A DNA stretch of 64,000 nucleotides. Source: Bacillota bacterium (GTDB taxonomy: Bacteria > Bacillota > Limnochordia > Limnochordales > DUMU01). The notes under the pieces were generated by a model. It did no database searches and was not told the origin of the DNA. It saw nothing but the letters and a program-made list of their open reading frames with translations. Shown piece by piece: positions 1-64,000 of the stretch. The DNA lies in the NCBI GenBank assembly GCA_012839805.1, contig DUMU01000007.1, positions 142,374 through 206,373 of the forward strand, in the 5' to 3' direction. Position 1 is the first letter of the stretch. Every line of letters begins with the position of its first letter. The translations under genes were made by a program, and so were the position numbers.

Positions 1-16
1 CGGGAGGTAATCTCCG

Positions 17-2419
17 ATGTGGCTTCGGCGATGGTTTGAGCCCGGCAGCCCGGCGCGGATTTCGTCAACCGGGCCTATTTTGCTCATTTTGCTCATTTTG
101 CTTTTCCTTGGGGCTACCGGGACGATGATTCCGGTGCGCGCCCAAAGCGGCCTTGACCTGGTTGTTCCCACCGTTCGGGTGGTGTCCGCCGGTGGCGAAG
201 AGCTGGGCGTGATCGAAGTGGCGGCCATCAATGGTTCGCCGGGGGCCGGGACTCCCGGTCCGGTTCTTTTCGTGCCCGGGCCGGGTGCGCCGGCAAGCAC
301 TTTCAGCCCACCGGGAACCTTCGACGCCGTGATCCGGGGCGGGGTCGTGGAGGCCATCAACCTCGAGGGGAACACTCCCGTGCCCGCGGATGGCTGGGTA
401 CTGAGCATTCCTCCGCAAGAGATCGGGAGCGCGATCAGGGCGGGGTTGAAGTTGGGAGCGAGAGTGAACGTGGACCTTTTTTCGGTAGAGGCGCCGGCAG
501 AGAGTGTGACCCGCACCATCAGCGGCTTCGATCGCTCCCGAGGTACCGATGAACTCATCGTCTACCGGCCCGGCGGGGGCCGGACTCGCACCCTGACGAA
601 CCAATGGGGATTCGAAGTGGTGGTAGTAAAGGACCGCGTGACCTCGCTCGGGGGCAATAACCAGGCCATACCTGCGGACGGTTTCGTGCTGTCGGGGCAC
701 GGTGCGTCGGCCGACTGGCTGCGGGCCCACGCCGAGGTAGGACAAAAGGTAGAGATCCGGGGCACGCAGCTGACTTTGACCACGGATGCCACCACGGTCA
801 TCCTCGGCGCCGAGCAGGCGCTGGCGGGGGCGCGTTCTGCTCTGGCCCGGGCCGAGCGCGGCTGGGCCGATGTACCCTACGGAACGGTTAAGCAGGAGAT
901 TGCCAGGGCGGAAGAAAAGCTTGCCCGCGCCCTGGCGCTGGTTTCCGTCTCCGGGACTGCCGATTCCGGGACTGCCGGGCGGGGGCCGGAGGCAGTCCCG
1001 GTGGCGGAGGCGATTCGCCTGGCGGCGGAGGCCCGGTTCCTCGCCGAAAGAGCTCTGCTTCTCGCCATCCCGTCGGCTTCCGTATCGCTCCGGGGAGCTT
1101 GGTACAGACCGGTAGAAACGTCCGCGGAGGAGATTGCAACTACCCTCGATCGGTTCGCCGCCGCCGGGTTCAACGCCCTATTCCTCGAAATGTTCTGGGA
1201 CGGGCGGACGCTTTGGCCTTCGGACATAGGTAAACAGTTAGACCAATTCCGGGGCTGGGACCCCGCGGCGGTTTGGGTGGAGGAGGCTCATCGCCGCGGG
1301 ATCGAGCTGCATGCCTGGGTGCACATCTTTAATGTAGGTGAACGGGGCGCTTTCTCCCCCGGCCCGATCATCGAAGCTCACCCCGACTGGGCTCTGCGTA
1401 CCTTTGACGGAAGCCTCGAGTCGCCGCTCGAGCCGGGCCTCGTCTATGTAGACCCGGCCGCGCCGGCAGTTCACGAGTATCTGGCCTCCCTTTTCACGGA
1501 GCTCGTGACCAAATACCCGCTGGACGGCTTTGAGTTCGATTATATCCGCTACCCCGCGGGGGCCGGCCAGACGGCAACCGCGCTGATGACCAGCGAGGCG
1601 GGCCGGGCCGCCTACCGGGCCGAGACCGGCGTCGACCCGTTGGAACTGCGCCCCAACCGGCCGGCCGATGCCTGGCGACAGTGGAACCAATGGCGCATGC
1701 AGCAGGTGACGCGTTTTGTGGCGGAGATGGGGGCCAAGCTCCGCCAGATCCGGCCGAACTTGCTGCTCAGCGCGGCGGTAATGGCGGATCCGTCCGACGC
1801 GAGGAGCAGCAAGTTACAGGATTGGCCTACCTGGCTCAAGGAAGGCTACCTCGACTTCATCAGTGCCATGGCTTACGCCGAGGACGACGTCGAATGGGTC
1901 AGAGGAAGGGCCAGCGAGATGGCCCGGCAGGCGGCCGCCGGGGGAAAGGCTTTTGCGGCCACGGGCATCACCACGAGTTCGGGGCCGCTGGCGGTAGCCC
2001 AGGCCGAGGCGGTTTTGGAGGCAGCCAACGCCGGAGTGGTCTTCTTTGCGTTCAACTACGCGGATGGGGGGCAGCTGTGGCAGCTGCGGTCCGGTCCCTT
2101 CCGGCTGCCGGCCTCGCCTCCATATCGGACGGCGGAAGCCGCCCGCCGGCTCGGCGAACGGATTCGCGAGCGCTTGAGCGGCAAAGAGCCCGGTGATCCC
2201 CTTTACCAGGCAGCCCGGGCCCATCCGGACCTGGCCCGGGAGGTGGAGGCGGCCCTGTCGGATCCGGTTAGCTCTAGAGGGCTAGAGCGCCTGCATGCGG
2301 CACTGGCGCGCCTCGCAGAAACTACGGCTACCGCCCCGCCGGACGGCGCTGGGGCCGCCGGGGAGTGGTTGCTGGATCAGATCGACTGGTTGATACGGGC
2401 GGCCGGTCCGGAGACTTGA
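17..2419 (+). CDS. Secreted GHL10 (DUF187) family glycosidase-like protein
   Basis: This 800-residue protein has a signal peptide (hydrophobic core about residues 21-33, likely cleavage after the AQS region near 43). Residues about 359-690 match the glycosyl hydrolase-like 10 family: GAWYRP at the start, LHAWVHIFN, and DGFEFDYIRYP, a beta/alpha-barrel pattern. Two copies of a small module precede it (about 100-160 and 190-250), each containing a P-V/I-P-A-D-G-x-V-L-S core, followed by a helical linker. It probably acts outside the membrane on a glycan, but substrate and catalysis are unproven for most of this family. The ATG start has GGGAGGT upstream. It converges with the oxidoreductase gene 30 bases downstream. 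Confidence 0.85.
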   Translation: MWLRRWFEPGSPARISSTGPILLILLILLFLGATGTMIPVRAQSGLDLVVPTVRVVSAGGEELGVIEVAAINGSPGAGTPGPVLFVPGPGAPASTFSPPGTFDAVIRGGVVEAINLEGNTPVPADGWVLSIPPQEIGSAIRAGLKLGARVNVDLFSVEAPAESVTRTISGFDRSRGTDELIVYRPGGGRTRTLTNQWGFEVVVVKDRVTSLGGNNQAIPADGFVLSGHGASADWLRAHAEVGQKVEIRGTQLTLTTDATTVILGAEQALAGARSALARAERGWADVPYGTVKQEIARAEEKLARALALVSVSGTADSGTAGRGPEAVPVAEAIRLAAEARFLAERALLLAIPSASVSLRGAWYRPVETSAEEIATTLDRFAAAGFNALFLEMFWDGRTLWPSDIGKQLDQFRGWDPAAVWVEEAHRRGIELHAWVHIFNVGERGAFSPGPIIEAHPDWALRTFDGSLESPLEPGLVYVDPAAPAVHEYLASLFTELVTKYPLDGFEFDYIRYPAGAGQTATALMTSEAGRAAYRAETGVDPLELRPNRPADAWRQWNQWRMQQVTRFVAEMGAKLRQIRPNLLLSAAVMADPSDARSSKLQDWPTWLKEGYLDFISAMAYAEDDVEWVRGRASEMARQAAAGGKAFAATGITTSSGPLAVAQAEAVLEAANAGVVFFAFNYADGGQLWQLRSGPFRLPASPPYRTAEAARRLGERIRERLSGKEPGDPLYQAARAHPDLAREVEAALSDPVSSRGLERLHAALARLAETTATAPPDGAGAAGEWLLDQIDWLIRAAGPET

Positions 2420-2449
2420 CCGGCTGTCGCCGGCACAGCCCTCAGACGC

Positions 2450-3514
2450 TCAGACCGGCGTGTAGACCGGCTCGTAGGCCGGGGTGCGATCTACCTCGAC
2501 GGGTACGCCTTCGGCCCGGGCCGAGCGCAGGAGGTCGAAGACCATCTTGGCATCGCCGTACTCCATCTCCGGGGTGACACTGATCGGCTCTTCGCCCACC
2601 GCGGCCTTCCAGAAGTTCAGGAATTCGTTGTAGTAGCCGCGGCGGGGACGGTAAGGAATCATCTCATGCCGCCCGTCCTTATAGAAGAGGTTGATCACTG
2701 CGCAGTCGCGATCCTCCAAGTAGATCTGGCCGCCGGTACAGAAGATTCGCAGCCCGATCAGGGGGCGTTGGACCTCGACTCCCCGGACAAAGAAGGAATA
2801 CTGGCCCAGCACGCCGGAGAAGAAACGGATGTTGGCCTGGAGGACGACAAAGGGAGCGAAGTCCTCCTGCTGGGGGCGGCCGAAGGCGCTGACCGTACGA
2901 ACGGCTCCGAAGATGTGCCGGATGGCAGCCATATGGTGAACGCCGGTATCCAGAAAGACGCCGCCGGTGAACTCCGGGTGTTGCCGCCACTCCCGGTGAG
3001 CCCAGCCATCCGGACCGGCCATCAGCTGGGGGAAGTCTACCGTCTCATTCCAAATGAAATAGACCGGATCGCCCATCCGGCGGGTGCGGACGAGGTCCCG
3101 CAACAGGTTGATCTCTTCGTTGTAACGCCAGTTTTCCGCGATCAGGATGGGCACGCCCGCCTGCTTGGCCAGGTCGCGATGGGCGGCCGCCTCTTCGAGA
3201 CTCCCGCCCAGGGGCTTTTCGCATATTATGGGTTTTTTAGCCTGAGCCACCTGGCGGGTGACACTGTAGTTGGCTTCGATGGGGACGATGATGTCGAAGG
3301 CGTCTAAATCGGCAAGCCCCAGCATCGGGCGCAGGTCGGTGAAGATGCGGTCTGGCCCGAGCCCGAGGCGCTTGCCCCACTCCTCGGCCTTGACCCGGTC
3401 CACATCGCAAACTGCGCCGATCTTGAACTTATCCCCGAGCTCCTGCAAGGCCGGCAGGTGCAGGCGCTCGAAAGCCAGGCCGGTTCCCACTATCCCCAGG
3501 CGGATCTGCTTCAC
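2450..3514 (-). CDS. Gfo/Idh/MocA family NAD(P)-dependent oxidoreductase
   Basis: The 354-residue protein begins with a Rossmann fold (GIVGTGLAFERLHLPAL, residues 6-22), continues with the family's EKPLGG motif near residue 97 that holds the catalytic lysine, and has the GGVFLDTGVHH segment near residue 185 with the usual D and HH of the sugar-binding site. Members oxidise or reduce sugars, inositols or related polyols; the exact substrate cannot be read here. The start is GTG with AGGGTG seven bases upstream. A perfect palindrome lies about 30 bases upstream of the start. Its location between a secreted glycosidase-like protein and a secreted phosphoesterase suggests a role in using a polymer breakdown product. 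Confidence 0.88.
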   Translation of the reverse strand: MKQIRLGIVGTGLAFERLHLPALQELGDKFKIGAVCDVDRVKAEEWGKRLGLGPDRIFTDLRPMLGLADLDAFDIIVPIEANYSVTRQVAQAKKPIICEKPLGGSLEEAAAHRDLAKQAGVPILIAENWRYNEEINLLRDLVRTRRMGDPVYFIWNETVDFPQLMAGPDGWAHREWRQHPEFTGGVFLDTGVHHMAAIRHIFGAVRTVSAFGRPQQEDFAPFVVLQANIRFFSGVLGQYSFFVRGVEVQRPLIGLRIFCTGGQIYLEDRDCAVINLFYKDGRHEMIPYRPRRGYYNEFLNFWKAAVGEEPISVTPEMEYGDAKMVFDLLRSARAEGVPVEVDRTPAYEPVYTPV

Positions 3515-3543
3515 GGAGGTTCACCCTTTTTCTTTTGGTGTTT

Positions 3544-3559
3544 GGTGAGCTTGCTCACC
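3544..3559. promoter_or_regulatory. Perfect 16-bp palindrome, candidate operator
   Basis: GGTGAGC, a 2-base centre and GCTCACC form a perfect 7-bp inverted repeat 30 bp upstream of the GTG start of the minus-strand oxidoreductase. No T-run follows on either strand, so it is not a normal terminator. Size and position fit a dimeric repressor site. The remaining bases to 3731 also hold a 6-bp hairpin (GGGGCA/TGCCCC, 3618-3632) of unknown role. Confidence 0.35.
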
Positions 3560-3731
3560 GGCTATTCTCCCCCCTCGAGGCACCGGGCAGCCGGGGATCT
3601 TTTCCCACCTCTTTCGAGGGGCAGTTTGCCCCCGGTCCAGAGGAACGGACCCCATCGAACCGAAGTAGTCAAAAAGACCAGGAAACGACGGAATTGGCCG
3701 GGGCTGGCCCCGGGGGAGGGAGAAGGCTTCG

Positions 3732-6308
3732 ATGAGACCGGCGACACCGCGCCTGCGCCTTGGCCCGCGCCTGCGTGCACGCCTGGGCCTACGCTGGCGT
3801 CCCCACTGGCGCCGCTTGCGGGCGCGCTCCCGCGCCGCCCTGCTCTTAAGTCTGATCTCCCTGGTGGTAGCTGCCGGCCTCGGCTGGGGGCTCCTCATTG
3901 CCTGGAACGGGCACGAGGCCGATCCAACCACGGGGGGTCAGAGTACTGGGGCGGAGTCCGTACCCCAGCCTGCGCCTTCCGCTCCCCGGGATTCGACCCT
4001 TCCTGCTCCGGGTTTATTCAGGTTCGCCGTTCTGTCGGACACCCACCAGAAGGCGGAGGAAACGAACGTTCCGGCGACCTGGCTCTGGCAGGAGGTGGCC
4101 GGTGGCTCGCCTCCGTTCGCCTTCGCGGTCAATACGGGAGATGTGACCAACACGGGAGACCCGGCGGAGTTCATGGCTTACCGCCTGGCCGGGAGCCAGA
4201 GGGTCAGCGTACTCTACCACGTCCCCGGGAATCACGATTTCCGCTGGTCGGCGTGGGGACGGTCCCTTTGGAGGCAACACTTTGGTAACGTGCCCTGGTC
4301 TTTCGATACCGGCGGAGTGCACTTTGTGGGTCTCGACTCCACCCAGTTGCTGCAGGAACCCGGGCATTTCGGCCGCCGCCAGCTGGAGTGGTTGGCCGGC
4401 GATCTGCGACGGGTCGGCCCCGAGACCCCGGTGGTCCTCTTCTTCCACCACCCGGTTGGGGGTGATTTCTGGTACGTCGATGATCAGGACCGGCTGTTCG
4501 AGGTGCTGGCCCCCTACAACGTGCGGGCGATCTTCGCCGGGCACGTCCACCGCCAGATGTCCTTCTACCAGAACGGCATCGCCGTCATTACCGTGCCTTC
4601 CGCCCGTGACGGTGGGAATTACCTGTCCGTTCAGGTTACGGCTGAACCGCCTGCCTTGCGAGTAAGCGAGCAGTTCAACGGGGGAAACAGCCGGGAGATC
4701 ATTACCGTACCTTTGGAGGGTAAGCGGCCGGGGGTTCCCGTAACCGATATCCAAGTTACGGAGGACGGTACGGTTCTAGCTACCGTGGCCGGGCGGGCGA
4801 GCCGGGTGGAGTACCTGATCGACCTCCCCGAGTATAGTGCGACCCGGCGGGGAGAATGGCAGCCGTTCAGCCCGGGAAAGCCGGAAGGAGTGTGGGCGGC
4901 CAGACTTCCGGCCCTTGCTCCCGGCCGGCATCTGGTGCAGGTGCGGAGCACCGATACCGAGGGGGCGCAGTGGACGAGGGCCGCCGCAGTCTACGTGGAA
5001 GGGGTAACCTTCAAGCAACTGAGTACGGAGGAGGTGCGAGAGACAGGGGAGGGAGCGGGGGGATTGCCGGAACACCCGGTGGGCCGGCTGGTTTGGGAGA
5101 GACAGCTGGGGGAGGCCATCCAGGGCGGGATAGCGGTGGATGAGGCCCGGGGCCTGGTGGTGGCGGCCACCACGGGGGGCGAGGTCTGGGCGGTGCGGAT
5201 GGCCGACGGTGCGCCGGTCTGGCAAATTGACCTTGATCGCGACGGGGTCATCAGTACCCCGGTGATCGATTCCGGCCGGGGTCTGGTCTATGTGGGAACG
5301 GCGGACGGGTGGTTTTACGCTCTGGATGAAGCTACGGGCATGACTCGCTGGCGGGTCGGTGGGAAGCCGGTGCTCGGCACGCCGCTTCTCGTGGAGGCGG
5401 CAGCAGCCCCCGAGGAGACCGGTGAAAGAGCGGCCGTTGAGGCGGGCGGTGCAACGGTCTTACTGCTGGTTCCGGCAGGGAATGTTCTTTATGGTTTCGA
5501 TCCGGCCACCGGAGAAGAGCGGTGGAAGTTTGTCACCGGAGGGCTGATCGGAGGCCGGCCGGCGGTGGATCGGGCGGCGGGTACGGTTTACGTCGCCGCG
5601 GGAGACGGTTTCGTCTATGCGTTGCGGGCGGAAGACGGTGCTCTGCGGTGGCGTCAATCCGTCGGGAAAGGCCTGCTTTACGGCCCGTGGGCCAGCTGGC
5701 TGGCGGTGGTCCCGGCAGGGGCGGGCAGGCCCGATGAGAGCCGTCTGATTGTTTCCACGGTCCGTGGAGTCTATGGACTCGACCCCTTCACCGGCCGCGA
5801 GCTCTGGCAGGTGGGTGGAGGTTTCGCCTTCTCGGCACCGCTTCTATGGCAAGATGCCGAAGGTCGGCCGCATCTGGTCATGGCCGACGAATGGGGTTGG
5901 ACGGTGGACATCGACCCCGATTGGGGCAGCCTCAACTGGCGTACGCCCATGGGCGAACGCATTTTCAACTCGTCGCCGCGTTCCGTTCACCCAGACGGAA
6001 CCGGTTCCGAGCAAGGACTGATCTACGTGGCAGGTGTGCTCGGAACCCTCTTTTGTCTGGACGCTCACAGCGGAATCATCAAAGAGCTCTTTCACCTGAC
6101 CGCGGGCCGCTACGTCTATTCCTCGCCGGTCATCGCAGAAGTGATAGAGGAGGTAGAAGCTCCTACCACCCCGGTAAGTCCCACGGGGCAGGTACGGCGG
6201 GCTATCCTCTTTATTGGCGGGCAGGACGGGATCTTGCGGGCTATTCAAATCGGGGCGCCCTTGGCAACTCTTGACAGCACCCTTGAAGTTCCAAATAATA
6301 GTGGATAG
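3732..6308 (+). CDS. Membrane-anchored metallophosphoesterase fused to a PQQ-type beta-propeller
   Basis: This 858-residue protein starts with an Arg-rich cytoplasmic tail and one membrane segment (about 36-58). A calcineurin-like phosphoesterase domain follows: LSDTH (about 100), NTGDV (134), GNHDF (165), FFHHP (237) and AGHVHRQ (269) supply the usual metal ligands. After an Ig-like linker (about 335-425), residues about 455-850 are WD/PQQ-like repeats (RGLVYVGTADGWFYALD, GTVYVAAGDGFVYALR), about six or seven blades. The active domains should lie outside the membrane. The propeller may bind a ligand or partner; no quinoprotein dehydrogenase function is implied. The start is ATG. The combination in one chain is unusual. 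Confidence 0.85.
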   Translation: MRPATPRLRLGPRLRARLGLRWRPHWRRLRARSRAALLLSLISLVVAAGLGWGLLIAWNGHEADPTTGGQSTGAESVPQPAPSAPRDSTLPAPGLFRFAVLSDTHQKAEETNVPATWLWQEVAGGSPPFAFAVNTGDVTNTGDPAEFMAYRLAGSQRVSVLYHVPGNHDFRWSAWGRSLWRQHFGNVPWSFDTGGVHFVGLDSTQLLQEPGHFGRRQLEWLAGDLRRVGPETPVVLFFHHPVGGDFWYVDDQDRLFEVLAPYNVRAIFAGHVHRQMSFYQNGIAVITVPSARDGGNYLSVQVTAEPPALRVSEQFNGGNSREIITVPLEGKRPGVPVTDIQVTEDGTVLATVAGRASRVEYLIDLPEYSATRRGEWQPFSPGKPEGVWAARLPALAPGRHLVQVRSTDTEGAQWTRAAAVYVEGVTFKQLSTEEVRETGEGAGGLPEHPVGRLVWERQLGEAIQGGIAVDEARGLVVAATTGGEVWAVRMADGAPVWQIDLDRDGVISTPVIDSGRGLVYVGTADGWFYALDEATGMTRWRVGGKPVLGTPLLVEAAAAPEETGERAAVEAGGATVLLLVPAGNVLYGFDPATGEERWKFVTGGLIGGRPAVDRAAGTVYVAAGDGFVYALRAEDGALRWRQSVGKGLLYGPWASWLAVVPAGAGRPDESRLIVSTVRGVYGLDPFTGRELWQVGGGFAFSAPLLWQDAEGRPHLVMADEWGWTVDIDPDWGSLNWRTPMGERIFNSSPRSVHPDGTGSEQGLIYVAGVLGTLFCLDAHSGIIKELFHLTAGRYVYSSPVIAEVIEEVEAPTTPVSPTGQVRRAILFIGGQDGILRAIQIGAPLATLDSTLEVPNNSG

Positions 6309-6358
6309 AGGGGCATCTAAGACCAACGTGTCGCGCTGCTTAGAGGATAGACGTGTTC

Positions 6359-6595
6359 ATGCCGACCGTGCTGAGACTGGATGGTTACCGGTTCTTTTTC
6401 TTCAGTAACGAAGGGGATGAGCCGCCCCACGTTCATGTTGAGTACCAGGGGGCTTACGCCAAGTTTTGGCTTGAGCCTGTTTCCCTGGCCCGGTCGCGGG
6501 GTTTTCGTGCTCAGGAGCTAACTCGTTTGCACGAGATGGTCGGCGAGTACCAGGCGGAGTTCCTGAAACGATGGGGTGAGCATTTTGGCCACTAG
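6359..6595 (+). CDS. DUF4160 domain protein
   Basis: This 78-residue protein begins MPTVLRLDGYRFFFFSNEGD and contains EPPHVHVE, the hallmark of DUF4160. An in-frame GTG lies six bases upstream, but family members begin MPTV/MPTI, and the AGAGGA site (6342-6347) fits the ATG. The 3' end overlaps the next gene by 20 bases, so the two are translated together. DUF4160 and DUF2442 genes are often adjacent and have been suspected of being toxin-antitoxin-like; their biochemical function is not established. Confidence 0.85.
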   Translation: MPTVLRLDGYRFFFFSNEGDEPPHVHVEYQGAYAKFWLEPVSLARSRGFRAQELTRLHEMVGEYQAEFLKRWGEHFGH

Positions 6596-6818
6596 AGTCC
6601 ATGAGGCTATTGGCACTCACGTCGAGTTTGATGACGCCATGATGCATGTCGAGCTGCTTGACGGTCGCCGGATCAGCGTACCGCTCGCGTGGTTCCCTAA
6701 GCTGGCCCGGGCCACTCGCGAGCAGCGAAGCCACTGGCGTTGGATCGGCGGGGGAATTGGTATCCACTGGGAAGAACTGGACGAGGATATTTCCATTGAG
6801 GGACTCCTGAAGCCATAG
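6576..6818 (+). CDS. DUF2442 domain protein
   Basis: This 80-residue protein matches DUF2442: HVELLDGRRISVPLAWFP, a conserved ATREQR segment, a G-rich G-I-H-W motif and the terminal EDISIEGLL. The start is GTG inside the end of the DUF4160 gene. The downstream Lhr helicase begins 68 bases later. As a DUF2442 partner of DUF4160 it might be the DNA-binding or antidote half, but that is only an inference from gene pairing. Confidence 0.87.
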   Translation: MSILATRVHEAIGTHVEFDDAMMHVELLDGRRISVPLAWFPKLARATREQRSHWRWIGGGIGIHWEELDEDISIEGLLKP

Positions 6819-6886
6819 GGAGGTAGGATGGGGCTCGCAGCGCACAAGGTGTATCCCGCCGGCGCAGGACGTGCTGCCGGAGACGC

Positions 6887-9800
6887 ATGGTAAACGGTGA
6901 AAAGCGCGGCTGGCGGTTTCACCCGCTGGTGGAGGAATGGTGGAAAGAGCATTTCGCCGCGCCTACGCCGCCGCAGGAGCAGGGCTGGCCGGCGGTTCAG
7001 CGGGGCGAGAACGTGCTCATCGTAGCGCCCACCGGATCCGGGAAAACGCTCGCCGGCTTTCTGGCTTTCGTTGATTTCCTGGTGAAGGAACGAACGGGCG
7101 GAAAGCCCTCCGGCCCTGGCGTGAGGGTGGTCTACGTATCGCCTTTGCGGGCCCTGGACAATGACGTCCACGCCAACCTCACTCCCGCCCTGAGCGAGAT
7201 CAACGCCCGGGCGGAGAAGACCATCGCCCGGTGGCGGCCCCTCCGCGCCGCGGTCCGGACCGGCGATACCCCGGCCCATGAGCGCCGCCGGCAGGCCCGG
7301 CAACCGCCCGATTTCCTCATTACTACACCCGAATCCCTCTTTTTGCTGCTCGCTTCGCCCCGGGCGCGGTCTATCCTGCGTACGGTGGCCGCGGTGATCG
7401 TGGATGAACTCCATGCCCTCGCCCCCAACAAACGGGGGGCTCAGCTGGCTTTAGCCCTGGAATGGCTGGAATGGTGGGCCGGCCGCCCGCTACAGCGGGT
7501 GGGCCTGTCGGCAACGCAACGACCCCTGTCGCGCATGGCGGCGTTCCTGGGGGGAGACCGCCCGGTCACCGTGGTGGACACCGGGCTGCGCAAGGAGATG
7601 AGGCTGCGGGTTCTGCTACCCGCACCTGACCTCCGCTCCTTTCCCGAGGGGAGTGTGTGGCCTTCCCTTTACCGGCGACTCTACGGGCTGATCGTCGGCG
7701 ACGCCGCCCCGGACGGCCGGGGCGAAGAGCCCGGGCGGAGGCGGCCCGCTTCTACCCTGGTCTTCGTCAACAGTAGGGCCCAAGCCGAAAAGGTCACCGC
7801 CCGTCTTAACGAGATCGCGAGCAAGAGCGAGAAAGCCGCGGGGGTGGCGTTTCCGGCGGCCAGCCACCATGGAAGCCTCTCCCGGGCCGTACGGGAGCAA
7901 GTAGAAAAGGAGTTCAAGCGCGGGCGGATACCGGTCGTGGTAGCTACCGGTTCGCTGGAGCTCGGAATCGATGTAGGTACGGTGGACCTGGCCGTTCAGG
8001 TGGAATCTCCGCACTCGGTCACCCGGGGTCTGCAACGGATAGGCCGGGCGGGGCACCTCTACGGAGCGGAGAGCCGGGGCGTGATCCTCCCCAAGACCCG
8101 AGCCGACCTGCTGGAGGCTGCGGTCACCGCCCGGGCCGTACTAAGTGGCGACATCGAACCCGTACGCCTGCCCCACGCTCCCCTGGACGTACTGGCGCAG
8201 ACCGTAGCGGCCATGGTTGCGCTGGACGACTGGCGAAGCGAGGAGCTCTACCGCCTGGTCCGGAGGGCCGGTCCTTACCGTGAGCTTACTCAACAAGCCT
8301 TCCACACGGTCTTGCGACTTCTGGCCGGCGAGTACCGTCACCCGCTGCTGGCCGGTCCGGGAACAAGTCCTGGAACGGGTCGCCTTCGCCCTCGCCTGTT
8401 GTGGGACCATGCATCTGATATGCTGCACGGGTTGCCGGGCACACGCCTTCTCGTCGCCCGGCAGGGCGGGACCATCCCGGACCGGGGCACTTACGGCGTA
8501 TATACGGTCAAGGACCGGCGACACCTGGGGGAACTGGACGAAGAATTCGTCTACGAGACGCGCCGGGGCGACGTGATCCTGCTCGGCACCACCGCCTGCC
8601 GGGTGGAACGCCTCGAGAAAGATCGGGTGCTGGTGGAACCGCTTTCGGAGGGAGTATCCCGCGCCGGCGGGGCTTACGAAGGTACCGGTGAACGGCTCCC
8701 GGTGCGGGGAGTTCCCCTGGTGCGCTTGCCCTTCTGGCGGGGGGAGGGAGTGGGGCGCACGAGCCACCTGGGGCTCCTGATCGCCCGGTTTCTTCGCCAG
8801 GTGAACCGGCAGCTCGACGGGCAGTTCAACCGGGCGCGGAAAGGCCGGACGGCCGGAGGGGGGGCAGAAGCAAGGGCAGCGGCCGTCCAGGCCCTGGCCG
8901 CCGGCCTGAAGGAGCAGTTTCCGCTGGATGATGAGGCTGCCTCAGCTCTGGCCGGGTACCTGGTAGAAGAGTATCACCAGCTGGGTTGCCTCCCGTCCGA
9001 CCGGTGTGTGGTGGTGGAGCACTTTCCCGACGTGAACGGCGACCCCCTCATCCTCATCCATGCCCCCTTCGGACGTTCGTTCAACCGGGCCTGGAAGCTG
9101 GCGTTAGGGGACGCCCTCGCCGAGCGCTGGGGGGTCGAGCCCCAGATTCTGGCCTCCGACGACGGCCTGCTTCTCCGGCTTCCGGCCGGGATAGGCCCGG
9201 GCTTTGGTGGCCGTAGCGACGACCTGCCGGCGTTTCTGATTTCACTGGTACGAGCGGTCGGGCCCGAACAGGTGGTAGGCAGGGTGCTCCGGGCGCTCAA
9301 GGGGAGTGCGCTGCTGGGGGCCGCCTTCCGGGCCGCTGCCGGGCGGGCATTGCTCATCAGCCGGGGAGGTAGGGGCCGTCGCCTCCCCCTGTGGCTGCAA
9401 CGCTTGCAGGCGCAAGACCTCCTCGAAGCCACCCGTCATTTCCCGGACTTCCCGGTGCTGGTGGAGGCGATACGGGAGGTGACCGAGGAGGTCCTCGACC
9501 TTCCCCTGCTGCGGGCCGTGCTCTACGGGATCTCCCGGGGTAGGGTCGCGGTGGTCCCGCACGTCTCCCGGCTTCCCAGCCCGTTTGCTGCCGGTCTCCT
9601 CTTCGACTATGCCGGCGCTTTCGTTTATGAAGGCGATGAGCCCCGGCGGTCCGGCGGCGAGGGCACGACGAGCCGGACCGCCGGGACTTACGCCGGCCCG
9701 GCCGGGCCGGACGAGGCCGGCTGGCTACTGGCTACGGTGGCCCTGGCCGGGGGCGACCTGCGCCACCGCCTGGACCAGGAGATCCTGGCGCAACTGGTAG

Positions 9801-11836
9801 CGGAACTTGAGCCGCCCGCCCCACCTGCTGCCGTTTCCGACGACGAAACGACCGGGGTCGACCACCGGCGCTTAGCTGCGTATGCCCTGACCCGCGGTCC
9901 CTTTACTTTGATGGAAGCCGCTGTCGACCTCGCCGGATCGCCGGACGTCGTACCCGGCGCCGGCTCCACCGGTGGAGGAGAGCGAGAAACAGCCCTTGCC
10001 CGGCTACGCCGGGCCATCGACTCCCTGCTGGCCACGGGGGAACTGGTAGCCGGGCGTTTCCGCACTACCTCCTCGGAAGAGGAGTACTGCCAGGTGGACT
10101 TCCTGCGCCAGTGGCTGCGCCGGACTCTCATCGCCCGGCGCCGGCGGGTATCCACGGTCCCCTTCGGGGTTTACCTGGCGTTTCTCTTCCGGCGTCACCT
10201 GCCGGTGGCAGGTCACCACTCGGAGCCGGCACCCCCCTACTCTGCCGCCCTCTCCCGCCGTCTTGGGGAAGCCATCCGGGCTCTCGCGGGCCTGCCGTTC
10301 AGCTGGGAGACCTGGGTGGAAAAGCTCTTGCCACCCCGGCTGGGCGCCGGGCCCGGAGCAGAAGTCATCCTGGAGGCCCTGGCCGAACTGACCCGTTCCG
10401 GGAGGCTTTTCTGGCAGGCAGCGGGGAATGAAGGCGACCCGCCCTCCATTCGCTTCTTCACCCCCGGTTTCCCGGCGATCCGCCGCGGGGCGGTCGGCAC
10501 GGCGCCGCCGGCCGGCGAGCCTGACCGGCCGGTTCCGCCTGGCCTGCCTGACGAGCCCGGCCCGTCGGGTGAACTGGTCGAGGGAGTGCTGCGGGAACGG
10601 GGAGCGCTTTTCCTGCACCAAATCGACGCGGAAGTGGCCCGGCGCGGGTATTCGCTCTCCCGGGAGGAAGTAGTGGCGGCGCTGGTGCAGCTGGCATGCC
10701 AGGGGCGAGTCACCTCCGACAGCCCTCGTCTCCTGCCGCTCTTGCCGCTCTTGGCCCGCGAGGCCGAGCACGCCGGGCGATCTCGGCTTGCCCCGGACGC
10801 GATTGAGAAGGCCGGCGCGCGGCCGGAGTCGCCGGCAGTGCCCGTAGTCCGCCTCGGCGGCCCGGGCCGCACGCCCCGGACCCGGCGGCTGTACCGGGAG
10901 GCCCGGCGGCGGGCCCGGGAGACGGTTTGGCGGCGGATGCATCCGGGCGCAGCCCGGCGGGGTTCTCCTGGCGCGGCTCTTTCCGAGGCGGTTGCCGACG
11001 GGCGCTGGTGGGCTTTGGATTCGTCGACGGCGGCCGCCACGGTCACGCCGGGCGAAGCGGCCGTCATGATCATGCCAGGCGGAACGGCTGCCGACCCCCT
11101 CGAGATGGTCTTCTGGCGATGGACGGAAACTGTCCTTGACCTTTACCATGTCTTGAGCCCAAGCATTTGGAACACCTGGCGTCGGCTGGCCTCCGGTGGC
11201 GACCAGCCCGACCCGTCTTTACCCTCCTGGTCTGAACTTTACTCGTACCTGCGACGCTGGGAGTGGCAGGGGAGACTGTGGCGGGGACGCTTCGTAGAGG
11301 AGCTCGATGATCCGCAATTCACCGGGGCCGCTGAGGCAATCAACCCGTTCGAGGGGACGACGGCAAGCATCGGGCCGGCCCGCTTCTTCTGGCTTTCCGC
11401 CCGCGACCCCTTAAACCCCTATGGCCGCCTGGCGAACTGGCCGCACCACCAACCCCTTTCCGCGGAGAGCTGGCTTTTGTGGCGCCTTGCCGGTCAACCG
11501 GCGGCGGGCGGCGGTGAAGCCGGCAGCCGTAGAGCTGCGGTCGGCCAGGCCGAACTCCTGCTACTCTATTCGGCATCGAGCGGCCTTCTTCAGGTCGAAC
11601 CCGCCTTTGAACGGCTTTCTGCCGCCGATCGGGTAGAGGGCTGCCGGCAGTTCACCTGGTTACTTACTTGTGAACCGCTCGCCCGGCGCACCCACCGCCT
11701 CGAAGTGAACTCCTGCCAGTTCTCTCCCGCCTCGCCGGCCCGGCCCATTTGGGGGACTCCCGTGGAGCAGGATCTCCGGGCGGCCGGTTTTCGTTCCTCC
11801 ACCCGGGGACTGGTTTTGATGGCTTCCTCCGGCTGA
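6887..11836 (+). CDS. lhr: Lhr family DEAD/DEAH-box ATP-dependent helicase (full length)
   Basis: The 1649-residue protein opens with an SF2 helicase core: PTPPQEQGWP (Q motif), APTGSGKT (about 47-54, Walker A), SPLRALDND, TTPESL, VDELHAL (about 172, motif II), SATQRP (motif III), and the second RecA domain ending SVTRGLQRIGRAGH (about 375-392). The Lhr-specific winged-helix and beta-domain follow to about 870, then a long C-terminal region with further winged helices, as in bacterial Lhr with C-terminal domain (about 1500 residues). Lhr is a 3'-to-5' ATP-dependent helicase linked to DNA repair. Low-complexity Gly/Ala/Pro/Arg linkers near 920-945 and 1205-1225 add length. The ATG has GGAG upstream. 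Confidence 0.93.
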   Translation: MVNGEKRGWRFHPLVEEWWKEHFAAPTPPQEQGWPAVQRGENVLIVAPTGSGKTLAGFLAFVDFLVKERTGGKPSGPGVRVVYVSPLRALDNDVHANLTPALSEINARAEKTIARWRPLRAAVRTGDTPAHERRRQARQPPDFLITTPESLFLLLASPRARSILRTVAAVIVDELHALAPNKRGAQLALALEWLEWWAGRPLQRVGLSATQRPLSRMAAFLGGDRPVTVVDTGLRKEMRLRVLLPAPDLRSFPEGSVWPSLYRRLYGLIVGDAAPDGRGEEPGRRRPASTLVFVNSRAQAEKVTARLNEIASKSEKAAGVAFPAASHHGSLSRAVREQVEKEFKRGRIPVVVATGSLELGIDVGTVDLAVQVESPHSVTRGLQRIGRAGHLYGAESRGVILPKTRADLLEAAVTARAVLSGDIEPVRLPHAPLDVLAQTVAAMVALDDWRSEELYRLVRRAGPYRELTQQAFHTVLRLLAGEYRHPLLAGPGTSPGTGRLRPRLLWDHASDMLHGLPGTRLLVARQGGTIPDRGTYGVYTVKDRRHLGELDEEFVYETRRGDVILLGTTACRVERLEKDRVLVEPLSEGVSRAGGAYEGTGERLPVRGVPLVRLPFWRGEGVGRTSHLGLLIARFLRQVNRQLDGQFNRARKGRTAGGGAEARAAAVQALAAGLKEQFPLDDEAASALAGYLVEEYHQLGCLPSDRCVVVEHFPDVNGDPLILIHAPFGRSFNRAWKLALGDALAERWGVEPQILASDDGLLLRLPAGIGPGFGGRSDDLPAFLISLVRAVGPEQVVGRVLRALKGSALLGAAFRAAAGRALLISRGGRGRRLPLWLQRLQAQDLLEATRHFPDFPVLVEAIREVTEEVLDLPLLRAVLYGISRGRVAVVPHVSRLPSPFAAGLLFDYAGAFVYEGDEPRRSGGEGTTSRTAGTYAGPAGPDEAGWLLATVALAGGDLRHRLDQEILAQLVAELEPPAPPAAVSDDETTGVDHRRLAAYALTRGPFTLMEAAVDLAGSPDVVPGAGSTGGGERETALARLRRAIDSLLATGELVAGRFRTTSSEEEYCQVDFLRQWLRRTLIARRRRVSTVPFGVYLAFLFRRHLPVAGHHSEPAPPYSAALSRRLGEAIRALAGLPFSWETWVEKLLPPRLGAGPGAEVILEALAELTRSGRLFWQAAGNEGDPPSIRFFTPGFPAIRRGAVGTAPPAGEPDRPVPPGLPDEPGPSGELVEGVLRERGALFLHQIDAEVARRGYSLSREEVVAALVQLACQGRVTSDSPRLLPLLPLLAREAEHAGRSRLAPDAIEKAGARPESPAVPVVRLGGPGRTPRTRRLYREARRRARETVWRRMHPGAARRGSPGAALSEAVADGRWWALDSSTAAATVTPGEAAVMIMPGGTAADPLEMVFWRWTETVLDLYHVLSPSIWNTWRRLASGGDQPDPSLPSWSELYSYLRRWEWQGRLWRGRFVEELDDPQFTGAAEAINPFEGTTASIGPARFFWLSARDPLNPYGRLANWPHHQPLSAESWLLWRLAGQPAAGGGEAGSRRAAVGQAELLLLYSASSGLLQVEPAFERLSAADRVEGCRQFTWLLTCEPLARRTHRLEVNSCQFSPASPARPIWGTPVEQDLRAAGFRSSTRGLVLMASSG

Positions 11837-11862
11837 TAGGCACGGGATTAGAGCGGGGCTCG

Positions 11863-11891
11863 TTGACAAAGACTGGTAGAGCACATAGAAT
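11863..11891 (+). promoter_or_regulatory. Sigma-A promoter for metG
   Basis: TTGACA (11863-11868) and TAGAAT (11886-11891) are separated by 17 bp, a near-consensus housekeeping promoter. Transcription would start near 11898, about 15 bases before the metG ATG, leaving no room for a T-box leader. Confidence 0.75.
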
Positions 11892-11913
11892 TAGAGCCAC
11901 ATGCAGCAGGGAG

Positions 11914-13995
11914 ATGGGGAGTTTGGCCAAGTTTTTCCTGACTACCGCGATCGACTACGTCAACGCCGAACCACACCTCGGCCATGCCTACGAGAAGATC
12001 GCGGCCGACGTGATCGCACGGTTTCACCGGCTGGCGGGTGACGATACCTTCTTTCTCACCGGGACGGACGAGCACAGCCTCAACGTGGCTCGGCGGGCCC
12101 AAGAGGAAGGCCTGACGCCGAAGGAGTTCTGTGACCGGATGGTAGCCGCATTCCAGCGGGCGTGGGAGGTACTGGACATCCGGTACGACCGGTTCATTCG
12201 TACGACCGATGAAGATCACGTGGCCACGGTGCAGGAGATCGTCCGGCGCATCAACGAGCATGGGTACATTTACCAGGGCACGTATGCAGGATGGTATTGC
12301 GTCTCGTGCGAGAAGTTCTTAAACGAAAGCGACCTGGTGGAAGGCCGCTGCCCGTTACACCCGACCCGCAAGGTGGAATGGGTCGAGGAGCCCAACTATT
12401 ACTTCGCTCTCTCCAAGTTTCAAGAGCGATTGCTGGAGCACATAGAAAAACATCCGGAGTTCGTACGGCCAGAGTCGCGGCGGAATGAAGTGTTGAACCG
12501 GATCCGGGAGGGGCTGCAGGACATCAGTATCAGCCGCTCTACGGTGGACTGGGGCATACCGCTTCCCATCGATCCCAACCAGGTGGTCTACGTCTGGTTC
12601 GATGCCCTGATCAATTACGTTTCCGGGGCGGGGTTCGGGGGCGGCCAAGGGGAGAAAAGCGGGAAGTTCAACTACTGGTGGCCGGCCGACCTCCACATTG
12701 TGGGCAAGGACATCACATGGTTCCACTGTGTGATTTGGCCGGCGATTCTGATGGCGGCCGGGCTTCCTTTGCCGCGGACGGTATTCGGGCATGGGTTCAT
12801 CAATGTACAGGGAATGCGCCTGAGCAAATCGGCGGGGGTGGTGGTCGATCCCATACGTTTGGCCGAGGAGTATGGCTCGGACGCGGTCCGCTACTACTTG
12901 ATGAGGGAGTTTTCTTTTGGCAAGGACGGCGACTTCAGTATCGCCGGGCTCCGGGATAGATACAACGCGGACCTGGCCAACGACCTCGGTAACCTCCTCA
13001 ACCGTACCCTGGCGATGATCGACCGCTTCCTGGGCGGGGTCGTGTCCAGGCCGATCGAGTCCGCGCCGGTAGGCGGGGCAGCGGGGGTGGCAGAGGCACC
13101 GGGACCGCCAGGAACGGTAGCCGCGGCAGGTATGCTCCCGCAGCCGGACGGTGCCGGTGATGAACGCGATCGAGCTCTACGCCGGACGGTTCGCGAGGCG
13201 GTGGCCAACTACCGGCAGCGGATGGAAGCCCTGGAGCTTTCCGAAGCTTTGGAGGCGGTGTGGGCCGTCATTGACGACGCCAACAAATACATCGACGAAA
13301 AGGCACCCTGGGATCTCGCCAAAAGCCGTGAGCGCCGGGGCGAACTGGAGCTTGTAATGTACCAGTTGGCCGAGACCTTGCGCGTGGTGGCGATCCTGGT
13401 CAGCCCCTTCATCCCCAAGGCGGCGGTGGGGATCTGGCAGCAACTGGGGCTGGCCGGGGCGCCGGCGGAGGCGGGCCTCAGGAGCTGCGAGGAGTGGGGC
13501 GGATTCCCCGGCGGAATCCGGGTTCGTCGGGGAGCGCCGCTCTTCCCGCGGCTTGAAGAAGAGAAGGAGACCGGCCGCGCCGGGGGCACCGACGGTGAGG
13601 CGGGCCAGGCGGGCACGGCGGTCGAGGCGGGCGAAGCAGGCACCGCGGGCGAGGCGGGGGAAGCCGGGCTCATCACCATCGAGCAGTTCGCCCAGGTCGA
13701 GATCCGGGTAGCCCGGGTACTGGCAGCAGAGAAAGTGGCGGGGGCGGACAAACTCCTTCGCCTTGACATCGATGTGGGCGGGGAAAAAAGGCAGATCGTC
13801 GCCGGGATCGCGAAGTATTACACTCCGGAGGAGCTGGTCGACAAAGAGATCGTGGTGGTGGCCAACCTGAAGCCGGCCAAGCTCCGGGGATTATTATCCC
13901 AGGGCATGCTGCTCGCAGCAACCTCCCCCGACGGGAAGAGCCTTGCCCTGATCACGCCGGAGCGGCCGGTGGGAGCGGGAGCTAAGGTCAAGTGA
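11914..13995 (+). CDS. metG: Methionyl-tRNA synthetase with C-terminal tRNA-binding domain
   Basis: MetG charges tRNA-Met with methionine in the cytoplasm. The class I signatures are present: HLGH (about residue 20) and RLSKS (about 301, the KMSKS equivalent). The zinc knuckle is CVSC...CPLH (about 129-150), a Cys3His variant. The anticodon-binding helical domain follows, then a Gly/Ala/Glu-rich repetitive linker (about 545-585), and a Trbp111-type OB-fold domain from ITIEQFAQVEIRV (about 587) to the end. The ATG is chosen because the family begins a few residues before the FFLTTAIDYVN segment and because the promoter lies just upstream. The stop overlaps the next gene as GTGA. Confidence 0.95.
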   Translation: MGSLAKFFLTTAIDYVNAEPHLGHAYEKIAADVIARFHRLAGDDTFFLTGTDEHSLNVARRAQEEGLTPKEFCDRMVAAFQRAWEVLDIRYDRFIRTTDEDHVATVQEIVRRINEHGYIYQGTYAGWYCVSCEKFLNESDLVEGRCPLHPTRKVEWVEEPNYYFALSKFQERLLEHIEKHPEFVRPESRRNEVLNRIREGLQDISISRSTVDWGIPLPIDPNQVVYVWFDALINYVSGAGFGGGQGEKSGKFNYWWPADLHIVGKDITWFHCVIWPAILMAAGLPLPRTVFGHGFINVQGMRLSKSAGVVVDPIRLAEEYGSDAVRYYLMREFSFGKDGDFSIAGLRDRYNADLANDLGNLLNRTLAMIDRFLGGVVSRPIESAPVGGAAGVAEAPGPPGTVAAAGMLPQPDGAGDERDRALRRTVREAVANYRQRMEALELSEALEAVWAVIDDANKYIDEKAPWDLAKSRERRGELELVMYQLAETLRVVAILVSPFIPKAAVGIWQQLGLAGAPAEAGLRSCEEWGGFPGGIRVRRGAPLFPRLEEEKETGRAGGTDGEAGQAGTAVEAGEAGTAGEAGEAGLITIEQFAQVEIRVARVLAAEKVAGADKLLRLDIDVGGEKRQIVAGIAKYYTPEELVDKEIVVVANLKPAKLRGLLSQGMLLAATSPDGKSLALITPERPVGAGAKVK

Positions 13996-15107
13996 AGCAC
14001 AAAAAGAAGCTCCAGGAACTGGCTGCTTTTCACGGGCATCTGGGTCCGTATCTGGTGCTGGGCTATCGCATGGGTGAGCACGCGCTTTCGCTGCTGGATG
14101 CAGGATGCCCTCCCCCGGGTGCTCTACCCTCGGCAAAGGGGCTCAAAGTCACCGCGTACAGCGGCCATCGCCCTCCCATCTCCTGTTTGGCCGATGGCTT
14201 GCAGCTGTCTACGGGCTGTACGGTCGGCAACGGGCAGCTCACGGTAATCGCAGGAGACGGTGCGGGCCAGGGCCGGCCGGAGGCTTCTTTCGCATGCCGG
14301 GCGAAGCGAATCCGTCTTGGTGTAAAGCCGGCAGTGGTTGAGGCTATCGCGGAGGTATCGGCCAAAGCGGATCGGCAAGGCTTGGAGTCCCTGGCCCAAC
14401 GGTTATGGGAGATGCCGGTGGAGTCCCTGTTCATCATTACTCACGAGCCCGGGTCGGATGCGCCGGTGGTAACGGCCGGGCGGCCAAGGGTGCTGGTGCT
14501 GGGCGGCGAGATCACCGCCTACCACGACTTTAGCCAAATGGGCCCGATAATGCGGGCATTTCTGTCGGACCAGGGTTATGCCGTAGAACTGACCGAGAAC
14601 CGGGACGCCCTGCAGGAAGAGAACCTCAGGGAGTACGACGCCCTCGTCCTCTATACCACTCACGGCCGGCTCACTCCGGAACAGGTCGGCGGCCTGCTCG
14701 CCTTCGTGGCGAGGGGAAAGGGGATCGTGGCCCTGCACGGTGCTCTCGTTTCTTTCCAGGAGAATCACGAATATATGGCACTGCTAGGTGCACGATTCCT
14801 ATCCCATCCGCCTATTCAGGATTTCGAGGTGACGGTCGCAGATGCCGATCACCCCATAACTCGTGGCCTGAGTGACTTCACGATCCGGGACGAGCTTTAC
14901 CTGCTCACTTATGAACCTCAGTCTCTGCACGTTTTGCTGCAATCGAGCTGGGAGGGGCAGGCAGTGCCGGTTGCGTGGGTGCGGAGTTTCGGCCGAGGAC
15001 GGGTTGCCGTTCTATCCCTCGGACATGGGCCGGAAGCTCACCGGCATCCGGTTTTCCGGCAGCTGGTCGGCCGGGCCGTGGCCTGGTCGGCGGGGATTCC
15101 GGGGTAG
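13992..15107 (+). CDS. FmdE-like domain fused to ThuA-like domain
   Basis: Residues about 1-150 resemble the FmdE family (formylmethanofuran dehydrogenase subunit E region): FHGHLGPYLVLGYRMG (13-28), then Cys65 and Cys76 in the C-x-D-x-x-Q-x-x-x-G-C pattern. The C-terminal zinc ribbon of some FmdE proteins is missing. Residues about 163-371 are a ThuA-like, glutamine-amidotransferase-type fold: VLVLGGE, YDALVLYTTHG, GKGIVALHGAL, HPITRGLSDF and a final GRGRVAVLSLGHG. The GTG start overlaps the metG stop by four bases, so it is probably translationally coupled. FmdE-like proteins bind metal or molybdopterin-related enzymes; ThuA proteins are linked to sugar use. A function for the fusion cannot be stated. 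Confidence 0.8.
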   Translation: MKHKKKLQELAAFHGHLGPYLVLGYRMGEHALSLLDAGCPPPGALPSAKGLKVTAYSGHRPPISCLADGLQLSTGCTVGNGQLTVIAGDGAGQGRPEASFACRAKRIRLGVKPAVVEAIAEVSAKADRQGLESLAQRLWEMPVESLFIITHEPGSDAPVVTAGRPRVLVLGGEITAYHDFSQMGPIMRAFLSDQGYAVELTENRDALQEENLREYDALVLYTTHGRLTPEQVGGLLAFVARGKGIVALHGALVSFQENHEYMALLGARFLSHPPIQDFEVTVADADHPITRGLSDFTIRDELYLLTYEPQSLHVLLQSSWEGQAVPVAWVRSFGRGRVAVLSLGHGPEAHRHPVFRQLVGRAVAWSAGIPG

Positions 15108-15178
15108 CCGCTGGAGGACGTGTGAGCCCCGATGCGCTTCGACATTTAAATGAGAAACGCTGGGGGAGGCAGGCAGCG

Positions 15179-15667
15179 ATGGACATGACGAGCCAGGGAG
15201 TCTCACGGCGGCTTTACCGCAAACGGAACGGAGCGATGCTGGGGGGAGTAGGAGCGGGGCTCGCGGAGTATTTTCAGCTGGACGTATCGCTGGTACGCCT
15301 GATTCTCATAGCCATCGGCGTTATGACGGGGCCGGCCGGGGTGATCGGATACATCATTGCCTGGGTCGTGATACCGGAAGAGCCCGCGAGTGTGCCTGCA
15401 CCACCAGCGGTAGAACCGGCTGCCCCACCCGCCGGGCCGGGACCGCTTACCGGCGAAGTGGTGGACGAGGGGGCTAGTAATCGGACGGAGACCCGCGAGC
15501 CCGAGCGGCGGCGCGAACTGCTGGGATGGCTCCTGGTTCTGGTCGGAGGCTGGGCGTTGCTCGGACGGATCTGGCCCTGGTTCAGCTGGGCGTACTTCTG
15601 GCCCCTCGTACTCATCGCGGGCGGCATCGTGCTGCTGGTGCGAAGCCGGGGAGGCATCGACCGGTGA
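15179..15667 (+). CDS. PspC domain membrane protein with LiaF-like C-terminal region
   Basis: The 162-residue protein has an N-terminal PspC domain (RRLYRKRNGAMLGGVGAGLAEYF, with its membrane segment at about 38-65), a Pro/Ala linker, and a C-terminal pair of membrane segments (LLGWLLVLVGGWALLGRIW and YFWPLVLIAGGIVLLV) like the DUF5668/LiaI-LiaF toast-rack transmembrane region. PspC proteins sense or answer envelope stress. The ATG at 15179 has GGGGGAGG nine bases upstream; the longer open frame upstream lacks a family match. It stands alone between the FmdE-ThuA gene and the sugar-binding protein. Confidence 0.85.
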   Translation: MDMTSQGVSRRLYRKRNGAMLGGVGAGLAEYFQLDVSLVRLILIAIGVMTGPAGVIGYIIAWVVIPEEPASVPAPPAVEPAAPPAGPGPLTGEVVDEGASNRTETREPERRRELLGWLLVLVGGWALLGRIWPWFSWAYFWPLVLIAGGIVLLVRSRGGIDR

Positions 15668-15787
15668 GGGTCGAGCAGCGCCGCCCGAGCCCGGCATACT
15701 GCGCGCGGGCAGGGGTTGGGCATTTGGAGGGATTCACCCCTTCATCCCGAACGTAGGGGTGGAAGACACCACATCGATAGGGGGGCA

Positions 15788-17116
15788 ATGTCCATGCATG
15801 TCCTCGGAGCGCGCGGGGGAGTCGTCCGGTTGGGCTGGCTTTGGATGGGACTCGTGCTGGCGGGGGCAAGCTGCTCCCTAACGGCCGGCGCAGGGGCAGC
15901 TGCCGGTTCACCGGTTACCATTCGGTACATGTACTGGGGCGGGGAGAACGAGCAGAGCGCAGTCAATGAGCTGATCCGCCGGTTTGAAGCCGCCAATCCC
16001 GGCATCCAGGTGAAGCCGGAGAATACTCCCTATCCGGAGTACGGAGACAAGATTCCGATCCTGCTGGCTTCCGGCGCCGGGCCGGACGTGATCATGCTGC
16101 CGCCCTACCTCTTGCCTTCTTTGGCGGCAGCGGGGGCGCTGGCTCCCCTCGATGAATTCATAGCCCGGGACACCTCTTTCCGGCTTGACGATTTCGTGGT
16201 GCCGGCCCGGTCGATCTTCCGGGTCGACGGCCGGCTCTATGCGCTGCCGCGGGAGTTTGGGCCCTACGTTCTCTTTTACAACCGGACGATGTTCACGCAA
16301 AAAGGGTTGACGGAGCCGGATGCCAGCTGGACCTGGGAGACTATGGTGGCGGCCGGTCACAAGCTGACCGAAGACCGGGACGGTGACGGCCAAATGGATC
16401 GCTACGCGCTGGGGGGCGTGGGCTGGATCAACCACTACCTTCCTTTCGTGTGGCAGGCCGGGGGAGAGGTGGTGGAGGCAAAGACGCGGCAGGTGCTGAT
16501 CGACAGCCCTGCCAGCGTCCGGGGACTCCAGTTCTATGCTGACCTGATGCTAAAAGAGCGGATCAACCCAACCTACGACGAGTTGCTACGAGGCCGGGTG
16601 AACATCGAAGAGTGGTTCGCCAGCGACCGCCTGGCCATGTCTTATAACTCGCGTATCGCGGTGGGGTTCTACAACCAGTTCAAGGACCTGGACTATGATG
16701 TGGCTCTGCTACCGAAAGGTCCGGTCTCCCGGGCGATGCTGGTCGACCCGGCCGCGATCGCCATCGTGGCGGGGACCCGGCAACCGGAGGCAGCCTGGCG
16801 GTTCTTCAAATGGCTGGTAGGGCCGGAGGCGGCCCGGTTGATGAGCACCCGCAACCTCCTGGTTCCGGCGCTGCTTTCGGTGGTCCGTTCCGAAGCCTTC
16901 GTCAATCCCGACGTCCCGCCCCGTCATGATCTGGTTTTCGTCGAAGCCATGCAGTACGGGCGTACGGTTCCGCTAATCCCGGAGTGGAACGAGGTCTCGG
17001 GGGTGATCGGCCAGGGGATGTTGCCGGTCTTGCGGGGGCAGGCCGGGGCGGCCCAGGCTACGACCCAGATGGCGAGCAGGATCAAGCAGATCTTGAGCCG
17101 GCCGGTGCGAAAGTGA
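15788..17116 (+). CDS. ABC transporter extracellular sugar-binding protein (family 1)
   Basis: A 442-residue secreted protein. A hydrophobic signal region ends in LAGASC near residue 23, so it may be a lipoprotein although the lipobox is imperfect. The mature part matches family 1 solute-binding proteins: VTIRYMYWGG, FEAANPGIQVK, LLASGAGPDVIML, and the AAWRFFKWLVGPEA segment near the C-terminus. These proteins deliver oligosaccharides to MalF/MalG-type permeases. No permease or ATPase gene lies nearby, so it must use components encoded elsewhere or serve as a sensor. The ATG follows a purine-rich GGGGGG site. The GH1 beta-glucosidase two genes downstream fits a role in glucoside use. Confidence 0.88.
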   Translation: MSMHVLGARGGVVRLGWLWMGLVLAGASCSLTAGAGAAAGSPVTIRYMYWGGENEQSAVNELIRRFEAANPGIQVKPENTPYPEYGDKIPILLASGAGPDVIMLPPYLLPSLAAAGALAPLDEFIARDTSFRLDDFVVPARSIFRVDGRLYALPREFGPYVLFYNRTMFTQKGLTEPDASWTWETMVAAGHKLTEDRDGDGQMDRYALGGVGWINHYLPFVWQAGGEVVEAKTRQVLIDSPASVRGLQFYADLMLKERINPTYDELLRGRVNIEEWFASDRLAMSYNSRIAVGFYNQFKDLDYDVALLPKGPVSRAMLVDPAAIAIVAGTRQPEAAWRFFKWLVGPEAARLMSTRNLLVPALLSVVRSEAFVNPDVPPRHDLVFVEAMQYGRTVPLIPEWNEVSGVIGQGMLPVLRGQAGAAQATTQMASRIKQILSRPVRK

Positions 17117-17383
17117 GAGGAGATTCCGGCGGAGCGAGGCCGGTGAAGCGAGGCCGGCGAGGCGATGCGGCGGGGTGGGGCGGGCTGGGTCCTGGCCGGA
17201 AGACGCTGGTGGCCGGACCTGAGCAAGATGCCGGCGGCCGGCCCTTTCCCCGGCGGGGCTGCGCAGCCAGTTGACGTCCTCTGCCATGAGTGGTACTCTT
17301 TCTGTGGCAAGGTCAATATTGGTCAGACCTCGCCGGCCAAAGGGAAGTAGGGGAAGTAAAGGGAAATAAGGGAGGGGAGTCGT
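17117..17383 (+). promoter_or_regulatory. Intergenic region with weak promoter candidate for hsp20
   Basis: This 267-base gap contains two copies of a GCGAGGCCGG unit (about 17133 and 17148) and a possible promoter, TTGACG (17271-17276), 17 bp, TACTCT (17294-17299). No CIRCE inverted repeat was found. The purine-rich tract before 17384 includes GGGAGGGG, the ribosome-binding site of hsp20. Confidence 0.35.
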
Positions 17384-17863
17384 ATGCCGTTCTTTGGCGG
17401 ATATTGGCTTTCACCCCGCAGTCGCGGGCGCCGGACAGGCCGCGAGCTTATCCCGTTTGGAAACTGGATCGAAGAAGCCTGGGCGGATCCATTTGGTTGG
17501 ATGTCCGCCTGGATGAGCGAGTTCGTACCCACCCTGGCGAGCTTTCCGCCCATCGACGTGGAGGAGACTGACACTGCTTACGTGGTCACCGCGGACCTGC
17601 CCGGCTACACTAAGGACCAGATCGAGATCCATTTCCACGACAACGTCCTTGAGATCCGCGGCAAGCGTGACGAGATGATGAAGGAAGAACGGGCAGGATA
17701 CCTGAAGCAGGAGCGGCGGTCAGGGCGCTTTCTGCGCCAGATCCCGCTTCCGGAGGACATCGATCCCGATGGCATCCGGGCGGAGTTCAACAACGGAGTG
17801 TTGAAGTTGACCATCCCCCGGACCGGGTCGCGGCCGGGAAGCCGGCGGATTCCCATCGATTGA
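17384..17863 (+). CDS. Small heat shock protein, Hsp20/alpha-crystallin family
   Basis: A 159-residue ATP-independent chaperone that holds unfolding proteins in the cytoplasm. The alpha-crystallin domain spans about 47-150: PPIDVEETDTAYVVTADLPG, the IEIHFHDNVLEIRGKR strands, and the FRQIPLP-like segment FLRQIPLPEDID followed by A-x-x-x-N-G-V-L-x-L, all family hallmarks. The N-terminal arm is Trp/Phe-rich and Arg-rich at the start. The C-terminal tail carries an I-P-I motif (RRIPID) for oligomer contacts. The GH1 gene begins 21 bases downstream and may be co-transcribed. Confidence 0.95.
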   Translation: MPFFGGYWLSPRSRGRRTGRELIPFGNWIEEAWADPFGWMSAWMSEFVPTLASFPPIDVEETDTAYVVTADLPGYTKDQIEIHFHDNVLEIRGKRDEMMKEERAGYLKQERRSGRFLRQIPLPEDIDPDGIRAEFNNGVLKLTIPRTGSRPGSRRIPID

Positions 17864-17884
17864 CGGCAGTGAGGAGGGGCGGAG

Positions 17885-19336
17885 GTGGCCGGCAAACAGT
17901 TTCCGCGTGGGTTTCTGTGGGGAGTAGCCACAGCCTCCTACCAGATCGAGGGGGCCGTGGCGGAGGACGGCCGGGGCGAGTCGATCTGGGACCGTTTCAG
18001 CCATACGCCGGGTAAGACCTGGGAAGGGGATACCGGCGACACGGCTTGTGACCACTATCACCGTTATGCGGAAGACGTTGGTCTCATGGAACGGATGGGG
18101 ATTTCGGCCTACCGTTTCTCCATCGCCTGGCCGCGTATTTTCCCCGCCGGTCGCGGGCAGCCCAACCGGAAGGGGCTCGATTTCTACCAGCGGCTCCTCG
18201 ACCGGTTGGAAGCCGCTCGCCTCCGCCCCTTTGCCACCCTTTACCATTGGGATTTACCCCAGGCGCTGCAGGATCGGGGAGGGTGGGCCAACCGGGATAC
18301 GGCCCGCTGGTTTGCCGATTACGCCGCCTACGTTATGGAGCGACTCCGGGGACGGGTAGAGGCCTGGATCACCCATAACGAGCCCTGGGTGGTGGCTTAT
18401 CTTGGACATGTCACCGGGGAGCATGCCCCGGGCTTGCGGGATCTGCGCACCGGAGTGCAGGTTACCCACCATTTGTTGCTCTCCCACGGGCTGGCCGTGC
18501 AGGCCTTTCGGGAACTGGGGATACCAGGGAAGATCGGCATAACCCTCAACATACAACTGGTTCACCCGGCGACCGACCGGGAGGAGGACCGCCGGGCAGC
18601 CCACCTGGCGGACGGGGTGTTCAATCGCTGGTTCTTGGAGCCCGTTTTCAAGGGAGCGTACCCGGAAGACGTATGGGGGCTTTTCCGGCAGCTCGGAGTC
18701 GCCCCGCGGGTTTCCGACGGGGACCTGGCCGTGATCGGCCGGCCCGTTGACTTCCTGGGCGTCAACTACTACACCCGGGCTCTGGTGCAATACGACCCGG
18801 CGGCCACGGAGACCTTCGGCGTACGGATCCTGCCGGGCCCGGGGCCCAAGACCGCCATGGGGTGGGAGATCTACCCGCAGGGGCTCTACGAGGTACTGAC
18901 CGGCATCCACCGGGTGTACGGCCCGCGGCAGATCTATATCACCGAGAACGGAGCTGCGTTTCCCGATCGGTTGGAGGAGTCCGGCGAGGCTGCCGCGCGG
19001 CACACGGGACAGGCAGGCTCGCTGTCGGGCTCAAGGGCCGGCTCGGCCTCCGGTTTCTCGGCGGATTCGCCGGTAGTTCGGGACCCTGAGCGCATAGAGT
19101 ACCTGGGACGCCACTTCTATCAAGCCTGGCGAGCCATCCAGGACGGGGTGCCCCTGGCCGGGTACTTCGTTTGGTCCCTCCTCGACAACTTCGAATGGGC
19201 CTTCGGCTACTCGAAGCGGTTCGGTCTGATCTACGTCGACTATCCCACGCAGCGCCGTATCCCGAAGGAGAGCGCCAGTTTCTATCGCCGGGTGGCCGAG
19301 GAGAACACGATCGACGACCGGTTCGCGGGCGAGTGA
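17885..19336 (+). CDS. Glycoside hydrolase family 1 beta-glucosidase
   Basis: The 483-residue enzyme hydrolyses beta-linked glucosides or galactosides. Family 1 marks are clear: FLWGVATASYQIEGA at the N-terminus, THNEP (about 165, acid/base Glu), and ITENGA (about 353, nucleophile Glu). No signal peptide, so it acts on imported sugars. Between about 365 and 397 there is an extra Gly/Ser/Ala-rich stretch not expected in the family, before the normal ERIEYLGRHF segment; it should be a surface loop. The GTG start has GAGGAGGGG upstream. With the sugar-binding protein it forms a likely glucoside-use group. Confidence 0.93.
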   Translation: MAGKQFPRGFLWGVATASYQIEGAVAEDGRGESIWDRFSHTPGKTWEGDTGDTACDHYHRYAEDVGLMERMGISAYRFSIAWPRIFPAGRGQPNRKGLDFYQRLLDRLEAARLRPFATLYHWDLPQALQDRGGWANRDTARWFADYAAYVMERLRGRVEAWITHNEPWVVAYLGHVTGEHAPGLRDLRTGVQVTHHLLLSHGLAVQAFRELGIPGKIGITLNIQLVHPATDREEDRRAAHLADGVFNRWFLEPVFKGAYPEDVWGLFRQLGVAPRVSDGDLAVIGRPVDFLGVNYYTRALVQYDPAATETFGVRILPGPGPKTAMGWEIYPQGLYEVLTGIHRVYGPRQIYITENGAAFPDRLEESGEAAARHTGQAGSLSGSRAGSASGFSADSPVVRDPERIEYLGRHFYQAWRAIQDGVPLAGYFVWSLLDNFEWAFGYSKRFGLIYVDYPTQRRIPKESASFYRRVAEENTIDDRFAGE

Positions 19337-19422
19337 GCAGGAGCAGATGTTCTCCCACAGTGCCGGCTTTACGCCCGGCGGCTCACCTGCATCACTCTCC
19401 GCCCAGGTGACGCTGTACGACG

Positions 19423-19815
19423 TCAAGCACAGCTCGAGCCCGGCCCAGTGCAAGGGCGGCCTCGGCTTGGGCGGGAGGCTTCGTAAACAACCCTCCCTTC
19501 TCGGGTGGCGCGCCGGACGAAAGAACTGCTCCGGCTCAGCTCCTCGAACTCCGCCGGTGTATAAACCAGCAGGTCGAGGGCCACCGGCACGTTGAGCTCA
19601 TGACGAGCCCGTTCTAGCCGCTGCAGGAAGGGAGCCGGGTCGTCGCGTATCAGGATGAGGTCGATGTCGCCGGCCGAGTGGATTGAGCCGCGACCGAAGC
19701 TGCCTAACAAGATGGCTCGAATGACGTCGGTCTGCGCGAGACGCTCGACGATTCGGTCCAACGCTTCCTGAAGCCGGCGGCGGCGTGCCTCGGTGTCCGG
19801 CATGCGAAAACCCAT
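19423..19815 (-). CDS. Minimal nucleotidyltransferase (MNT-type), possibly frameshifted at the 3' end
   Basis: The 130-residue protein contains the NTP_transf_2 signature: GSFGRGSIHSAGDIDLILI (about 38-56), with the G-S-x-x-R-G and D-x-D catalytic residues. Such proteins often pair with a HEPN gene as MNT-HEPN toxin-antitoxin modules; no HEPN gene is adjacent here. The last 19 residues are Ser/Pro/Gly/Cys-rich and unlike the family. In the +1 frame from about 19488 an Ala/Leu-rich helical sequence (AQAEAALALGRARAVLD) runs to a stop at 19392, which suggests a frameshift. The ATG has AGAGGGG upstream. It converges with the GH1 gene. Confidence 0.75.
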   Translation of the reverse strand: MGFRMPDTEARRRRLQEALDRIVERLAQTDVIRAILLGSFGRGSIHSAGDIDLILIRDDPAPFLQRLERARHELNVPVALDLLVYTPAEFEELSRSSSFVRRATREGRVVYEASRPSRGRPCTGPGSSCA

Positions 19816-19951
19816 GGCGCACTGCCCCTCTACTCCCGATGGCTTGATGATACCGGCCCGGCACCTGGTCGCAAGGTGCCGTGTTCACGATGCCTGGCTC
19901 TGTCCCGGCTTCCAGCGACGGGCCAGCGGTTCAGCCGGGCTCCGGGGCTGA

Positions 19952-20407
19952 CTAAGTTTCAGCGATGCTTCCGGCGCGGTCCACCGGCCTGGCGGGCGCG
20001 GGCCGGCCCGTTTCGTCGGTCCCCATCGGGGCGACGGCCGGGGCGCCCGTCTCCACCCGCCGCACGACCCGGTTTTCATCGTCCAGAATAAGTACCCGGG
20101 GACGAAGCCGGCGAGCTTCCTCCTCATCGAAGAGCCCGTAGGCGATGATAATGACCTGATCCCCCACCTGGAAGCGGCGGGCGGCGGCGCCGTTGATGCC
20201 GATGACACCGGAGCCCGGTTCACCGGCGATGGTGTAGGTCTCCATCCTTTCACCGGTCATCAGGTTGAGCACCTGGACACGTTCGTTCTCCAAAATCCCT
20301 GCTTCCTCCAGCAGTTGCCGATCGATGGTGATGCTGCCGACGTAATCCAACCGGGTTTCGGTAACCCGTCCGCGGTGGAGCTTGGCGTGCATCATAGTGC
20401 GCAACAC
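19952..20407 (-). CDS. panD: Aspartate 1-decarboxylase
   Basis: PanD makes beta-alanine from aspartate for pantothenate synthesis, using a pyruvoyl cofactor formed by self-cleavage. The cleavage site Gly24-Ser25 is in YVGSITID at exactly the canonical position, and the N-terminal MMHAKLHR and the DENRVV segment match the family. At 151 residues it has about 25 extra Pro/Arg/Ala-rich residues at the C-terminus compared with usual members (115-130). The GTG start has GGAGGTGG six bases upstream. It follows panB by 89 bases on the same strand and is the last gene of the pantothenate cluster. Confidence 0.95.
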   Translation of the reverse strand: MLRTMMHAKLHRGRVTETRLDYVGSITIDRQLLEEAGILENERVQVLNLMTGERMETYTIAGEPGSGVIGINGAAARRFQVGDQVIIIAYGLFDEEEARRLRPRVLILDDENRVVRRVETGAPAVAPMGTDETGRPAPARPVDRAGSIAET

Positions 20408-20496
20408 GATGAACCACCTCCAACCCGCTCACGACCGTTCCGGCTACCCGCGCTCGATTTCCGAGTGCTGGCTGCTGACCTCCATCGGCAAACCGG

Positions 20497-21345
20497 TCAC
20501 GGTCGTACTTCTCGATCTCCTCCATCCGGGGCCGGCCTGGCCCATTCCGCGTGGGTCACCTCGGCCTCCCCGGGGAACTCCTTGTTTTCCACTGCCTTCC
20601 GATACGCCACCAGGGCATCGAACAACCGGGCGCGCAGGTCGTCGAAGACGCGCACGAACCGGGGCGGTTTGGGGTTGAAGCCCAGCAGGTCGTAGATGAC
20701 CAGGACCTGGCCCGAGGTATAACGCCCGGCTCCAATCCCTATGGTCGGTACGTCAACCGCTTCGGTCACCATCTTGCCAACTTCTTCAGGAACCGACTCG
20801 ATCACGATGGAGAAGGCTCCGGCTGCCTCTAAAGCTTTGGCATCCTCTACGAGCTTGCGCGCGGCCGCCTCGTCTCGCCCCTGGATACGGTAACCTCCCA
20901 GCCGGTGAACCGCCTGCGGCGTCAATCCCACGTGTCCCATTACCGGTATCCCGGTATTAACGATGGCCTCCACCCGGGAGGCCATCTCCTGCCCCCCCTC
21001 GAGTTTGACGGCATGAGCTCCGCCCTCCTTGACCAGGCGACCGGCGTTTTCGACAGCCTGTTCAACGGAAACCTGGTAGGAAAGAAACGGCATATCCGCG
21101 ATCACCATGGCATGCGACGTGGCCGCCGCCACCGCCCGCGTATGGTGGATCATATCCTCCATCGTTACGGGCAAGGTGGTTTCGTAGCCGAGAACCACCA
21201 TTCCCACCGAGTCCCCCACTAGTATCAACGGGATGCCGGCCTCGTCCGCGGCCCGGGCGAAGGGCGCGTCGTAGGCGGTCACCATGGCGATCGGAACTCC
21301 CGCGGTTTTCATTTCCTGAACTTTCTGAACTCTAACCCGGCTCAA
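20497..21345 (-). CDS. panB: 3-methyl-2-oxobutanoate hydroxymethyltransferase (ketopantoate hydroxymethyltransferase)
   Basis: PanB transfers a hydroxymethyl group from methylenetetrahydrofolate to 2-oxoisovalerate, the first pantothenate step. The 282-residue protein has the family's MVTAYDAPFA, LVGDSVGMVVLGY, ADMPF, the KLEGG segment, GHVGLTPQ and TIGIGAG motifs, including the metal-binding Asp residues. The start is TTG, with GGAGGG at normal spacing. It lies between the CPBP gene (82-base gap) and panD. Confidence 0.95.
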   Translation of the reverse strand: MSRVRVQKVQEMKTAGVPIAMVTAYDAPFARAADEAGIPLILVGDSVGMVVLGYETTLPVTMEDMIHHTRAVAAATSHAMVIADMPFLSYQVSVEQAVENAGRLVKEGGAHAVKLEGGQEMASRVEAIVNTGIPVMGHVGLTPQAVHRLGGYRIQGRDEAAARKLVEDAKALEAAGAFSIVIESVPEEVGKMVTEAVDVPTIGIGAGRYTSGQVLVIYDLLGFNPKPPRFVRVFDDLRARLFDALVAYRKAVENKEFPGEAEVTHAEWARPAPDGGDREVRP

Positions 21346-21427
21346 CCTCGGTCCCTCCGTGCCAAATTGGAAGGCGGGGAGCCCAAACTGGCTACGGCCT
21401 CCGGGCGTTTCCCCCTCTCACTTTACC

Positions 21428-22174
21428 TCATCCACCGGCGAGTGGGAAGAGCAGGAAGATCATCACCGTCCAGAGGGAGTGGGAAATGATCCCGGGCACG
21501 ACGCTCCGGCGCCAAAGTAGAAGCAGCCCCCAGCCCAGCCCGGCTACGAAGGCGGCCAGTACCAGCATCAGATTGCCGGACGCGACGTGTACCAGTGCGT
21601 ACACGAGCGCGCCCAAGACCCAGGCGAGACCCGGGCCCACCCAGGTGGAGAGTTGGCGTTGCAGGAAACCTCGCCAGAAGATCTCTTCGGCGGGGCTGGT
21701 GACCAAGAGGAGGATCGCGCCGATAAGTAAGCGATCGGCCTGATCTCGGATAGCGTAGACATCGCCAATCTGCCCCGGAGCGAACGGGAAAATCACCCGC
21801 GCCGCCCAGTTGCCCACGGCGAAAATGGCATAGAGCGCGAGAGCACTGGCCGCTCCGACTACCGCGTTTTCATAAGTCCACTCATCCCGCTTCCACGGGG
21901 CGCCGCCGGCCAGGACCGCGTAAGCGGTGAGCAGCACTGCCGCCGCCACCATGCCGGCCCAGAAACTCACGATCCGCCAACCAAAGATAACGACCCAAAA
22001 GAAGGCGGCAAGAGCCAGGCCGGCCACCACCCGTATCGCCCGGGCGCTAAGTGCCTGCGACCGCTGCCCGCGCTCGCCGCCGTCGCGGGTGCCGCTGCCC
22101 GCGCCGCTCCCGGGGCTACCGCCAGTACGGCGGGGAGTGCCACCGGCCGCGGTGCTGCCGCCGGTGCCTCTCAT
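21428..22174 (-). CDS. CPBP family intramembrane metalloprotease-like protein
   Basis: The 248-residue protein has a Gly/Arg/Ser-rich N-terminal tail (about 1-40) followed by about six to eight membrane segments. The CPBP (Abi) motifs are present: EEIFWRG (Glu163-Glu164 with Arg168) and a later HVASGN and HSLWTV. This family includes CAAX prenyl protease-like and bacteriocin self-immunity proteins; substrate is unknown. Its ATG overlaps the menA stop by four bases, implying translational coupling with the prenyltransferase rather than with panB. Confidence 0.85.
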   Translation of the reverse strand: MRGTGGSTAAGGTPRRTGGSPGSGAGSGTRDGGERGQRSQALSARAIRVVAGLALAAFFWVVIFGWRIVSFWAGMVAAAVLLTAYAVLAGGAPWKRDEWTYENAVVGAASALALYAIFAVGNWAARVIFPFAPGQIGDVYAIRDQADRLLIGAILLLVTSPAEEIFWRGFLQRQLSTWVGPGLAWVLGALVYALVHVASGNLMLVLAAFVAGLGWGLLLLWRRSVVPGIISHSLWTVMIFLLFPLAGG

Positions 22175-23118
22175 CCCAGCAATACCCCGACGAGGGTCCC
22201 TGCGGTCAGCAGGAGACCGAACTGCAGGTGGAGGCGGGCCGTGAGGGGTTCAACCGGAATCACCAGTTCACCACCGGCGTGCACTCGGCGGATAAGGTGG
22301 AAGGCACCCGGCAGGGTGACCGCCACCACCACGGTCCAGGCGGGCAGGGTGCCCAGGACGATGTTCAAGAGCGTAGTGGCGTAGGCTCCGGCAACGAGGA
22401 AGTCGTAGAGCGCCACCGCGCCCCGGTGGCCAAGCCACGTGGTCAGGCTGACCACGCCGCTCGCCCGATCGTCGTTGGCATCCCGCAGGTCGTTGCCGTG
22501 CAGGATGGCTGCTACCAGGCAGGCGACCGGCAAGGAGGCCAGCAGGACCGAGCCGCTCAGCCTCCCCGTCTGAACCACATACCCTCCCAGGGTCATGAGT
22601 ACTCCCATCAGGACGAAAACGAGCGGAACGCCCAGCCCGCGGTACTTGTAATTGACCGGCCCGGCCGTGTACCAGTATCCTCCCAAGATCCCGATCACAC
22701 CGAGCAGAGCTATGATCCAGCCCCGGATGGCGATCAGGTAGAAGCCACCTAAAGCAGCCAAGGCGAAGGCGACATAACCACCCATCAGTGCGCTGCGGGC
22801 CGGGAGCCACCCCAACACGAGGAAAGGCTGGATATGGCCCTTGTTTTGGGGCGTGTCGAGCCCGTTCCGGTAATCATAGTACGAGTTGACCAGATTCGTG
22901 CCTATCTGAAGCAGAACTCCGCCCACCAAAGCGACCAGGAAAGGCAGGGGCAAAAACGAGTGGGAGGGCAATGCCAAAACGGTTCCGAGGAGAACCGGGA
23001 TCGCGGAGGCGGTGAGCGAAAAGGGACGCACTGCCATCAGCCACAGCCGCCAGGGCGGGAGCCCTGCGGGGCGCGACGGCGGGACGGCGATCGAAGGGCT
23101 AGGTGCGACAACCGGCAT
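22171..23118 (-). CDS. menA: UbiA-family prenyltransferase, probably MenA (1,4-dihydroxy-2-naphthoate polyprenyltransferase)
   Basis: The 315-residue polytopic membrane protein has the two Asp-rich UbiA motifs: NSYYDYRNGLD (about 78-88) and NDLRDANDD (about 205). The N-terminal RPFSLTASAIPVLLG and the LGHRGAVALYD segment match MenA, which attaches the isoprenoid tail in menaquinone synthesis, over other UbiA proteins. No other men genes are nearby. It starts seven bases after the panC stop, with GGAGTG upstream, so it is in the same transcript as the pantothenate genes. Confidence 0.82.
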   Translation of the reverse strand: MPVVAPSPSIAVPPSRPAGLPPWRLWLMAVRPFSLTASAIPVLLGTVLALPSHSFLPLPFLVALVGGVLLQIGTNLVNSYYDYRNGLDTPQNKGHIQPFLVLGWLPARSALMGGYVAFALAALGGFYLIAIRGWIIALLGVIGILGGYWYTAGPVNYKYRGLGVPLVFVLMGVLMTLGGYVVQTGRLSGSVLLASLPVACLVAAILHGNDLRDANDDRASGVVSLTTWLGHRGAVALYDFLVAGAYATTLLNIVLGTLPAWTVVVAVTLPGAFHLIRRVHAGGELVIPVEPLTARLHLQFGLLLTAGTLVGVLLG

Positions 23119-23124
23119 GGGTAT

Positions 23125-24030
23125 TCACTCCCATTCGCTCCAGGTTCGATTGAAGAGTTCGTCGGCGGAAAGCTCCTTTCCACTCGGATCGAAGAGGGCA
23201 TTGTCGATCAGGCGGGTCTTACCGATGAAGACTGCCAGGGCGAAAAGGGCGGGCTTTTCTACCCGTTCCAGGGGAAGCAGGGTGAGGGGATCCACGATTT
23301 CTATATAGTCCACTCGTGAACTGTCTGCCCTTCCCACCACCTCTTCCATCCGGTGGCGCAGGCGGGTAGCATCCCGTTCACCGGCGGCAAGCGACCGGCC
23401 GGCTTCCTGAAGGGACTGGTAGAGCACTACCGCCTCCTGGCGTTCTGTCGGAGATAGGTAAGTGTTACGGGAAGAAAGGGCGAGCCCGTCGGGTTCACGG
23501 ACGGTGGGATAGACGGTGATCCGCAGGGGAAAGAAGAGATCGCGGACCATGCGGCGCAGGATAAGCGCCTGCTGGTAGTCCTTTTGGCCGAAGTAAGCGA
23601 CGTGGGGCTGGACGATGTTGAAGAGCTTGGTCACCACGGTGGCGACGCCGCGAAAATGTCCCGGGCGGCTGCGCCCGCAAAGGTGCCCGGCGAGCGGCCC
23701 TACGTCCACGAAGAATTGGCCGGCGCCGTCCGGGTACATCTCCTCCACCGAGGGGGCGAAGAGAAAGTCGGCACCGGCCGCGGCCGCGACGGTCCGGTCG
23801 CGGTCGAGGTCGCGCGGGTAGCGGGCGAAATCTTCGTTCGGTCCGAACTGGGTGGGGTTGACAAAGTCTGACACCACCACCACGTCGTTCTCCCGGCGGG
23901 CCGCCCGGATGAGGCTGGCATGTCCCTCATGCAGGTAACCCATGGTGGGGACGAAGCCGATCCGTGCCCCGCGGCGGCGCAGGGGAGCAAGGGAAGTACG
24001 TATTTCACGAACGGTTTTGACGAGTTCCAT
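23125..24030 (-). CDS. panC: Pantoate--beta-alanine ligase
   Basis: PanC joins pantoate and beta-alanine with ATP to make pantothenate. The 301-residue protein carries VPTMGYLHEGHASLIR (HIGH-like HEGH, about 34-37), FVNPTQFGPNEDF, YFGQKDYQQ, and the LALSSRNTYL motif corresponding to KMSKS. The ATG lies inside the end of the DUF2520 gene (26-base overlap), and menA follows after seven bases, so it sits in a tight operon. Confidence 0.96.
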   Translation of the reverse strand: MELVKTVREIRTSLAPLRRRGARIGFVPTMGYLHEGHASLIRAARRENDVVVVSDFVNPTQFGPNEDFARYPRDLDRDRTVAAAAGADFLFAPSVEEMYPDGAGQFFVDVGPLAGHLCGRSRPGHFRGVATVVTKLFNIVQPHVAYFGQKDYQQALILRRMVRDLFFPLRITVYPTVREPDGLALSSRNTYLSPTERQEAVVLYQSLQEAGRSLAAGERDATRLRHRMEEVVGRADSSRVDYIEIVDPLTLLPLERVEKPALFALAVFIGKTRLIDNALFDPSGKELSADELFNRTWSEWE

Positions 24031-25192
24031 TAGCTTGATCCCCCGTTGACGGGGTATCCCCCGTCGACAATACCCGTTCCCACTCTAGCACATCCGCTGG
24101 GGTAAGGAGGCCGTGGTTGGCCAACTCGCAGGCAAGCAAAAACGAAAGCCGGCGGTAGAGGCCGGCGGCGTTGACGGCGAAGGAGCGGCCGGACGGGCGG
24201 CTGGCCGTGCCGCTGGCCGTGCCGCCGGAGGTGCAGCCGGTTGGGCGGCCGGAGGCGCTCGGAGCGGCAAAGGCCGCGAGCGCCTGCAAATGCCGCTGAA
24301 CCGTCTCCAGGTCGCCCCGCCGCACCGGGCCGGTGACGCCGGCCGCCCCCGCCTGCTCTACGTTGGCGAGACTGCTTCTGGCCAAGCGCATCACAGTTTG
24401 GTGGGCGTCGTCCGGGCTGAAGCCGGCGGCCTTGAGCATATCCTCGGCCAGCAGCCAGACGGCCGCGCTCAGGTTGGCCGCCAGTGCCGTCGCCGCATGG
24501 TAGAAGGCCCGGCGCTCGCCGGGGACGAGGACCATCCGGCCGCCTAGCAGGGCCACGATCTCTGCCGCCGCCTTGCCGGCTTCCCCGGCCGGCCGGGCTG
24601 GCCCGGCTGGCCCGGCGGCGTTAGTGTTCTCGGTGAGCCGGGCAAAGTCCGGGGTCTCCCGGCCGGCCTCGGCAACCTCTACCGCCCAGGTCAGGCCCTC
24701 GACCTCTTCGGGCTTGCCGCTGATGGAGGCCGCCGGATGGAGCGCCAGGCGGGGGCGGCCGGCCGGCAACACCTCCACTCCGTACACCCCCGCCGTATGA
24801 ATCCAGACGGCGTCAGGCCGGACCAACCCGCTTTGGTGGAAAAGCTGAGCTACCGCGGCGAGTTCCCGGTCGGGGACGGTCAAGAAGAGCCAATCGGCCT
24901 CGCGAAGCTCGGGCGTGGGGGTGGTACGGGCCCGGGTGTTCAGCTCCGACGCCAACCTCGCGAGCCTTTCGCCTGGCGCGGGCGTTGCCGATGCCGCCCT
25001 CTCGCCCGCGGGCCGGCCCTCACCGCCGGGCCGGCCTTCCCTTCCGGACGGCACCAGGTCCGGGGCAGCTACCGGCACTGCCCTGCCCCAGACTCCGACG
25101 GGGACCAAGCCCCGGGCAGCCAAGGCCAGGCCCAGCGCGTGGCCGACCCGCCCCGGGCCCACGATGGCGAAACGCCGTGGCAACTCCTGCAT
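24005..25192 (-). CDS. Rossmann-fold and DUF2520 domain protein
   Basis: The 395-residue protein has a Rossmann fold of ProC/ketopantoate-reductase type (FAIVGPGRVGHALGLALA, 8-25) and a C-terminal DUF2520 helical domain (FYHAATALAANLSAAVWLLAEDML). Genes of this kind commonly stand beside panB and panC in Bacillota and are candidates for a reductase role in pantothenate synthesis, replacing panE, but this is not proven. Three Gly/Ala/Pro/Arg-rich repetitive insertions (about 48-68, 190-210 and 308-335) make it longer than usual (about 290). First gene of the minus-strand cluster. Confidence 0.82.
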   Translation of the reverse strand: MQELPRRFAIVGPGRVGHALGLALAARGLVPVGVWGRAVPVAAPDLVPSGREGRPGGEGRPAGERAASATPAPGERLARLASELNTRARTTPTPELREADWLFLTVPDRELAAVAQLFHQSGLVRPDAVWIHTAGVYGVEVLPAGRPRLALHPAASISGKPEEVEGLTWAVEVAEAGRETPDFARLTENTNAAGPAGPARPAGEAGKAAAEIVALLGGRMVLVPGERRAFYHAATALAANLSAAVWLLAEDMLKAAGFSPDDAHQTVMRLARSSLANVEQAGAAGVTGPVRRGDLETVQRHLQALAAFAAPSASGRPTGCTSGGTASGTASRPSGRSFAVNAAGLYRRLSFLLACELANHGLLTPADVLEWERVLSTGDTPSTGDQANGTRQNRS

Positions 25193-25534
25193 TCACAGGC
25201 CTCCCCCGGCGGATAGGGAGTTGGAGCATCCTTGTGCCAACTCCGCAACCGAAGATGGAGCGCTACTGCTCCAACTCGAACCCGCATTAGCTGAACCTGC
25301 CTCCGTAAGGCTCTCGGTTCACCGGGACCGAGGTTGTCCCACCACATCTAGCAGGTATTTGGTTCGTGATAATCGCTAGGATTACGGTTTGCCCTGACCC
25401 GGTCCCATTAAGCCGCCTCAGGTGGAGCACTTCTGCACCATAGCCATAACTCGCACTGGAGCAGAAATGTGCCAACTGCGCCTCACCCCGCCCTACTCGG
25501 CCAGTGGTTGCGCCGAGCTGGCCACCTCACCACC
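25193..25534. repeat. Non-coding stretch with four related imperfect palindromes
   Basis: No credible gene lies in these 342 bases. Four units share TGGAGC...GC(T/A)CCA or a variant: 25217-25244 (GGAGTTGG/CCAACTCC, 8-bp stem), 25256-25273 (TGGAGC/GCTCCA, 6 bp), 25422-25440 (one mismatch), and 25457-25474 (weaker). Two lie at each side of a 150-bp middle part. Clustered short terminal repeats are typical of IS21-family ends, so this may be a transposon relic, but no istA/istB remnant was recognised. Alternatively they are operator sites between two minus-strand genes. Confidence 0.45.
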
Positions 25535-26470
25535 TCACTGTGCCCCCGCCGTTCCCGTGCCTGTACCCGGTGCTCCCGCCTCTTCGACCTTGTGCCCGCC
25601 GAACTCGTTGCGCAAGGCTGCGACCACCTTGCCGGCGAAGGTATCCTCCTGCTCCGAGCGGTAACGCATGAACAGGGAGAGCCCGATCACCGGCACCGGG
25701 ATGCCAAGGTCAAGCGCCGTCTGAACCGTCCAGAGTCCTTCACCGGAGGAGTGCATGACACCGCGGATCTTGTCCAGGCGGGGGTCTTTGGCGAACGCCC
25801 TCTCCATGAGCTCCATGAGCCAGCCGCGGATGACCGAGCCGTGGTTCCAAACCCGGGCTACTTCCCTTAGATTGAGCTGAAATGGCCCGTGGGCGAGGAT
25901 CTCGAACCCCTCACCCATGGCCTGCAGCATCCCGTACTCAATTCCATTGTGAACCATCTTCACGAAGTGCCCGCTGCCTACCGGTCCGCAATGGAGGTAG
26001 CCGCCCGGTACGCTGATGTCTCGCAGCAGCGGTTCGATCGTGGGGAAAACGTCGTCGTCCGCCCCGCACATAGTGCAGGCGCCGTGCCGTGCTCCTTCGA
26101 TGCCGCCGCTTGTTCCCACGTCGACGAAGCGGATGCCGGTAGGGGCGAGCTTCTCGGCCCGGCGGAGGGTGTCGCGGTAGAACGAGTTACCCCCGTCAAT
26201 CAGAATGTCACCGGGCGACAACAGCGGTACCAGCTGGTCCATGATTTCGTCCACGACCGGGCCGGCAGGTAACATCAGCCAGATTATGCGGGGCGGCGTG
26301 AGTTTGGCTACCAGTTCAGGAAGGCTATAGGCCCCCGTGACGCCTTCTTTCTCTATTTGCTCCACTTTACTGGCGGTACGGTTCCAAGCCACCACCCGGT
26401 GGCCTTTGTCGCGCAGGTTGAGGGCGAGGTTATAGCCCATGCGCCCCAGGCCGGCCAAACCGATCTCCAC
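25535..26470 (-). CDS. gnd: 6-phosphogluconate dehydrogenase (decarboxylating), short NAD-type
   Basis: The 311-residue enzyme converts 6-phosphogluconate to ribulose 5-phosphate. The Rossmann motif GLAGLGRMGYNLA, the IDGGNSFY and DVGTSGGIEGARHGACTM substrate-binding motif, KMVHNGIEYGM with catalytic Lys and the later SSGEGLWTV are all present. Its length (about 300, not 470) fits the short YqeC/GndA type. The last 13 residues are Gly/Thr/Ala-rich. The start is GTG with GGGCTC-like weak upstream pairing. Confidence 0.94.
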   Translation of the reverse strand: MEIGLAGLGRMGYNLALNLRDKGHRVVAWNRTASKVEQIEKEGVTGAYSLPELVAKLTPPRIIWLMLPAGPVVDEIMDQLVPLLSPGDILIDGGNSFYRDTLRRAEKLAPTGIRFVDVGTSGGIEGARHGACTMCGADDDVFPTIEPLLRDISVPGGYLHCGPVGSGHFVKMVHNGIEYGMLQAMGEGFEILAHGPFQLNLREVARVWNHGSVIRGWLMELMERAFAKDPRLDKIRGVMHSSGEGLWTVQTALDLGIPVPVIGLSLFMRYRSEQEDTFAGKVVAALRNEFGGHKVEEAGAPGTGTGTAGAQ

Positions 26471-26774
26471 CGTCGATGAGCCCCCTTGACGACCGGCCCC
26501 GGCCCGGTGCCGCAGCCGGCCCTGATGTCGGTATTGCGTCCCATTTTCTCAAACCATCATAGACTGCTCATCCTCATGCGTAAAGGCATGCCCGTGTGCA
26601 GCACTGACTGTCCCCATCCGCACCCTCCTCTGTCCGGTCATGCCGCGCCCGGCGCGGCCGAGCTCCATCCACTCTCGGTACGACCGGTTGACGTCTCGAC
26701 AACCGTGGGTTAGTTTTCTATCGGCTAGGTAATATCCGGCAGGCCGGCGAGCCCGTAATCGGAGAGGAGCGTCG
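26471..26774 (+). promoter_or_regulatory. Divergent intergenic region with candidate promoter for the FtsX-like gene
   Basis: The gap separates gnd (minus) from the large permease (plus). TTGACG (26688-26693), 17 bp, TAGTTT (26711-26716) is a plausible but weak sigma-A promoter reading right. GGAGAGGAG just before 26775 is the ribosome-binding site. No gene, repeat or RNA was recognised in the rest. Confidence 0.35.
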
Positions 26775-29651
26775 ATGCGGGTGCGGTACTGGGTCGTGGC
26801 AGTACTGGTGCTGGTTATGCTCCCGGTTTTGGGAAGGCTGGCTGCAAGCCGGATCAACCGGTGGCTGCTCGCAAGATACGGTCCGACTTTCCCCCACGAC
26901 GTCGTCGAGACGGTATTACACATCCTGCACGGGCTCTGGGTGATCGGGTTGGCGGTAGCGGGTGTGGTGTTGCTCGCAGCCTCGCCCCCACCTGGATCTA
27001 CATCTGGGTCTATTGCCCAAGGGTCCGGGCCTTTGGGAATCTCTATTAGTTTCCTGGAACAGCTGGAGCGGAGCTTGCCCGGCCGCGGAGCTTACTTTCT
27101 GTCCGTTCGCGTGTTGGGGGCATTCACGCTGCTTTTTGCCCTGGCGGCAGGAGCGGTTATGCTTTGGGACCGACTGGGTACGATCGGCAGATTGATCGCG
27201 ACCCGGGTGGAACAACACCTTCACATGGTCATGTTGCTGTTGGTGGCTTTCCTGTCCGGATTGATACTTCTGGTCAATCATCGCATGGTTTTCTCTCCCG
27301 CGCCATGGCTGGCCGATTCTGCCCTGACCACCGCTGACCGGGAAATTGAGATCTATCGACCCACTTACTGGTCGGTGCAGGCCAGGCATCGATGGAATCT
27401 CCCCGTCGCGATTCCCGCGGCGGCGCCAGAAAAAGAAACCCCATCATGGCTTACTGATTCGGAACTCGAGGACCTCAAATCACTCGTTCCGGACCTTGAG
27501 CAGCTGTACGCGTCCCAGTCTGTCCTGGCTCGCTGGGGAGACAAAACCATACGGGTGGTCGAGGCGACCGCCGGCTATTTCCCGACTCGAAACCGGGATC
27601 TCGTCGCCGGCGACCTTCCCCAACACGGCGACGAAGGGTTGATCAACACTGCGATGCTCGCGTCGGCCGAGAGCATCCATGAAGAAGCGAGCTGGCTGGG
27701 AAAACAGATCTCCGTGCAAGTAGCAGGGTTCGTGCGCCATTTGACGGTGGTTGGTATCGTTAGGGACCTGCAACCTGCCCGTGACCCAACCGTCTACCTC
27801 CGGGCCGCGCCGGGTACTCGCTGGACGTCCGCCGTAGGTGTGGTGAAGGGTGACAAAAACCCGGCGGCGGTGGCGGCCGCCCTGCAAAGTGCTTTGGACT
27901 CGCTCTACGGCCCCGACGCGTGGCGAGCGGAAAGCAGGCGAGCCCAGAACCAGCAATGGCTGGCAGCCAGAGACCGAGTGCGGTGGGCCAACCGATGGAT
28001 TGGCTTGATGTCCTTGCTGCTTGCGGGTACCACGGTTTTCGGCCTGGCCTTTACCGGCGAACGAAAGTCGATGGCCCGCCATGCCCTGGCCAGGGCACTG
28101 GGACAAGGGCGCGGGCCGCTGCTGGTCGGGAGGGTTGCCCGTTATACGTTACTAGGGATGTCCGGCGGGTTCTTCGGAGCGCTTGCAGGTCAGCTGCTGT
28201 TCCCGTGGTTTTCCCTCGGTCCATCTCCCTTTTCCAGCCCCATTAGTGAGCGTCCCGGTCCCGAAGCGCTGCTTTGGGCAACGGTAGCGGTGGGCGCGGC
28301 GACCTTCGCCGGCTCTCTTTGGCCGGTCTGGCACGCTGCCAACGCCAACATCGCGCAGGTGCTGCGGTTAATCGAAGTGGCCGGGGGAGGCGGTGAGCTG
28401 GCCCCAACCCGGTTCCCTCCCCGGGTTCGCCGCTTGCTCACTCCGGGGGCAGGGTTGTCAGTGATGCAGATGGCGCTGAGCATAGGTCTTCTTATCTCCG
28501 TGGTAAGCACTGATGACGCGCTGCGGCGCGAGCTTGCGTCCGCGGGTTTATCCCGCTACCTCCTGGTATACCCTGCTTCCTCCGGAGGAACGCCTTTGGG
28601 ATGGGGCCGTGACGACCTTGATTCCCTTCGTTCGTCCCTATCCGGAGCCATTCATCTGTTGGCCCTGTCTGACGGCGGAGAAGCCTACGTTCGGAGTTCC
28701 CCCGGTGACAGAACCTACTCAGCCCTTGCTCGATCCGGCACGGAGGAACTGCCCGCGATCTACGGATGGCGTCTGCAGGCGGGAAGCATGCTGTCTGCCG
28801 TGGACGTCCGCCAGGAGGCACCGGTCGCAGTAATCGCGCGAGACTTGGGCGAAGTCCTGTGGGGCAAAGCGGATCCGACAACTTACCTTGGAAAGCAGTT
28901 TTACTTCCGTCCGGCTTACGCCGCGGGAACGTCCTGGCAGCCGGTGAGAGTGATCGGAGTGATGTCCGCTCCGGTGGAGGGTCTGGGCGGCCCGGTGGGT
29001 GATCTGCCGGCTTTCTTCGTTCCCCTGGGCGTCTTGCCGGGTCCCAGGCTCCCGGGCGGCACCCCTTTGGGAAGGTTCGTCGTGGCTCGACCGGCTGGCG
29101 AGTCCAAAACCGATCCGGGCTCCGTCTTGGCACGGCTTGCCGCCGCCTATTTGCGCCCCACTTATGGTTTGGTCGACTACCGGGAACAGACACCTCGGGA
29201 AGACCTGCTGCTTGGCCTCGACCGGGAAGGGCGCATCCTTTCGTGGGAACTCCTCTTCGTACTGTTAACCGCCGGCACGGGCATGTTCGCCTTCCGCTGG
29301 CTGGACGTTTCTTCACATACGCGTTACCTTGGCATGCGCCGAACTCTGGGATCGGGGCGTCTCCCCCTGCTTCTCGACGTCTGGGCCGACTCCGGATTGG
29401 TACTGCTGCTTGCCAGCGTCGCCGGCCTCCTGGCCGCGGCCGTATGGGCGCCTCGGCTGACCCGTCCGCTCCTGGTGGTGCAGGTCTTCCTATCTATGGA
29501 GACCGCGGGTTTGCCTGTCTGGACTCTACGCGGGGTGCTGATCGGCGTCATCATACCCCTGGTAACCGCGGGGCTGCTATCATCCTATCCTGCCTGGGTG
29601 GCCGCCCGTACCAGCCCGCTGGAGGCAGTGAGAGAGGGAGCTAGGTTATAG
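26775..29651 (+). CDS. Large FtsX-like (MacB-type) ABC permease without ATPase partner
   Basis: The 958-residue membrane protein has an N-terminal set of about four membrane segments (5-22, 50-68, 107-130, 150-168), an extracytoplasmic domain (about 170-390), three FtsX-like segments (about 403-520), a second extracytoplasmic domain (about 580-800), and three final segments ending with PAWVAARTSPLEAVREGA, the typical FtsX/MacB end. It should form the membrane part of a lipoprotein or peptide exporter or a mechanotransmission complex, but no ATP-binding gene is next to it. Base composition appears slightly lower in GC than neighbours, which might mean transfer. Confidence 0.72.
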   Translation: MRVRYWVVAVLVLVMLPVLGRLAASRINRWLLARYGPTFPHDVVETVLHILHGLWVIGLAVAGVVLLAASPPPGSTSGSIAQGSGPLGISISFLEQLERSLPGRGAYFLSVRVLGAFTLLFALAAGAVMLWDRLGTIGRLIATRVEQHLHMVMLLLVAFLSGLILLVNHRMVFSPAPWLADSALTTADREIEIYRPTYWSVQARHRWNLPVAIPAAAPEKETPSWLTDSELEDLKSLVPDLEQLYASQSVLARWGDKTIRVVEATAGYFPTRNRDLVAGDLPQHGDEGLINTAMLASAESIHEEASWLGKQISVQVAGFVRHLTVVGIVRDLQPARDPTVYLRAAPGTRWTSAVGVVKGDKNPAAVAAALQSALDSLYGPDAWRAESRRAQNQQWLAARDRVRWANRWIGLMSLLLAGTTVFGLAFTGERKSMARHALARALGQGRGPLLVGRVARYTLLGMSGGFFGALAGQLLFPWFSLGPSPFSSPISERPGPEALLWATVAVGAATFAGSLWPVWHAANANIAQVLRLIEVAGGGGELAPTRFPPRVRRLLTPGAGLSVMQMALSIGLLISVVSTDDALRRELASAGLSRYLLVYPASSGGTPLGWGRDDLDSLRSSLSGAIHLLALSDGGEAYVRSSPGDRTYSALARSGTEELPAIYGWRLQAGSMLSAVDVRQEAPVAVIARDLGEVLWGKADPTTYLGKQFYFRPAYAAGTSWQPVRVIGVMSAPVEGLGGPVGDLPAFFVPLGVLPGPRLPGGTPLGRFVVARPAGESKTDPGSVLARLAAAYLRPTYGLVDYREQTPREDLLLGLDREGRILSWELLFVLLTAGTGMFAFRWLDVSSHTRYLGMRRTLGSGRLPLLLDVWADSGLVLLLASVAGLLAAAVWAPRLTRPLLVVQVFLSMETAGLPVWTLRGVLIGVIIPLVTAGLLSSYPAWVAARTSPLEAVREGARL

Positions 29652-29767
29652 CCCCGGCGGTAATATTGTCGTGGGCGGGTGCCAGGGGTTAGCCCAGGGG
29701 CTAGCCGGTGAGTGCTGAGGAATGACTATAAAGAAAAGACGGGAAAGGCGGAATAGCCAGATGCCGA

Positions 29768-30685
29768 ATGGTTGAAGGCGTCGCGCGCGCCCTAGCCGGG
29801 CTGGTGGGGCCGGAGAACGTCCGGATCGCCGAACCCTTGAGCAGGCATACATCCTTTCGCATCGGCGGTCCGGCCGACTGCTTCGTCACCCCTCGCAGTG
29901 AAGCCCAGGTCGAAGCGGTGTTATCCTTTTGTCTGCGTGAAGGGATACCGTACTTCATCCTCGGCCGCGGCTCCAACCTCCTTGTCAAGGATGGCGGGCT
30001 GCGCGCCGTGGTAATCCAACTGGGCGACCGGTTTGCGCACTACCGGGTCGAGCGAAGCTCCCTCTGGGCCCAGGTCGGGATCACCCTTCGCCGCCTGGCC
30101 GATCTGGCTGCTTCTGCCGCCTTGAGCGGCCTCGAGTTTGCCGGCGGCATCCCGGGTACTCTGGGCGGCGCGATCGTGATGAACGCTGGCGCCTACGGAG
30201 GCGAGATCAAAGACGTCTTGGTCGAAGCCGAGGTCCTCGATCTTTCTGCCGGCCGGGTGGAGCGACGCCGGCTTACCCGGGATGACCTCCAGTTCACTTA
30301 TCGTTCCAGTCTCTTGCAGCGGCGACCCATGGTAGTCCTCTCGGCCCGTTTCCGCCTCACGCCGGGTGAACCGGGTTCCATCTACGCGAGGATGAGCGAG
30401 CTGTGGCGCCGCCGCGCCGAAAAACAGCCCCTGGAGCTACCCAGCGCGGGGAGCATCTTTAAACGCCCGCCCGGGCGTTTCGTGGGGCCGATGATCCAGG
30501 AACTGGGCCTTCCCGGTACGCGCGTGGGCGGGGCCGAAATCTCCCGCCGGCATGCCGGATTCATCGTCAACCGGGGCCACGCCACCGCTCGCGACGTCCT
30601 CGATCTCATCACTCTTATTCAACAACGAGTGAAGGACCGCTTCGGGGTCGAGCTCGAGCCCGAGATCCGGATCGCCGGCGACTGA
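29768..30685 (+). CDS. murB: UDP-N-acetylenolpyruvoylglucosamine reductase
   Basis: MurB makes UDP-N-acetylmuramate, using FAD and NADPH, for peptidoglycan synthesis in the cytoplasm. The 305-residue protein shows HTSFRIGGPAD, LGRGSNLLV, the EFAGGIPGTLGGAIVMNAGAYGG FAD-binding region in type II form, the YRSS segment and PSAGSIFKRP with the catalytic Ser. The murC gene often found beside it is not here; the neighbour is the convergent radical SAM gene. ATG at 29768. Confidence 0.96.
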   Translation: MVEGVARALAGLVGPENVRIAEPLSRHTSFRIGGPADCFVTPRSEAQVEAVLSFCLREGIPYFILGRGSNLLVKDGGLRAVVIQLGDRFAHYRVERSSLWAQVGITLRRLADLAASAALSGLEFAGGIPGTLGGAIVMNAGAYGGEIKDVLVEAEVLDLSAGRVERRRLTRDDLQFTYRSSLLQRRPMVVLSARFRLTPGEPGSIYARMSELWRRRAEKQPLELPSAGSIFKRPPGRFVGPMIQELGLPGTRVGGAEISRRHAGFIVNRGHATARDVLDLITLIQQRVKDRFGVELEPEIRIAGD

Positions 30686-30739
30686 CCGAGCGCGGGCCTC
30701 CCCGGCCGCCGCGGTCGGCGAGGACGAAAGCCGGCGGGC

Positions 30740-32149
30740 TTACCTTCCGGCCAGAGCATGCTCGGCCTCGGCCGCCGTCTCTGCCGCGATCCTCTCCCCT
30801 CCGCGCGCCTTCCCGTTGGTCGCGCCCTGTCCGCCATGATATTCAGCCCAGAGTTCTTCCGCCTGCGCCAGCCAGGCCTCGGCCCGTTCATCGAGCTTGG
30901 CGGCCACCTCCGGCTGCAGGACGTTGTCGGCCCCCTCGTGGGTGGGACGGGCGCCGGATTCGGCCACCATGGCCCGCAGGGCTTGCGGGTGGTCGATGAT
31001 GGGGCAGGGAGCGATGAGGTTGGAATGGAAAGGTTGCCGGGCGCGGTAGGCCGCGAACAGGGGTGAACGCAAAGCGTCCGCCAGGGACATCTCTTTGATG
31101 TTGGCGGTGGCGAAGTGAGCAAAGGCGCATGGCTCCACGTCCCCGTTGGCGTTGATGTGGACGTAGTGCCTTCCGCCGGCAATGCAGCCGCCCACGACCT
31201 CGCCGTCGTTCCAGAAATCCGCGATCAGGATGGGCTTCGTCTTGCGCAACTCCCTCACCCGGCGGTAGAGCCAGGCCCGTTGCTCCGGCGTCACCATGAG
31301 CGAGAGATCGGGGTCACGGCCGATGGGGATGTAGTGGAAGCTCCAGACGTAAATGACCCCTTTCTCGATCAGATGATCGATGAAGGCATCGCTGAAAAGA
31401 TCTTTCACGTTACGGCTGGTCACGGTGACGGAAGCCCCGAAGATCAAACCCCGTTCCCGCAACCGGTCCATGGCCGCCATGACTTTCTGATACACGCCCG
31501 GGCCGCGGCGCCAGTCCGTTTCCTCTTCGAACCCTTCCAGGCTGATGGAGGGAGAAAAGTTGCCCAGCTCAGCCAGGCGATCGGCCACCTTGTCGTCGAT
31601 GAGGGTACCGTTGGTGTACGCCATGAACATGACGTCCTGGTGCTTCTCCAGCATGTCGAATAGGTGCTTATAGGCTAAAGGTTCCCCTCCCGAAAGGACG
31701 ATCCAGCGGATGCCCAGTTCCTTGGCTTCGGAGATGATCCTGTCTACGGTCTCCCACGGCAGAGTGTGAACTTCATACTTCCCCGCCCAGCAACCCTTAC
31801 ACCTCAGGTTACAAGCTTCCGTAGGGTCGAGCAGGATGAACGAAGGCGGCGTGAACCCGAGCCGCTCTGCCACCTTCTCCCGTTTCTTGATTCCTTGCAG
31901 GTATCCGTGGTAGGCCCAGTTGACAACGATATGTCTCAGCATCCTGGGATTGGGTCGGAAACGGGCGGCGCGCTCCCGCCAGCCCGGGTCAGTTTCCCAC
32001 CGGCCTCGAACGGCGGCTATAGTGGTACGGTGCGAAGGCGTTGGAGTCACTTTGTCCAGCAACGCGAGCACCGCCGGAACCGTGCGGGTCAGGTCCCGGG
32101 TCGCCGCGTCCAACACTGCCTCGATAGCACGGTCACTCACTGTGGCCAT
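30740..32149 (-). CDS. Radical SAM protein with SPASM-like C-terminal cysteines
   Basis: The 469-residue protein has the radical SAM cluster motif C-x3-C-x2-C in ACNLRCKGCW (about residue 112), the GGEPL motif (about 155), and C-terminal GGCIAG and DVEPCAF cysteines which may bind an additional cluster. N-terminal 100 residues are helical and of unknown function; the last 80 residues form a charged helical tail. Close relatives are widespread in Clostridia without assigned substrate. The neighbours (murB, murI) do not indicate a pathway. A promoter is visible upstream. Confidence 0.85.
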   Translation of the reverse strand: MATVSDRAIEAVLDAATRDLTRTVPAVLALLDKVTPTPSHRTTIAAVRGRWETDPGWRERAARFRPNPRMLRHIVVNWAYHGYLQGIKKREKVAERLGFTPPSFILLDPTEACNLRCKGCWAGKYEVHTLPWETVDRIISEAKELGIRWIVLSGGEPLAYKHLFDMLEKHQDVMFMAYTNGTLIDDKVADRLAELGNFSPSISLEGFEEETDWRRGPGVYQKVMAAMDRLRERGLIFGASVTVTSRNVKDLFSDAFIDHLIEKGVIYVWSFHYIPIGRDPDLSLMVTPEQRAWLYRRVRELRKTKPILIADFWNDGEVVGGCIAGGRHYVHINANGDVEPCAFAHFATANIKEMSLADALRSPLFAAYRARQPFHSNLIAPCPIIDHPQALRAMVAESGARPTHEGADNVLQPEVAAKLDERAEAWLAQAEELWAEYHGGQGATNGKARGGERIAAETAAEAEHALAGR

Positions 32150-32190
32150 ATTTCTCCCTCCACCGTCGATGGAAATGATCTCCGGACCGG

Positions 32191-32219
32191 GTTATAGTTA
32201 TAGTATACCAAAAGACCAA
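32191..32219 (-). promoter_or_regulatory. Promoter candidate for the radical SAM gene
   Basis: On the minus strand, TTGGTC (32219-32214), 17 bp, TATAAC (32196-32191) reads toward the radical SAM start at 32149. It lies in a distinct AT-rich island (32190-32235) between murI and the radical SAM gene. A second -10-like hexamer, TATACT, overlaps the spacer. Confidence 0.5.
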
Positions 32220-32335
32220 AAAACCTTACCCCATTCTATTCCCTCACCGGAGAAGGTGTCAACGCGCCCGCGGATCTCCGGAATCGCCCGGGCCGGCTGG
32301 ATCGCCGGGGGAAGCGCGTCCACGACGAAGTCGAG

Positions 32336-33229
32336 TTAGACCCGGGAAGCGGAGGGCGAAGATACCGGGAGCTCCACCTGCTCCACGGCGGGGGCCGGTC
32401 GGCCGAGGAGCAGGTGGACCGCGGCGGCCAACCGGCGCGCGTCGCCGGTAGTGAGCAGGCGAAGACGGTCAGGCGAAAGGGAGGTAAGTTTAGCTGCCCC
32501 GCTGTTGGTTGACGGGGGCGCCCAACCCTCCGACACGCCGTTGCTCGAGCTCCCTGCCGACTCCCGGCCGAGGCGTGACCGGAGCTCGGCGATGACCGAC
32601 GCCGCAGGATCGACCAGGCTGATGTCTCCGCCCACTATCCGCCGGAATGTGGGTAACAGGAACGGATAGTGAGTACATCCCAGGAGAACGGTATCGACCT
32701 GCGCGTTCAGCAGGGGTTCGAGGTACGACTCCAGGACCACCTGGGTCTCCCGATCGTGGAGTCGTCCCGCTTCTACGAGCGGTACGAGCAAAGGAGCGGC
32801 CTGGCTCACCACCACCGCCTCGGGCGCTATCCGCCGGATGGCTTCCACATAAGCTCCGCTTCGTACCGTGACCTGGGTGGCGAGCAGCCCGATGCGGCCG
32901 TTACGGGTGGCCGCCACCGCGGCCCTGGCCCCCGGTTCGATCATGCCGATTATGGGCACTTCAGGATAACGCTTGCGAAGTATAGGCAAGGAGACGGCGG
33001 AACTCGTGTTGCAGGCGGCCACGATCCAGCCGGCGCCTTCGTGGCGCAAACGACGAACGATGGCGTCCCCCAGCTCCACCAGCTCTTCCGGTGAACGATC
33101 TCCATACGGTACGTGGGCAGAGTCCGCGAGGTAAACAAGGGGGAGATCCGGTAGCTGCCGGAAGAACTCCCGGGCTACGGAAAGCCCCCCCACTCCCGAG
33201 TCGAACATTCCGATTTTGATCTGCTCCAT
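32336..33229 (-). CDS. murI: Glutamate racemase
   Basis: MurI supplies D-glutamate for peptidoglycan. The 297-residue protein has FDSGVGGLSV (8-17), YLADSAHVPYG, the first catalytic Cys in AACNTSSA (about 73), and the second in LLGCTHYPFL (about 184). A Ser/Gly/Asn-rich insertion lies at about 226-250 before the C-terminal helix. The ATG has AAGGAG eight bases upstream. The downstream radical SAM gene has its own promoter. Confidence 0.95.
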   Translation of the reverse strand: MEQIKIGMFDSGVGGLSVAREFFRQLPDLPLVYLADSAHVPYGDRSPEELVELGDAIVRRLRHEGAGWIVAACNTSSAVSLPILRKRYPEVPIIGMIEPGARAAVAATRNGRIGLLATQVTVRSGAYVEAIRRIAPEAVVVSQAAPLLVPLVEAGRLHDRETQVVLESYLEPLLNAQVDTVLLGCTHYPFLLPTFRRIVGGDISLVDPAASVIAELRSRLGRESAGSSSNGVSEGWAPPSTNSGAAKLTSLSPDRLRLLTTGDARRLAAAVHLLLGRPAPAVEQVELPVSSPSASRV

Positions 33230-33467
33230 CCCGAGGCTCCTTCAGCTCTTACCCTTGGCCGGCGTGCCCCTGCGAGTCGTCCTCAAATAGTCGCCGGGTA
33301 CTACGCGCAGCAACCCCATTCTACGCCGGCGGCGTCGCCAATGACACTCGGCAGCCCTTGCCATCTTCGGAGCCGGCCTCCAAAACCACCATGGCGGGAG
33401 GAATCATCACCCGAGAAGCGAAAGCCTTGGGGTGGTGCGACGAAGTGCTGGCGATGGGGTGGTGGCA

Positions 33468-34517
33468 ATGAGAGGGTTACGGTATGGTAGTGGCGATGAA
33501 CTGGTAGCGGTAAGGCGGGTGGTTGCGCTGGCCGAGATCATTTCTCTTTTGGTGGGCGGCCTGGCCGTCGCCGGATGGGCCGGCGTGGCCAAAGCCGCGG
33601 GTGAACCGCCCGCCGGTCAAGCGCGATTTTCTGGCACTTTTCTGCAACTCGACGGGGGGAATGCGGCCTGGTCGGCCGAAGAGTGGGACGAGGAGTTCCG
33701 GGCCATGCAGCAGGCCGGCATGAGCTTGGTCATCGTGCAGTGGGCGGCTACCCCCGCTTATGTCTACTACCCGAGCGATAGCTTACCGGGCCACCAGCCC
33801 TCGCCCGCACCGCTCGATCTCATCATGGCCGCGGCCGAGAAGTACGGGTTTTCGGTTCTCCTTGGCCCGTACCTGGACGAACGCTGGTGGTCGCAATACA
33901 TGCGGGAGGAGTTCGTGGCCGAACAGCTTGCCATCACCGCCCGCGTGGCCGCCGAACTTTATGCCCGTTATGGTAGTTCACCGGCATTTGCCGGCTGGTA
34001 CCTCCCGTATGAGATCAATGCGACGCCCCTTTTCACCACGGCGGGCAGGAGAAGGGCGGGAGAGCTCTTGCGGCGGGCCACGGGAGTATTTCACCGGCTT
34101 ACGCCCGATCGTCCGGTGACGATCGCCCCTTTCTTCGACCGCATTCTGCCCGTGGGTTTCTGTGAATCGTGGTGGAAAGAGGTTCTGACGGGATCGGGCG
34201 TGGATACGGTCTTCTTGCAGGACGGGGTGGGTACGGACCGGGGCATCTCGCCCGAGATTGCCGGCCGCTACTTCGCTGCCTTCGAGCGGGCCACGGCGGC
34301 AGCAGGAGTGAAACTCTGGAGCGATCTGGAGATCTTCGTGCAGGCAACCTGGCAGCCGGCGCCCTGGGAGCGGATCGAGGCCCAGCTACAGGCGGAAGCC
34401 CCCTACGTCGAGGGGTTCGTGATCTTCGAGTTCAATCACTACATGAGTCCGGTCCGGGGCGGTAAAGCAGCGGAACTGTATGCTGCCTACGATCGATACA
34501 TCGGCGGCCAGAAGTGA
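33468..34517 (+). CDS. Secreted DUF4434 domain protein
   Basis: About 349 residues, with an N-terminal hydrophobic signal (VVALAEIISLLVGGLAVAGW) ending near AKAAG. The mature part, starting FSGTFLQLDGGNAAWSAEEW, fits DUF4434, a TIM-barrel family related to glycoside hydrolases: a Trp/Asp-rich start, VIVQWAATP, FSVLLGPYLDERWW, GWYLPYEIN and a terminal GFVIFEFNHYMSP. The enzymatic role is not known. A GTG 36 bases upstream is an alternative start. The next gene, a secreted FAD oxidoreductase, begins 90 bases later and is likely co-transcribed. Confidence 0.78.
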   Translation: MRGLRYGSGDELVAVRRVVALAEIISLLVGGLAVAGWAGVAKAAGEPPAGQARFSGTFLQLDGGNAAWSAEEWDEEFRAMQQAGMSLVIVQWAATPAYVYYPSDSLPGHQPSPAPLDLIMAAAEKYGFSVLLGPYLDERWWSQYMREEFVAEQLAITARVAAELYARYGSSPAFAGWYLPYEINATPLFTTAGRRRAGELLRRATGVFHRLTPDRPVTIAPFFDRILPVGFCESWWKEVLTGSGVDTVFLQDGVGTDRGISPEIAGRYFAAFERATAAAGVKLWSDLEIFVQATWQPAPWERIEAQLQAEAPYVEGFVIFEFNHYMSPVRGGKAAELYAAYDRYIGGQK

Positions 34518-34607
34518 GCCCGGCCGGGTCGCCCGGCCCGTCGAACTGTGAAAGGAGAAAGGACCGCTGAGGCGTTCAGTAGACACGGGCAAGGAGGAGA
34601 AGATGCT

Positions 34608-36332
34608 GTGTTGAAAGCAAAAACGTTTGCCTGGACCTTATCCTTGACGATGGGCATCGCCATCATCCTCGCGTGGAGTTGCCCGGTCACCCCGGCTTGG
34701 TCGGCCGGGAAGGAAGTGGCGGCCGGGGCAGGGAGTGAAAGCTACGACCTTGTCATCTACGGTGGTTCGTTTGCCGGGGTGGCGGCGGCGATCAGCGCGG
34801 CGACGGTCAACCCCGAGGCCCGCATCCTCCTGGTCGATCCCCAGCGGGCTCTGGGTACGATCGGTACCGTAGGCGGCCAGAACTACATGGACGTCCGGGG
34901 CTGGCCGGCCGATCCCCACGCCTACCAGTGGAACAAGGGGTGGGTCCGCCCCTATGTCACGATGGGTACCTACGATCGGATCTTCGCCCGTACCGACCGG
35001 GCTTACAACACGGACGAAGCGGCTCGGCTGCTCGGGCAGATGGTGGCCGAACACCCCAACGTCACGGTCTGGCTCGAAACCGATGTGCTGGCGGTAACGA
35101 CGAGCCCGGGCGCGGGCGACTCCGTCCGGATAACCGGCGCTACTTTCCAGAAAGTCCGCCGGGACCCGGCCACTGGCTACGTGCTCTTTGACGACTCCGA
35201 CCGGCCGCGAACGGTAACGGCACGCATCTTTATCGACGCTTCCGACAACGGGAGACTCCATCGCCTATCCGGGCATTTCGTAGGAACGCTGGGGCGGGAG
35301 GACACCAGTTACGAGCGGCGTTTCATGGTGAACACATTGATGTTCAAGATCCGGGGGGTCGATGTAGCCGAGCTGATCCGTATCCTCAACTCGCCGGACG
35401 GGGACTGGCGGGGCCTGCGGGATCGTGACGGGACGCTCCTCTTTTATGGTGGCTGGAAGACGGTAAATGGTCCGGGAGCTGCGCCCGCCATCCAGGCGTT
35501 CAACCGGGCGACGCCCCGCTTTCACATAAAACCGGCGAACGTGGCGCAAAACGGAACCGGTTCAGAAGAATATTGGGTGAACATGCTGCTCGTCTTCAAC
35601 GTCGACCCCCGCCTGGAAGAGAAAGACCGGGGTACGGACCGCTTTCCGGAGCCTGCCAACCGCGACCCGATCGTACCGCCGTGGTCGCTGGACCAGGCCT
35701 GGGTGGAGGCCCGGCGAATCCTCGACACCCCGGAGTTCCTGGCTGCCTTACGCAGCTTCCCGGCCTTCGAAAGGGTGGAGCTGGTCCGGGCGGCCGACGG
35801 GGGGCCGGCGGTAGGCGACATGATGTACATCCGCGAAGCTCTACACAGCTCGCTGCGGGCGGACTGGCTCAGCCCTTACAACTACGCTCTCACCCAAGGT
35901 GAGGTGGCCCTGGCCGGTCGCGGTCCCGACGACGGCGCCGATGCCGCCAACTACGAGCATCGGATCGGCCTTGCCTTCTATTGGATGGATTCCAACGGGT
36001 ATGAGAAGCTGCTGCGGGGTGACCACTGGGAGGTAGTAGGTGAACCGCTGCCCCACGGCCAGGGTCCGGTGAACCCTGTTTACGTGCCTTACGAGGTGAT
36101 GGTGACCCCGTACATAGAAAATCTCCTGGTGCCCAATGGCTCGGCCAATGCGGGCCGGTGGGCCTGGTCGATGCTGCGGGTGATCCCCAACCTCACGGTG
36201 GTGGGCGATGCGGCAGGCGTGGCCGCGGGGCTGGCGCTGCGGGAGGGGTGGGTCGTGAGCCGGCCAACCGAGGAGGAGATACGGAAAGTACAGGAGGCAT
36301 TGCGGTCGCTCGGGGCGCGGCTCGACAAATAG
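34608..36332 (+). CDS. Secreted FAD-dependent oxidoreductase
   Basis: About 574 residues. A signal peptide (AWTLSLTMGIAIILAWS) precedes a FAD-binding Rossmann motif, YDLVIYGGSFAGVAAAISAA, then IFIDASDNG and a C-terminal TVVGDAAGVAAGLAL segment that closes the flavin site. It resembles the PF12831 FAD-dependent oxidoreductases, several of which act on carbohydrates; substrate unknown. The GTG at 34608 has AAGGAGGA nine bases upstream; the longer frame from 34548 lacks a site. Export of a flavoprotein suggests the Sec or Tat route, but no twin arginine was seen. Confidence 0.82.
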   Translation: MLKAKTFAWTLSLTMGIAIILAWSCPVTPAWSAGKEVAAGAGSESYDLVIYGGSFAGVAAAISAATVNPEARILLVDPQRALGTIGTVGGQNYMDVRGWPADPHAYQWNKGWVRPYVTMGTYDRIFARTDRAYNTDEAARLLGQMVAEHPNVTVWLETDVLAVTTSPGAGDSVRITGATFQKVRRDPATGYVLFDDSDRPRTVTARIFIDASDNGRLHRLSGHFVGTLGREDTSYERRFMVNTLMFKIRGVDVAELIRILNSPDGDWRGLRDRDGTLLFYGGWKTVNGPGAAPAIQAFNRATPRFHIKPANVAQNGTGSEEYWVNMLLVFNVDPRLEEKDRGTDRFPEPANRDPIVPPWSLDQAWVEARRILDTPEFLAALRSFPAFERVELVRAADGGPAVGDMMYIREALHSSLRADWLSPYNYALTQGEVALAGRGPDDGADAANYEHRIGLAFYWMDSNGYEKLLRGDHWEVVGEPLPHGQGPVNPVYVPYEVMVTPYIENLLVPNGSANAGRWAWSMLRVIPNLTVVGDAAGVAAGLALREGWVVSRPTEEEIRKVQEALRSLGARLDK

Positions 36333-36362
36333 CGTTCACCGGAACGCCGGGGGTGGGCGGTC

Positions 36363-36391
36363 TTGACGCGAGGCGATGGCACGGGTAGCAT
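36363..36391 (+). promoter_or_regulatory. Promoter of the SRP RNA
   Basis: TTGACG (36363-36368), 17 bp, TAGCAT (36386-36391) is a good sigma-A promoter. Transcription would start about 36398, a few bases before the first paired bases of the SRP RNA. Confidence 0.65.
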
Positions 36392-36408
36392 GGTAAAGAA
36401 TGTGATGC

Positions 36409-36680
36409 TTGTCGTGCTAGGCGGGGAGGTAGCGGTGCCCTGTACCCGCAATCCGCTATAGCGGGGCTGAATTCCCGCCCGAGGGGGGGCTTTGTGGGGT
36501 CTGCCCCCGGTACGGAGCGATGAGGGTCGGGACCCGCGCAACAGGAGCTTGTGAACCCCGTCAGGTCCGGAAGGAAGCAGCGGTAAGCAAGAGGGCCTGT
36601 GTGCCGCGGGCCAGCCTGGCTCGAGCCACCGGCCGGGGTTACGCCTGGAAGGCCCGCTTCGACGGCGGGTGCACGACAGT
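36409..36680 (+). ncRNA. ffs: Signal recognition particle RNA, long Bacillus type with Alu domain
   Basis: The sequence closely follows Bacillus scRNA. The Alu part has GTGCTAGGCGGGGAGGTAGC and GTGCCCTGTACCCGCAATC. The S domain has CGCAAC...GTCAGGTCCGGAAGGAAGC followed by AGCGGTAAGC, the Ffh-binding helix 8. The ends pair: GTCGTGC (36411-36417) with GCACGAC (36671-36677). Length about 272 bases equals the Bacillus RNA. It binds Ffh to target membrane proteins to SecYEG. It stands before dnaX, as in Bacillus. Confidence 0.96.
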
Positions 36681-36688
36681 TTGATGAG

Positions 36689-36728
36689 CGCCCGGCGCCT
36701 GGCCATTGTGGCCGCGGCGGGCGTTTTT
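36689..36728 (+). terminator. Intrinsic terminator of the SRP RNA
   Basis: CGCCCG (36689-36694) pairs with CGGGCG (36718-36723), with an inner GGCC/GGCC stem, followed by TTTTT (36724-36728). It ends the SRP transcript and shows that dnaX cannot start at the upstream in-frame codon at 36706. Confidence 0.7.
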
Positions 36729-36756
36729 CCTGGCGAGGGGAAGGAGCCGGGTCTCC

Positions 36757-38721
36757 GTGGCATACTGGTCGCTTTACCGCAAATGGCGGCCCCGCACCTT
36801 CGCGGAGGTCGTCGGCCAGGAGCACGTGGTCCGGACGCTGCAAAACGCGTTGCGAACGGGGCACGTAGCCCACGCCTATCTCTTTGCCGGGCCGCGGGGG
36901 ACGGGTAAGACCACGGTGGCGAGGCTCCTCGCCAAAGGGCTGAATTGCGCGCGCGGTGTCACCCCCGAACCATGCCTGGAGTGCGAATCGTGCCGGCGGA
37001 TCGCCGCCGGGACGTCCCTGGACTGCCTCGAGATCGACGGCGCCTCCAACCGGGGGATCGATGAGATCCGTGAGCTGCGAGAACGAAGCAAATTCGCCCC
37101 CCAGGAAGGGCCCTACAAGATCTACATCATTGACGAAGTCCACATGCTGACCACCGAGGCCTTCAACGCTCTGCTCAAGACGTTGGAGGAGCCTCCGCCC
37201 CACGTTGTTTTCGTACTGGCCACCACGGAGGCACACAAAGTTCCCCCGACGATCCTCTCTCGCTGCCAGCGCTTCGATTTCCGGCGTTTCGGGGAGGACC
37301 GGATCACGGAACACTTGCGGCAGGTCGCCGCGGCCGAAGGGATTCAGATCAGTCCGGAGGCACTGCGTCTCATTGCCCGGCACGCCGAAGGCGGGATGCG
37401 GGACGCGCTGGGCCTGCTGGAGCAGTGCCTGGCTTACGCACAAGGGACGGAGTCCGGGGCTCAGGTTGACGAGGCCGCAGTGAGTACGGTTCTCGGGCTG
37501 GTTCCCGAAGAACTCATAGGCCGGTTCATCGAGGCCGCAGCCAGGCGGGACCTGCCCGGCGCGCTCGGGGTGGTCGACGAGGTTTTCGCCTCCGGCGCGG
37601 ATGCCCGGCAGTTCGTACACTCTCTGGCCCAAAAGTTGCGGGAGCGGGTGATGGAGCGGGTTTCCGGGCCGCAAGGGCAAGGAGAGGCGCTCCGTGACAC
37701 ACTCTCCGTCGACGACCTGCTCCGCTGGGGAGATTACCTGGCCGGGGCGGAAGTGGAGCTCCGGGCCGGGGCATCACCCCGGTTCATCCTGGATCTCACG
37801 GTTTTGCGGTTGGTCCTGGGCGAGGGGGGAGAAGGGGCAGGGGATCGGTACGCAGAACGCCTGGCCGCGCTGGAAGCGAAAGTCGCCCGCCTGGAGGAAC
37901 GACTGAAGGCGGGGCCAGAAGGGGTGGCGACCGGGCCGGAAGAGGTGGCGGCAGGCGGGCTGGGGGAGGTGCTGCCCGAGCCGCGGCGGCGGAGCGAGGC
38001 GGTGGCGGCTGGGCGTCAGGAGCAGGCAGATAGCGACGGTGAGCGACTGCCGCATGTGGAGCCGCCGGCGGGAGGTGAAATGGCGGCTCTCGATCAACCG
38101 GTAGCTGGCGGTGAACGGGCGGCCGTTCCCTGGCCGGACATTTTGAACGAAGTTCGCCGGCGGAATATCCAAGTGCATGCTTTGCTGCGGGAGGCCCGTC
38201 CGCACGTCCTGCGAGAGGGGACTTTGCACCTCATCCTGCCTGATGGTCTGAGCTTCCATAAAAACAGTCTCGAGCAGCCAAGGGTCATGGCCATGCTGGA
38301 GAGGGTAATCTCTCGCCAGCTACGCATGCCGGTGCGTTTGCAGTTCCACCTGGGGGATCGTGACCTGGGGGATGGGGATGTTCAGAAGAACCCGCCCGGC
38401 CTGCAGAAGGGAGAGGGGGCTCCGGCTAGCGGATCCCGCCAGCCGGAGGGGGGAGCAGGCAAGACCGAAGTAATGAGCGCCCGCACTGAATCGGAATCGT
38501 CGGCCGCCGGGGTACTACCACCATCTGCCTGGCCGGAGGCGGACGCCCTCCTCCGCCATCCGCTGGTTCAGAAAGCGCTGGAGCTTTTCGAAGGACGGGT
38601 GGTCCAGGTCATGCCGGCCCGGGCCGGGCGAACCGAAAAAGTCGAGCGGGCCGAGCGAGACGACCGAGCCGGGCAGGTGGAGCCGGCGGCAAGGGTCGAA
38701 AGGGGCGAGCCAGCAGAATGA
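36757..38721 (+). CDS. dnaX: DNA polymerase III subunit gamma/tau
   Basis: The clamp-loader ATPase of the replisome, about 654 residues. YWSLYRKWRPRTFAEVVGQEHV starts the protein, then GPRGTGKTT (Walker A), a zinc site CLECESC, the DEVHML Walker B and TLEEPP motifs, and SRC arginine finger. Domain III ends near residue 365; the tau-like C-terminal part is Glu/Gly/Ala-rich and repetitive at the end. The GTG at 36757 has AAGGAG upstream. No slippery run for a frameshift to gamma was seen. The stop overlaps ybaB by four bases. Confidence 0.95.
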   Translation: MAYWSLYRKWRPRTFAEVVGQEHVVRTLQNALRTGHVAHAYLFAGPRGTGKTTVARLLAKGLNCARGVTPEPCLECESCRRIAAGTSLDCLEIDGASNRGIDEIRELRERSKFAPQEGPYKIYIIDEVHMLTTEAFNALLKTLEEPPPHVVFVLATTEAHKVPPTILSRCQRFDFRRFGEDRITEHLRQVAAAEGIQISPEALRLIARHAEGGMRDALGLLEQCLAYAQGTESGAQVDEAAVSTVLGLVPEELIGRFIEAAARRDLPGALGVVDEVFASGADARQFVHSLAQKLRERVMERVSGPQGQGEALRDTLSVDDLLRWGDYLAGAEVELRAGASPRFILDLTVLRLVLGEGGEGAGDRYAERLAALEAKVARLEERLKAGPEGVATGPEEVAAGGLGEVLPEPRRRSEAVAAGRQEQADSDGERLPHVEPPAGGEMAALDQPVAGGERAAVPWPDILNEVRRRNIQVHALLREARPHVLREGTLHLILPDGLSFHKNSLEQPRVMAMLERVISRQLRMPVRLQFHLGDRDLGDGDVQKNPPGLQKGEGAPASGSRQPEGGAGKTEVMSARTESESSAAGVLPPSAWPEADALLRHPLVQKALELFEGRVVQVMPARAGRTEKVERAERDDRAGQVEPAARVERGEPAE

Positions 38722-39044
38722 ACATGCAGAAGTTCTTCAAACAGGCGCAGAAAGTGCAGGCGGAGATCGCCCGTGTCCAGGAGGAACTGAGCCAGAAGAC
38801 CGTGGAGGGTACGGCCGGGGGTGGAGTGGTCAAGGTAGTAGCCAGTGGCCAGCAGCAGATCCTTTCGGTCAGCATCGATCCCGCGGTGGTGAACGAAGAT
38901 GACGTAGAGATGCTCCAGGACTTGATTGTCGCCGCGGTCAACGAAGCTTTGCGCAAGGCGCGGGAGTTGGCCAGCGATGAGATGGCCAAGGTTACGCAGA
39001 TGATGGGCTTGCCGGGGCCTGTGAGTGGACCGGGAGGGTTCTGA
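38718..39044 (+). CDS. ybaB: YbaB/EbfC family nucleoid-associated protein
   Basis: The 108-residue DNA-binding protein has the family pattern: FKQAQKVQAEIARVQEEL helix, a beta-hairpin core GGGVVKVVASGQQQILSVSID, and a C-terminal helix with DLIVAAVNEAL. It probably dimerises and coats DNA. The ATGA overlap with dnaX and the three-base gap to recR show one operon, the conserved dnaX-ybaB-recR order. Confidence 0.95.
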   Translation: MNMQKFFKQAQKVQAEIARVQEELSQKTVEGTAGGGVVKVVASGQQQILSVSIDPAVVNEDDVEMLQDLIVAAVNEALRKARELASDEMAKVTQMMGLPGPVSGPGGF

Positions 39045-39047
39045 CCC

Positions 39048-39644
39048 ATGCACTACCCTCGTCCCCTCCAGCAACTCATGGAGGAGTTGGGGAAGCTGCC
39101 GGGTATCGGGCCGAAGACCGCACAGCGTTTGGCCTTGTACCTGGTGGGCCGGCCCGCCGGCGAAGTTCAAGCCCTGGCCAGAGCGCTGATCGAGGCGAGC
39201 GAAAAGACCATACTCTGTTCTCGCTGCTTCAATCTCACCGACGTCGACCCTTGTGCCCTTTGTACCGACCCGCGGCGCAACGACCGGCTGCTATGTGTAG
39301 TCGAGCAGCCCCGCGACGTATTTGCCCTCGAGCGGACGCGGGAATTCCACGGGCGCTACCACGTGCTACACGGAGCCATTTCCCCAATCGAGGGGATCGG
39401 CCCGGACGACCTGCGCATAAAGGAACTGCTGCGCCGTTTATCGGAGCAACCGGTCGAGGAAGTTATCCTGGCCACCAACTCCACCGTGGAAGGTGAAGCC
39501 ACCGCGATGTACCTCGTCCGCCTGCTCAAGCCGGCCGGGATCAAAGTGAGCCGGATCGCGTATGGCCTGCCGGTGGGGGGGGACCTCGAGTACGTGGACG
39601 AGGTCACGCTGAGCCGAGCGCTGGAAGGGCGCCGGCCCCTCTAG
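39048..39644 (+). CDS. recR: Recombination protein RecR
   Basis: RecR acts with RecO and RecF to load RecA at gaps. The 198-residue protein has the helix-hairpin-helix [19 protein letters not shown], a zinc finger of four Cys (C-S-R-C...C-A-L-C, about 57-72), the Toprim domain beginning [11 protein letters not shown], and the [12 protein letters not shown] Walker-like end. Standard length, standard place after ybaB. Confidence 0.97.
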
Positions 39645-39731
39645 GCCCGGGCCCGGCATTGCCGGGATAGGTCATCGGAAACCCGTTCATACTGGGGTTA
39701 GCGAGTCCCAGGGAAGGGTGGAACCACCAGG

Positions 39732-40166
39732 ATGAACGGTCTGCCCAAAGCTCCGCCCGGTACGGTCCAGACGATCAAGACTCTGCTCACCCGTTTGTCC
39801 CGGTGGCGGGTAGCGCCACCGGCAAAAGCCGGCTCCGATCCGGTTCAGCGGGATCTGGTAAGCCGGGCCGAACGGGCCCGCCGGGAGTGGCAGGACGCCC
39901 AGCAACACTTTCAGTGGGTGACTGATCCGGTCGAAGTCGAACATGCCGTCTATTGGATCAAAGAGGCCGAGCGCAAGTACGTGATGCTCTGGCAGCAGGC
40001 CCGCCGGCTGGGGGTTCATGGCAAGCGGGTTGGCGAAAAGTGCCAAACCGGGATTGCCGGACCCGCGGCCCGGTGGTATAATCAGCAAGTCTTAAACCCC
40101 GCTCCAACCGCAGAGTTGGGGCCGCCAGTCCAAGGGGAGGAGGTGAAGCCAGGTGCGCCAATATGA
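39732..40166 (+). CDS. DUF2508 (YaaL-like) protein
   Basis: The central part, LVSRAERARREWQDAQQHFQW and VEHAVYWIKEAERKYVMLWQQA, matches the short helical DUF2508/YaaL family that usually follows recR in spore-formers. The family is about 75-90 residues; this frame is 144, because it has an N-terminal Pro/Arg segment and reads on through the promoter and leader of rpsF at its end. It overlaps rpsF by 14 bases. Function unknown. bofA, often next in Bacillus, is missing. Confidence 0.72.
   Translation: MNGLPKAPPGTVQTIKTLLTRLSRWRVAPPAKAGSDPVQRDLVSRAERARREWQDAQQHFQWVTDPVEVEHAVYWIKEAERKYVMLWQQARRLGVHGKRVGEKCQTGIAGPAARWYNQQVLNPAPTAELGPPVQGEEVKPGAPI
40054..40082 (+). promoter_or_regulatory. Strong promoter of rpsF-ssb-rpsR
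   Basis: TTGCCG (40054-40059), 17 bp, TATAAT (40077-40082), with TG one base before the -10 (extended -10). It lies inside the 3' end of the DUF2508 frame and would start transcription near 40089. Confidence 0.72.
40089..40152 (+). promoter_or_regulatory. rpsF leader with hairpin, possible S6:S18 autoregulatory site
   Basis: The leader contains a 7-bp stem (CTCCAAC, 40102-40108, with GTTGGGG, 40115-40121, one G-U pair), directly followed by CCG and the GGGGAGGAGG ribosome-binding site. Known S6:S18 leaders combine a hairpin with an exposed CCG near the rpsF start. The match is by position and CCG only; the full consensus was not tested. Confidence 0.4.
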
Positions 40167-40665
40167 GCTGATGGTTATTCTTGACCCCCGCAAGGTTGAC
40201 GGTGACGAAGCGGTCGGGCAGATGCTGGACAAGATCCAGGGTATCATCACCGGCGACGGGGGTCGGGTAGTGAACCTCGACCGTTGGGGCAGGCGCCGTC
40301 TGGCTTACGAGATCGGGGGAACGGCCGAAGGGTACTACGTGGTTCTCCAGTTCGAGGCGGAGCCGAAAACGGCAGCCGAGCTCGCGCGGGTACTACGGAT
40401 CACCGAGGGCGTTTTGCGCCACCTGATCGTCAGGCCGTATCCGGTGACCCGCCGGGCCCGGATCGCTCAAGCCGCCCGCCGGCGGGCGGGAGCGACGCGG
40501 GCCGCTTCGGCGCCGGCACCGGCTGCGAAAGACGTCCGTGGTGGTGAGACGGCATCTGATCAAGACGATCACGAGGTAGCCTTCGCCGAGCCGGAAGGCG
40601 GGGAAGCGCCGGGGGCGGAAAACGGAGAAGTAGTACCGGAACCGGCTACCGAGGAGCAGGCATAA
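40153..40665 (+). CDS. rpsF: Small ribosomal subunit protein bS6
   Basis: The first 96 residues are bS6: MRQYELMVILDPRK, the GGRVVNLDRWGRRRLAYEI strand-loop-strand and YYVVLQFEA. It binds 16S rRNA with bS18 in the platform. The last 70 residues are an Ala/Arg then Glu/Pro/Gly-rich acidic tail, longer than the usual 95-100 residue protein. The start is GTG with GGGAGGAGG upstream. First gene of the conserved rpsF-ssb-rpsR operon. Confidence 0.95.
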   Translation: MRQYELMVILDPRKVDGDEAVGQMLDKIQGIITGDGGRVVNLDRWGRRRLAYEIGGTAEGYYVVLQFEAEPKTAAELARVLRITEGVLRHLIVRPYPVTRRARIAQAARRRAGATRAASAPAPAAKDVRGGETASDQDDHEVAFAEPEGGEAPGAENGEVVPEPATEEQA

Positions 40666-40684
40666 GGGGAAGGGGGCCTGCCGT

Positions 40685-41209
40685 TTGTTCAACAAAGTGA
40701 TCCTGATTGGCCGGCTGGTCGCCGACCCACAGCTGCGTTACACACAAACGGGGAAAGCGGTTGCCAACTTCAGGATCGCGGTGGATCGCGGTTTTGCCGG
40801 GGCCTCCGGGCAGCCGGGCCAGGAGCGCGAGCGGCAGGCCGACTTTTTCGACATCGTCACCTGGAACAAGTTGGCCGAGACCTGCGCCAACTATCTCAAC
40901 AAAGGGCGTTTGGTCGCGGTTGACGGGCGACTCCAGGTGAGGGATTACGAAGGACCGGACGGACAACGTCGTCGAGCCGTGGAGATCGTCGCGAACGAGG
41001 TTCGTTTCCTGGATTCCGGCCGGGGCGGCCAGCCCTACGGAACCCCGGAGGACCGGGGCTCCTTGGAGTACGGAGCACCGGGACCTGCCGGCGGGCCGGC
41101 CGGGACGGCATTCGGCGCCGCGGGCGGCGGCGCGGGGGGCGACCTGGGCGATGGTCTGGGCGGCGGTGACGACACGGAGGATTACGATTCATCGGGAGCT
41201 CCCTTCTGA
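40685..41209 (+). CDS. ssb: Single-stranded DNA-binding protein
   Basis: The 174-residue protein has an N-terminal OB fold ([52 protein letters not shown]) and a long Gly-rich disordered tail ending in an acidic tip ([13 protein letters not shown]), close to the D-D-x-P-F tip that binds partner proteins but with Ala-Pro-Phe at the end. The start is TTG with AGGGGAAGGGGG upstream. It lies between rpsF and rpsR as usual. Confidence 0.96.
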
Positions 41210-41228
41210 GGGTCGAGGTGAGAAGGAC

Positions 41229-41459
41229 ATGCCAAGGGATCGTAAGGGGCGCAAGCGCCGCAAGGTATGCGCTTTCTGCCAGGACTGGATCGACATCGTG
41301 GACTACAAGGACGCCAGCCGGCTGCGGCGGTTCATGAGCGAGCGAGGCAAGATATTGCCGCGGCGCATCACCGGAAACTGCGCCCGGCATCAGCGGAGCC
41401 TGACCGTGGCCATCAAGCGGGCCCGGGAGATGGCCCTGCTGCCGTACACGGTAGAGTAG
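41229..41459 (+). CDS. rpsR: Small ribosomal subunit protein bS18
   Basis: The 76-residue protein matches bS18: [16 protein letters not shown] with a C-x2-C pair, [24 protein letters not shown] and [17 protein letters not shown] zinc-binding (C+) form is possible from Cys residues at about 14, 17 and 50. It partners bS6. The ATG has GGTGAGAAGG upstream; the frame is open further upstream but without homology. A perfect terminator follows. Confidence 0.97.
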
Positions 41460-41504
41460 GGCTCAAAACCGCCGGATCATCAGCATCGACATAAGGCGAC
41501 GGTG

Positions 41505-41547
41505 GGAGCGGCAACTACGGGTCAGTCCCCGGTTGCCGCTCCGTTTT
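41505..41547 (+). terminator. Intrinsic terminator after rpsR
   Basis: GGAGCGGCAAC (41505-41515) pairs perfectly over 11 bp with GTTGCCGCTCC (41532-41542), followed by GTTTT. It ends the rpsF-ssb-rpsR transcript. The bases on to 41654 hold no gene apart from the ribosome-binding site of the next one. Confidence 0.85.
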
Positions 41548-41654
41548 ACTGCCACGAAAGAACGGCAGGAATTGTCGGCCGGTGCGGGGCAGGGAAGTGG
41601 CGGCGAGTGCCGAACCCAAGCAGGCAAAAGGCCTGGGAGGGGGAGAGGGAAACC

Positions 41655-41969
41655 ATGGATCCAGTCGTCCCGGAAATGGATATCGCCAGGCAGACCAAGG
41701 CGCTCGAATGGCTCAAGGCCGAGCTGGTGGCGGGCGTCGGCGAATTCTTCCGGAGCCTCCTACCCGGGAACGGTGCGACGGCCGACGCCCTGGCCAATAT
41801 CCTCATGCTGCTCCTGATCTTGGCCCGGCGGCTAGGCATCGATCTTTCTCAACTGGACAGAAAGGTGGACATGCGCCTGCGGGCGAACCTTGAGCAACGG
41901 CACGAACTCGAACTCTGGTTCGGCGATCTGAGTGCCATCCTCCGCTACCGCACGGACGCGAAGAGGTGA
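41655..41969 (+). CDS. MazG-like family protein
   Basis: About 104 residues. MDIARQTKALEWLKAELVAGV and a helical middle with ALANILMLLLILARRLGIDL fit the MazG-like family (PF12643) found beside rpsR in many Clostridia. It lacks the full E-x2-E...E-x2-D metal motif of true MazG pyrophosphatases in readable form, so catalysis is doubtful. The ATG at 41655 has GGGAGAGGG upstream. Its stop overlaps yybS by four bases. Confidence 0.75.
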   Translation: MDPVVPEMDIARQTKALEWLKAELVAGVGEFFRSLLPGNGATADALANILMLLLILARRLGIDLSQLDRKVDMRLRANLEQRHELELWFGDLSAILRYRTDAKR

Positions 41970-42961
41970 GAGTGCCCTTGGGCCGTTGGGCGGAGCTTTC
42001 GATCTGGGCCTTGCTCGGCATAGGCCTTACCGTGGCCGGTTTCCTCCTGGGGCCGCAGCTGGTCTTTCTCTTTCCTGCCTACCTGGCGGTGGCGATTACT
42101 CGACGCGGGTGGTTCACCGGGATCATACTGACGGGGATCTGCCTGGTGGCGGCGGTATTCCTGGCCGGGGTGGCCGGTACCATCCTGCTTTTCCTCTCGG
42201 TCACCGGTTTTCTCCTGGCCTTCGGGCTGCGGCAGCAACGCGATCCCATCGAGGTGATCCTGGTCGGAGGGATCATCCTGACGGTGGGGCTGGTGGCCTG
42301 GCTCCTTCTCGGGCTCGTGATCTCCGGCCAGCCCCTCGCCTCCGGGCTCGACTATTGGCTCCACCAGATCCGCCAGCAACTGAGTAGCGAGTTGTCTTCT
42401 CTGCCCAATGGTCTGGATGACCGGGAAGCGTTCCTGAACTGGGTCGAAACGTTCATTCGCATGGTTTGGCCGGCTTCGTTGATGATTTACTCCGTTCTGG
42501 GCACCGGTATCAACTACGGCATCAGCTACTGGGTCCTGCGGCGCTGGGGCGTCGTCCTGGCGAACTGGCGTCCTTTCTCCCGCTGGCGGCTTTCCTGGGG
42601 TTATAGCTGGGGGATGATTGGAGGCCTCGGGGCTTTGCTCCTGTCGGACATCGCCGGTGACGTCTTTCACCGGACTCTGGTCACGACGGGGCTCAATCTT
42701 ACCCTGGTCTTTTCGGTGGTCTTTTTGATCCAGGGGATGGCCGTGGCCTGGTTCTGGCTGGAGCAGGCCAGAGTGGCCCGGGGATTACGGTGGGGGCTCA
42801 TGGTCTTGGGGCTGCTGACCGTTTGGTTGCCACCGGCCTTGACCTTGCTCGGCTTGTTCGACACCTGGTTCGATTGGCGGAAATTGGAGAAACAGGCGGG
42901 AGGGAACGGAGATGCAAGTCATCCTGACTCAGGACGTCAAGGGACTGGGAGCGCGCGGTGA
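41966..42961 (+). CDS. YybS-like DUF2232 membrane protein
   Basis: The 331-residue polytopic protein has about eight membrane segments; N-terminal part GPQLVFLFPAYLAVAITRRGW and the C-terminal part beginning NWRPFSRWRLSWGYSWGMIGG match DUF2232 (YybS). Role unknown; relatives lie between rpsR and rplI in Bacillota. Starts with GTG in the MazG-like stop. Its C-terminus overlaps the rplI start by 50 bases, and the last 20 residues are polar, so the true C-terminus is probably dictated by overlap only. Confidence 0.85.
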   Translation: MRVPLGRWAELSIWALLGIGLTVAGFLLGPQLVFLFPAYLAVAITRRGWFTGIILTGICLVAAVFLAGVAGTILLFLSVTGFLLAFGLRQQRDPIEVILVGGIILTVGLVAWLLLGLVISGQPLASGLDYWLHQIRQQLSSELSSLPNGLDDREAFLNWVETFIRMVWPASLMIYSVLGTGINYGISYWVLRRWGVVLANWRPFSRWRLSWGYSWGMIGGLGALLLSDIAGDVFHRTLVTTGLNLTLVFSVVFLIQGMAVAWFWLEQARVARGLRWGLMVLGLLTVWLPPALTLLGLFDTWFDWRKLEKQAGGNGDASHPDSGRQGTGSAR

Positions 42962-43361
42962 GACGGTCAAAGTGGCCGACGGTTACGCCCGCAACTATCT
43001 TATTCCCCGCGGGCTTGCCGTCGAGGCCAGCGAAGGGAACTTGCGCCAGCTCCGGGCCGTGCGGGCCGAGCAGGAACGCCAGGCCGCCCGGCGGCAGAAA
43101 GAAACCGAGGAGATGGCGGCCAGGCTCGAAGGAACGGTCTTGCGGCTCCGGGCGAAGGCAGGTGAGGGCGGCAGGCTCTTCGGCTCCATCACTGCGGGCG
43201 ACGTGGCCGGCGCCCTGGCCCAGCAAGGAATCAAGGTGGAAAAGCGCCAGGTGGAGTTGTCAGGACCGATCAAACAACTCGGGACCCATACGGTCACGGT
43301 CCGCCTCGCCGGGGGCCGCCCGGTCGTGATCCAGGTAATGGTGGAGGCGGCAGAGGAATGA
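42912..43361 (+). CDS. rplI: Large ribosomal subunit protein bL9
   Basis: The 149-residue bL9 has the N-terminal domain MQVILTQDVKGLGARGETVKV and DGYARNYLIPRGLAV, a long central helix rich in Arg/Glu/Gln, and the C-terminal domain with GRLFGSITAGDVAGAL. It binds 23S rRNA near L1. The ATG lies within yybS; the GGGAGGGAACGGAG segment upstream supplies the ribosome-binding site. gdpP, usual between yybS and rplI, is absent. Confidence 0.97.
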   Translation: MQVILTQDVKGLGARGETVKVADGYARNYLIPRGLAVEASEGNLRQLRAVRAEQERQAARRQKETEEMAARLEGTVLRLRAKAGEGGRLFGSITAGDVAGALAQQGIKVEKRQVELSGPIKQLGTHTVTVRLAGGRPVVIQVMVEAAEE

Positions 43362-45424
43362 GCATACCCGGGCCGGGAGTTCGACCTTGGCGTTCGCCCC
43401 GTCCCTCACGGCCGGATCGCCGTGAAAGGAGGCCCGGCGCCGGGCCGGATGGGCGGACCGTGCGGGATGAGCCGGCTCTCCGGGTGAAAGCGTTGACCGG
43501 CCTCCTCCTCGACTTTCTCGGTGAGGAGGAGCTGAGCCGGCGGGCCACCCGCCTGAAAGCATCGTCGCTGCTCCGCTCGGCCCGGGTCGAGGAGCGGGTG
43601 CTGGGGCTAGTCCGCCTCATCCGAGAGGATTCTTCCTGTAATGAGGTTCCGCGGCGAAGTGAACTGGCCGCGGTACTGGATGACCTGGAGGATAGGTTGG
43701 CTGAACAGGTAGCACGGCGAACGTTGGAACGCCGGATCGCCGAAAAGGCGGCCCGGGAGATCGAGGAAAGGCAGTATCGCTATCTGCAGGATCTGAAACT
43801 CCAAATCCTGTCCGAAGAAGCGGGGCCGGATAATGCCCGGACGCTGCGCAAATATGTCGAGCTGGAGAAACAGAACCGGCGCCCGCGGCTTTCCCGGCAG
43901 GCAGTCGAGGTGTTGCGGCCCCGCCGTCTCAGCGAGATCGTAGGCCAGGAGGCCGGCATCCAGGCCCTGCTCAGCAAGCTCGCGAGTCCCTTCCCGCAAC
44001 ACGTACTGCTCTATGGACCTCCCGGGGTAGGTAAGACCACGGCGGTGCGGTTGGTGCTGGAGGAGGCGAAGCGACTGGCGTTCACCCCCTTTGCTCCCGA
44101 TGCACCTTTCGTGGAAGTAAACGGAGCTACGTTGCGGTGGGACCCGCGGGAGGTTGCCAACCCGCTGCTGGGTACGGTTCACGATCCGATATATCAAGGT
44201 GCCCGCCGGGACTTGGCGGAAGCTGCCATTCCTGAACCCCGTCCCGGATTGGTGACCCAGGCGCACGGCGGTATTCTCTTTATCGACGAGATCGGGGAAA
44301 TGGATCCCTTGCTGCAGGCCAAGCTGCTGAAGGTATTGGAAGATAAGCGCGTTACTTACGAATCACCGTATTACGATCCGGATGATCCTCATGTCCCCAA
44401 GTACATCAAGAAGCTTTTCGAGGAAGGGGCCCCGGCTGATTTCATCCTGGTGGGGGCAACTACCCGAGACCCCAGTGAGATCAACCCGGCCCTCCGTTCT
44501 CGTTGCGGGGAAGTCTTCTTTGACCCTCTCACCCCTTCGCACATCGAAAAGATCGTAGAGGCTGCCGCCTTCCGGCTGGGGGTAGAGCTTGAGCCGGGAG
44601 TGGCCACCCTGATCGGACGTTCGACGGGAGATGCCCGCAAGGCCACCCAAATCCTGGCCGATGCCTATGGACTTACCCTTTACCGGACCACGAGCGATTC
44701 GGGGACACCCGGCGAAGGCCGGGGGACATCCGCGCCGCCGGTACGGATCGAGATATCGATGGTGCAGGAGATCCTGCGCCTGGCACGCTTGGTGCCGCCA
44801 CCCTGGCGGCCCGCGGCCGGTCAAAGGCAGCTACCTCCCCGGGTGGGCCGGGCGCTGGCCTTGGCCGTATCCGGCTTCGTGGGATCAATACTGGAGGTGG
44901 AAGCGGTAGCCTACCCCGCCCGGGGTAGCCGGGGGAAACTTCGCTTCAACGAGGCGGCCGGCCAGATGACCCGGGATTCCCTCTTCAACGCCGTCGCCCT
45001 GGCCGAGCAGGTCACCGGCAAGGAGCTGCGGGAGTGGCACGTATACGTCAACGTCCTGGGGGGCGGTCGGGTGGAGGGACCCTCGGCGGGAGCGGCCATT
45101 CTGCTGGCCCTGCTCAGCGCGTTGCTCGGGCTGCCGGTGCGCCAGGACCTGGCAGTTACCGGCGAAGTATCGCTGCATGGCGGGATTCGCGCGGTCGGGG
45201 GCATCCCCGCTAAGTTGTACGGGGCGGCCCGGGCCGGGGTGCGGATCGTGCTACTGCCCGAAGAAAACCGGCCCGACGTCCCGGCCGAACCCCCGGGAGG
45301 AATCGACGTCCGTTTCGTGTCCCACCTCGCCGGCCTGTGGAGAGAGGCTTTCGACCAGGAGCCCCCCGAGATGGTCCGGCAGATGGCCGGCCTAGCGGCA
45401 AGCCCGGAGCAAGCACGGAGGTAG
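43358..45424 (+). CDS. lonC: Lon-like ATP-dependent protease LonC
   Basis: The 688-residue protein lacks the Lon substrate domain and begins with an Arg/Pro-rich stretch and coiled-coil-like helices (about 40-170). The AAA+ domain has GPPGVGKTT (about 220), ILFIDEIGEM (Walker B), and a sensor region. The protease domain has the Ser in GPSAGAA (about 574) and the Lys in GIPAKLYGA (about 616), the Ser-Lys dyad of Lon. A Ser/Thr/Gly-rich insertion at about 447-463 is new. LonC usually occurs with rplI and dnaB in thermophilic Bacillota. ATGA overlap with rplI. Confidence 0.92.
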   Translation: MSIPGPGVRPWRSPRPSRPDRRERRPGAGPDGRTVRDEPALRVKALTGLLLDFLGEEELSRRATRLKASSLLRSARVEERVLGLVRLIREDSSCNEVPRRSELAAVLDDLEDRLAEQVARRTLERRIAEKAAREIEERQYRYLQDLKLQILSEEAGPDNARTLRKYVELEKQNRRPRLSRQAVEVLRPRRLSEIVGQEAGIQALLSKLASPFPQHVLLYGPPGVGKTTAVRLVLEEAKRLAFTPFAPDAPFVEVNGATLRWDPREVANPLLGTVHDPIYQGARRDLAEAAIPEPRPGLVTQAHGGILFIDEIGEMDPLLQAKLLKVLEDKRVTYESPYYDPDDPHVPKYIKKLFEEGAPADFILVGATTRDPSEINPALRSRCGEVFFDPLTPSHIEKIVEAAAFRLGVELEPGVATLIGRSTGDARKATQILADAYGLTLYRTTSDSGTPGEGRGTSAPPVRIEISMVQEILRLARLVPPPWRPAAGQRQLPPRVGRALALAVSGFVGSILEVEAVAYPARGSRGKLRFNEAAGQMTRDSLFNAVALAEQVTGKELREWHVYVNVLGGGRVEGPSAGAAILLALLSALLGLPVRQDLAVTGEVSLHGGIRAVGGIPAKLYGAARAGVRIVLLPEENRPDVPAEPPGGIDVRFVSHLAGLWREAFDQEPPEMVRQMAGLAASPEQARR

Positions 45425-45431
45425 TACCTGC

Positions 45432-46370
45432 ATGAGTTTCATTACCGGGAAGACGAGGGTACTCGGAGTCATCGGTGATCCTATCGAACACACACTCTCC
45501 CCGGTCATGCAGAATGCCGCGCTGCAATCCTGCGGGCTTGACTGGGTCTACCTGCCCTTCCGGGTAGAACCGGCCGCCCTCGGGGCGGCCATGGCCGGCT
45601 TGCGAGCCCTTGGGCTGGTGGGGATCAACGTTACTATCCCGCACAAAGAACGGGTGGCGGAGTTCCTGGACGAACTCGACCCTCTGGCCGGCTGGCTGGG
45701 CGCGGTCAATACGGTAGGCTGGGCGGGAGAACGCCTGCGGGGCTGGAATACCGACGGCCCGGGCTTTCTTTCTTCCCTGCGAGAGGAGATCGGACAGGTA
45801 CCTCGCGGCTGGCGGGTGGTAATCCTGGGAGCCGGAGGGGCGGCTCGAGCCATCGCGGGCCAGCTTCTCCTCTCGGGGGCGTCGGCGATTACGGTGGTAA
45901 ACCGGACGCTGTCACGGGCTGAGGCCCTGGTCGAGTGGCTGGCCCGGGGCCCGCGGGCGCCGCTCCTCCCGGTAGCTCCGGTGGGAGCAGGCATGGATCA
46001 GCCGGTCCAGGGAACGAACTCACCTCACCTCGCGGCCTTGTCCCTGGATGACGTACCCCGGGTTGCCGGGGCCGTCGAGGCGGCTGACCTGCTGGTTCAG
46101 GCAAGCTCGTACGGTATGCATCCGCGTGAAGAGTCCGAACCACCGGTTCCCGCGGCTGCCCTCCGGCCGGGTCTCATCGTCTACGATATCGTCTACCGGC
46201 CTGAGAAGACGGCCCTCCTGGCGGCGGCCAGGGAGAGGGGGGCACGGGTGATAGGAGGGACGAGCCTACTCCTTCACCAGGGAGCGGAGAGTTTCCGTAT
46301 ATGGACGGGGATGGAGCCTCCGCTGAACGTGATGCGCCGGGCGCTACGAGCGGCGCTGAAGGAGTCATAG
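45432..46370 (+). CDS. aroE: Shikimate dehydrogenase
   Basis: AroE reduces 3-dehydroshikimate with NADPH in aromatic amino-acid synthesis. The 312-residue protein has GDPIEHTLSPVMQNAA (15-30), NVTIPHK with the catalytic Lys, AVNTVG, GWNTDGPGF, and the GAGGAARAIA nucleotide motif. About 25 residues with low complexity (around 185-205) are inserted before the C-terminal helices. It starts seven bases after lonC with GGAGG upstream. Confidence 0.95.
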   Translation: MSFITGKTRVLGVIGDPIEHTLSPVMQNAALQSCGLDWVYLPFRVEPAALGAAMAGLRALGLVGINVTIPHKERVAEFLDELDPLAGWLGAVNTVGWAGERLRGWNTDGPGFLSSLREEIGQVPRGWRVVILGAGGAARAIAGQLLLSGASAITVVNRTLSRAEALVEWLARGPRAPLLPVAPVGAGMDQPVQGTNSPHLAALSLDDVPRVAGAVEAADLLVQASSYGMHPREESEPPVPAAALRPGLIVYDIVYRPEKTALLAAARERGARVIGGTSLLLHQGAESFRIWTGMEPPLNVMRRALRAALKES

Positions 46371-46423
46371 AATAAGGAGCAGCAGTCGAACTTTTCGCCC
46401 CTGGGAAGGATGAGAGGGTCAGC

Positions 46424-47605
46424 ATGCCAGGTAAGATTCGGGTCGGTCTCATCTATGGTGGGCGCTCCGGGGAACATGAGGTCTCCTTGCAGTCGGCGGC
46501 AGCCCTCTACCGAGCCTTTGATCCCGAACGCTACGAGGTCGTACCGATAGCGGTCGATCATGCGGGCCGTTTCTGGACGGGTGAGAGCTACCGGGCGGCA
46601 CTGGCGGCCGGGGAAGACCGGCTTCCGCCCTCCGAGGCCGGCGGGGCGGAGGCAGTTCATGCCCGGCTCGATCCCACCCGGCCGGGCTTCTGGGTCGGCG
46701 AGGGGGAGGGGGCACGCCGGTTGGAGCTCGACGTGGTCTTTCCGGCCGTTCATGGCACCTACGGAGAGGACGGTACTTTACAGGGTTTGCTGGAAATGAT
46801 GGGCCTGCCTTACGTGGGCGCCGGGGTGACCGGCTCGGCGGTGGGGATGGACAAAGTTCTGATGAAAGCGGCTTTTCGCAGTGCCGGGCTGCCCGTTTTG
46901 GGCTACAGCGTGGTCGGCCGGACCGATTGGGAACGCCGGCCGCAACCGGTACTGGCGGCGCTGGCACGCGAGATTGGTTTTCCCTGTTTCGTGAAGCCCT
47001 CCAACCTGGGATCCAGTGTGGGGATCAGCAAGGTGAACTGCGAAGCGGAGCTGCCCGCGGCCCTTACCCGTGCTTTCCTGTATTCTCGCAAGGCCATCGT
47101 GGAACGGGCCGCGGTAGGATGCCGGGAGATCGAGTGCAGTGTGCTGGGCAACGACGAGCCGCGGGCTTCCCTGCCCGGGGAAATCAAGCCTTCCCGCGAG
47201 TTCTACGACTACGAAGCCAAGTATGTCGACGACCGCTCGGAACTGATCATCCCTGCCCCCTTGCCGGCGCCGGTCACCGAGCGGGTGCGGGAGCTGGCCG
47301 TGGCGGCATTCCGGGCCATAGACGCGTCGGGGATGGCCAGGGTCGATTTCTTCGTCTCCCGGGATTCCGACACGGTCTACCTCAATGAGATCAACACCAT
47401 TCCCGGTTTCACCCGTATCAGCATGTATCCCAAACTGTGGGAGGCAAGCGGGCTTCCCTTCCCGGCCCTGGTCGACCGCCTGGTAGAACTCGCCTTCGAA
47501 ATCCAGCGGGAACGCGAGCGAACCCTCTACCGGTACGATCCCCGGGCCGAGGCAGAGACCCTGGCCAGAGCCGCGGCCGGCAACCCGGTCGGGCGGCCGG
47601 CCTGA
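46424..47605 (+). CDS. ddl: D-alanine--D-alanine ligase
   Basis: Ddl joins two D-Ala with ATP for the peptidoglycan stem. The 393-residue protein shows GGRSGEHEVSL (12-22), FPAVHGTYGEDG, KPSNLGSSVGISK, the YDYEAKY loop with the Tyr that favours D-Ala over D-lactate, and the NEINTIPGFT Mg site. VanA-type D-Lac ligase is thus unlikely. The C-terminus is a charged tail slightly longer than usual. Fits next to murB and murI, which lie elsewhere in the window. Confidence 0.95.
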   Translation: MPGKIRVGLIYGGRSGEHEVSLQSAAALYRAFDPERYEVVPIAVDHAGRFWTGESYRAALAAGEDRLPPSEAGGAEAVHARLDPTRPGFWVGEGEGARRLELDVVFPAVHGTYGEDGTLQGLLEMMGLPYVGAGVTGSAVGMDKVLMKAAFRSAGLPVLGYSVVGRTDWERRPQPVLAALAREIGFPCFVKPSNLGSSVGISKVNCEAELPAALTRAFLYSRKAIVERAAVGCREIECSVLGNDEPRASLPGEIKPSREFYDYEAKYVDDRSELIIPAPLPAPVTERVRELAVAAFRAIDASGMARVDFFVSRDSDTVYLNEINTIPGFTRISMYPKLWEASGLPFPALVDRLVELAFEIQRERERTLYRYDPRAEAETLARAAAGNPVGRPA

Positions 47606-47730
47606 CCGTCCCCCCGGCGCCGGCAGGAATCCGGTACCGGCCGGCGGAATACCTAACTCGTTCGAACGACGGGGGCGTGACCGTTCTTACCGGGGGCGGT
47701 TCACCCGAAACGGAGTTGGGGGGAGGAGAC

Positions 47731-49221
47731 ATGTCCGCGAGCCTGAGCCAGGGCTCGAACCCGGGGGCAGGAGTATCTCCGGTGGGCTTGTCCTCCTTAC
47801 CGGGCGAGGTGGAAGCCGAGCGCCGGGTCCTCGGTATACTGCTCAAGCATCCCGAGCAAGTCGACACCGTGCTCGAATCCATCACCGCCGAGCACTTCGT
47901 CGACCCCGTACTCCGGGAGATCTTTTCCATTATCACGCAGCTTTACCTGAGCGGCCAGCGCATATCGTTCACCCAGGTATACGCGAAGCTTCGCCAAGCC
48001 GGGCGCGTGAGCGAACCGGAAACGCTGCTTTCCGGCCTCACGGATTCTTTCACCAGTTTGGGTGAACTGCTTCCCAGCCTCGAGATCCTGCTGGAATGCC
48101 ACGCTCGCCGCCGGCTCCTGGAGGCTGCCCACGCCCTCCAGCGATTGGCTCTCGAGGGTACGGGCGTCTCGGCCGATCAACCGGGGGTCATGCCGGGCAC
48201 CTCCATCGCTTTGCTCCAAGCCCGCGCCCAGGCCCTGGTAATGGAGGCGACCTCGGTTCGGGGAAGCACCCAGGAAGACGTCTACGATCTCCTTACCGTG
48301 CTGAACCGGTGCTATGCCCGGCTGATGGAACGCTTCGAGGGGAAGGAAGGAGCTTACGGGCTTTCGGTTCGTTACCCGTCGGTGGACCTGATGACGACGG
48401 GGTTTAAAAAGAAGGACCTGATCGTGCTGGCGGCCCGTCCCAGCATGGGCAAGACGAGCCTCGCCCTCAACTTCGCTCTCAACGTGGCCCGTCGCCGGAT
48501 TCCCGTGCTCTTATTCAGTTTGGAGATGGACGCGGAGCAGATCGGTGACCGCTTGGTCGTGAGCGAACTCTTTCGCTTTCGGGGCGAGGCCGGCGACCAT
48601 CTGGTGACCGCGGCCGACTATAACGGCAAGCTCAGCGCCGAGCAGCTGGACGTGGTTCGGCAGGCGTTCAACGAGCTCTACCCGCTTCCCATCTACATCG
48701 TCGACCGCCGGGGCCTTACGGTCGCGGAAATTCGTGCCAAAGCCAGGAAAGTCAAAGCCCAGCACCCGGACCTGGGGCTGATAATCGTCGACTATCTGCA
48801 GCTCATCCGAGCGCCCCAGGTTCCGGGCCGGACCTGGGCGATGCAGGTGGGTGACATCGTGCGAGAGCTACGAGAGCTTGCCGGCGAACTGGACGTTCCC
48901 CTGATCCTCCTCTCCCAGCTCAACCGGGGGGTGGAGAGCCGGGAAGACAAGCGCCCTCTCCTTTCCGATCTGCGAGATAGCGGTAATATCGAGGAATTTG
49001 CCGACGTGGTCATCATGCTGTACCGGGACGATTACTACCACCCGGAGCGAGCCCGGGAAGAGGGCACGGAAGGCCAGGTCGAAGTGATTTTTGCCAAACA
49101 GCGGCGGGGCCGGACCGGCAAGGCCATTTTGCGCTGGATACCGGAGTTTACCCGCTTCATCGACGAGGTTCCTCCGGACTTCCCCGTGCCCCGAACCGGA
49201 CCGGCGGGTGCGGGGGCATGA
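47731..49221 (+). CDS. dnaB: Replicative DNA helicase DnaB
   Basis: The hexameric helicase unwinds DNA at the fork. About 496 residues. The N-terminal domain starts PGEVEAERRVLGILLKHPEQ; the RecA-like domain has ARPSMGKTS (about 234, Walker A), FSLEM, LIIVDYLQL (about 351, Walker B) and RDSGNIEEFADVVIMLYRD. No intein is present. The ATG at 47731 with GGGAGGAG seven bases away is the best start. A perfect 10-bp palindrome, CGTTCGAACG, lies at 47659-47668 upstream. The stop overlaps the next small gene. Confidence 0.96.
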   Translation: MSASLSQGSNPGAGVSPVGLSSLPGEVEAERRVLGILLKHPEQVDTVLESITAEHFVDPVLREIFSIITQLYLSGQRISFTQVYAKLRQAGRVSEPETLLSGLTDSFTSLGELLPSLEILLECHARRRLLEAAHALQRLALEGTGVSADQPGVMPGTSIALLQARAQALVMEATSVRGSTQEDVYDLLTVLNRCYARLMERFEGKEGAYGLSVRYPSVDLMTTGFKKKDLIVLAARPSMGKTSLALNFALNVARRRIPVLLFSLEMDAEQIGDRLVVSELFRFRGEAGDHLVTAADYNGKLSAEQLDVVRQAFNELYPLPIYIVDRRGLTVAEIRAKARKVKAQHPDLGLIIVDYLQLIRAPQVPGRTWAMQVGDIVRELRELAGELDVPLILLSQLNRGVESREDKRPLLSDLRDSGNIEEFADVVIMLYRDDYYHPERAREEGTEGQVEVIFAKQRRGRTGKAILRWIPEFTRFIDEVPPDFPVPRTGPAGAGA

Positions 49222-49577
49222 CGAAGCTTTCACCCTTCCTGGCCTCGGTGGCGCGTGAACTCGAAGACACCCTGGCTCACCACCGTGACCGTCTGAGGCT
49301 GCGCTTGATACGCGCCTACCGCCTCCTCCTCGAGGCCGGTGAGATCACGGAGGAGCAGTTCAACCGGGTATTGGAGCTGCTCGACCATCTGGATACCCTT
49401 TCCCCGGCCGAGCTGCAGGAACGGCTGGCGGCGATTTTCCCCAACACCCCACCTGTCAACACCCCGCCTGGTGGGAAAGAGGGGCGAGCCTCATCGCCGG
49501 ACCCTTCGACGCCGCGCGCTACTTCGGGACCGCCGGGTACTGCGAACGGCCCTGATGATCAGCCTTCATCCAGGTGA
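49218..49577 (+). CDS. Hypothetical helical protein
   Basis: A 119-residue frame whose ATG overlaps the dnaB stop (ATGA). The first 75 residues are Leu/Arg/Glu-rich amphipathic helices (VARELEDTLAHHRDRLRLRL, EEQFNRVLELLDHLD); the rest is Pro/Ser/Gly-rich and probably disordered. No family recognised. It converges with phoU and overlaps it by 19 bases. The overlap start and natural helix composition favour a real gene. Confidence 0.55.
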   Translation: MTKLSPFLASVARELEDTLAHHRDRLRLRLIRAYRLLLEAGEITEEQFNRVLELLDHLDTLSPAELQERLAAIFPNTPPVNTPPGGKEGRASSPDPSTPRATSGPPGTANGPDDQPSSR

Positions 49578-50272
49578 ACTTTATGCTGCAGCTGCCGGTC
49601 CCGCTGCGGCTCGCGATTGAAGTGCACGCGGTTTCCGGTGACCAGGAAGATTACACCCTCGGCGATGTTGGTGGCATGGTCGGCGATACGCTCGAGGTAG
49701 CGGGCGACAAAGAGCAGGTTGATGGCCTGGGTGGCCCGCCGTACGTCGCCCCCCGCCAGAACGAAGCCTATCAGTTCGTCGAAGAGCGAAGCGTATAATT
49801 CGTCCACCTCGTCGTCGGCATGGCAGATTCGCTCCGCCAGCGCGGTGTCCCGCTTGACCAGAGAGTCGAGGCTTCCCTTCACCATGCGATCGGTGAGCTC
49901 GGCCATCCGCGGGATGTCTATGAGCGGCTTGATCAGCGGTTCGTGGCCGATCCGGCGGGTGATCAGGGCGATGTTGACCGCATGGTCGCCGATCCTTTCA
50001 AGATCGATGATCACCCGTAAGATGGTGGCCACCGTGCGCAGGTCGCGCGCCAGCGGCTGCTGGAGGGCGATCAGCCGCAGTGACTGTTCTTCGATCTCCT
50101 GCTGGACTTTGTCTACCAGATCGTCTCCCTCGATCACCCGTTCGGCTTCATCGAGATCCTGATCCACCAGGGAGCGGACGGCACGCCGGACCGCCTCTTC
50201 CACCAACCCTCCCATTTTCAGGATCTGCTCCTGCAAGGCCCTCAGCTCTTCATCGAATGCTTGCCGGGGCAT
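49559..50272 (-). CDS. phoU: Phosphate signalling protein PhoU
   Basis: The 237-residue protein is two repeated three-helix PhoU domains: RQAFDEELRALQEQIL at the start, the metal-binding motif DLERIGDHAVNIA (about 91-103) and its second copy YLERIADHATNIAEG (about 193-207). It modulates Pst transport and the PhoR/PhoP response. Unlike the common pstSCAB-phoU order, it is on the opposite strand, separated from pst by the large membrane protein and the regulator. Confidence 0.96.
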   Translation of the reverse strand: MPRQAFDEELRALQEQILKMGGLVEEAVRRAVRSLVDQDLDEAERVIEGDDLVDKVQQEIEEQSLRLIALQQPLARDLRTVATILRVIIDLERIGDHAVNIALITRRIGHEPLIKPLIDIPRMAELTDRMVKGSLDSLVKRDTALAERICHADDEVDELYASLFDELIGFVLAGGDVRRATQAINLLFVARYLERIADHATNIAEGVIFLVTGNRVHFNREPQRDRQLQHKVHLDEG

Positions 50273-50395
50273 TGGCCTGCCTCCTCATCTGATTTCGGGG
50301 TGGCAAGTGTGGATGAACGGCCACACTATAACCGGCTGCCGGCGGTTTCGGGGGGTGGAAGCCGGCCGGCTACCGAAAGGAGAGTCAGCCCTCCC

Positions 50396-52870
50396 GTGAA
50401 CTGGCTACAGCTTGCTACCAGCCGTGGGTCCAAATGCCCGAGGTTAGTGACCACCGTTGCGGCCATGGCCGTGGCTATCGGCACGGCCACCGTCCCCGGT
50501 CTTGCCTTTTCCGGTCGCAGCGAGCCCGTGTGCTTACACCCTTCGCCGGTGAGCCTCGTTCTCCTGCTTTTGCCCGGTGCGACCTGGTCGGACCTGAGCG
50601 CGCCCGAGGTCGCTCCCGCCTGGGATTGGGTGTTTGAGCATGCCGCGGCCGGCCTGATGAACTCCCGCTCCGGTAGCGGTTTCGATCCCACCGGCGCCCT
50701 GCTGACTTTGGGGGCAGGGGCGCGCGCACTCCGGTTGCCCGCGGATGCGGGAACAGCCTATCAAAGGGGAGAACACCTGTACGGGATCCCCGCAGAGGAA
50801 TGGTACTGGCTGTGGACGGGCCGGCGGGCGCAGCCGGGCGCCCTCCTTTTCCCGGGGATCGAGGCAGTACGACACGCGCATGCCCGGGCGGACCATTTGG
50901 TATCACCGGGGCTCTTGGGTGAGTGGCTCCGAGAGCACGGGTACTTGGCCGCCGCCTTCGGTAATGCGGATGCCTTCGATACCAAGAACCGTGCCGCGAT
51001 TTTGGTGCTGATGGACGAGGCAGGAATCGTACCCCGGGGTCAAATCAGTCCGGACCTTCTCCTCCCCGACCCGGACGTGCCCGGGGGGAAAGGACTAGAC
51101 GAAGAGAAGATCGGCAGACTGGTGGAGGCGGAGTTACGGTCCGGTACGGCTCTGGTCATGGTGGAGTGGAGCGACCTCGTCCGGCTGGAGGAAACCGAAA
51201 ATCTTTTTCGCCCCGGGCGTTATGAAGAACTGAGACGCCGGGAGCTGGCCGCGGCGGGACGGTGGCTGGCCCGATGGGAGGGAAGGTGGCGGGCGGCAGC
51301 CGGTGGCCCGGTGGTGTTACTGGTTGTATCGCCGTATCCCGGTCGCGAGGCCCTGCGCCGGGGCGAACTGCTGATGCCGGCCCTTCTCTATGACTCGGGC
51401 CGGCCTCCCGGGCTGCTCACTTCCGCCACCACCCGCTGGTCGGGCATCGTAGCCAACCTCGACGTGGCTCCCACCATCGCCTTGCTTCTCTCCGGGTACA
51501 GCCCTTGGGGAGAGTCAAAAGCAAGCCCGGCCGATACGGCGTCTCGTTCAGCTCGTGCGATTCCCATCGACGCGCCCGCAGATGAGCTCATGCGGCGGGC
51601 CACCGGACGCGCCTGGGTGGTTGAACCCGCATCTTCGGCTGCCGCGGTCCTCCGGGAGTTAGGTGAACTGGCTGCCCGAACCACCGCCGTAAGTGCAACC
51701 CGGCCCGGCATCTTGCGGGGTTACGTTCTGGCCTGGATCATCGTCTCCCTGGTCTCCCTGGCCGTCTTGCTCCACGGGGCGACGACGGCCCCGCCTCCCG
51801 GCAGCGCGCGGCGCGCTTGGCTGGCGGTCTCCAGGGTACCGCTTTCCCTGGCCATACTCTCCCTTACCCTTGTCCCGCTAGCTCTGATGGTTGCGTCGCC
51901 TATTTATAGCCATGGGGCTGGTTTGGCCCTGACCGCGATCCTGGCCGGTTCGGCCCTGGTCTCCGCCGGTCTTCTAGCGCTCTGGCGCCGTCCCTATCCG
52001 GCACTGCTTTGGGTGGCAGGTCTCCTGGTGGCCGGGCTCATCACCGATACCCTCACCGGCTCTAACTGGATGCGCCGCTCCGTACTGGGCTATGATCCGG
52101 CGGTCGGCGCCCGCTACTACGGCATCGGAAACGAATACATGGGCATCCTGGTCGGCGCGACCACCCTGTTCTGGACCGGGCTGCTTGACCGGTTGATGGT
52201 TTCAGCAGGCCGCGAAAGGGCCCTTCCCTCCGTGGGGCGCTGGGTTCTGGCCCGCGGGGTGGGACTCGTGGGGGGGCTTACCGTTCTTGCCGTCGGCCTG
52301 CCGTTTTGGGGGGCGAACTTCGGGGGAGCCCTCACGGCGGCAGCAGCCTGGGCGGTGGCCATGCTCGGGGTCCGGGAAGAGCGCGGGGCGCGTGAGCGGC
52401 ATCGCCGGGGCTTTGGTCTCACGGGAAGGAACTGGGTGTGGGTGCTCCTGGCCCTGCTGGTACTGGTGGCGGCGTTGGTGGTGCTCGACGCTTCACGCCC
52501 GGCGGCGGTCCGGTCCCACCTGGGGCTCCTGGCGGAGGCCGTGAAAACGGGAGGAATTGGGGTACTTCTGCAAACCGTCGACCGCAAGCTCGCGACCAAC
52601 CTGAAAATCATGCGCTACAGCATTTGGACCTGGGGGTTTGCCATTGGCCTCGTGGTCTTGACCTTGCTCTTTCTGCGTCCGACGCCCGGCTTCCGGCGGC
52701 TCCTCGCCGACCGGCCTTGCCTTGCTCGCGGCATGATGGCCAGCACGGTGGCGAGCCTGGTAGCCTTTGCCGCCAACGATTCGGGCGTGGTGGCCGCAGC
52801 CACCACCCTGCTCGTGCCGGCAAGCGGCCTCCTCATCCTGGGTCTTGAGGCGGGCCGGCGGGGGGAGTAG
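50396..52870 (+). CDS. Membrane protein with alkaline-phosphatase-like N-terminal half
   Basis: About 824 residues. After a signal-like helix, residues about 45-400 look like a diverged alkaline phosphatase/sulfatase fold (VSLVLLLLPGATWSDL, HGYLAAAFGNADAFD, GPVVLLVVSPYP, NLDVAPTIALLL). From about 440 to the end there are around nine to ten membrane segments with a conserved GARYYGIGNEYMGIL loop (about 571-585) and GANFGGALTA. Similar uncharacterised proteins occur in Clostridia and Actinobacteria. Key metal residues cannot be assigned. The GTG at 50396 has AAAGGAG 13 bases upstream; the open frame extends upstream to 50261 into phoU. Its place next to phosphate genes is suggestive. Confidence 0.7.
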   Translation: MNWLQLATSRGSKCPRLVTTVAAMAVAIGTATVPGLAFSGRSEPVCLHPSPVSLVLLLLPGATWSDLSAPEVAPAWDWVFEHAAAGLMNSRSGSGFDPTGALLTLGAGARALRLPADAGTAYQRGEHLYGIPAEEWYWLWTGRRAQPGALLFPGIEAVRHAHARADHLVSPGLLGEWLREHGYLAAAFGNADAFDTKNRAAILVLMDEAGIVPRGQISPDLLLPDPDVPGGKGLDEEKIGRLVEAELRSGTALVMVEWSDLVRLEETENLFRPGRYEELRRRELAAAGRWLARWEGRWRAAAGGPVVLLVVSPYPGREALRRGELLMPALLYDSGRPPGLLTSATTRWSGIVANLDVAPTIALLLSGYSPWGESKASPADTASRSARAIPIDAPADELMRRATGRAWVVEPASSAAAVLRELGELAARTTAVSATRPGILRGYVLAWIIVSLVSLAVLLHGATTAPPPGSARRAWLAVSRVPLSLAILSLTLVPLALMVASPIYSHGAGLALTAILAGSALVSAGLLALWRRPYPALLWVAGLLVAGLITDTLTGSNWMRRSVLGYDPAVGARYYGIGNEYMGILVGATTLFWTGLLDRLMVSAGRERALPSVGRWVLARGVGLVGGLTVLAVGLPFWGANFGGALTAAAAWAVAMLGVREERGARERHRRGFGLTGRNWVWVLLALLVLVAALVVLDASRPAAVRSHLGLLAEAVKTGGIGVLLQTVDRKLATNLKIMRYSIWTWGFAIGLVVLTLLFLRPTPGFRRLLADRPCLARGMMASTVASLVAFAANDSGVVAAATTLLVPASGLLILGLEAGRRGE

Positions 52871-52876
52871 GGATCG

Positions 52877-52903
52877 TTTACACTCCCTTAACGTCCCGTT
52901 AGG
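52877..52903 (+). promoter_or_regulatory. Putative PhoP boxes upstream of the regulator operon
   Basis: TTTACA (52877-52882), CTTAAC (52887-52892) and GTTAGG (52898-52903) are spaced 10-11 bp, like the TT(A/C/T)ACA direct repeats bound by Bacillus PhoP. A -10-like TTCAAT follows at 52915-52920. This suggests autoregulation of the phoP unit. Confidence 0.5.
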
Positions 52904-52944
52904 GCTATTTGTGATTCAATGAACGAGGAGGGGGATTCGGCGGG

Positions 52945-53055
52945 ATGGACGCTAGTGGAGACGTTCGCGCGTGGTTGGGTCGAGTGCTTGCCCTTGCCGT
53001 GCTGGGAGTGATCATGTACTTCCTCCGTTTCCTCGGTGTCCTCACCGGGATGTGA
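52945..53055 (+). CDS. 36-residue single-pass membrane peptide upstream of phoP
   Basis: The frame encodes 36 residues: a polar N-terminus (MDASGDVRAWLGR) and one hydrophobic helix, LALAVLGVIMYFLRFLGVL. GAGGAGGGGG lies about 10 bases before the ATG. The TGA overlaps the GTG start of the response regulator (GTGA), the arrangement of translationally coupled genes. No family recognised. It might be a regulatory micropeptide acting with a membrane sensor, or a leader that sets regulator translation. Confidence 0.6.
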   Translation: MDASGDVRAWLGRVLALAVLGVIMYFLRFLGVLTGM

Positions 53056-53759
53056 AAAACCAGATGAGCCAGATGAAAGTCCTGGTCGTTGACGACGAGC
53101 CAAGTATCGTGGAGCTGGTACGCTTCACCCTGGAGCGAGAAGGATTTACCACCGGCGCGGCGGCCGATGGTGAAGAGGCCCTGCGCAAAGTGGAGGCCGA
53201 CCATCCCGACCTCGTACTCCTCGACCTGATGTTACCGCGCATGAGTGGCCTTGACGTTTGCCGGATCCTCCGTCAACGTTACCCCGCTCTTCCCATCATC
53301 ATCCTGACCGCTCGCGGCGAGGAGACCGATAAAGTCCTGGGGCTCGAACTCGGCGCCGACGATTATGTCACCAAGCCCTTCAGCCCGCGGGAGCTCGTAG
53401 CGCGTGTCCGGGCCGTTCTCCGGCGTACCGTGCCGGTGGGGGAGGAATCCGGGGTTTTGCGCATCGGTCCGGTCACCTTGGATCCCCAGCGATACGAGGT
53501 GACCGTGAACGGTCGCAAGATCGAACTCGCGCCGAAGGAATTCGACCTCTTGCGCATGTTGATGGCGAACAAAGGGGTCGTCCTCTCCCGAGACGTATTA
53601 CTCCAAAAGGTGTGGGGTTACGATTTTGCCGGCGACACGCGTACCATCGACGTCCACGTGGTGCGGCTGCGCCAGAAGATAGAAGAGGATCCTTCCCAAC
53701 CCCGCCTGATCGAAACCGTACGCGGGGTTGGGTACCGTTTCCGGGATATCAAAGAGTAG
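53052..53759 (+). CDS. phoP: OmpR/PhoB-family response regulator, probably PhoP
   Basis: About 235 residues. The receiver domain has VVDDEPS (acidic pair), LVLLDLMLPRM with the phosphoacceptor Asp, ILTARG (Thr switch) and DDYVTKPFSP (conserved Lys). The winged-helix DNA-binding domain has KEFDLLRMLMANKG and TIDVHVVRLRQKIE...RGVGYRF. Starts possible: GTG 53052 (overlapping the small peptide stop), ATG 53064 or ATG 53073. Pst context supports PhoP/PhoB. No histidine kinase is adjacent; pstB1 follows after 85 bases. Confidence 0.9.
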   Translation: MKNQMSQMKVLVVDDEPSIVELVRFTLEREGFTTGAAADGEEALRKVEADHPDLVLLDLMLPRMSGLDVCRILRQRYPALPIIILTARGEETDKVLGLELGADDYVTKPFSPRELVARVRAVLRRTVPVGEESGVLRIGPVTLDPQRYEVTVNGRKIELAPKEFDLLRMLMANKGVVLSRDVLLQKVWGYDFAGDTRTIDVHVVRLRQKIEEDPSQPRLIETVRGVGYRFRDIKE

Positions 53760-53844
53760 GCCAAAAAACGGGACACCGGTGGGGCAGGCGACGGTGGTGG
53801 CTACCGGGTGATTCGGGGGACGGCCTATTCGGGGAGGGTAGCTT

Positions 53845-54660
53845 TTGGTCGTTGAGCATGTTGAATATCGCGAAGTGATCCATCCGCCGGTAGTCGAGTC
53901 GATGACCGGTCAAATGCGCACCGAAAACCTGTCGGTCTTCTACGACAAGACCCGCCAGGCTCTCTTCGACGTCACCCTGGAGATGCCGGCCCGGTCCATC
54001 ACGGCTCTGATTGGCCCTTCGGGTTGCGGGAAATCCACCTTCATCCGGGCTCTCAACCGGATGAACGAAGTAATACCCGGTACGGTCACCACAGGCCGCG
54101 TATACCTTGACGACATCCAGATCTATGACAAACGTGTCGATGTCGTTCTCCTGCGCCGCCTGGTGGGCATGGTGTTCCAGCGCCCCAACCCCTTTCCCCG
54201 TTCCATCTGGGAAAACATCGCCTACGGTCCGAGGCTCGCGGGCATCCGCAAGCGTTCCGAACTCGACCGGATCGTCGAGGAAAGCCTCCGGAAGGCCGCT
54301 CTCTGGGATGAGGTGAAAGACCGTCTCCACGAGTCCGCCCTGGGCCTGTCCGGCGGGCAGCAGCAGCGCCTCTGCATCGCCCGGGCCCTGGCCGTGAACC
54401 CCCGAGTTCTCCTGCTGGATGAACCGGCCGCGGCCCTCGACCCCATCGCTACCGGCCGCATCGAAGAACTCCTCCTTCAGCTGAAAGAGGAGCTCACCAT
54501 CGTGATCGTCACCCACAATCTGCAGCAGGCAGGACGGATCGCCGACCGGACGGCTTTCTTCTTACTGGGGCGGCTCATCGAGGTCGGTCCGACGGCCCGC
54601 ATATTCGAAAACCCTGGTGATGAGCGCACCGAGGCATATGTGACGGGGAGATTCGGCTGA
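53845..54660 (+). CDS. pstB: Phosphate ABC transporter ATP-binding protein, copy 1
   Basis: The 271-residue ATPase has GPSGCGKST (Walker A, about 59), the PstB-specific [35 protein letters not shown] signature, [12 protein letters not shown] (Walker B) and the family's [13 protein letters not shown]-terminus. A slightly different start is likely TTG at 53845 with GGGGAGGG upstream. It lies before pstS, separate from the pstCA genes, and about 60% of readable positions match copy 2. It may be co-transcribed with phoP. Confidence 0.93.
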
Positions 54661-54700
54661 TGACGGGCCTTTGGAGAGAAAGCGAAACCCTATCCAGCTT

Positions 54701-54738
54701 TTACTCAGTCGTTACTTTTCTGCTACTTGGCTTTAACC
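54701..54738 (+). promoter_or_regulatory. Putative PhoP boxes upstream of pstS
   Basis: TTACT at 54701 and 54712, CTACT at 54723 and TAACC at 54734 recur with exact 11-bp spacing. Such 11-bp direct repeats, close to TT(A/C/T)ACA, are the usual form of PhoP/PhoB sites. They lie about 90-125 bp before the pstS ATG. Confidence 0.55.
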
Positions 54739-54827
54739 GGCCGGGGTGAGACTGAGAACGAATCGGGTAGGTTTCGCTAGTTCGGGGTGGTTCTGCCCCC
54801 CGGAAAACACAATCAGGAGGTATTGGT

Positions 54828-55907
54828 ATGACTCATTCTTCTAAACAAAGCCGCTTCCAACGCTGGCTCGCCCTGGGGATCGCCATCGCTTCCTTGGCTA
54901 CTGTCACCGTGGTGGCCAACCGGGCGGTAGTGACCAGGGCGGCCGAGCAAATCTCCCTGACGGGCGCCGGTGCCACCTTTCCCCAACCCCTTTACGAGAA
55001 ATGGTTTGCCGAGTACCACCGGCTGTACCCGAATGTGAAGATCAATTATCAAGGCATTGGTAGTGGCGGTGGCATCCGATCCATCACCGAAAAGATCGTC
55101 GACTTCGGCGCGAGCGATGCCCCGCTCACCGATGAACAACTGGCGGCTGCTCCCGGCAAGCTATTGCACATTCCCACCGTGGCCGGCGCGGTCGTGGTGA
55201 TCTACAACCTCCCCGGCCTGGAGAACGCCCGGCTTCGCCTGGCGCCGGACGTGCTCGCCGATATCTTCTTGGGTAAGATCAACATGTGGAACCACCCCCG
55301 TATCGCGGCCCTCAACCCCGGCATCAAACTGCCCGCCCTGCCTATTTCGGTGGTACACCGTTCCGACGGCAGCGGTACAACCAATATCTTTACGAGCTAC
55401 CTGAAGACAGTGAGCCCCGAATGGGCAGCCAGGGTGGGCGCCGGGACTTCGGTGAAGTGGCCGGTGGAGGCCGCGGCCGGCAAGGGCAATCCGGGGGTGG
55501 CCGGACAGGTAAAGCAGATCCCGGGGGCCATCGGCTATGTTGAACTCGCCTATGCCCATCAGAACAAGCTGCCCTTCGCCCTGCTGCGAAACCGGGCCGG
55601 CAAGTTCGTCGACGCGACTCTGGAGACGACCAAGGCAGCCATGGCCGGAGCGGCCGCCGAGATGCCCGATGACTTCCGGGTGATGATTGTCAACGCCCCC
55701 GGCGAGGACGCTTATCCAATTGCCGGTTTCACCTGGCTCCTGGTCTACCAGAAGCAGTCTGATCCAGTCAAAGGCAAAGCTCTTGTACAGATGATCGAAT
55801 GGGCGCTGAAGAACGGTGACAAGATGGCGGAGGAACTCGACTACGTTCCGCTCCCGGACAACGTCCAGGAGAAGGTCCTGGCGACCCTGCGGAGTATCCA
55901 GTACTAG
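54828..55907 (+). CDS. pstS: Phosphate-binding protein PstS
   Basis: The 359-residue protein binds phosphate outside the membrane: ISLTGAGATFPQPLYEKW, INYQGIGSGGGIRSI, DFGASDAPLT and VVHRSDGSGTTNIFTSYL give the phosphate site. The N-terminal hydrophobic segment (about 13-34) lacks a Cys, so this is not a lipoprotein as in most Gram-positives; it may be released or held by an uncleaved helix. AGGAGG precedes the ATG. An 8-10 bp hairpin before pstC probably adjusts the expression ratio. Confidence 0.95.
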   Translation: MTHSSKQSRFQRWLALGIAIASLATVTVVANRAVVTRAAEQISLTGAGATFPQPLYEKWFAEYHRLYPNVKINYQGIGSGGGIRSITEKIVDFGASDAPLTDEQLAAAPGKLLHIPTVAGAVVVIYNLPGLENARLRLAPDVLADIFLGKINMWNHPRIAALNPGIKLPALPISVVHRSDGSGTTNIFTSYLKTVSPEWAARVGAGTSVKWPVEAAAGKGNPGVAGQVKQIPGAIGYVELAYAHQNKLPFALLRNRAGKFVDATLETTKAAMAGAAAEMPDDFRVMIVNAPGEDAYPIAGFTWLLVYQKQSDPVKGKALVQMIEWALKNGDKMAEELDYVPLPDNVQEKVLATLRSIQY

Positions 55908-55962
55908 AGAAACAACCACCGCGCACACCGCGCAGTAACCACCCATCATGGGCCAAGGCGAA

Positions 55963-55991
55963 CAGAGACGGTTCCCCCCCGACCGTCTCTG
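55963..55991 (+). terminator. Hairpin between pstS and pstC
   Basis: CAGAGACGGT (55963-55972) pairs perfectly with ACCGTCTCTG (55982-55991) around a C-rich loop. No clear T-run follows, only GTTTC, so it is probably a partial terminator or an mRNA stabiliser that keeps pstS more abundant than pstCAB. Confidence 0.55.
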
Positions 55992-56017
55992 TCGCCCTGT
56001 TTCTGGGAGGCCGGTAA

Positions 56018-57031
56018 ATGGCAATAGAAAGGGCGGATCCGGATCCAGTGAGAAGCGAACAACCTGCGGTAGTTCAGAGCCTCCCCGGACCATACGTCCG
56101 CTCCCGCCGGCGTTCGCGTTCCCTGGGAGACCGTATCTTCGAAGGCGTAACCACTGGTTTCGGAATGATCATTTTGCTCATCGTGGTGGCCATGGTAGTA
56201 GCCCTGGGTTGGGAGGCCTGGCCGGCCATTCGCCGCTTCGGACTGGGGTTCCTGACCGGGCGGGAGTGGAACTACGTTGATCAGTTCGGCGCCCTGCCTT
56301 ACGTATGGGGTACGGTCTACTCCTCCTTCCTCGCCCTCGCGATGGCGTTGCCCATCAGCCTGGGGGTGGCGATCTTTCTGGCGGAGATGGCACCGCTCCC
56401 CGTGCGAACCGTCCTTTCTTTCCTAGTTGAGCTCCTTGCCGCCATTCCCAGCGTGGTCTACGGGCTGTGGGGCATGTTCGTCCTGGTGCCGCTGGTTCGC
56501 CAGCTGGAGCTCTGGCTCTTTTTGCATGCACACTTCATCCCGCTTTTTTCCGGCCCGCCCATTGGGTTTGGTATGCTGTCGGCCGCGACAGTCCTGGCCA
56601 TCATGATCATTCCCACCATTGCCTCGGTTTCCCGAGATGTCTTGCTGGCGGTTCCGGCCTCCCAGCGGGAGGCAGCCCTGGCGCTAGGAGCAACCCGCTG
56701 GGAAGCAATTAAGGTAGCTTTGAGCAACGCTGTGCCCGGCATCATCGGTGCCACCCTCCTGGGGCTCGGGCGGGCGCTGGGTGAGACCATGGCGGTCACC
56801 ATGGTGATCGGTAACATCGGCTCGATATCTATCTCCCTCTTCCAGCCGGCCTACTCCATGGCCGCTCTGATCGCCAACGAGTTCAGCGAAGCCACCACTA
56901 ACCTGCACGTCGCGGCTTTGATCGAGGTCGGGCTCCTGCTCCTCATGGTTACGCTGGTGCTCAACCTGTTCTCCCGGCTCCTGGTGCGCCGGGTGGCAAT
57001 AACTGGCGCGGGGAGCCACGTGAAGGGGTGA
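56018..57031 (+). CDS. pstC: Phosphate ABC transporter permease PstC
   Basis: The 337-residue permease has a polar Arg-rich N-terminus (about 1-40), then six membrane segments, with the EAA-like loop ASQREAALALGATRWEAIKVAL that contacts PstB and the ALGETMAVTMVIGN motif. WNYVDQFGALPYVWGT is typical PstC. GGGAGG precedes the ATG. The stop overlaps pstA as GTGA. Confidence 0.95.
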   Translation: MAIERADPDPVRSEQPAVVQSLPGPYVRSRRRSRSLGDRIFEGVTTGFGMIILLIVVAMVVALGWEAWPAIRRFGLGFLTGREWNYVDQFGALPYVWGTVYSSFLALAMALPISLGVAIFLAEMAPLPVRTVLSFLVELLAAIPSVVYGLWGMFVLVPLVRQLELWLFLHAHFIPLFSGPPIGFGMLSAATVLAIMIIPTIASVSRDVLLAVPASQREAALALGATRWEAIKVALSNAVPGIIGATLLGLGRALGETMAVTMVIGNIGSISISLFQPAYSMAALIANEFSEATTNLHVAALIEVGLLLLMVTLVLNLFSRLLVRRVAITGAGSHVKG

Positions 57032-57930
57032 AAGATGTGTCGGTTTTCACACCGGCCGGAAGGTTGCTCTCGAGCGGTCTTGTGAGCGCCGTCTATCGCC
57101 GGCGCCGCCTCATGGACCTCTTGATGACGGGGCTTGCCGGTTTGGCGGTGCTGGTAGCGGTCGTACCCCTTTTCAGCATCCTGATATCGGTGGCCATCCG
57201 GGGCCTTTCCGCCCTTAACCTGGACTTTTTCACCAAAATGCCGGTCCCGATCGGTGAGACCGGGGGCGGAGTACTGAATGCCATCGTGGGTAGCGGCATT
57301 CTCGTCGGCCTGGGTACCCTGATCGGACTACCGATTGGTCTTCTGTCCGCGATCTACCTGGCGGAATACGGCCGGGGACGGCTGGCAGACACCATTCGCC
57401 TCTTCACCGAGGTCATGAGCGGCGTGCCTTCCATTGTCGTAGGAATCTTCGCCTATGCCATCGTCGTGCGGCCGCTCCACCACTTCTCGGCTCTGGCAGG
57501 GGGGGTGGCGCTGGGAATCCTCATGATACCCGTGGTAACCCGGACTGCCGAAGAGATGATTCGCATGGTGCCACAATCCTTGCGAGAGGCCGGCCTAGCC
57601 TTAGGGCTGCCGCGCTGGCGGGTAACCGTGAGTATCGTGCTACCATCGGCGGCCAGCGGGATCGTGACCGGGGCGATGCTGGCCGTGGCCCGGATAGCGG
57701 GGGAGACCGCCCCTTTGCTCTTTACCGCGTTGAATAACGCTTTCTTCTCGACCTCACTTTTGCGGCCCATTGCTTCATTACCCGTACAGATCTACACCTA
57801 CGCGACCTCGCCCTATGAGGAACTGCACCGGATTGCCTGGGGAGCGGTGTTCGTACTGGTGATGATGGTGTTAATCACTAACCTGCTGACCCGGCTGGCG
57901 GTTCGTTCGGGTTACGAAATGAAGCGCTAG
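57028..57930 (+). CDS. pstA: Phosphate ABC transporter permease PstA
   Basis: The 300-residue permease has six membrane segments, the [37 protein letters not shown] start of the transporter domain shared by Pst[22 protein letters not shown] (EAA loop) and [14 protein letters not shown]. The GTG start overlaps the pstC stop. pstB2 starts seven bases after. Confidence 0.95.
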
Positions 57931-57937
57931 GTGGGAG

Positions 57938-58858
57938 ATGGAGGCTGGCATCATGAGTGTTTCGGGTAGCGAATCGGCCCTGTGGCGGGGGAGGTCCGTG
58001 CCTTCTTTCAGGGAGACGGCTGCCTCCAATACCCGGGGGGTAGTGCCCACCAGGGACGAGATCGCGGTCGAGCTGGCGGTAGCCCGGGCGAGGACCGCCG
58101 TAGTACCGGCCCTCACCACTTACGACCTGCGGGCTTATTACGGATCCACCGAAATCCTGCATGGCGTCAACCTGGCTTTCCCCTACCGGCAGGTCACCGC
58201 CATCATCGGTCCTTCTGGTTGCGGTAAGTCCACCTTGCTGCGTTGCCTCAATCGCATGCACGAACTGACTCCTGGCGCCAGCGTGAAGGGGCGGGTACTC
58301 CTGGGAAACCAGGACATCTATGCCCCCGACGTGGATCCCGTGGCACTTCGACGGAAGATCGGCATGGTGTTCCAGCGCCCCAACCCCTTCCCGACCATGA
58401 GCATCTTCGACAATGTGGCGGCGGCTTTGCGCTGGCACCGCGTCGTGCGCCGGCACGAGCTGGCGGACCGGGTGGAACAGGCCCTGCGCATGGCCGCGCT
58501 CTGGGACGAAGTGAAAGATCGCCTTCACGAAAACGCCCTTGGCCTTTCCGGCGGTCAACAGCAGCGCCTCTGCATTGCGCGGGCTCTCGCCATTGAGCCG
58601 GAGATACTCCTGATGGATGAACCCGCCTCCGCGCTGGATCCGATTTCGACCGGGCATATCGAGGAGCTCATAGTTCAACTGCGCAGCCGGTACACGGTTT
58701 TGATTGTCACCCACAACATGCAACAGGCGGCCCGTATCTCGGATTACACGGCTTTCATGCTGATGGGTGAGCTGATCGAGTTTTCTCCTACGGCAACTCT
58801 GTTTACCAACCCGTCCGATTCACGTACGGAGGCCTACGTTACCGGGCGTTTCGGCTGA
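57938..58858 (+). CDS. pstB: Phosphate ABC transporter ATP-binding protein, copy 2
   Basis: The 306-residue ATPase has GPSGCGKST (about 94), [49 protein letters not shown] and the same [12 protein letters not shown]-like ending ([12 protein letters not shown]). About 55 N-terminal residues, Ser/Arg/Ala-rich, are extra compared with copy 1 and normal PstB. An in-frame ATG at residue 6 is an alternative start. Last gene of the pst operon. Confidence 0.93.
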
Positions 58859-58907
58859 TCATTGATGCCGGGGGCAGCGAGTGGCTATTCGGACCGGTTG
58901 AGCCGGT

Positions 58908-58936
58908 TTGACCGCCCTTTCGCGGGTATCTAAAGT
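58908..58936 (+). promoter_or_regulatory. Promoter for rsmA
   Basis: TTGACC (58908-58913), 17 bp, TAAAGT (58931-58936). Transcription would start near 58943, which supports the GTG at 58990 over the one at 58954, which would leave only a ten-base leader without a ribosome-binding site. Confidence 0.5.
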
Positions 58937-58989
58937 GTGTTAAACTGAAATTCGTGCCACGCGAGAAAATGCCGGAGCGGCAGGCCAAC

Positions 58990-59922
58990 GTGCATACCCC
59001 TCCCGGTTTGCGCCGGGTTTTACGGGAGTTTGGGGTGTCACCCCGCCGATCCCGGGGCCAGAACTTTCTGGTCGATGTTGGGATTCTGGCGCGAATCCTG
59101 GCCGCCGCGGCCATTGCTCCCGGCGACCCGGTGGTCGAAGTCGGCGCGGGTGCAGGGATATTGACCGAGCGCCTGTTGCAGTGCGGCGCGCGGGTCTGGG
59201 CCGTCGAAGTGGACCGGCGCCTTTGCCAGCTCTTGGAGGAGCGGCGACGAGAATGGCCGCAGGCACAAAACCTGCACCTGCTTTGTGCTGATGCACGTAA
59301 GATCGATTGGATGGCTCTGGCGGAGGCAATCCGGGTTGAGCTGGGCAAGAGCGCCCGGGAGCGCTGGCTCAAAGTGGTGGCGAACATTCCGTACTCCATC
59401 ACGACCCCGCTCCTCCTGACCTTTCTCGAGCTCGACCGGCTGCTCGAGCGGGTGGTGCTGCTGGTGCAGCGGGAAGTGGCCGAGCGACTGAGAGCCGGCG
59501 CCGGGAGCCGGGAGTACGGGGCGATCACGGTGGCGGTGCGCAGCCGGTTCGCGGTGCAGATCGTGGGATATGTTCCCGCCACTGCCTTCTGGCCGGTGCC
59601 CGCGGTAGAGTCGGCTATCATCCGGCTGGTGCCGCTTCCGGAACCGCTGGTACCCGAGGCCCTAACCCCCGTCTTTACCCGGGTAGTGCGGGCTGCTTTT
59701 GGCCAGCGACGCAAGACTTTGGCCAATGCTCTGAAGGCTGCGGCCGGGTGGGATGAGCGGGCGGAGGGCGTAAAAAAGGCGCTAGAGGCGGCCGGTATCG
59801 ACGGCCGCCGCAGGGGTGAGACCCTGACGGTAGAAGAGTTCGTGGCCCTGGCCCGGGAATTGCGGGACCGGCTGGGAGGCTCAGGAGTGGAAGTTGATAA
59901 AGACCTACGGAAGGATTTGTGA
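58990..59922 (+). CDS. rsmA: 16S rRNA dimethyladenosine transferase
   Basis: RsmA (KsgA) dimethylates two adjacent adenines in the 3' hairpin of 16S rRNA. The protein shows SRGQNFLVD, VVEVGAGAGILTERLL (SAM motif I), VANIPYSITTPLLL (the N-I-P-Y catalytic motif IV), and AAFGQRRKTLANAL. GTG 58990 with GGAG upstream fits the usual start a dozen residues before REFG; GTG 58954 would add 12 residues. The stop is overlapped by, or abuts, ykuK. Confidence 0.94.
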   Translation: MHTPPGLRRVLREFGVSPRRSRGQNFLVDVGILARILAAAAIAPGDPVVEVGAGAGILTERLLQCGARVWAVEVDRRLCQLLEERRREWPQAQNLHLLCADARKIDWMALAEAIRVELGKSARERWLKVVANIPYSITTPLLLTFLELDRLLERVVLLVQREVAERLRAGAGSREYGAITVAVRSRFAVQIVGYVPATAFWPVPAVESAIIRLVPLPEPLVPEALTPVFTRVVRAAFGQRRKTLANALKAAAGWDERAEGVKKALEAAGIDGRRRGETLTVEEFVALARELRDRLGGSGVEVDKDLRKDL

Positions 59923-59933
59923 AGGGATGTAAC

Positions 59934-60404
59934 GTGGAATTCATTAGTCCAACGCGCGGCCGGCTTACCTTCGACGAGATGTTCGCCGACATCATCGCGT
60001 TCGTCGAAGAGGTCCCCGACGCCAAATACCGGTTGATCATTGGCACCGACTCGCAATTGGGGGAGGAAACCTGCTTCGTCACCGCGGTGATTATCTATCG
60101 GGTGGGCAAGGGCGCGCGCTATTACTACCAAAGAGAGCATGAGTTCTTCCCCCGGAACCTGCGGCAGCGTATCTACTACGAGACGGCGCGAAGCCTCGCG
60201 GTGGCAGGGCGCCTGGCCGAGAAGCTTGCGGAGAACGGGCATGCCGATCTCGACGTCCAGATCCACCTGGACGTGGGGGAGGGCGGAAGCACCCGCGAGC
60301 TCATTCGCGAAGTGGTGGGAATGGTGGTAGGAAGCGGTTTCGATGCTAAGATCAAACCCGACTCCTACGGCGCCACCAAGGTGGCTGACAAGTACACGAA
60401 GTGA
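59934..60404 (+). CDS. YkuK-like DUF458 RNase H-fold protein
   Basis: About 156 residues matching DUF458 (YkuK): FISPTRGRLTFDEMFADI, LIIGTDSQ (the acidic position of an RNase H-like fold), FVTAVIIY, DVQIHLDVGEGGSTRELI with a second acidic group, and IKPDSYGATKVADKYT. A nuclease activity is a family prediction only; YkuK is linked to sporulation in some reports but not by sequence here. GTG 59934 with AAGGGA six bases upstream is preferred; GTG 59919 overlaps rsmA. Confidence 0.88.
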   Translation: MEFISPTRGRLTFDEMFADIIAFVEEVPDAKYRLIIGTDSQLGEETCFVTAVIIYRVGKGARYYYQREHEFFPRNLRQRIYYETARSLAVAGRLAEKLAENGHADLDVQIHLDVGEGGSTRELIREVVGMVVGSGFDAKIKPDSYGATKVADKYTK

Positions 60405-60453
60405 GCTGGCAAAGGCCGACGGGCTGCCTCAGTCCTGTTCACCTGTTTGGTGC

Positions 60454-60482
60454 TTGACGGGTGGGTGGGGCTGCAGTAAAAT
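60454..60482 (+). promoter_or_regulatory. veg promoter 1
   Basis: TTGACG (60454-60459), 17 bp, TAAAAT (60477-60482). It is followed 37 bp downstream by a second complete promoter in the same direction. Confidence 0.7.
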
Positions 60483-60490
60483 ACACGTTC

Positions 60491-60519
60491 TTGACACCTG
60501 CCTGGCTGGATGGTAAACT
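60491..60519 (+). promoter_or_regulatory. veg promoter 2
   Basis: TTGACA (60491-60496), 17 bp, TAAACT (60514-60519), near consensus. Transcription would start near 60526, 29 bases before the veg start. The Bacillus veg gene also has unusually strong promoters. Confidence 0.8.
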
Positions 60520-60554
60520 GAGAGTGATCTTTAGCAAAGGCAGGTGAGAGCCGG

Positions 60555-60842
60555 TTGTCCCTGCCAAATGTCGCTCTGGAGCAGATCCGCTACGACCTGC
60601 AGCGCCATCTGGGTGAGCGGATCCGGCTCCGGGCCAATCGGGGGCGCAAGAAGGTCCTGGAGGCAGAAGGGGTTCTCGAGCAGACCTACCCCAAGCTCTT
60701 CGTCGTCCGCCTGGACCGCAATAGTGCCGTCAAGAGGATTTCCTACACTTACGTGGACGTTCTGACGGCCGCGGTGGAAGTCACGATCGGCGAAAACCGT
60801 ATCGGTACCGCGACCCGCAGGGAAGCACCGGCCACGGAATAA
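60555..60842 (+). CDS. veg: Veg protein (DUF1021)
   Basis: The 95-residue protein matches Veg: IRYDLQRHLGERIRLRANRGRKK, GVLEQTYPKLFVVRLD and ISYTYVDVLTAAVEV, a small SH3-like beta-barrel. In Bacillus subtilis Veg promotes biofilm formation by opposing SinR; that partner was not seen here. The start is TTG with AGGTGAG upstream. Flanked by tandem promoters and a perfect terminator, it is a single-gene, highly expressed unit. Confidence 0.95.
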   Translation: MSLPNVALEQIRYDLQRHLGERIRLRANRGRKKVLEAEGVLEQTYPKLFVVRLDRNSAVKRISYTYVDVLTAAVEVTIGENRIGTATRREAPATE

Positions 60843-60845
60843 TCA

Positions 60846-60870
60846 CCCCGGTCGTCAGACCGGGGTTTTT
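60846..60870 (+). terminator. Intrinsic terminator of veg
   Basis: CCCCGGTC (60846-60853), a 4-base loop, GACCGGGG (60858-60865) and TTTTT form a textbook rho-independent terminator four bases after the stop codon. Confidence 0.93.
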
Positions 60871-60965
60871 GGCATACGAACGGGTGCTTGATCGCCCTCC
60901 TTTCCCAGCACCCTTTCGCCCCGTCCTCATATCCTGAGGGAAGACTCCAAAGAGGGGCGAGGGAC

Positions 60966-61361
60966 TTGCCTACCTGGGTTCGTCAAGTCATCAGCTTCCT
61001 CACCGATGACCAAGTGATCGAACCTTTGATCCTGCTCGCGGCCGTCCTGGCCGGGCGGGAGTACCACCGCAGCCGACGCGTGCAGGTGCTGGCTGACCTT
61101 ACCATCGATCTCGTGGATTTCATCGAAGAGCATTATCGCGAATGGGGCATCCGTGGACCCCAGAAGATGGAGCGCTTTGTGAAGCTCTTTATCAGTGAGT
61201 TCCGCAAACGGACCGGCCATCCCCCGAGCCGTGCCGAGATCGAGAGCGCCCGCTTGCGGGCGGAGGCTTATGTGCAGCGGATAAGGCGGGAAGCCATAGT
61301 AGCGCAGGCACTGCGCCGCGAGCCCCGTTCCGCCAGGCCCCGGCCGGGTCTTGTTGCCTGA
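60966..61361 (+). CDS. Small membrane-associated protein, holin-LLH-like
   Basis: About 131 residues. One hydrophobic segment (VIEPLILLAAVLAG) precedes a long basic amphipathic helix with GPQKMERFVKLFISEF and HPPSRAEIESARLRAEAYVQRI. This layout, one membrane helix then a lysine/arginine-rich helix with a final I-E-x-A-x-x pattern, resembles phage holin LLH-type proteins, but no firm match can be claimed. The TTG at 60966 has GAGGGGCGAGGG upstream. The stop overlaps the next frame by 11 bases. Confidence 0.6.
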   Translation: MPTWVRQVISFLTDDQVIEPLILLAAVLAGREYHRSRRVQVLADLTIDLVDFIEEHYREWGIRGPQKMERFVKLFISEFRKRTGHPPSRAEIESARLRAEAYVQRIRREAIVAQALRREPRSARPRPGLVA

Positions 61362-62952
61362 ACGACGGCATAGGCTTAAAGACGTGAGGATCTTGCGGCG
61401 GGAAGCGTACTCCTGGCATGGCCAGCTCCTTTTGCCCGGCAGTCGTGGCGAGCTGGTGAAACAACTCCAAGAGCGGCTGCTCGCTTTTGGGTTCGACCCC
61501 GGGCCGATCGACGGGGTCTACGGGCTCCTGACCGGCGCGGCGGTACGAGAGCTGCAGCGTGCGTTCGGCCTGCGGGAGGACGGGCGGGCGGGGCCGCAAG
61601 TCTGGCAGGTCCTGTCTGACCCACTGGCTCGGGCCACCCTCCTTACCGCCCGGCCGGATGACCTTGCCATGCCAACCCTCGCGAGCCTGGCCGCAACTTT
61701 CAGCATCAGCCTTCGAACCCTGGCCGAAGCCAACGATCTCGACCCTCACGCCGCCGGCCCGATGCAACGCCCCGTACGGGTCCCGCTCGCCTACCGGCTG
61801 GGCTGGCCTTCGTTTCCGCCCACCCGGTTTCCGTCCCCCCGATTCGCTCTTCCTTACCCATCGAGGGGCCTATCGGCGCTCCTTCCTTACCTTTCCGGAC
61901 TCGTGATCGGGCGCGTTACTCGCACCTCCGTGGGCCGGCCCGAGGGGAATACGCTCGAGGTCCTGGCGAGAACGGCGAGGCAAGCCGGGGTAGACGGCTG
62001 GTGGCTGTGGGAGCCCGCAGAGGCCGAAAAGGGTGAAGAGGGCGAAAAGCCCGCCAGGGCGGGACGGGCCGGGGAGGACGCGGAGGGCATCCTGGTCGAT
62101 GCCAGGGGTATCCGCCTGCCGGACCGTTTGCGGGAGCTTATCACCCGGCTCGACCTCCTGGCGCGCTGCGAACCAGGGATAGAGGTCGCGGTAGCGTTGC
62201 CGGTTCCGCCCGTACCGGGCCGGGCTTTTGCCCGGGCCTTTCGCCGCGTCGCCGCCGCGCTTTGGGGGCATAGTTCCCGGCTCTGGATCTGTAGCTGGCG
62301 ACGGCCGGAAGACTTTGCCCTGGGGGGCGGGCCGCTGGGGCTTGAGGAGCTGGACCGCGTGGTCGAGGCCGCGCTGGAGAGCTGGGCTTCGTGGCGAGTG
62401 GGCCTGGTTCTGCCGGCTTTTCCGGGTTTTGCCTCCAACGGGCGCCCGCTCACCCGCCGGGAAGTCTGGTCCCTCATCCCCACCCGGGCACCACAGTCCA
62501 CCCGTCGCCGGTCATCACCGGTCCTTTTCGTCAGGGACGGCGCCTCGGGGCTACTCATGACCGGAGATGGGCCTTCTGCCACCTATCTGACCGATGATGC
62601 TTTCTTTCGTGAACTGCTCTCTCTCGCCACCCGGCGACACCTGGGGGGGCTGGCAGTTCACCCGTGGGAGCAGGCGGAACGAGGGCTGGCAGAGCTTTTA
62701 GCGGTTTTCTCCGGGCGGATGCCGTCCCGCCGGGAGGCAAGTCCGGCGGGAAGCGGCATATACGTTCTACGGACGGACGGACTACTGCCGGCCGGCAGGC
62801 CCGCCCAGGGAGAGGAGAGCGGGGGATCCAAGCCGGCGCAGGGCTTGGGTGGGCAAGGAAGGCGGACGATGAGAGGCTCTGCCGGCGAAAGAGGGGGAAA
62901 CCATGCTGAGACTGGAGGAAACCCATCTTCAACTGGAACGCACGTTGGGTGA
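61351..62952 (+). CDS. Peptidoglycan-binding, LysM-like and GH18-like protein
   Basis: About 533 residues. Residues about 25-90 are a PG_binding_1 domain (LVKQLQERLLAFGFDPGPIDGVYG, AVRELQRAFGL). A LysM-like module follows (about 108-150: LASLAATFSISLRTLAEANDL). Residues about 170-450 have the segment order of a GH18-like barrel (VDGWWLWEP, RLWICSWRRP, WRVGLVLPAF, LGGLAVHPWE). Similar proteins modify spore cortex or coat. No signal peptide, as is common for coat proteins made in the mother cell. Starts could be TTG 61351 or GTG 61384. Its end overlaps the SPOCS gene by 50 bases. Confidence 0.65.
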   Translation: MLPERRHRLKDVRILRREAYSWHGQLLLPGSRGELVKQLQERLLAFGFDPGPIDGVYGLLTGAAVRELQRAFGLREDGRAGPQVWQVLSDPLARATLLTARPDDLAMPTLASLAATFSISLRTLAEANDLDPHAAGPMQRPVRVPLAYRLGWPSFPPTRFPSPRFALPYPSRGLSALLPYLSGLVIGRVTRTSVGRPEGNTLEVLARTARQAGVDGWWLWEPAEAEKGEEGEKPARAGRAGEDAEGILVDARGIRLPDRLRELITRLDLLARCEPGIEVAVALPVPPVPGRAFARAFRRVAAALWGHSSRLWICSWRRPEDFALGGGPLGLEELDRVVEAALESWASWRVGLVLPAFPGFASNGRPLTRREVWSLIPTRAPQSTRRRSSPVLFVRDGASGLLMTGDGPSATYLTDDAFFRELLSLATRRHLGGLAVHPWEQAERGLAELLAVFSGRMPSRREASPAGSGIYVLRTDGLLPAGRPAQGEESGGSKPAQGLGGQGRRTMRGSAGERGGNHAETGGNPSSTGTHVG

Positions 62953-64000
62953 ACAGCTGGCGGAGGCCATCGGGAGCGGCCCCATCCGCCTGGGCAGCGG
63001 TGAGCCGGCCATAGGCCGCGTACTCAACCTGCGCGCCATCCCTCACCTCACCCACCTCGAGTGGGCGGAAGGGCAGGCCCGGGCCCGGGGTGTAATCGAC
63101 CTGATCCTCCTCTACGAAGGGGCGGCTCCTCGTTCGCCTTCCCCCGGTACGGGAATGGCCGGAGGCGAAGGCAAAGCCGGCGGCTGGGAGGAAGCCGGAG
63201 CCCGCGGGGAGCAGGAGGCGGAGCGCCACCATTTCGGGTACAGTGACGAGGACATGGGCGAATACCCGGGCACAGAAGATGAGACTGAGGTGCCTGCGGC
63301 GACCCGGCCCCGCATCGAATCGTCGGTGTGGCGGGAAGCCCTGGCTTTCGAAACCTGGGCGGATCTGCCCGGAGCCGACCTTGAGCCTCCCGCCGAGCTG
63401 GAGGGAAGTTGCGAAATCGAGCAGGTGGCCTTCCGGGTGGACGAGGATGGTCTGGGGTTGGAGGCCGAGGTATCGCTGGCCGTAGCAGTTCGTTCCCTCC
63501 GGATTGAGCCGGTGCGGCTGATCACCGGTATGAACGCCGGGGCCCGGGGACGGGTCCGGCTCGAGGGTGAACGGGTGGTGCTGGAGGACTTGGTGGGGCG
63601 AAGCCGGGCGGAGACAACCGTACGGGGCGAGGCGGCCCTGGCGGCGGTTCAGGGGCCGGCCCGCCGGGTGGTGGACGTGGAGGTCCAGCCGGTAGTCCGT
63701 TCGGCCCGGGCGGCCCGGGGGGCGGTGGAAGCTGAAGGCCAGGTGCGGTTGGATCTGCTCTATATGGCCGGCCCGGCCGGAACAACGGAGACCGGAACCG
63801 ATCTGACCGTGTCCTACTCGGGACCGGAGAACGGCGATGAAATGCCGGTTCACGAGGCGATAGAGCTGTCCTGGCGGGCGAATATCCCGCTCCCGGAGGC
63901 CAGGGAAGGCCTGGCGACCCGGGTGACGGCGCAGGTGGCAGGACTGCGGGTGAACCTCGCCGAGGACGGCCGGGCGGTACAGGCCAGCGTAGTGCTGACG
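62903..64000 (+). CDS. SPOCS-domain (DUF3794) protein, cut by the window end
   Basis: The frame is open for 366 codons to the right edge, so the C-terminus is missing. GAGGGGGAAA precedes the ATG. The first domain (about 30-75 with HLEWAEGQARARGVIDLILLY) and the second (about 145-250 with ELEGSCEIEQVAFRV and RLEGERVVLEDLVG), with a third starting near 262, are repeats of the DUF3794/SPOCS type of SipL and SpoIVA-binding coat proteins. A Gly/Glu-rich insert separates the first two. It probably serves the spore coat. LysM, usual at the C-terminus of SipL, cannot be seen. Confidence 0.75.
   Translation, partial: MLRLEETHLQLERTLGEQLAEAIGSGPIRLGSGEPAIGRVLNLRAIPHLTHLEWAEGQARARGVIDLILLYEGAAPRSPSPGTGMAGGEGKAGGWEEAGARGEQEAERHHFGYSDEDMGEYPGTEDETEVPAATRPRIESSVWREALAFETWADLPGADLEPPAELEGSCEIEQVAFRVDEDGLGLEAEVSLAVAVRSLRIEPVRLITGMNAGARGRVRLEGERVVLEDLVGRSRAETTVRGEAALAAVQGPARRVVDVEVQPVVRSARAARGAVEAEGQVRLDLLYMAGPAGTTETGTDLTVSYSGPENGDEMPVHEAIELSWRANIPLPEAREGLATRVTAQVAGLRVNLAEDGRAVQASVVLT

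Follow-up and report, generated by a model that had tools for sequence, protein, structure and literature searches.

A predicted FmdE–ThuA fusion protein, an apparently new combination of two known domain families, encoded behind metG in a Limnochordales genome

In a 64,000-nucleotide stretch of DNA from a Bacillota bacterium of the order Limnochordales (contig DUMU01000007.1; hereafter the window), an FmdE domain and a ThuA domain are predicted to occur in one protein, whose gene (13992..15107, forward strand) begins inside the stop codon of the methionyl-tRNA synthetase gene metG. This locus raises the question of whether both domains are genuine parts of a single protein, whether the arrangement is as unusual as it appears, and what an FmdE domain might contribute to a protein of the ThuA type.

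The gene is a single uninterrupted open reading frame with a GTG start that encodes 371 amino acids. Its N-terminal FmdE core domain (Pfam PF02663; 14028..14432, residues 13–147) carries H14, H16, C65, D68, Q71, C76 and T77, and an interdomain linker of 18 residues (14433..14486, residues 148–165) leads into the ThuA domain (PF06283; 14487..15086, residues 166–365) with its conserved H178, H249, H272, E301 and H345. Both matches lie well above the Pfam gathering cut-offs (FmdE: 68.7 bits, E 6.5e-19, cut-off 22.9; ThuA: 151 bits, E 7.2e-44, cut-off 33.4), and on these scores neither is a chance match; together with the unbroken frame, this bears out the original prediction of an in-frame fusion of the two domains. 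A weak additional match to DUF4350 falls inside the ThuA part (32 bits, cut-off 30.4), and none of the NCBIfam profiles scores above cut-off on the fusion protein. Among solved sequences, the FmdE half comes closest to 2gvi (E 2.7e-5), with weak similarity to 3d00 (E 0.014) and 2glz (E 0.44), the last of which we take to be the structure of the core-only FmdE protein B8FYU2_DESHY; the nearest to the ThuA half is 4jqs (E 3.6e-4).

The GTG start call agrees with the homologues, as the 12 residues that precede the Phe of FHGHLGP equal the number found in the standalone FmdE ORFs of two loci (L027 and L028). At the other end of the linker, RVLVLG (residues 166–171) has its counterpart in RVLILG (residues 7–12) in the standalone ThuA protein of a sister genome from the same genus (G001), suggesting that the ThuA domain was joined almost at its native N-terminus. 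The C-terminal zinc finger known from FmdE proteins is absent, residue 147 being followed by the linker and the ThuA domain; it is not required for membership of the FmdE family, as core-only members also lack it. GC3 ranges from 0.54 to 0.86 along the ORF in 50-codon windows, with 0.68 in the FmdE part, and gives no sign that the FmdE half is compositionally foreign. An Rfam scan of 11500–16000 gave no match, no sigma-70-like site was detected in 13700–15900, and a search for leader, promoter and terminator signals yielded two terminator-like sites against 1.4 in shuffled sequences. A single-sequence AlphaFold2 model of the fusion had a mean pLDDT of 36.7, and was on this account considered worthless and not used for a fold search.

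The FmdE half was aligned with ten distinct relatives from genome loci, after its own copies and near-duplicates had been dropped. H14, H16, C65, D68, Q71, T74, C76 and T77 are invariant in all 11 rows (query included), and the two cysteines singled out by the original prediction are thus conserved throughout. In B8FYU2_DESHY the metal ligands are His15, His17, Cys19 and Cys55, and Asp58, Gln61 and Thr67 are the residues at the dimer axis (Axelrod et al., PMC2954224). Mapped by motif and spacing, these correspond to H14, H16, G18, C65, D68, Q71 and T77 of the query. Hence the fusion resembles this core-only protein in its FHGH motif, in the Cys55 equivalent, in the dimer-axis equivalents (D68, Q71 and T77, present in 11/11 rows) and in having no zinc finger, but differs from it in being fused to ThuA and in that one of the four metal ligands is replaced, with Gly18 in the place of Cys19. 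The same Cys to Gly change (HGHLG) is seen in 8/11 rows, namely the query and seven of the ten relatives, and the nearest standalone FmdE relatives likewise lack the equivalent of the Cys19 ligand. As one ligand is a glycine, metal binding by the FmdE half may be lost or different; Q2LQ23_SYNAS is described as lacking two of the ligands, such that the site is not universal in the family (PMC2954224). Beside the GCT motif the query has N80 where 9/11 rows have Lys, and Q82 where 9/11 have Asn. In the ThuA alignment (38 rows including the query) H249, H272 and E301 are found in 38/38 rows, and H178, Y303 and H345 in 37/38. Apart from the Cys to Gly replacement in FmdE, the conserved residues of both domains are kept.

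The start codon of the fusion (GTG, 13992–13994) overlaps the stop codon of metG (TGA, 13993–13995) in the GTGA at 13992..13995, which is read from the sequence just as originally predicted. The accompanying claim that expression is tied to metG is not supported as a lasting or a special link. The metG gene spans 11749..13995 (forward strand) as the longest ORF, although its real start is probably nearer to 11914, from where the comparison was made. In G001 the standalone ThuA gene (L029:11476–12126, 216 aa) has its own ATG, 158 bp after the metG stop codon. The region downstream of metG was also taken from eight further genomes of the order, and the next gene, scanned in three of them, codes for a TatD DNase in each; in two (L095 and L099) tatD has a GTG start and overlaps metG by four bases, and in the third (L098) the two genes are 3 bases apart. 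This indicates that a GTGA-type overlap behind metG is ordinary in the order, and we regard the overlap seen here as weak evidence of linkage. In G002, a member of the same family, lhr and metG are present, the ORFs after metG lie on the other strand and a PF06283 search found no ThuA match. Across 14 genomes of the order, PF06283 is over cut-off only in the fusion's own genome (G000) and in G001, with one sub-cut-off match each in G000, G001 and G012. The next gene downstream of the fusion, which overlaps it as the longest ORF, encodes a PspC-domain protein (14975..15667, forward strand; PspC domain at residues 78–136) and is syntenic in the sister.

The explanation that we favour, with a probability of roughly 0.4 for the whole, is that of a ThuA-type sugar enzyme to which a dimerising, probably metal-binding FmdE core has been added. 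It would be a single protein with an N-terminal core-only FmdE, a short linker and a C-terminal ThuA, the domains being intact as judged by sequence. The ThuA half might be a sugar-catabolism enzyme of the ThuA/ThuB kind, acting in 3-keto-glycoside metabolism: thuAB are reported to make the 3-keto derivatives of trehalose and maltitol (PMC6515357), and a like reaction on maltose was inferred for a Paenibacillus operon by its authors (PMC4765114). The FmdE half would make the protein dimeric, as are three FmdE proteins by crystal interface and light scattering, two of which have a metal in the core domain (PMC2954224), and it might offer a metal/thiol site (H14, H16, C65 and perhaps C76) beside the sugar site. 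The gene would be read in an lhr–metG–FmdE::ThuA–pspC run, where coupling to metG would set its level and not its chemistry. The dimer, the metal, the sugar substrate and the cooperation of the halves are the elements that we infer here. Action on a sugar or cofactor with a putative metal-binding FmdE module, as first suggested for this gene, is plausible. A point against an enzymatic role is that ThuA-like folds can serve as binding modules too: the N-terminal domain of Agd3, examined as a carbohydrate-binding module, is described as resembling 4jqs without the conserved surface residues of the latter (PMC7229062). A ThuA-like arrangement is also reported for a dimethylformamidase domain (PMC7686228).

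The fusion shares a complete ThuA domain, with the conserved His and Glu residues, with the ThuA family and the ThuA–ThuB systems, but its partner is FmdE instead of a Gfo/Idh/MocA dehydrogenase, and no thuB gene is adjacent. In this the fusion also differs from a 560-aa ORF (L061:4654-6336) in which Pfam identifies ThuA together with a Gfo/Idh/MocA dehydrogenase domain, apparently as a ThuA–ThuB fusion; a second 560-aa ORF (L036:1510-3192) is probably the same fusion, judging by ORF length and a ThuA match only. A candidate ThuB-like partner in the window is the Gfo/Idh/MocA oxidoreductase gene at 2450..3514 (reverse strand), which is 82% identical and syntenic in the sister. It lies about 10 kb from the fusion on the other strand, and a phosphoesterase gene, lhr and metG separate the two. 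Its orthologues occur in G004 and G007 (52–54%) and partially in G002 (63%), which are genomes with no ThuA match, whereas in G372, G204 and G335 the orthologue and ThuA are on separate contigs; the pairing of ThuA with this dehydrogenase was consequently kept as weak. No metabolic gene in the fusion's own run fixes the substrate. The intervening gene (3732-6308, forward strand), between the Gfo/Idh/MocA gene and lhr, combines a calcineurin-like phosphoesterase with a PQQ-type beta-propeller and has no match in the sister stretch (L029). The genome of the fusion also contains a second, divergent ThuA gene on a separate contig (C26:48534–49184, L122:1495-2235; 127 bits), with no counterpart over cut-off in G001. 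It adjoins carB-like and nitroreductase-like ORFs (names read from the sequence).

Searches with the full-length query found both halves spanned only in its own genome, among 60 relatives (matches in 32) as well as among 398 genomes from its phylum (matches in 65). No match extended across both halves in 52 genomes from the phylum to which a SAR324 locus belongs (matches in 13) or in 296 from that of a Streptomyces locus (matches in 59), and a search of genome contigs, restricted to close relatives, gave two loci with one half each. None of 152 plasmid records covered 80% of the query, and a plasmid search with the FmdE half gave no record; one phage record matched the ThuA half only, and no viral contig matched. 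The searched genome sets share members, and a distant fusion whose halves both match weakly could escape detection in them. The FmdE part alone has matches in 6 of 72 genomes of the class, its own included, and in none of 12 other members of the order (G002–G013), the fusion being its own genome's only PF02663 match; across the phylum PF02663 is present in at least 148 of the 398 genomes. Among the PF02663 matches listed, five have open frames of more than 300 codons, and one of these (L075), when scanned with Pfam, proved to be a TrmO_N–FmdE protein with a zinc-finger match below cut-off. Other FmdE fusions are in print, with PF00994 and with UPF0066 (PMC2954224), and in archaea with a tRNA methyltransferase domain or a transcriptional regulator (PMC11237513). 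The TrmO_N–FmdE–zinc-finger proteins (L075; in PMC2954224 as UPF0066; PMC11237513) thus likewise have FmdE within a multidomain protein, but in them FmdE is joined to a tRNA-methyltransferase domain, which in L075 is N-terminal, whereas here it is joined to a C-terminal ThuA and there is no zinc finger. A search of the open-access literature for both terms found no published FmdE–ThuA fusion, and within that literature and the genomes searched the fusion is neither common nor already described. It looks young and rare, and by its domain matches is a new combination of two known families.

A match to both halves in just one genome of the searched sets is also what would be expected from a near-neutral accident, in which an FmdE gene came to lie after metG and its stop codon disappeared, the domains remaining independent or FmdE acting as an expression or dimerisation tag. 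The standalone FmdE genes point in the same direction. Core-only FmdE genes follow the gene of an ECF-transporter S component at L027 and L028 (by Pfam) and L031 (by similar sequence), and a cysE-like gene, so named from a reading of the sequence, at L056–L059; none of these seven loci contains ThuA, and no common theme between the standalone contexts and ThuA was found. However, the invariant FmdE residues are present and there are no stops or frameshifts, suggesting selection on the FmdE half, and we hold such an accident to be quite conceivable but doubtful. In three genomes of a single genus there is a four-base overlap between the ECF S-component gene and the core-only FmdE gene (L027:6363-7309, L028:7602-8554, L031:4066-5012); the two are a possible functional pair, and an open-access literature search found no publication linking FmdE with an ECF transporter.

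The history of the locus can be viewed against G001, where a Gfo/Idh/MocA gene on the opposite strand is followed by lhr, metG, thuA and pspC, which is the order of the window minus FmdE and minus the gene at 3732–6308. Synteny with the sister extends over the Gfo/Idh/MocA gene, lhr, metG, the ThuA part and pspC, which makes a mis-assembly unlikely. The standalone ThuA of the sister occupies the same metG–pspC slot and is 54.5–56% identical to the ThuA half, depending on method, but lacks an FmdE half and is set apart from metG. The DNA similarity between the two ends at the metG stop codon and restarts at about 14490 (residue 167), indicating that the FmdE segment occupies the position of the sister's 158-bp gap. 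Compared with the sister, the ThuA half shows purifying selection (dN 0.40, dS 2.8, with dS saturated), and it diverges faster than metG (dN 0.15) and Gfo (dN 0.13). A profile search of G001 gave 0 matches to PF02663, and a decayed FmdE in the metG–thuA gap was considered and rejected, as tblastn with the FmdE part gave chance matches (best E 0.49). Since the sister has only the ThuA half at this locus, the FmdE segment was either added in this lineage alone or lost by the sister, a polarity that rests on two genomes. Upstream of the Gfo/Idh/MocA gene, G001 also has a CRISPR-like array (L029:541-2900) with 37 repeat copies, a repeat core of about 30 nt by eye and spacings of 65–68 nt among those listed; ORF translations across it are artefacts.

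Loss would mean that the ancestor of the genus already had the fusion, or an adjacent fmdE, and that deletion of the FmdE half left the 158-bp gap. This accords with the length of the gap beside an otherwise shared metG, and with its opening in the same GTGA, from whose GTG a frame runs in phase with thuA though two stop codons close it ahead of the thuA ATG. An in-phase reading nevertheless has a one-in-three chance, the gap retains no FmdE similarity and the 12 other genomes of the order gave no FmdE match, making such a loss rather unlikely; being a matter of history only, it is compatible with an added FmdE core on a ThuA-type enzyme.

A regulatory or metal-sensing role of FmdE, serving the ThuA half or metG, would agree with the regulatory role suggested for the archaeal FmdE fusions (PMC11237513) and with the metal sensing named among the possible roles of FmdE (PMC2954224). 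Given that the C-terminal zinc finger, on which the proposal as set out in PMC2954224 is based, is absent here and that one metal ligand is missing, we consider this improbable. Sequential action of the metal/thiol site of FmdE and the sugar site of ThuA on one substrate, for example with an acyl or formyl intermediate, which the ThuA half would release, bound to an FmdE cysteine, seems very improbable, though if true it would provide the first definable chemistry for the FmdE family.

The fusion by itself proves no function. FmdE is common, yet it has no settled function in those parts of the cited literature that treat it. Its apparently young, in-frame joining to a domain whose metabolic setting is known, along with a congener that has the ThuA gene at the same locus and no FmdE match, would constitute a natural pair for studying the contribution of FmdE.
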